From positions 3,541-14,043 of the forward strand of contig JAJXYU010000321.1 of assembly GCA_021780395.1 (NCBI GenBank): a stretch of DNA of 10,503 nucleotides, read 5' to 3'. Below, one piece after another: positions 1 to 10,503 of the stretch. Positions within the stretch are counted from its first letter, which is position 1; each line of letters begins with the position of its first letter. Origin of the DNA: Pseudomonadota bacterium. GTDB taxonomy: Bacteria; Pseudomonadota; Gammaproteobacteria; Steroidobacterales; Steroidobacteraceae. Both the position numbers and the translations under genes were made by a program. Under the pieces are notes generated by a model, which worked only from the letters and a program-made list of their open reading frames with translations, had not been told where the DNA came from and made no database searches.

Positions 1-23
1 TCAAGAACGTGCGCGTGGTCTGA
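1..23 (+). CDS. Possible 3' end of an upstream plus-strand gene
   Basis: Reading from base 3, the plus strand gives Lys-Asn-Val-Arg-Val-Val and then a TGA at 21-23. The codons fit the GC-rich usage of the window. The stop would lie 12 bases from the converging greB stop, a spacing typical of convergent genes here. Only six codons are visible, so no function can be given and the call is weak; it may be noncoding sequence. Confidence 0.2.
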
Positions 24-35
24 ACCGCGTCCCCG

Positions 36-554
36 TCACGCCGGCGGATCGTAGCGAATCTCGAGGATCGTCAGCCGCCGCGGCCCGGTCGGCAGCGCGA
101 CGGTGATCTCCTCGTCGACCGCGCGCCGCAGCAGCGCGCGGCCGAGCGGGGAATCCATGCTCACGTAGTCGGCCGCCATGTCGAACTCGTCCGGACCCAC
201 GATCCGGTGCCAGCGGCGTTCCCCGCGGTCGTCCTCGATGCGGACCCAGGCGCCGAAATACGCCCGGCCGGGATCGCGGCGCGTGCCGGGCGCATGGACA
301 TCGACGATCGTGATGCCCTCGAGGCGCTTGCGCAGGAAACGCACGCGGCGGAGGATCTCGTGCAGGCGCTTCTTGCCGTAGGTGTACTCGGCGTTTTCCG
401 ACCGGTCGCCCTGCGCCGCCGCCGCCGCGACGGCCTGGGTCACGACCGGCCGCTCGACCTGCCAGAGCTGGTGCAGTTCCTCCCGCAGGCGCTTCGCGCC
501 TTCCGGGGTGATGTACTTCGAGGCCGGCGTCGCCGGCGGACGGTATCTGGACAC
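36..554 (-). CDS. greB: Transcription elongation factor GreB
   Basis: GreB binds in the RNA polymerase secondary channel and stimulates cleavage of backtracked transcripts so that elongation can resume. The protein aligns over its whole length with GreB: YITPEGAKRLREELHQLW at the start of the N-terminal coiled coil, then GDRSENAEY, which holds the acidic Asp and Glu of the coiled-coil tip, then YGKKRLHEI, and a C-terminal FKBP-like domain containing FGAWVRIED, IVGPDEFD and SMDSPLGRALL. I chose the GTG at 554, giving 173 residues and the start VSRYRPP, with a G-rich stretch just upstream. An ATG at 602 and another start at 632 stay open in the same frame, but the extra 16-26 residues resemble nothing in GreB. 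E. coli GreB has 158 residues. Identity is secure; the start is less so. Confidence 0.93.
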   Translation of the reverse strand: MSRYRPPATPASKYITPEGAKRLREELHQLWQVERPVVTQAVAAAAAQGDRSENAEYTYGKKRLHEILRRVRFLRKRLEGITIVDVHAPGTRRDPGRAYFGAWVRIEDDRGERRWHRIVGPDEFDMAADYVSMDSPLGRALLRRAVDEEITVALPTGPRRLTILEIRYDPPA

Positions 555-616
555 GCTGCGGGACCCCCGGATGGACGCTTGATAACGTGACCGGCGTCCC
601 ATCGGCGCAACGGCGG

Positions 617-650
617 GTGAGCAGCCGCTCACAGCGTCCGCGCCCGGACG
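617..650. promoter_or_regulatory. Two adjacent 6-4-6 inverted repeats in the divergent greB / 65-aa gene gap
   Basis: Two perfect inverted repeats of the same geometry lie side by side: GTGAGC-N4-GCTCAC at 617-632 and CGTCCG-N4-CGGACG at 635-650. Their centres are 18 bases apart. They lie between the divergent starts of greB (554) and the 65-residue gene (670). They could be operators for a dimeric regulator or hairpins in a leader RNA. The arm sequences differ, so they are not two copies of one site. No convincing -35/-10 pair was found around them. The sequence symmetry is seen directly; a role is inference. Confidence 0.3.
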
Positions 651-669
651 GACCTTAAGCTAGCCTTGC

Positions 670-867
670 ATGGGCATCAAGTACTACACGCACTTCATCG
701 CGCACCAGGACGACGCCGCCGAGCGCAACGAGTACCGCGGGATCGTCGAACTGCTCGGCCGGCTCGAGCTCCGCGAGGGCGATCGTGAACTGGCCCGCGC
801 GCTCGCCCGCAGCTTCGATCTCGAGGAGTCCGCGATCCAGATCCTGCAGTGGCAGCAGCTGCACTGA
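670..867 (+). CDS. 65-residue orphan protein, unknown function
   Basis: I do not recognise this family. The product is soluble and charged: an aromatic start (MGIKYYTHFIAHQDD), a probable helical middle rich in Glu, Arg and Leu (roughly residues 17-50), and a Gln-rich end (ILQWQQLH). It has no signal peptide, membrane segment or cysteine. Almost every codon ends in G or C, as in the secure genes nearby, and the gene is followed at once by terminator structures, so I take it as real. The ATG has no good Shine-Dalgarno; the TAGCCT just upstream sits too close to be a normal promoter for it. It diverges from greB and appears to be a single-gene transcript. Confidence 0.7.
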   Translation: MGIKYYTHFIAHQDDAAERNEYRGIVELLGRLELREGDRELARALARSFDLEESAIQILQWQQLH

Positions 868-875
868 ATCCCCTG

Positions 876-906
876 GCGGGCCTCGCTTCCCTTCGGTGAG
901 GCCCGC
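876..906 (+). terminator. Hairpin just after the 65-aa gene, first of a tandem pair
   Basis: A perfect 9-bp stem, GCGGGCCTC paired with GAGGCCCGC, closes a 13-base loop containing C-TTCG-G, a known stable tetraloop motif. It begins 8 bases after the stop codon. It lacks a U tract of its own, so it is more likely an RNA-stabilising or auxiliary element in front of the true terminator than a terminator by itself. Confidence 0.5.
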
Positions 907-914
907 ACTTCCCC

Positions 915-947
915 AACCCCGGGCGAATCTCCCCGGGGTTTTTTTTT
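915..947 (+). terminator. Intrinsic (Rho-independent) terminator
   Basis: AACCCCGGG (915-923) pairs perfectly with CCCGGGGTT (932-940) around an 8-base loop, and the run of nine T residues at 939-947 forms the U tract. This is a textbook intrinsic terminator. It ends the 65-aa gene transcript and separates it from the TPM-domain genes downstream. Confidence 0.9.
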
Positions 948-962
948 GCCGCGCGGTCCAGA

Positions 963-971
963 TGCTAGACT
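963..971 (+). promoter_or_regulatory. Candidate extended -10 for the TPM gene pair
   Basis: TGCTAGACT reads as an extended -10 element (TGn followed by TAGACT, 4 of 6 to the sigma-70 consensus) between the terminator and the gene at 1024. No matching -35 lies at 16-18 bases; the best match, TTGCCG at 946-951, is only 14 bases away. A start point near 978 would leave a leader of about 45 bases. Some promoter is needed here because the terminator closes the transcript upstream, but this exact site is uncertain. Confidence 0.3.
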
Positions 972-1023
972 CGGCGGCGCGTATCGTCCGAGGCATCGCG
1001 GCATCGTTCCGAGGAGGGAGTGC

Positions 1024-1893
1024 ATGGGCAACCGATCGGGCCGTCATCCGCGGCGCCCCTGCGCGTGGCTCGCGCTCTGCGGTCTGCTCGCGGCCGGGGC
1101 CGCCGTCGCGACGGTGCCGGTGCCGCCGCCGGGCGGCCGGGTGGTCGACCTGACCGGTACCTTGTCCGGCGCGACGGTCGCGCGGGTCGAACAACGACTG
1201 GCCGCGTTCGAGGCCCGCAAGGGCGCACGGATCTCGGTGCTGATGGTTCCGACCACGCGACCCGAGCCGATCACCGATTTCGCGGCCCGCGTCGCCGGCG
1301 CGTGGCGAGCCGGCCGCGAGGGTGGTGACGACGGCGCGATCCTGGTCATCGCGAAGAACGACCACCGGATCCACATCGAAGTCGGGCATGGGCTCGAGGG
1401 CGCGCTGCCCGCGGCGATCGCGAACCGGATCGCGCGGGACACGGTGGCACCGTATTTTCGTGCCGGCGACTTCGACGGCGGCGTCGAGGCGGGGGTCTCG
1501 CGGATGATCGCGGTGATCGACGGCGAGCCGCTGCCGGCATCCGGCCGGCCCTGGATGGCCGGGCACGCGCAGGGCCCGCGGGGACTGCTGCCGCTGCTCA
1601 TGGTCGTGGTGCTGATCGGCGCCGGCGTGTTGCGCGCGCTGCTCGGGCGCCTGCCCGGCTCGCTCGCGAGCGGCGGTCTGGTCGGCGCGCTCGCCTGGCA
1701 CTCGACTCACGGATTCCTGATCGGCGCGGCCGCGGGCGTGCTCGCGCTCGGCCATGCATTGCTGCTCGGCGGCGGATCGGGATGGTCGGACGGCGGTGGC
1801 TTCGGCCGTTGGGATGGATTGGGCGGCGGGGTCGGAGGCGCGGAGGCCGGGGGCACGGAGGCCGGAGGCGGTGGTGCCTCCGGGAATTGGTGA
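1024..1893 (+). CDS. TPM-domain (YgcG-type) exported, membrane-anchored protein
   Basis: The 289-residue product has an N-terminal hydrophobic export signal (about residues 13-30, after Arg-rich residues 4-11). A TPM domain follows (about 35-168) with the family hallmarks VPPPGGRVVDLTGTLS, GGDDGAILVIAKNDHRIHIE and VGHGLEGALPAAI. Two hydrophobic segments come next (about 188-206 and 219-247), then a Gly-rich tail ending GGGGASGNW, the usual end of this family. TPM domains are extracytoplasmic folds; plant TLP18.3 has phosphatase activity and the bacterial role is unsettled. The ATG at 1024 has an excellent Shine-Dalgarno (GAGGAGGGAG, 1011-1020), so the 26-codon extension back to 946 is rejected. 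The stop overlaps the start of a second TPM gene. Relatives often follow a lemA gene; none is visible here. Confidence 0.88.
   Translation: MGNRSGRHPRRPCAWLALCGLLAAGAAVATVPVPPPGGRVVDLTGTLSGATVARVEQRLAAFEARKGARISVLMVPTTRPEPITDFAARVAGAWRAGREGGDDGAILVIAKNDHRIHIEVGHGLEGALPAAIANRIARDTVAPYFRAGDFDGGVEAGVSRMIAVIDGEPLPASGRPWMAGHAQGPRGLLPLLMVVVLIGAGVLRALLGRLPGSLASGGLVGALAWHSTHGFLIGAAAGVLALGHALLLGGGSGWSDGGGFGRWDGLGGGVGGAEAGGTEAGGGGASGNW
1862..1883 (+). other. Stem-loop at the junction of the two TPM genes
   Basis: CCGGAGGC (1862-1869) pairs perfectly with GCCTCCGG (1876-1883) around a GGTGGT loop. It lies in the last codons of the first TPM gene and ends six bases before the GTG start of the second, which has no clear Shine-Dalgarno. 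In the mRNA it could hide the second start until ribosomes finishing the first gene open it. The repeat also encodes the normal Gly-rich tail, so it may be incidental. Confidence 0.4.
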
Positions 1894-2402
1894 CGACGTT
1901 CGTGCGCTGGGTCAGGCACCTGCTCACGCCCCCGTGGTGGATCCGCATCGTTTTTTCGACGCGTACGCGCGCGGCGATCGAAGCGGCGATCGGGCGTGCC
2001 GGACGCGACCATGCGGGCGAGATCCGTTTCGCGGTCGAGACGACGTTGCCCATCGCATCGTTGTGGCGGCGGGTGTCGTCACGGCAGCGCGCGATGGAGG
2101 TTTTTTCGTCGCTTCGCGTCTGGGATACGGAACGGAATAACGGCGTGCTGATCTATGTGCTGTGGGCCGCGCGATCGGTCGAGATCGTCGCGGATCGCGG
2201 GTTCGCGGAGCGGGTGCGTCCCGCGGAGTGGGCGGCGGTCTGCCGGTTGATCACCGGGTATTTCCGCGAGGGCCGTGTCCGTGACGGCGCGATCGCCGGA
2301 ATCGAAGCGGTCGGGGTGTTGCTCGCGCGCCAGCATCCATCGGCCGCGGCATCCGCCGGCGTCGCAGGATCGGCGTCGCTCGACCGATCGGGATTGCTAT
2401 GA
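1890..2402 (+). CDS. Second TPM-domain protein, no signal peptide
   Basis: This 170-residue protein matches the companion TPM protein commonly encoded directly after YgcG-type genes. A short basic N-terminus (VTTFVRWVRHLLTPPWW) is followed by a TPM domain with HAGEIRFAVE, then RVWDTERNNGVLIYVLWA and VEIVADRGFAERV, then the FREGRVRDGAIAGIEAVG helix. The tail (about 141-170) is rich in Ala and Ser. There is no cleavable signal and only a weakly hydrophobic start, so it may stay at the cytoplasmic face. The GTG at 1890 overlaps the upstream TGA (GTGA), which implies translational coupling. The frame is open back to 1782, but that region encodes Arg/Gly-rich shadow of the upstream gene. Two Val-Phe-Ser triplets use the T-rich 9-mer GTTTTTTCG, unusual in this GC-rich sequence. 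Confidence 0.87.
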   Translation: MTTFVRWVRHLLTPPWWIRIVFSTRTRAAIEAAIGRAGRDHAGEIRFAVETTLPIASLWRRVSSRQRAMEVFSSLRVWDTERNNGVLIYVLWAARSVEIVADRGFAERVRPAEWAAVCRLITGYFREGRVRDGAIAGIEAVGVLLARQHPSAAASAGVAGSASLDRSGLL

Positions 2403-2422
2403 CGTTGATTCGTTGAGATAAT
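2394..2422 (+). promoter_or_regulatory. Candidate sigma-70 promoter for the L,D-transpeptidase operon
   Basis: TTGCTA (2394-2399, 4 of 6 to the -35 consensus) is followed after exactly 17 bases by GATAAT (2417-2422, 5 of 6 to the -10 consensus). The surrounding 2403-2430 stretch is the most AT-rich part of the window. The -35 overlaps the stop codon of the preceding TPM gene. Transcription would start near 2429, leaving a leader of about 55 bases before the ATG at 2484. Confidence 0.55.
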
Positions 2423-2483
2423 TGAAGGTTACCGGAGCCGTGTCAAGGTCGCCGCAGGTGCATCGATCGCAACGCCATCGCTT

Positions 2484-3734
2484 ATGAATCCGCCGAATCT
2501 CACCCCGTCACCGATGATCCGCGCGCTCGCGGTCCTGATCGCGAGCGCGAGTCTGGGAGCGTGCTCCTTGTTCCGGCCGCCGGCCCCACCCGATCAGCGC
2601 GCCGACGTCGCGCCGGCTGCGCCGGCGCCCGCGCCCGCGCCGGCGTTGCCGACCCCGGTCGCTCAGGATCGGTTCGTGCTCAAGGGTCCTTACGACGACG
2701 TCGTCGGCACCGTGCAGCGGACCACGATCGGTCCGCACGACACGCTGTCGGACGTCGCGCGCCGCTTCGACATCGGTTACGACGAGGTCACGCTCGCCAA
2801 TCCCGGCGTCGATCCCTGGTTGCCCGGGGTCGGTCGGGTGGTCGTCGTGCCGACGCAGTTCATCCTGCCGGAGGCGCCGCATCGCGGGGTCGTGATCAAC
2901 CTCGCGGCGATGCGGATCTTCTATTTTCCGCCGCGCCGCCGCGGTCAGCCGCAGATCGTCTACACGCATCCGATCGGGATCGGGCGGGTGGCCTGGAAGA
3001 CGCCCGAAGGGACGACGCGGATCATCGGCCGGCAGAAGGACCCCGTGTGGATCGTGCCGAAGTCGATCCGCGCCGAGCATGCGAAGGAAGGCGACCCGTT
3101 GCCCGCGGTCGTGCCCGCCGGCGACAACAATCCGCTCGGCCTGTACATGTTCCAGCTCGGCTGGCCGGGCTACCTGATCCACGGGACGGACAAGCCCTAT
3201 GGCGTCGGGATGCGCGTGAGCCACGGGTGCATGCACCTGTACCCGGAGGACATCAAGCAGTTCTTCCACATGATCCCGGTCGGCACGAAGGTCACCGTCG
3301 TCAACCAGCCGTACCTGTTCGGCTGGCGTGACGGCCGCCTGTACATGGAGGCGTTCGCGCCGTTGAAGGGCTACCGCCGCCTGAACTGGACGGCCGAGCG
3401 GCGCCAGATGCTGCAGCGTGCGCTGCATACGCCGGCCGGTCGCGCGGCGATCCGGCGCGGCTTGCGGATCGACTGGGGACGCGTCGTCGCGCTCGTGCAT
3501 GCGCCGCGGGGCGTGCCGGTCGCGATCGCGCAGCATTCGCCGGGAGTCGACGCGGTCGTCGCGCAGGCGCCGCTCGTCGCCGACACGGTGCCGAAGGGCT
3601 CGAACTGGAACGGCGTCAATCAGCTGTCGATCAGCACGCAGACGTACGATGAACTGACCGGCATCGGTCCTTCTCACAAGAAGGCGCCTCCCGCGGCGAC
3701 TCCCCCATCGGCGAGTCCCCCATCCGGACATTGA
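2484..3734 (+). CDS. LysM/YkuD L,D-transpeptidase lipoprotein (ErfK/YbiS/YcfS/YnhG type)
   Basis: This enzyme class forms 3-3 cross-links in peptidoglycan or attaches proteins to it, using an active-site cysteine in the periplasm. The 416-residue product has a hydrophobic signal ending in the lipobox L24-G-A-C27. A Pro/Ala linker (41-60) follows, then a LysM domain (about 82-124: GPHDTLSDVARRFDIGYDEV through VVVPTQF) and the YkuD catalytic domain (about 134-273). H233 and H247 and the nucleophile C249 are present in YLIHGT and SHGCMHLYPEDI; M-H replaces the commoner I-R after the cysteine. Beyond it is an unassigned extension of about 140 residues ending in a Pro/Ser/Ala tail. The ATG at 2484 lacks a strong Shine-Dalgarno; an ATG ten codons on (2514) is a possible alternative that keeps the signal. 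The stop overlaps the next start by TTGA. Confidence 0.93.
   Translation: MNPPNLTPSPMIRALAVLIASASLGACSLFRPPAPPDQRADVAPAAPAPAPAPALPTPVAQDRFVLKGPYDDVVGTVQRTTIGPHDTLSDVARRFDIGYDEVTLANPGVDPWLPGVGRVVVVPTQFILPEAPHRGVVINLAAMRIFYFPPRRRGQPQIVYTHPIGIGRVAWKTPEGTTRIIGRQKDPVWIVPKSIRAEHAKEGDPLPAVVPAGDNNPLGLYMFQLGWPGYLIHGTDKPYGVGMRVSHGCMHLYPEDIKQFFHMIPVGTKVTVVNQPYLFGWRDGRLYMEAFAPLKGYRRLNWTAERRQMLQRALHTPAGRAAIRRGLRIDWGRVVALVHAPRGVPVAIAQHSPGVDAVVAQAPLVADTVPKGSNWNGVNQLSISTQTYDELTGIGPSHKKAPPAATPPSASPPSGH
3696..3725 (+). repeat. 15-base imperfect tandem repeat at the end of the L,D-transpeptidase gene
   Basis: GCGACTCCCCCATCG (3696-3710) is followed directly by GCGAGTCCCCCATCC (3711-3725), with two mismatches. 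It encodes the Pro/Ser-rich end of the lipoprotein (ATPPS then ASPPS) and stops six bases before the TTG start of the next gene. It probably arose by slippage in a low-complexity tail. Confidence 0.65.
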
Positions 3735-5665
3735 ACCCCCGGCACGCGCTCGCGATCGCCGCGTTCACGCTCGGCATCGTGAGCGCGCCGTTGCCGGCGC
3801 GAGCCGCCGCAACCGCCGAGCGTTCCTACGCGAACCTCGACGCGTTCAGGGTCACGCGGATCGCACTCGATCTCGACGCCGACTTCGCCGCGCATCAGCT
3901 GCGCGGCACCGCGGTGCTGACCGTGCGACGGCTGGATCCGTCGGCCAACCACCTGGTGCTCGACACCGCGGGCCTGAGGATCCTCGAGGTCGCCGAGCTG
4001 ACGCGCGTGACCTATGGGGCGTCGAAGCCGATCGCGCCGTTCTGGGTCAGCCGTCCGTTCCGCCTCGGGGTGCCCGATCCGGTCGACGGCACCTCGTTGA
4101 TCATCGACGTGCCGCGTTCGGACGAGACCCGGGAGTCGTTCCGGATCGAATACGAGACCTCCCCCCACGGGCTCGGCCTCACCTGGACCACGGCGCGCGC
4201 CGGCGGACACGGTGGGCGGTTCTTCTACGCATTGTCGCAGCCGTACGGCGCGCGCAGCTGGATCCCCTTGCAGGACAGTCCGCGCGCCCGCGTCCGGGTG
4301 GCGTTGCGCCTGCGTACGCCGTCGGACATGGTCGCGCTGCTCACCGACGCCGGTGACCCGGCGGCGGCGCCGGCCTTCGCGCCGTCGTCGAAGCGCGCGG
4401 CCGTGCATGCGTTGATCACGCGCCGCGCGCTCGCGCCCTCGCAGCTCGACCTGGTCGTCGCCGACCTGAAATTCGCGCCGATCGACGACCGGGCCGGGGT
4501 CTATGCGGCGGGGTGGAGCGCCCGCGGCCCGGCGCGCGCGCTGCGCGACTACCCGGCGGCAAGAGCCGCCGGCGACCGCCTGCTCGGGGTGGGCGACGGC
4601 GTTCGGCGTGATTTCGTGGTGATGCCCGCCGCATTTGCGTTCCGCGCGCTCGCGGTGCCCGGGCTCAGCCTCCTGTCGCCGACCTTGTTCGATCGTGCCC
4701 GGGATCCGGTGCCGCTCGCCGCGCGGCTGCCGTTCGCGGATGCGTCGGATGCGCTCGCGCCGGCGACTCGCGCCGACGCTTGGATCGGTGAGGCATTCGC
4801 CGCGTACGCGCAGAGCCGCATCGCGGCCGAATTGGCCGGCGCGCCGGCCGCCGCCGCGCTCGACACGCTCGCCTATCTCGAGGAGCGCGCAACGCTCGCC
4901 GGCTCGCCGGCGCTCGAGCGCCTGTGCGGCGGGGTCGCCATCCGGCGATACGGTTACGTCGAGGACCGCCGGCTCGCGCGGGAGAAAGGGCGGTTGTTCC
5001 TCGCGACGCTCGCCGCGGGCCTCGGCCGGTCACGGTTCGATGCGCTCGCGCGTCGCTGGTTCGCGCAGGCGGCGGGTCATGCGACCGGCGCCGCGCGGTT
5101 CGACGGGTTCCTCGAGCATCACCTGCTCGAGCCGGGCGGATCCGCGATCCGTCGCGCGGACCTCGCGCAGTGGCTGCACGACCCGGGCGTGCCGGACGCG
5201 GTCGCGCTGCCCGACGCGGCGTCGCTGCGCGCGGTCGACGCGGTGCGCTCCGCGTGGCTCGCGGGCCGCGTACGCACCGGCGCCCTCGGCGCGCGTCATT
5301 GGTCCGAACCCGAGTGGCGGTATTTCCTCGAGGGCCTGCCGGCGAACGTCGGGGCCGCACGGCTCGCGCGGCTCGACGCCGCGTATCGGCCGATGCACGT
5401 GCTGCCCCCGCATGCGCAGAGCGTGTGGTTGCGGGTCGCGATCGCGAATCGCTATCCGCGCGGCACCGAGGCCGCCCGCGGATACCTCGCGGCCGGGGGG
5501 CGGCTCGATCTGCTCGCGCCGGTCTATGCGGCGCTCGCGGCATCGCCGGACGGCCTCGCGCTCGCGCGTCGGGTGTATTCGGCGGCGCGAGCCGGCTATG
5601 ATCCGCTCGCCGCGGCGCGCATCGGCGCGATCGTCGGCCGGGATGCTGCGGAGCGGACGCAATGA
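3731..5665 (+). CDS. Exported M1-aminopeptidase / LTA4-hydrolase-like protein lacking catalytic residues
   Basis: The 644-residue product has a signal peptide (about 1-26, ending PARAAA) and then the layout of bacterial leukotriene-A4-hydrolase-like M1 peptidases. The N-terminal beta domain (about 33-250) includes FYALSQPYGARSWIPLQDSP, matching the family's substrate-site strand. The thermolysin-like domain (about 262-470) and a helical C-terminal domain (about 500-644) follow. The catalytic signatures are gone. The GGMEN position reads RALAV (305-309). HEXXH reads ARLPF (331-335), with only the third ligand E354 kept, at the exact 23-residue spacing. The transition-state Tyr before E-K-G is R417. 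The GRxK carboxylate site reads GRLD (590-593). The frame is intact, so this looks like a maintained pseudoenzyme, perhaps binding peptides. It starts at a TTG overlapping the preceding stop and ends in an ATGA overlap. Confidence 0.85.
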   Translation: MNPRHALAIAAFTLGIVSAPLPARAAATAERSYANLDAFRVTRIALDLDADFAAHQLRGTAVLTVRRLDPSANHLVLDTAGLRILEVAELTRVTYGASKPIAPFWVSRPFRLGVPDPVDGTSLIIDVPRSDETRESFRIEYETSPHGLGLTWTTARAGGHGGRFFYALSQPYGARSWIPLQDSPRARVRVALRLRTPSDMVALLTDAGDPAAAPAFAPSSKRAAVHALITRRALAPSQLDLVVADLKFAPIDDRAGVYAAGWSARGPARALRDYPAARAAGDRLLGVGDGVRRDFVVMPAAFAFRALAVPGLSLLSPTLFDRARDPVPLAARLPFADASDALAPATRADAWIGEAFAAYAQSRIAAELAGAPAAAALDTLAYLEERATLAGSPALERLCGGVAIRRYGYVEDRRLAREKGRLFLATLAAGLGRSRFDALARRWFAQAAGHATGAARFDGFLEHHLLEPGGSAIRRADLAQWLHDPGVPDAVALPDAASLRAVDAVRSAWLAGRVRTGALGARHWSEPEWRYFLEGLPANVGAARLARLDAAYRPMHVLPPHAQSVWLRVAIANRYPRGTEAARGYLAAGGRLDLLAPVYAALAASPDGLALARRVYSAARAGYDPLAAARIGAIVGRDAAERTQ

Positions 5666-5799
5666 TCAGCGAGTGGATGGGAGTGATGCTCGACGAGATG
5701 TCGCGCAAGAAGGCCGAGGAGGAGCAGGCGCGGCTCGAACGGGATCGGCGGCTCGAGGAACGACCGCAGCGGCGCGACGACCAGCGGCCGAAGGGATGA
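5662..5799 (+). CDS. 45-residue charged helical protein between the M1-like and rhomboid genes
   Basis: The product begins MISEWMGVMLDEMSRKKAEE, followed by EQARLERDRRLEERPQRRDD and QRPKG. It has a short amphipathic, Met-rich start and then a Lys/Glu/Arg/Asp-rich stretch that should be a single charged helix or coiled coil (about residues 9-38). It has no export signal, so it is probably cytoplasmic, possibly lying on the membrane through its start. It overlaps both neighbours by ATGA (5662-5665 and 5796-5799), so it closes the gap between two real genes exactly. That is the best evidence that it is translated. I do not recognise the family. Confidence 0.72.
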   Translation: MISEWMGVMLDEMSRKKAEEEQARLERDRRLEERPQRRDDQRPKG

Positions 5800-6476
5800 T
5801 CCCGCTCCAGGACGACAGCCGGTCGTCCTCAAGACCCTACGCGACGGCCGGCTTGATCGCGCTGTGTTTCGCGGTCTTCCTGTGGCAGTCCTCGCTCGAT
5901 GGACCGGCGGCGCGCCGCGCGGTCGATGCGCTCGGCGCGATTCCCGCGGTCGTGTTCGGCGTCGCGAGGCTGCCGCCCGATCTCGTCTGGGTGCCGCGTT
6001 ACGTGCCGGTCCTCACCTCGATGTTCCTGCACGCGAGCTGGATGCACCTGCTCGGCAACGTGCTCTTCCTGTGGATCTTCGGCGCCTCCGTCGAGGACTA
6101 CATGGGGCCGGTGCGGTTCCTCGCGTTCTATCTGTGCAGCGGCATCGCGGCGTTCCTCGCGCAGGGCCTCGCGACGCCGGATTCCGCCTATCCGATCATC
6201 GGCGCGAGCGGCGCGATCTCGGGGGTTCTCGGCGCGTACTTCGTCACGTTCCCGCGCGCGCGCGTGCTGACGCTCGTGGTGTTGCCGTTCTTCTTCACGA
6301 CGATGCGGGTGCCGGCGATGCTGCTGCTGCTGCTGTGGTTCCTCGTGCAGCTCGTGAGCCATTTCGCGGGTCACGACGGCGGCGTCGCGTTCCTCGCGCA
6401 CATCGGCGGCTTCGTCACCGGGATCGTGCTCGCGCCGTGGTTCAAGCGCCGCGATGGCGGCGTCGCGGCGTTGTGA
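5796..6476 (+). CDS. Rhomboid family intramembrane serine protease
   Basis: Rhomboids cleave transmembrane segments inside the lipid bilayer with a Ser-His dyad. The 226-residue product shows a first membrane helix (about 14-32), a loop L1 region containing P-D-L-V-W-V-P-R-Y and the HASWMHLLGNVLFLWIFG element (H79, H84, N88), the catalytic G136-A-S138-G motif, and H202 in FLAHIGGFVTG. About six membrane helices can be counted, ending in a short basic tail (KRR). Both dyad residues and the conserved His/Asn are present, so it should be active. The ATG at 5796 overlaps the stop of the 45-residue gene; the long open frame upstream is a shadow of the M1-like gene. Possible substrates include membrane proteins encoded nearby, but nothing in the sequence shows which. 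Confidence 0.94.
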   Translation: MIPLQDDSRSSSRPYATAGLIALCFAVFLWQSSLDGPAARRAVDALGAIPAVVFGVARLPPDLVWVPRYVPVLTSMFLHASWMHLLGNVLFLWIFGASVEDYMGPVRFLAFYLCSGIAAFLAQGLATPDSAYPIIGASGAISGVLGAYFVTFPRARVLTLVVLPFFFTTMRVPAMLLLLLWFLVQLVSHFAGHDGGVAFLAHIGGFVTGIVLAPWFKRRDGGVAAL

Positions 6477-6482
6477 TAGAGT
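6474..6482 (+). promoter_or_regulatory. Candidate extended -10 before the sheath-like gene
   Basis: TGATAGAGT (TGn plus TAGAGT, 4 of 6 to consensus) overlaps the rhomboid stop and lies 35 bases before the sheath-like start. It has the same form as TGCTAGACT upstream of the first TPM gene. No clear -35 is visible. The 40-base gap here breaks an otherwise overlapping run of genes, so a separate promoter is plausible but unproven. Confidence 0.22.
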
Positions 6483-6516
6483 TCCCCGAGCGCCCACGAG
6501 CGTCGAGGGACCAGCG

Positions 6517-8136
6517 ATGTCGAGTGATCCGAGTCCACGGCTCGGGGAGGAGCGCAGCCCGCAACCGTCGATCACGCGTCTGCCGACCGGCCGGGTCGCG
6601 TTCGTCGGCCGCAGCCTGCGCGGACCGGTCGACCAGCCCACCCGGGTCTCGAGCTTCGCGCAGTTCCAGAGCGTGTTCGGCGGACTCTGGCAGCCGAGTC
6701 CGCTCGGCTATTGCGTCGAGCAGTTCTTCGACAACGGCGGGCGCGACGCGATCGTCGTCCGGATCGCGAACGGCGCGCGCGGCGCGACCGTGACGCTGCC
6801 GACCGGCGGCGGCCGCCCGCTCGAGTTGCGCGCGGTCCGACCGGGCAGTCGCGAGTTCCTGCGGGTCTGCATCGACTATGACAATCTGGCGGCCGGCGAC
6901 GCCGGCTCGTTCAACCTGACGATCCAGCGCGTGCGCGCACGCGGCTCGCTGCACGTCGAGGATCAGGAGAGCCACCGCCGGCTGTCGATTCGCGAATCCG
7001 ACGGACCTCGGTTCGTGACCGCGGCGCTCGCGCATTCCGCGCTCGTCCGCGTGGTCGGCGCGCCGCCAGACGCGAGACCGGCGCGCACGGTCGACGCCGA
7101 CAGCGGTCTCGCGACGGGTTGGATCGGCTCGAACGCGGACGGCGACGACGGCGCGCCCTTGACCGACTACGACCTGATCGGCAGCGAAACCGAACGCACC
7201 GGGATGTTCGCGCTCGAGGATGCCGGACCGTTCGACCTGCTGTACGTGCCGCCGCTCGCGCGCGAGCGGGACGTCGGCCTCGCGACCTGGCTGGTCGCCG
7301 AGCGGTTCTGCCGCCGGCGCCGCGCGCTGCTGATCGTCGATCCCCCGCAGGCCTGGCAGACCGCGGACGATGCGATCGAGGGCTTCGAAACCTGGGGGTT
7401 CCAGAGCGAGAACGCGACGATGTTCTTTCCCCGCGTGCTCGCCTACGACAAGCTGCGCGGGCGCTTCGAGACGTTCGCGCCGGGCGGCGCGGTCGCCGGC
7501 ATGCTCGCCCGCCGCGACGCGCGGATGCCGCCGTGGGATGAGTCGGACGAGAGCGTCGAGCCGGTGCTCAGGTCGGGCTACAAGCCGGCCTGCCAGGTCA
7601 CCGAGGCGCAACGCGTCCGGCTGCGCACCTTCGGCGTGAACACGCTGCCGTCGCTGCGACCCGCGTCGCGGCGGGCGGAACGGCCGCGCACGCTCGCCGC
7701 GGCGAGCGCCGCGGACTTCCGTTATCTCGCATCGCGCCGCACCCATTCGTACCTCTTGAGCTGCATCCTGCACGGCACGCGCTGGGCCGCGACCGCCGCA
7801 CCCGGCCCGGACGCGTTCGCGACCATCGAGGCGCAGGTGCGCGAATTCCTCGGTGACCTGTACCGCAGCGGCGCCTTCCCGGGCCGCGGGCCGGACGACG
7901 CGTATTTCGTCGTCTGCGACGAGCGCCTGAATCCCTTGGGCGCCCCAAGGCGCGGCCTGCAGTTCCTGGTGGGCTTCGCCGCCGCGCGCGCCGGCGAGTT
8001 CCATGCCTACCGGGTCGTGCCGGCGACCGACGGCGGCGATGCGCAACCGGTGACCGTGAACCGCTGGCGCGACGCGCGCCTCAGTCCCGAGCAGATCGAA
8101 TGGATCGATCGTCTCGCGAATCGCCTCGAGGCTTGA
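6517..8136 (+). CDS. Contractile phage-tail-sheath-like protein
   Basis: The 539-residue product follows the layout of contractile tail sheath proteins, which form the outer cylinder of myophage tails, pyocins and extracellular injection systems. The N-terminal part has RVAFVGRSLRGPVDQPTRV, then SSFAQFQSVFGGLW and FFDNGGRDAIVVRI (26-83). The middle domain has LTDYDLIGSE (215-224), RALLIVDPP and a degenerate GAVAGMLARRDARMPPW (324-340) where sheaths usually read A-G-x-x-A-R-x-D-x-x-x-G-V-W. The C-terminal domain has GVNTL, FRYLASRRTHSYLLSCILHG, VREFLGDLYRSGAFPGRGPD and DAYFVVCDE, then VGFAAARAGEF. The ATG has a good Shine-Dalgarno (GAGGGA, six bases upstream). No tube, baseplate, spike, ATPase or lysis gene is present within the window. 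Base composition matches the neighbours. It is coupled to the next gene by a TTGA overlap. Confidence 0.82.
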   Translation: MSSDPSPRLGEERSPQPSITRLPTGRVAFVGRSLRGPVDQPTRVSSFAQFQSVFGGLWQPSPLGYCVEQFFDNGGRDAIVVRIANGARGATVTLPTGGGRPLELRAVRPGSREFLRVCIDYDNLAAGDAGSFNLTIQRVRARGSLHVEDQESHRRLSIRESDGPRFVTAALAHSALVRVVGAPPDARPARTVDADSGLATGWIGSNADGDDGAPLTDYDLIGSETERTGMFALEDAGPFDLLYVPPLARERDVGLATWLVAERFCRRRRALLIVDPPQAWQTADDAIEGFETWGFQSENATMFFPRVLAYDKLRGRFETFAPGGAVAGMLARRDARMPPWDESDESVEPVLRSGYKPACQVTEAQRVRLRTFGVNTLPSLRPASRRAERPRTLAAASAADFRYLASRRTHSYLLSCILHGTRWAATAAPGPDAFATIEAQVREFLGDLYRSGAFPGRGPDDAYFVVCDERLNPLGAPRRGLQFLVGFAAARAGEFHAYRVVPATDGGDAQPVTVNRWRDARLSPEQIEWIDRLANRLEA

Positions 8137-8696
8137 GCGCGGCCGCGCCCGGTGCGGCCGCCCCGCCGGCATCCGAGCCGGTGCAGCCGGCCGTGCGCAC
8201 CGTGATCTTCTCGCACGGGAAGGAGAGCGGGCCCTGGGGCGAGAAGATCACCGCGATGGCGGCGGTCGTGCGCGATCTCGGCGCCGCGGTCGAATCGGTG
8301 GATTATCGCGGCATCGACGATCCGCGCGCCCGGGTCGACCGTCTGATCGAGTTGGGCCGCGGCTGCGCCGCGCCGATCGTGCTCGTCGGGTCGAGCCTCG
8401 GCGGGCACGTCTCGGCCGCCGCGGCGCGTGCGCTCGACGCGCGCGGGCTGTTTCTGCTCGCGCCGGCGTTCTACATGCCGGGCTTCGAGGCGCATACGCC
8501 GCGGGACTGCGGCTGCCCGGCCGCGATCGTACACGGCTGGCGCGACGACATCGTCCCGGTCGACCACAGCATCCGCTGGGCTCGCGAACAACTCGCCGAG
8601 CTGCACGTGCTCGACTCCGACCACCGGCTCCAGGACCGGATCCCCGAGATCGGATGCCTGTTGCGCGCCTTCCTCGGGTCCCTCGGCCCGGATTGA
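8133..8696 (+). CDS. Small alpha/beta-hydrolase, probable serine hydrolase
   Basis: The 187-residue product has an Ala/Pro-rich start and then a compact alpha/beta-hydrolase core: strand and oxyanion region VIFSHGKESGPWG (about 24-36), nucleophile elbow G86-S-S88-L-G-G, acid in HGWRDDIVP (D138), and base in DSDHRL (H164). The full Ser-Asp-His triad is therefore present and activity is likely, though the substrate is unknown. The length fits minimal cytosolic members of the YqiA/carboxylesterase-like group; there is no signal or lid domain. I chose the TTG at 8133 because it overlaps the sheath-like stop as TTGA, the pattern used elsewhere in this window. An ATG at 8100 in the same frame would add 11 residues and overlap the upstream gene by 37 bases, and is a real alternative. 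Confidence 0.87.
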   Translation: MSAAAPGAAAPPASEPVQPAVRTVIFSHGKESGPWGEKITAMAAVVRDLGAAVESVDYRGIDDPRARVDRLIELGRGCAAPIVLVGSSLGGHVSAAAARALDARGLFLLAPAFYMPGFEAHTPRDCGCPAAIVHGWRDDIVPVDHSIRWAREQLAELHVLDSDHRLQDRIPEIGCLLRAFLGSLGPD

Positions 8697-8715
8697 GCGG
8701 CCGCGACGTCGCTCA
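8694..8715. terminator. Inverted repeat spanning the two converging stop codons
   Basis: TGAGCG and CGCTCA form a 6-bp stem around ten bases, and the first and last triplets are the stop codons of the converging hydrolase and DUF2059 genes. A 10-base palindrome, GCGACGTCGC, lies inside (8703-8712). There is no T tract on either strand, so a role as bidirectional terminator is only a guess. Confidence 0.2.
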
Positions 8716-9591
8716 GTGCGACGGGTTCGGCGCCGGCTCGGTCGCGTCCTGCGCCTCGCTGCGGGCGATCTCGCGCCAGCTCTCGCCGATCCGCTCGCCG
8801 CAGCGGCGGCTCATCGACCGGTATCCGGCGACCAGCGCGTCGAGCGACGCGTTCACGTAGGTCTTGCCGGCGGGCGATTCGAAGAACGTGAGCATGTCGC
8901 GCAAATCCGCATCGCTCAGGTCGCGGTAATCGTACGCGACGTACCGCTCGAGCGGGACCGTGAGGCTCTTCAGCAGATCGGCCGGCGGCGGCGTCTTCCC
9001 GCCGACGCTCGCGCGGGCATCCTTCAGGTCGAGACCGTAGCCCATCGCCTTGCCGACCGCGAGCGAGCGCTCCATCGTCATGTACACCTCGGCCGCCGAG
9101 TCCGTCGCGCGCGTGGCGGTCGCGATCCGCTGGAAGAGGGCCGCGCGCCGCGCTGAGGCCGGTGCCGCGAGCTTGCCGTCCGCGATCGCGGCGGTCGTCG
9201 CGGCGTCGAGTTTCGCGAGCGCGACGTCGGCGGCGACCATGCGCCGTCCGGTCGGGCTGGCGAGGAACGCGAGGGTCTTCTCGACCGTCGCGGGATCGAG
9301 GTGCGCGGCGAAGGCGGCGAGCGCGGACGGCTCGAACACGTCGATCCGGAACGTGCGCTTCGCGGCCTTGGACACCGCCGCGAGACGGGCGGCGTCGAGC
9401 TTGTGGTGCGACCCGGACTGGAACATCCGCTGCAATCTCTGCGGCATCTCGTCGAGCGACGCCGACACCTGTTCCCGCATCCCCGCGGCGAGATAGAGTC
9501 GCCCCGCCGTGTCGATCGTGACCGACGGCGGCGCCGCGAGCGCGGTCGCGGTCAGGCCGAACAACAGCAGGAAGGGCAGGGTCCTGGTCAT
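8713..9591 (-). CDS. Secreted DUF2059-domain protein
   Basis: The 292-residue product has a clear signal peptide (MTRTLPFLLLFGLTATALA, cleavage about residue 19-20), so it is periplasmic or secreted. The body is helical and contains two related elements: LAFLASPTGRRMVAAD (107-122) and DYRDLSDADLRDMLTFFESP followed by AGKTYV (221-246). The second is the usual DUF2059 signature, in which a helix ends in F-x-x-S-P-x-G-K/R; the first looks like a diverged copy, so the protein probably holds a duplicated unit. The function of DUF2059 is not known. The ATG at 9591 is supported by GGAGAT seven bases upstream. It diverges from plsB and converges on the hydrolase. Confidence 0.88.
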   Translation of the reverse strand: MTRTLPFLLLFGLTATALAAPPSVTIDTAGRLYLAAGMREQVSASLDEMPQRLQRMFQSGSHHKLDAARLAAVSKAAKRTFRIDVFEPSALAAFAAHLDPATVEKTLAFLASPTGRRMVAADVALAKLDAATTAAIADGKLAAPASARRAALFQRIATATRATDSAAEVYMTMERSLAVGKAMGYGLDLKDARASVGGKTPPPADLLKSLTVPLERYVAYDYRDLSDADLRDMLTFFESPAGKTYVNASLDALVAGYRSMSRRCGERIGESWREIARSEAQDATEPAPNPSH

Positions 9592-9623
9592 CGTGATCTC
9601 CGGGTGACGCTGGGAGCCGGGCG

Positions 9624-9629
9624 ATTGTA
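9624..9629 (-). promoter_or_regulatory. Candidate -10 for the DUF2059 gene
   Basis: On the minus strand the sequence reads GTGTACAAT; TACAAT matches the -10 consensus at 5 of 6 positions and is preceded directly by TG. No good -35 is present. A start point near 9617 would give a leader of about 26 bases before the ATG at 9591. Confidence 0.4.
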
Positions 9630-9633
9630 CACT
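9628..9633 (+). promoter_or_regulatory. Candidate -10 for plsB
   Basis: TACACT (4 of 6 to consensus) reads on the plus strand and overlaps the minus-strand TACAAT element for DUF2059 by two bases. It lies 41 bases before the plsB GTG. It is the only AT-rich spot in the 83-base divergent gap, so both promoters probably use it, but the match is weak. Confidence 0.25.
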
Positions 9634-9674
9634 TTAGCGCTCGGCGGGCAGGCCGATCCGAGGAGTGGACGAGA

Positions 9675-10503
9675 GTGCGTTCTCCGTGGGGCCTCGGTCG
9701 GGCATGGCAATGGCTCGTGCGCAAGATCCTGGTCGCATGGGTCAAGGTCGCGGTGAAGCCGGATACCGCGGCCGCCGCGCTCGCGGCGGCCGCGCGTCCG
9801 GTGTGCTATGTGCTCGAGCGCGACGGTCAGAGCGACCTGGCGGTGCTCGGCCTGGTGTGCGGCCGATTGAACCTGCCGAGACCGAGCCGCCGGCTCCTGA
9901 TCGGCGGGACCCGGACCGACCGCGCGCATTTCGAGCTGGAACGGCGCGTCGGTCTGCTGCGCGGCCGCGTCGACCAGCGTCCGTCCCGCACCCTCGTGCA
10001 CCTGATGAGCGCGGTCGCGATGGATCCCGAGTTCGACGTCGATCTCGTGCCCGTCGCGGTGTTCTGGGGACGCGCGGCGCCGAAGGAGTCCAGCTGGTGG
10101 CGGTTCCCGTTCACCGAGACCTGGGGCCTGGTCGGCCGGGTTCGACGGATCCTGACGATCCTCTTCAACGGACGCAACACGCTGCTGCACTTCGGCGAAC
10201 CGATCTCGCTGCGCGCGGCGATGCAGGGCGAGGCGGCGAGCGCCGCGGCGGCGCGGCGCATCCAGCGGTCGTTGCGCGCGACCTTGCGCGCGCAACGGAC
10301 CTCGACGATCGGTCCGGACTTGTCGCACCGGCGCACGATCGTCGTGCGGGTGCTCGCGGCGCGCGCGGTGCGGGCCGCGATCCGTGCCGAGGCGCGCGCC
10401 CGCGGCATCCCGCGGCGGGCGGCGATTCTCGCCGCGAAGCGCTGCGCCGACGAGATCGCCGCGAACTACTCGCAGGCGTTCATCGGCTTCATGTCGGTGC
10501 TGC
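9675..10503 (+). CDS. plsB: Glycerol-3-phosphate 1-O-acyltransferase PlsB, N-terminal part
   Basis: PlsB is the inner-membrane enzyme that puts the first acyl chain on glycerol-3-phosphate, starting phospholipid synthesis. About 276 residues are present and the frame is open at the window edge; E. coli PlsB has 807. Recognisable family segments in order are RPVCYVLERDGQSDLAVLG, LVPVAVFWGRAPKESSWW-like sequence (with an extra Ala), ETWGLVGRVRRILTILFNGR, NTLLHFGEPISLR, a region aligning with A-x-V-G-P-x-L (STIGPDLSHRRTIV), and DEIAANYSQAFI. The catalytic HX4D block (HRSHMDYL in E. coli) would lie just beyond the edge and cannot be checked. The GTG at 9675 is preceded by AGGAG (9661-9665) at nine bases. 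Presence of PlsB rather than only PlsX/PlsY supports a gammaproteobacterial host. Confidence 0.93.
   Translation, partial: MRSPWGLGRAWQWLVRKILVAWVKVAVKPDTAAAALAAAARPVCYVLERDGQSDLAVLGLVCGRLNLPRPSRRLLIGGTRTDRAHFELERRVGLLRGRVDQRPSRTLVHLMSAVAMDPEFDVDLVPVAVFWGRAAPKESSWWRFPFTETWGLVGRVRRILTILFNGRNTLLHFGEPISLRAAMQGEAASAAAARRIQRSLRATLRAQRTSTIGPDLSHRRTIVVRVLAARAVRAAIRAEARARGIPRRAAILAAKRCADEIAANYSQAFIGFMSVL

What the first reader, a model, noticed from the sequence alone, without database searches (positions are those of the whole stretch)
3731..5665. An M1-aminopeptidase-fold protein with its catalytic signatures all replaced: a likely exported pseudopeptidase
Seen: the sequence aligns with bacterial leukotriene-A4-hydrolase-like M1 peptidases through FYALSQPYGARSWIPLQDSP, MPAAFAF, LSPTLF, WIGEAFAAYAQSRI and REKG. 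The functional motifs between those anchors are gone. GGMEN reads RALAV (305-309). HEXXH reads ARLPF (331-335). The transition-state Tyr is R417, and the carboxylate-binding Lys of GRxK is D593. E354 survives at the exact third-ligand spacing of 23 residues. Known: M1 peptidases need those residues for zinc binding, amino-terminus recognition and catalysis. Inferred: losing them all in an intact 644-codon frame, with a signal peptide and tight coupling to both neighbours, suggests selection for a non-enzymatic role such as peptide binding or scaffolding in the periplasm.
Basis: partly seen in the sequence, partly recalled or inferred. Interest (0 to 1): 0.72.

Follow-up and report, generated by a model that had tools for sequence, protein, structure and literature searches.

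The report
Conserved dead M1-peptidase-fold exported protein
An uncultured bacterium keeps, in a fixed gene neighbourhood, an exported protein shaped like a zinc peptidase but with its whole active site gone; relatives appear to have lost that site several separate times while still guarding the protein, which suggests that its real job is not cutting peptides.

Summary

It is not recent decay. All 12 distinct rows that I found at 44% identity or more are dead. dN/dS is 0.146 (2dlnL 454 against omega = 1). The locus is shared with active orthologues.

New findings:
- Loss looks recurrent: 11 of the 22 homologue-bearing genomes of the genus are dead, with differing replacements. Housekeeping markers reject one clade (AU p 0.018); the M1 alignment alone does not (p 0.415).
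- Constraint left the catalytic domain (63% versus 82% identity at matched divergence), not the N or C domain.
- Dead species have smaller genomes (2.8-3.9 versus 4.1-5.9 Mb, n = 11 each).

Corrections: E354 is not conserved in the clade. Intermediates show His to Arg and deletion of the catalytic Glu. Best reading: a non-catalytic periplasmic binding or scaffold protein in a cell-envelope operon; partner unknown.

The parts
3731..5665 (+). Catalytically dead LTA4H-type M1 homologue, 644 aa
3731..3808 (+). Signal-peptide-like N terminus (about residues 1-26, judged by eye)
   Evidence: sequence; pLDDT under 50 for residues 1-28
3818..4345 (+). N-terminal M1 domain (residues 30-205)
   Evidence: PF17900 at residues 46-203; dN/dS 0.069 in four dead taxa against 0.087 in active ones
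4346..5125 (+). Former catalytic domain (residues 206-465)
   Evidence: No PF01433 hit; 28 of 109 ancestrally invariant residues kept; 63% against 82% identity at matched divergence
4643..4657 (+). Site of GxMEN, reads RALAV (residues 305-309)
4721..4735 (+). Site of HEXXH, reads ARLPF (331-335); His to Arg at 332 and Pro at 334 in 12 of 12 rows of the clade, catalytic Glu deleted in 10 of 12
4790..4792 (+). E354, position of the third zinc ligand; Glu in the window and G017 only, of 12 rows
4979..4981 (+). R417, position of the transition-state Tyr
5168..5650 (+). C-terminal helical domain (residues 480-640)
   Evidence: PF09127 at residues 524-632; 24 of 32 ancestrally invariant residues kept
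5507..5509 (+). D593, position of the GRxK Lys; Asp in 9 of 10 covered rows of the clade
2484..3734 (+). L,D-transpeptidase (YkuD, weak LysM), its end overlapping the start of the M1 gene
   Evidence: PF03734 7.7e-21; next to M1 in all 22 genus genomes that have M1
5662..5799 (+). Small 45-aa ORF, ATGA overlaps at both ends
   Evidence: found by tblastn in 8 of the 22 genomes
5796..6476 (+). Rhomboid-like membrane protein, 226 aa
   Evidence: TIGR03902 3.2e-9, below its curated cut-off
6454..8136 (+). Phage-tail-sheath-like protein, 560 aa
   Evidence: phrog_23 1.1e-26; 8bky_A 8.6e-37

Best explanation
The gene encodes an exported pseudoenzyme: an LTA4H-type M1 aminopeptidase fold that can no longer hold zinc or activate water and has been kept for a non-catalytic job. 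Shown by computation: homology, fold, loss of every catalytic motif, purifying selection on the protein, the same locus as active orthologues, and a move of constraint away from the catalytic domain while the N and C domains keep theirs. Probable: independent repetition of the loss in the genus. Inferred: the job is protein or peptide binding or scaffolding in the periplasm, through surfaces of the N-terminal sheet domain and the C-terminal helical domain, in an operon led by a YkuD L,D-transpeptidase. Because catalysis seems to have been lost in several lineages while the protein stayed, the non-catalytic job probably existed already in the active ancestor (moonlighting), and the peptidase activity became dispensable as genomes shrank. 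My odds: dead as a peptidase 0.95; selected non-catalytic role 0.85; role tied to the YkuD envelope module 0.35.
For: Motif loss. dN/dS 0.146 and 0.145, omega = 1 rejected with 2dlnL 454 and 792. Fold kept even from a dead-only alignment. YkuD next to M1 in all 22 genomes with the gene, dead or active. Identity at matched neighbour divergence, dead against active: N 68 against 72, catalytic 63 against 82, C 67 against 65% (unmatched means). Ancestrally invariant residues kept: N 25 of 40, catalytic 28 of 109, C 24 of 32. Clade-specific fixed residues: R332 12 of 12, P334 12 of 12, R293 11 of 11, D240 12 of 12, D593 9 of 10, D624 10 of 10. Dead forms with unlike replacements in other lineages: AAD, SAD, YAY, DAH, QAQ and more in metagenomic proteins. 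One clade of all dead species rejected by four markers.
Against: No biochemistry, expression data or partner. The M1 alignment alone does not reject a single origin of all dead forms (AU p 0.415). dN/dS of the dead clade is 1.7 times that of active relatives (0.146 against 0.084), so part of the protein is relaxed, and by dN/dS the C domain too is somewhat looser (0.144 and 0.188 against 0.099). The link to YkuD rests on neighbourhood alone. The rhomboid was not found in 7 of 20 genomes whose contig goes on. The genus genomes I could match to record titles are MAGs and the rest are unnamed; dS may be near saturation in the deeper sets.
Confidence: 0.75

Rival explanations
1. Vestigial gene: the enzyme became useless in small genomes and is drifting; the frame is open only because GC-rich DNA has few stops.
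For: Other frames stay open for up to 433 codons and GC3 is 0.885; catalytic-domain constraint is relaxed; dead species have smaller genomes.
Against: dN/dS 0.145-0.146 with omega = 1 strongly rejected; new residues fixed across the clade; C-domain identity equal to that of active relatives at matched divergence; fold kept.
Confidence: 0.06
2. The frame is kept only for translational coupling of the small ORF and rhomboid; the protein itself does nothing.
For: Overlaps at 3731, 5662 and 5796.
Against: Coupling needs an open frame, not amino-acid constraint, and dN/dS shows constraint. The rhomboid is not found downstream in 7 of 20 genomes, six active and one dead.
Confidence: 0.04
3. A new activity: the remodelled pocket carries out another, metal-free reaction using clade-fixed residues such as R332, R293, D240, D593 and D624.
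For: These residues are fixed or nearly fixed in the clade and differ from the active consensus.
Against: The catalytic domain is on average now the least conserved of the three; other dead lineages carry other residues at the old motif sites.
Confidence: 0.08
4. Peptide sensor or sequestering protein: catalysis lost but the substrate groove kept, so that it binds N-terminal or cell-wall peptides without cutting them.
For: R591 of GRxK kept in every dead row that covers it; RSWIPLQD loop largely kept. Tma108 is a precedent according to passages of PMC11266112.
Against: GxMEN, which binds the substrate N terminus, is gone, and the motif segments around the groove are among the residues most lost.
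Confidence: 0.25

Closest known systems
Cold-active aminopeptidase ColAP of Colwellia psychrerythraea (3cia), LTA4H-type M1
   Different: The entry is named a cold-active aminopeptidase; in the alignment it has an intact HEXXH-type block (HELAH) where the window protein reads RLPF.
Human leukotriene A4 hydrolase
   Different: The TIGR02411 cut-off is not reached (92 against 762 bits); zinc site, GxMEN, Tyr and Lys absent; human LTA4H is not an exported operon protein (recalled).
Tma108 (yeast M1 pseudopeptidase)
   Same: M1 homologue thought to act without catalysis, by binding (passages of PMC11266112).
   Different: [quoted passage not shown] it is eukaryotic and ribosome-associated.
TAF2 of TFIID
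   Same: Subunit of a large complex with an aminopeptidase-homology domain (passages of PMC6220335); that its active site is lost is recalled.
   Different: Nuclear transcription factor subunit with a four-subdomain aminopeptidase region; not exported.

Membership tests
Active M1 peptidase, LTA4H subfamily | M1 N-terminal domain (PF17900) and Leuk-A4-hydro_C (PF09127) | tested here: met
   27.4 bits (cut-off 25.8) and 37.9 bits (cut-off 27)
Active M1 peptidase, LTA4H subfamily | Catalytic domain profile PF01433 | tested here: not met
   No hit up to E 1
Active M1 peptidase, LTA4H subfamily | HEXXH plus downstream Glu zinc site | tested here: not met
   R-LPF; Glu present in the window but not conserved in its clade
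Active M1 peptidase, LTA4H subfamily | GxMEN exopeptidase motif and catalytic Tyr | tested here: not met
   RALAV and R417
Active M1 peptidase, LTA4H subfamily | NCBIfam equivalog TIGR02411 cut-off | tested here: not met
   92.2 against 761.7 bits
M1 pseudopeptidase (non-peptidase homologue) | M1 fold kept | tested here: met
   (predicted models)
M1 pseudopeptidase (non-peptidase homologue) | Catalytic residues replaced | tested here: met
M1 pseudopeptidase (non-peptidase homologue) | Protein kept by purifying selection | tested here: met
   dN/dS 0.146
M1 pseudopeptidase (non-peptidase homologue) | No measurable peptidase activity; a defined non-catalytic role | not testable with these tools
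   needs purified protein

The most novel reading that the evidence does not exclude
In one genus (probably of Steroidobacteraceae) an LTA4H-type M1 enzyme has been turned into a pseudoenzyme again and again, at least twice and perhaps seven times, at one fixed locus, with fold and operon kept. The essential function of this protein, in active members too, would then be non-catalytic, and catalysis an optional activity that is shed when genomes shrink.
Probability: 0.45. Interest if true: 0.75.

Novelty: new variant of a known kind. Interest (0 to 1): 0.58.

Why it matters
Pseudoenzymes are usually studied as paralogues beside an active copy (recalled). Here orthologues in one genus, at one locus where I could check it, run from fully active through partly degraded (G002 Tyr to Cys; the metagenomic P0009 with Glu kept but both His lost) to completely dead, with apparent independent repeats. 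That makes a natural series for asking when catalysis becomes dispensable and what else an M1 protein does. The M1 pseudopeptidase that I saw named in the 2024 review is a yeast protein (passages). My five searches for M1 or LTA4H-type pseudopeptidases listed no paper on a bacterial one by title, in a library that lacks most subscription journals.

Tried and rejected
Zinc-site relic (E354 at the right spacing): rejected, since the clade does not keep it and intermediates shift the register.

Recent decay: rejected.

Intact paralogue elsewhere in the genome: in the genus, one match per genome to the window protein apart from G001 (two copies, 99% and 86%) and G015 and G023 (two pieces on two contigs each). 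PF01433 over its cut-off is absent in 5 of 11 dead genomes: G017, G006, G007 (no hit) and G003, G013 (only their own dead copy, below cut-off). The other six have one or more over-cut-off hits, and in G005, G008 and G018 one of these is the dead copy itself.

Single origin of all dead forms: M1 tree of 41 rows AU p 0.415, not rejected. Markers: p 0.0006 before cleaning, p 0.018 after dropping G004 rpoB as a likely contaminant and exchanging one G013 gyrA contig (quick trees). Markers plus neighbour genes: p 0.04, but that tree splits the main dead clade; I take this for misrooting, because the outgroups carry no neighbour genes there and only two of the four markers. The neighbour-gene tree that includes outgroup neighbours keeps the main dead clade together at 100/100. 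In the 159-row M1 tree 28 dead rows (score 4 of 6 or less) fall in 7 maximal dead clades (quick tree, SH-aLRT only). Four of the seven consist wholly or partly of partly degraded metagenomic proteins (score 4, one or two member sequences each), which could include sequencing errors. In one search the stricter cut (score 2 or less) counts P0009 as intact and so splits the main clade artificially.

G010 has no M1 hit (81% complete). The sheath gene is missing there too and its YkuD hit is only 45% identical, so the region may simply be unassembled; uninformative.

Synteny outside the genus, sought with the window's own proteins in 74 named loci (L083-L156; 7 of them genus members): YkuD found near M1 in 4 of the 67 others (L094, L131, L146 at 45-49%, L129 at 28%), and in G042 and G032. 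Distant versions could be missed, and some loci are cut close to M1.

The structure output gave no coordinates that I could read, so I measured no distances.

Protein searches scored only the 7996-7999 candidates sharing most words; one search listed 120 of 1201 hits, chosen by likeness to a dead protein (G013), so the proportion dead among them is not a rate.

Full report

The active site (LTA4H numbering recalled). Window: GxMEN is RALAV, HEXXH is R-LPF, Tyr383 is R417, Lys565 is D593, while Arg563 (R591) is kept. The main dead clade has 12 distinct rows (window, G017, G021, G007, G014, G003, G006, P0003, P0006, P0008, P0009, P0011): Arg replaces the first His in 12 of 12 and Pro the fourth HEXXH position in 12 of 12. 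The Glu position is deleted in 10, Glu in P0009 and Ala in P0011. The Glu of the third ligand remains in the window and G017 only.

Relatives. Of 98 genomes around the nearest held one, 48 have a homologue. Of 23 genomes of the genus, 22 do. By the test HExxH + Glu + Tyr, 10 of these 22 are intact (G015 and G023 from split copies), G002 differs only by Tyr to Cys, and 11 are dead: G001, G017, G021, G007, G014, G003 and G006 (main clade), G013 (AAD), G005 (SAD), G018 (YAY), G008 (DAH). A protein search started from G013 gave 120 listed hits of 1201. With P0012-P0015 that makes 124 rows: 111 have all six diagnostic residues, 4 have four, 9 have two or fewer, with further replacements such as GALTA, RVLAE, RSLAQ, HALAE and HQLSA. 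The record titles of the main dead clade are MAGs, one of them named Steroidobacteraceae; a partial protein of the clade is also labelled so (P0008).

Same locus. tblastn of the window's genes shows YkuD beside M1 in all 22 genomes, dead or active. The tail-sheath-like gene is downstream in the 20 whose contig continues. The rhomboid is found in 13 of these 20, not in G002, G019, G016, G004, G022, G011 and G008. So the dead proteins are orthologues in place, not diverged paralogues.

Selection. IQ-TREE GY+F3X4: M1 omega 0.146 (window, G017, G021, G007) and 0.145 (plus G014, G003), against 0.084 in eight active relatives (one of them G002); omega = 1 rejected with 2dlnL 454 and 792. Neighbours (four dead / active): YkuD 0.073/0.068, sheath 0.097/0.090, DUF2059 0.120/0.081, rhomboid 0.048/0.049 (rhomboid active set: 3 taxa). 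M1 is thus relaxed by about 1.7 times but far from neutral. By domain (four dead / active): N 0.069/0.087, catalytic 0.192/0.059, C 0.144/0.099; in six dead taxa N 0.099, catalytic 0.145, C 0.188. Identity at a matched neighbour identity of 74% (line through 15 dead pairs without the partial G006, against the mean of 28 active pairs): N 68/72, catalytic 63/82, C 67/65 (plain means with G006 are 63/72, 58/82, 62/65). Residues invariant in active genus members and other genera are kept in the dead clade at 25 of 40 (N), 28 of 109 (catalytic) and 24 of 32 (C). The catalytic domain has lost its privileged constraint and the other domains have largely not. For the other dead lineages together (G013, G005, G008, G018) omega is 0.074 against 0.052 for YkuD and 0.032 for sheath; dS may be saturated there and the branches include active ancestors.

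How many losses. On M1 itself (motif columns removed, 41 rows) the genus and the main dead clade each have 100/100 support, but one clade of all dead rows is not rejected (p 0.415). Neighbour genes put the dead rows in three or more places with weak deep forks. Four housekeeping markers reject one clade (p 0.018), and G008 falls in a fork of SH-aLRT 95 with the active species. So at least two losses are supported, if regaining the site is taken as implausible. Four are likely in the genomes, and up to seven maximal dead clades appear if partly degraded metagenomic proteins are counted.

Genome size. Size divided by completeness is 2.77-3.94 Mb in the 11 dead and 4.12-5.86 Mb in the 11 others (G002 counted as active), without overlap; Mann-Whitney p 8e-5, not corrected for kinship, and sizes were rounded in the output.

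Mechanism. A site with no His, no Glu general base and no Tyr cannot work as an M1 zinc peptidase (established chemistry of the family). What is kept is the body of the protein, the N and C domains most of all. I therefore favour a binding or scaffold role in the periplasm, in a module with an L,D-transpeptidase. Adjacency is the only evidence for that partner. Apparent recurrent loss at one locus suggests that the role pre-dates the loss.

Literature seen. PMC11266112: passages only. PMC6220335: passages only. Everything else: listings and abstract starts.

Noticed in passing
6454-8136: A phage-tail-sheath-like protein (phrog_23 1.1e-26; 8bky_A 8.6e-37) stands beside bacterial envelope genes and is found at this locus in all 20 genus genomes whose contig continues. 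None of the other window genes that I scanned with Pfam looked like a phage structural gene.
   Followed up: partly
genus genomes: Species with a dead M1 have smaller estimated genomes than those with an active one, without overlap (11 against 11).
   Followed up: partly
P0003, residues about 500-635: The C-terminal part looks identical to the window protein while the rest is about 80% alike: recombination or a chimeric assembly. Not used for dN/dS.
   Followed up: no
L032 and L051 (G001): The nearest genome holds two copies of the locus, 99% and 86% like the window's M1: probably two strains in one bin.
   Followed up: no
L039 (G002): An otherwise intact orthologue has Cys at the catalytic Tyr position: a possible early step of loss.
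   Followed up: no
946-2402: Two TPM-domain genes (1.5e-34 and 7.2e-12) lie upstream of YkuD and recur in that order in most genus genomes.
   Followed up: no
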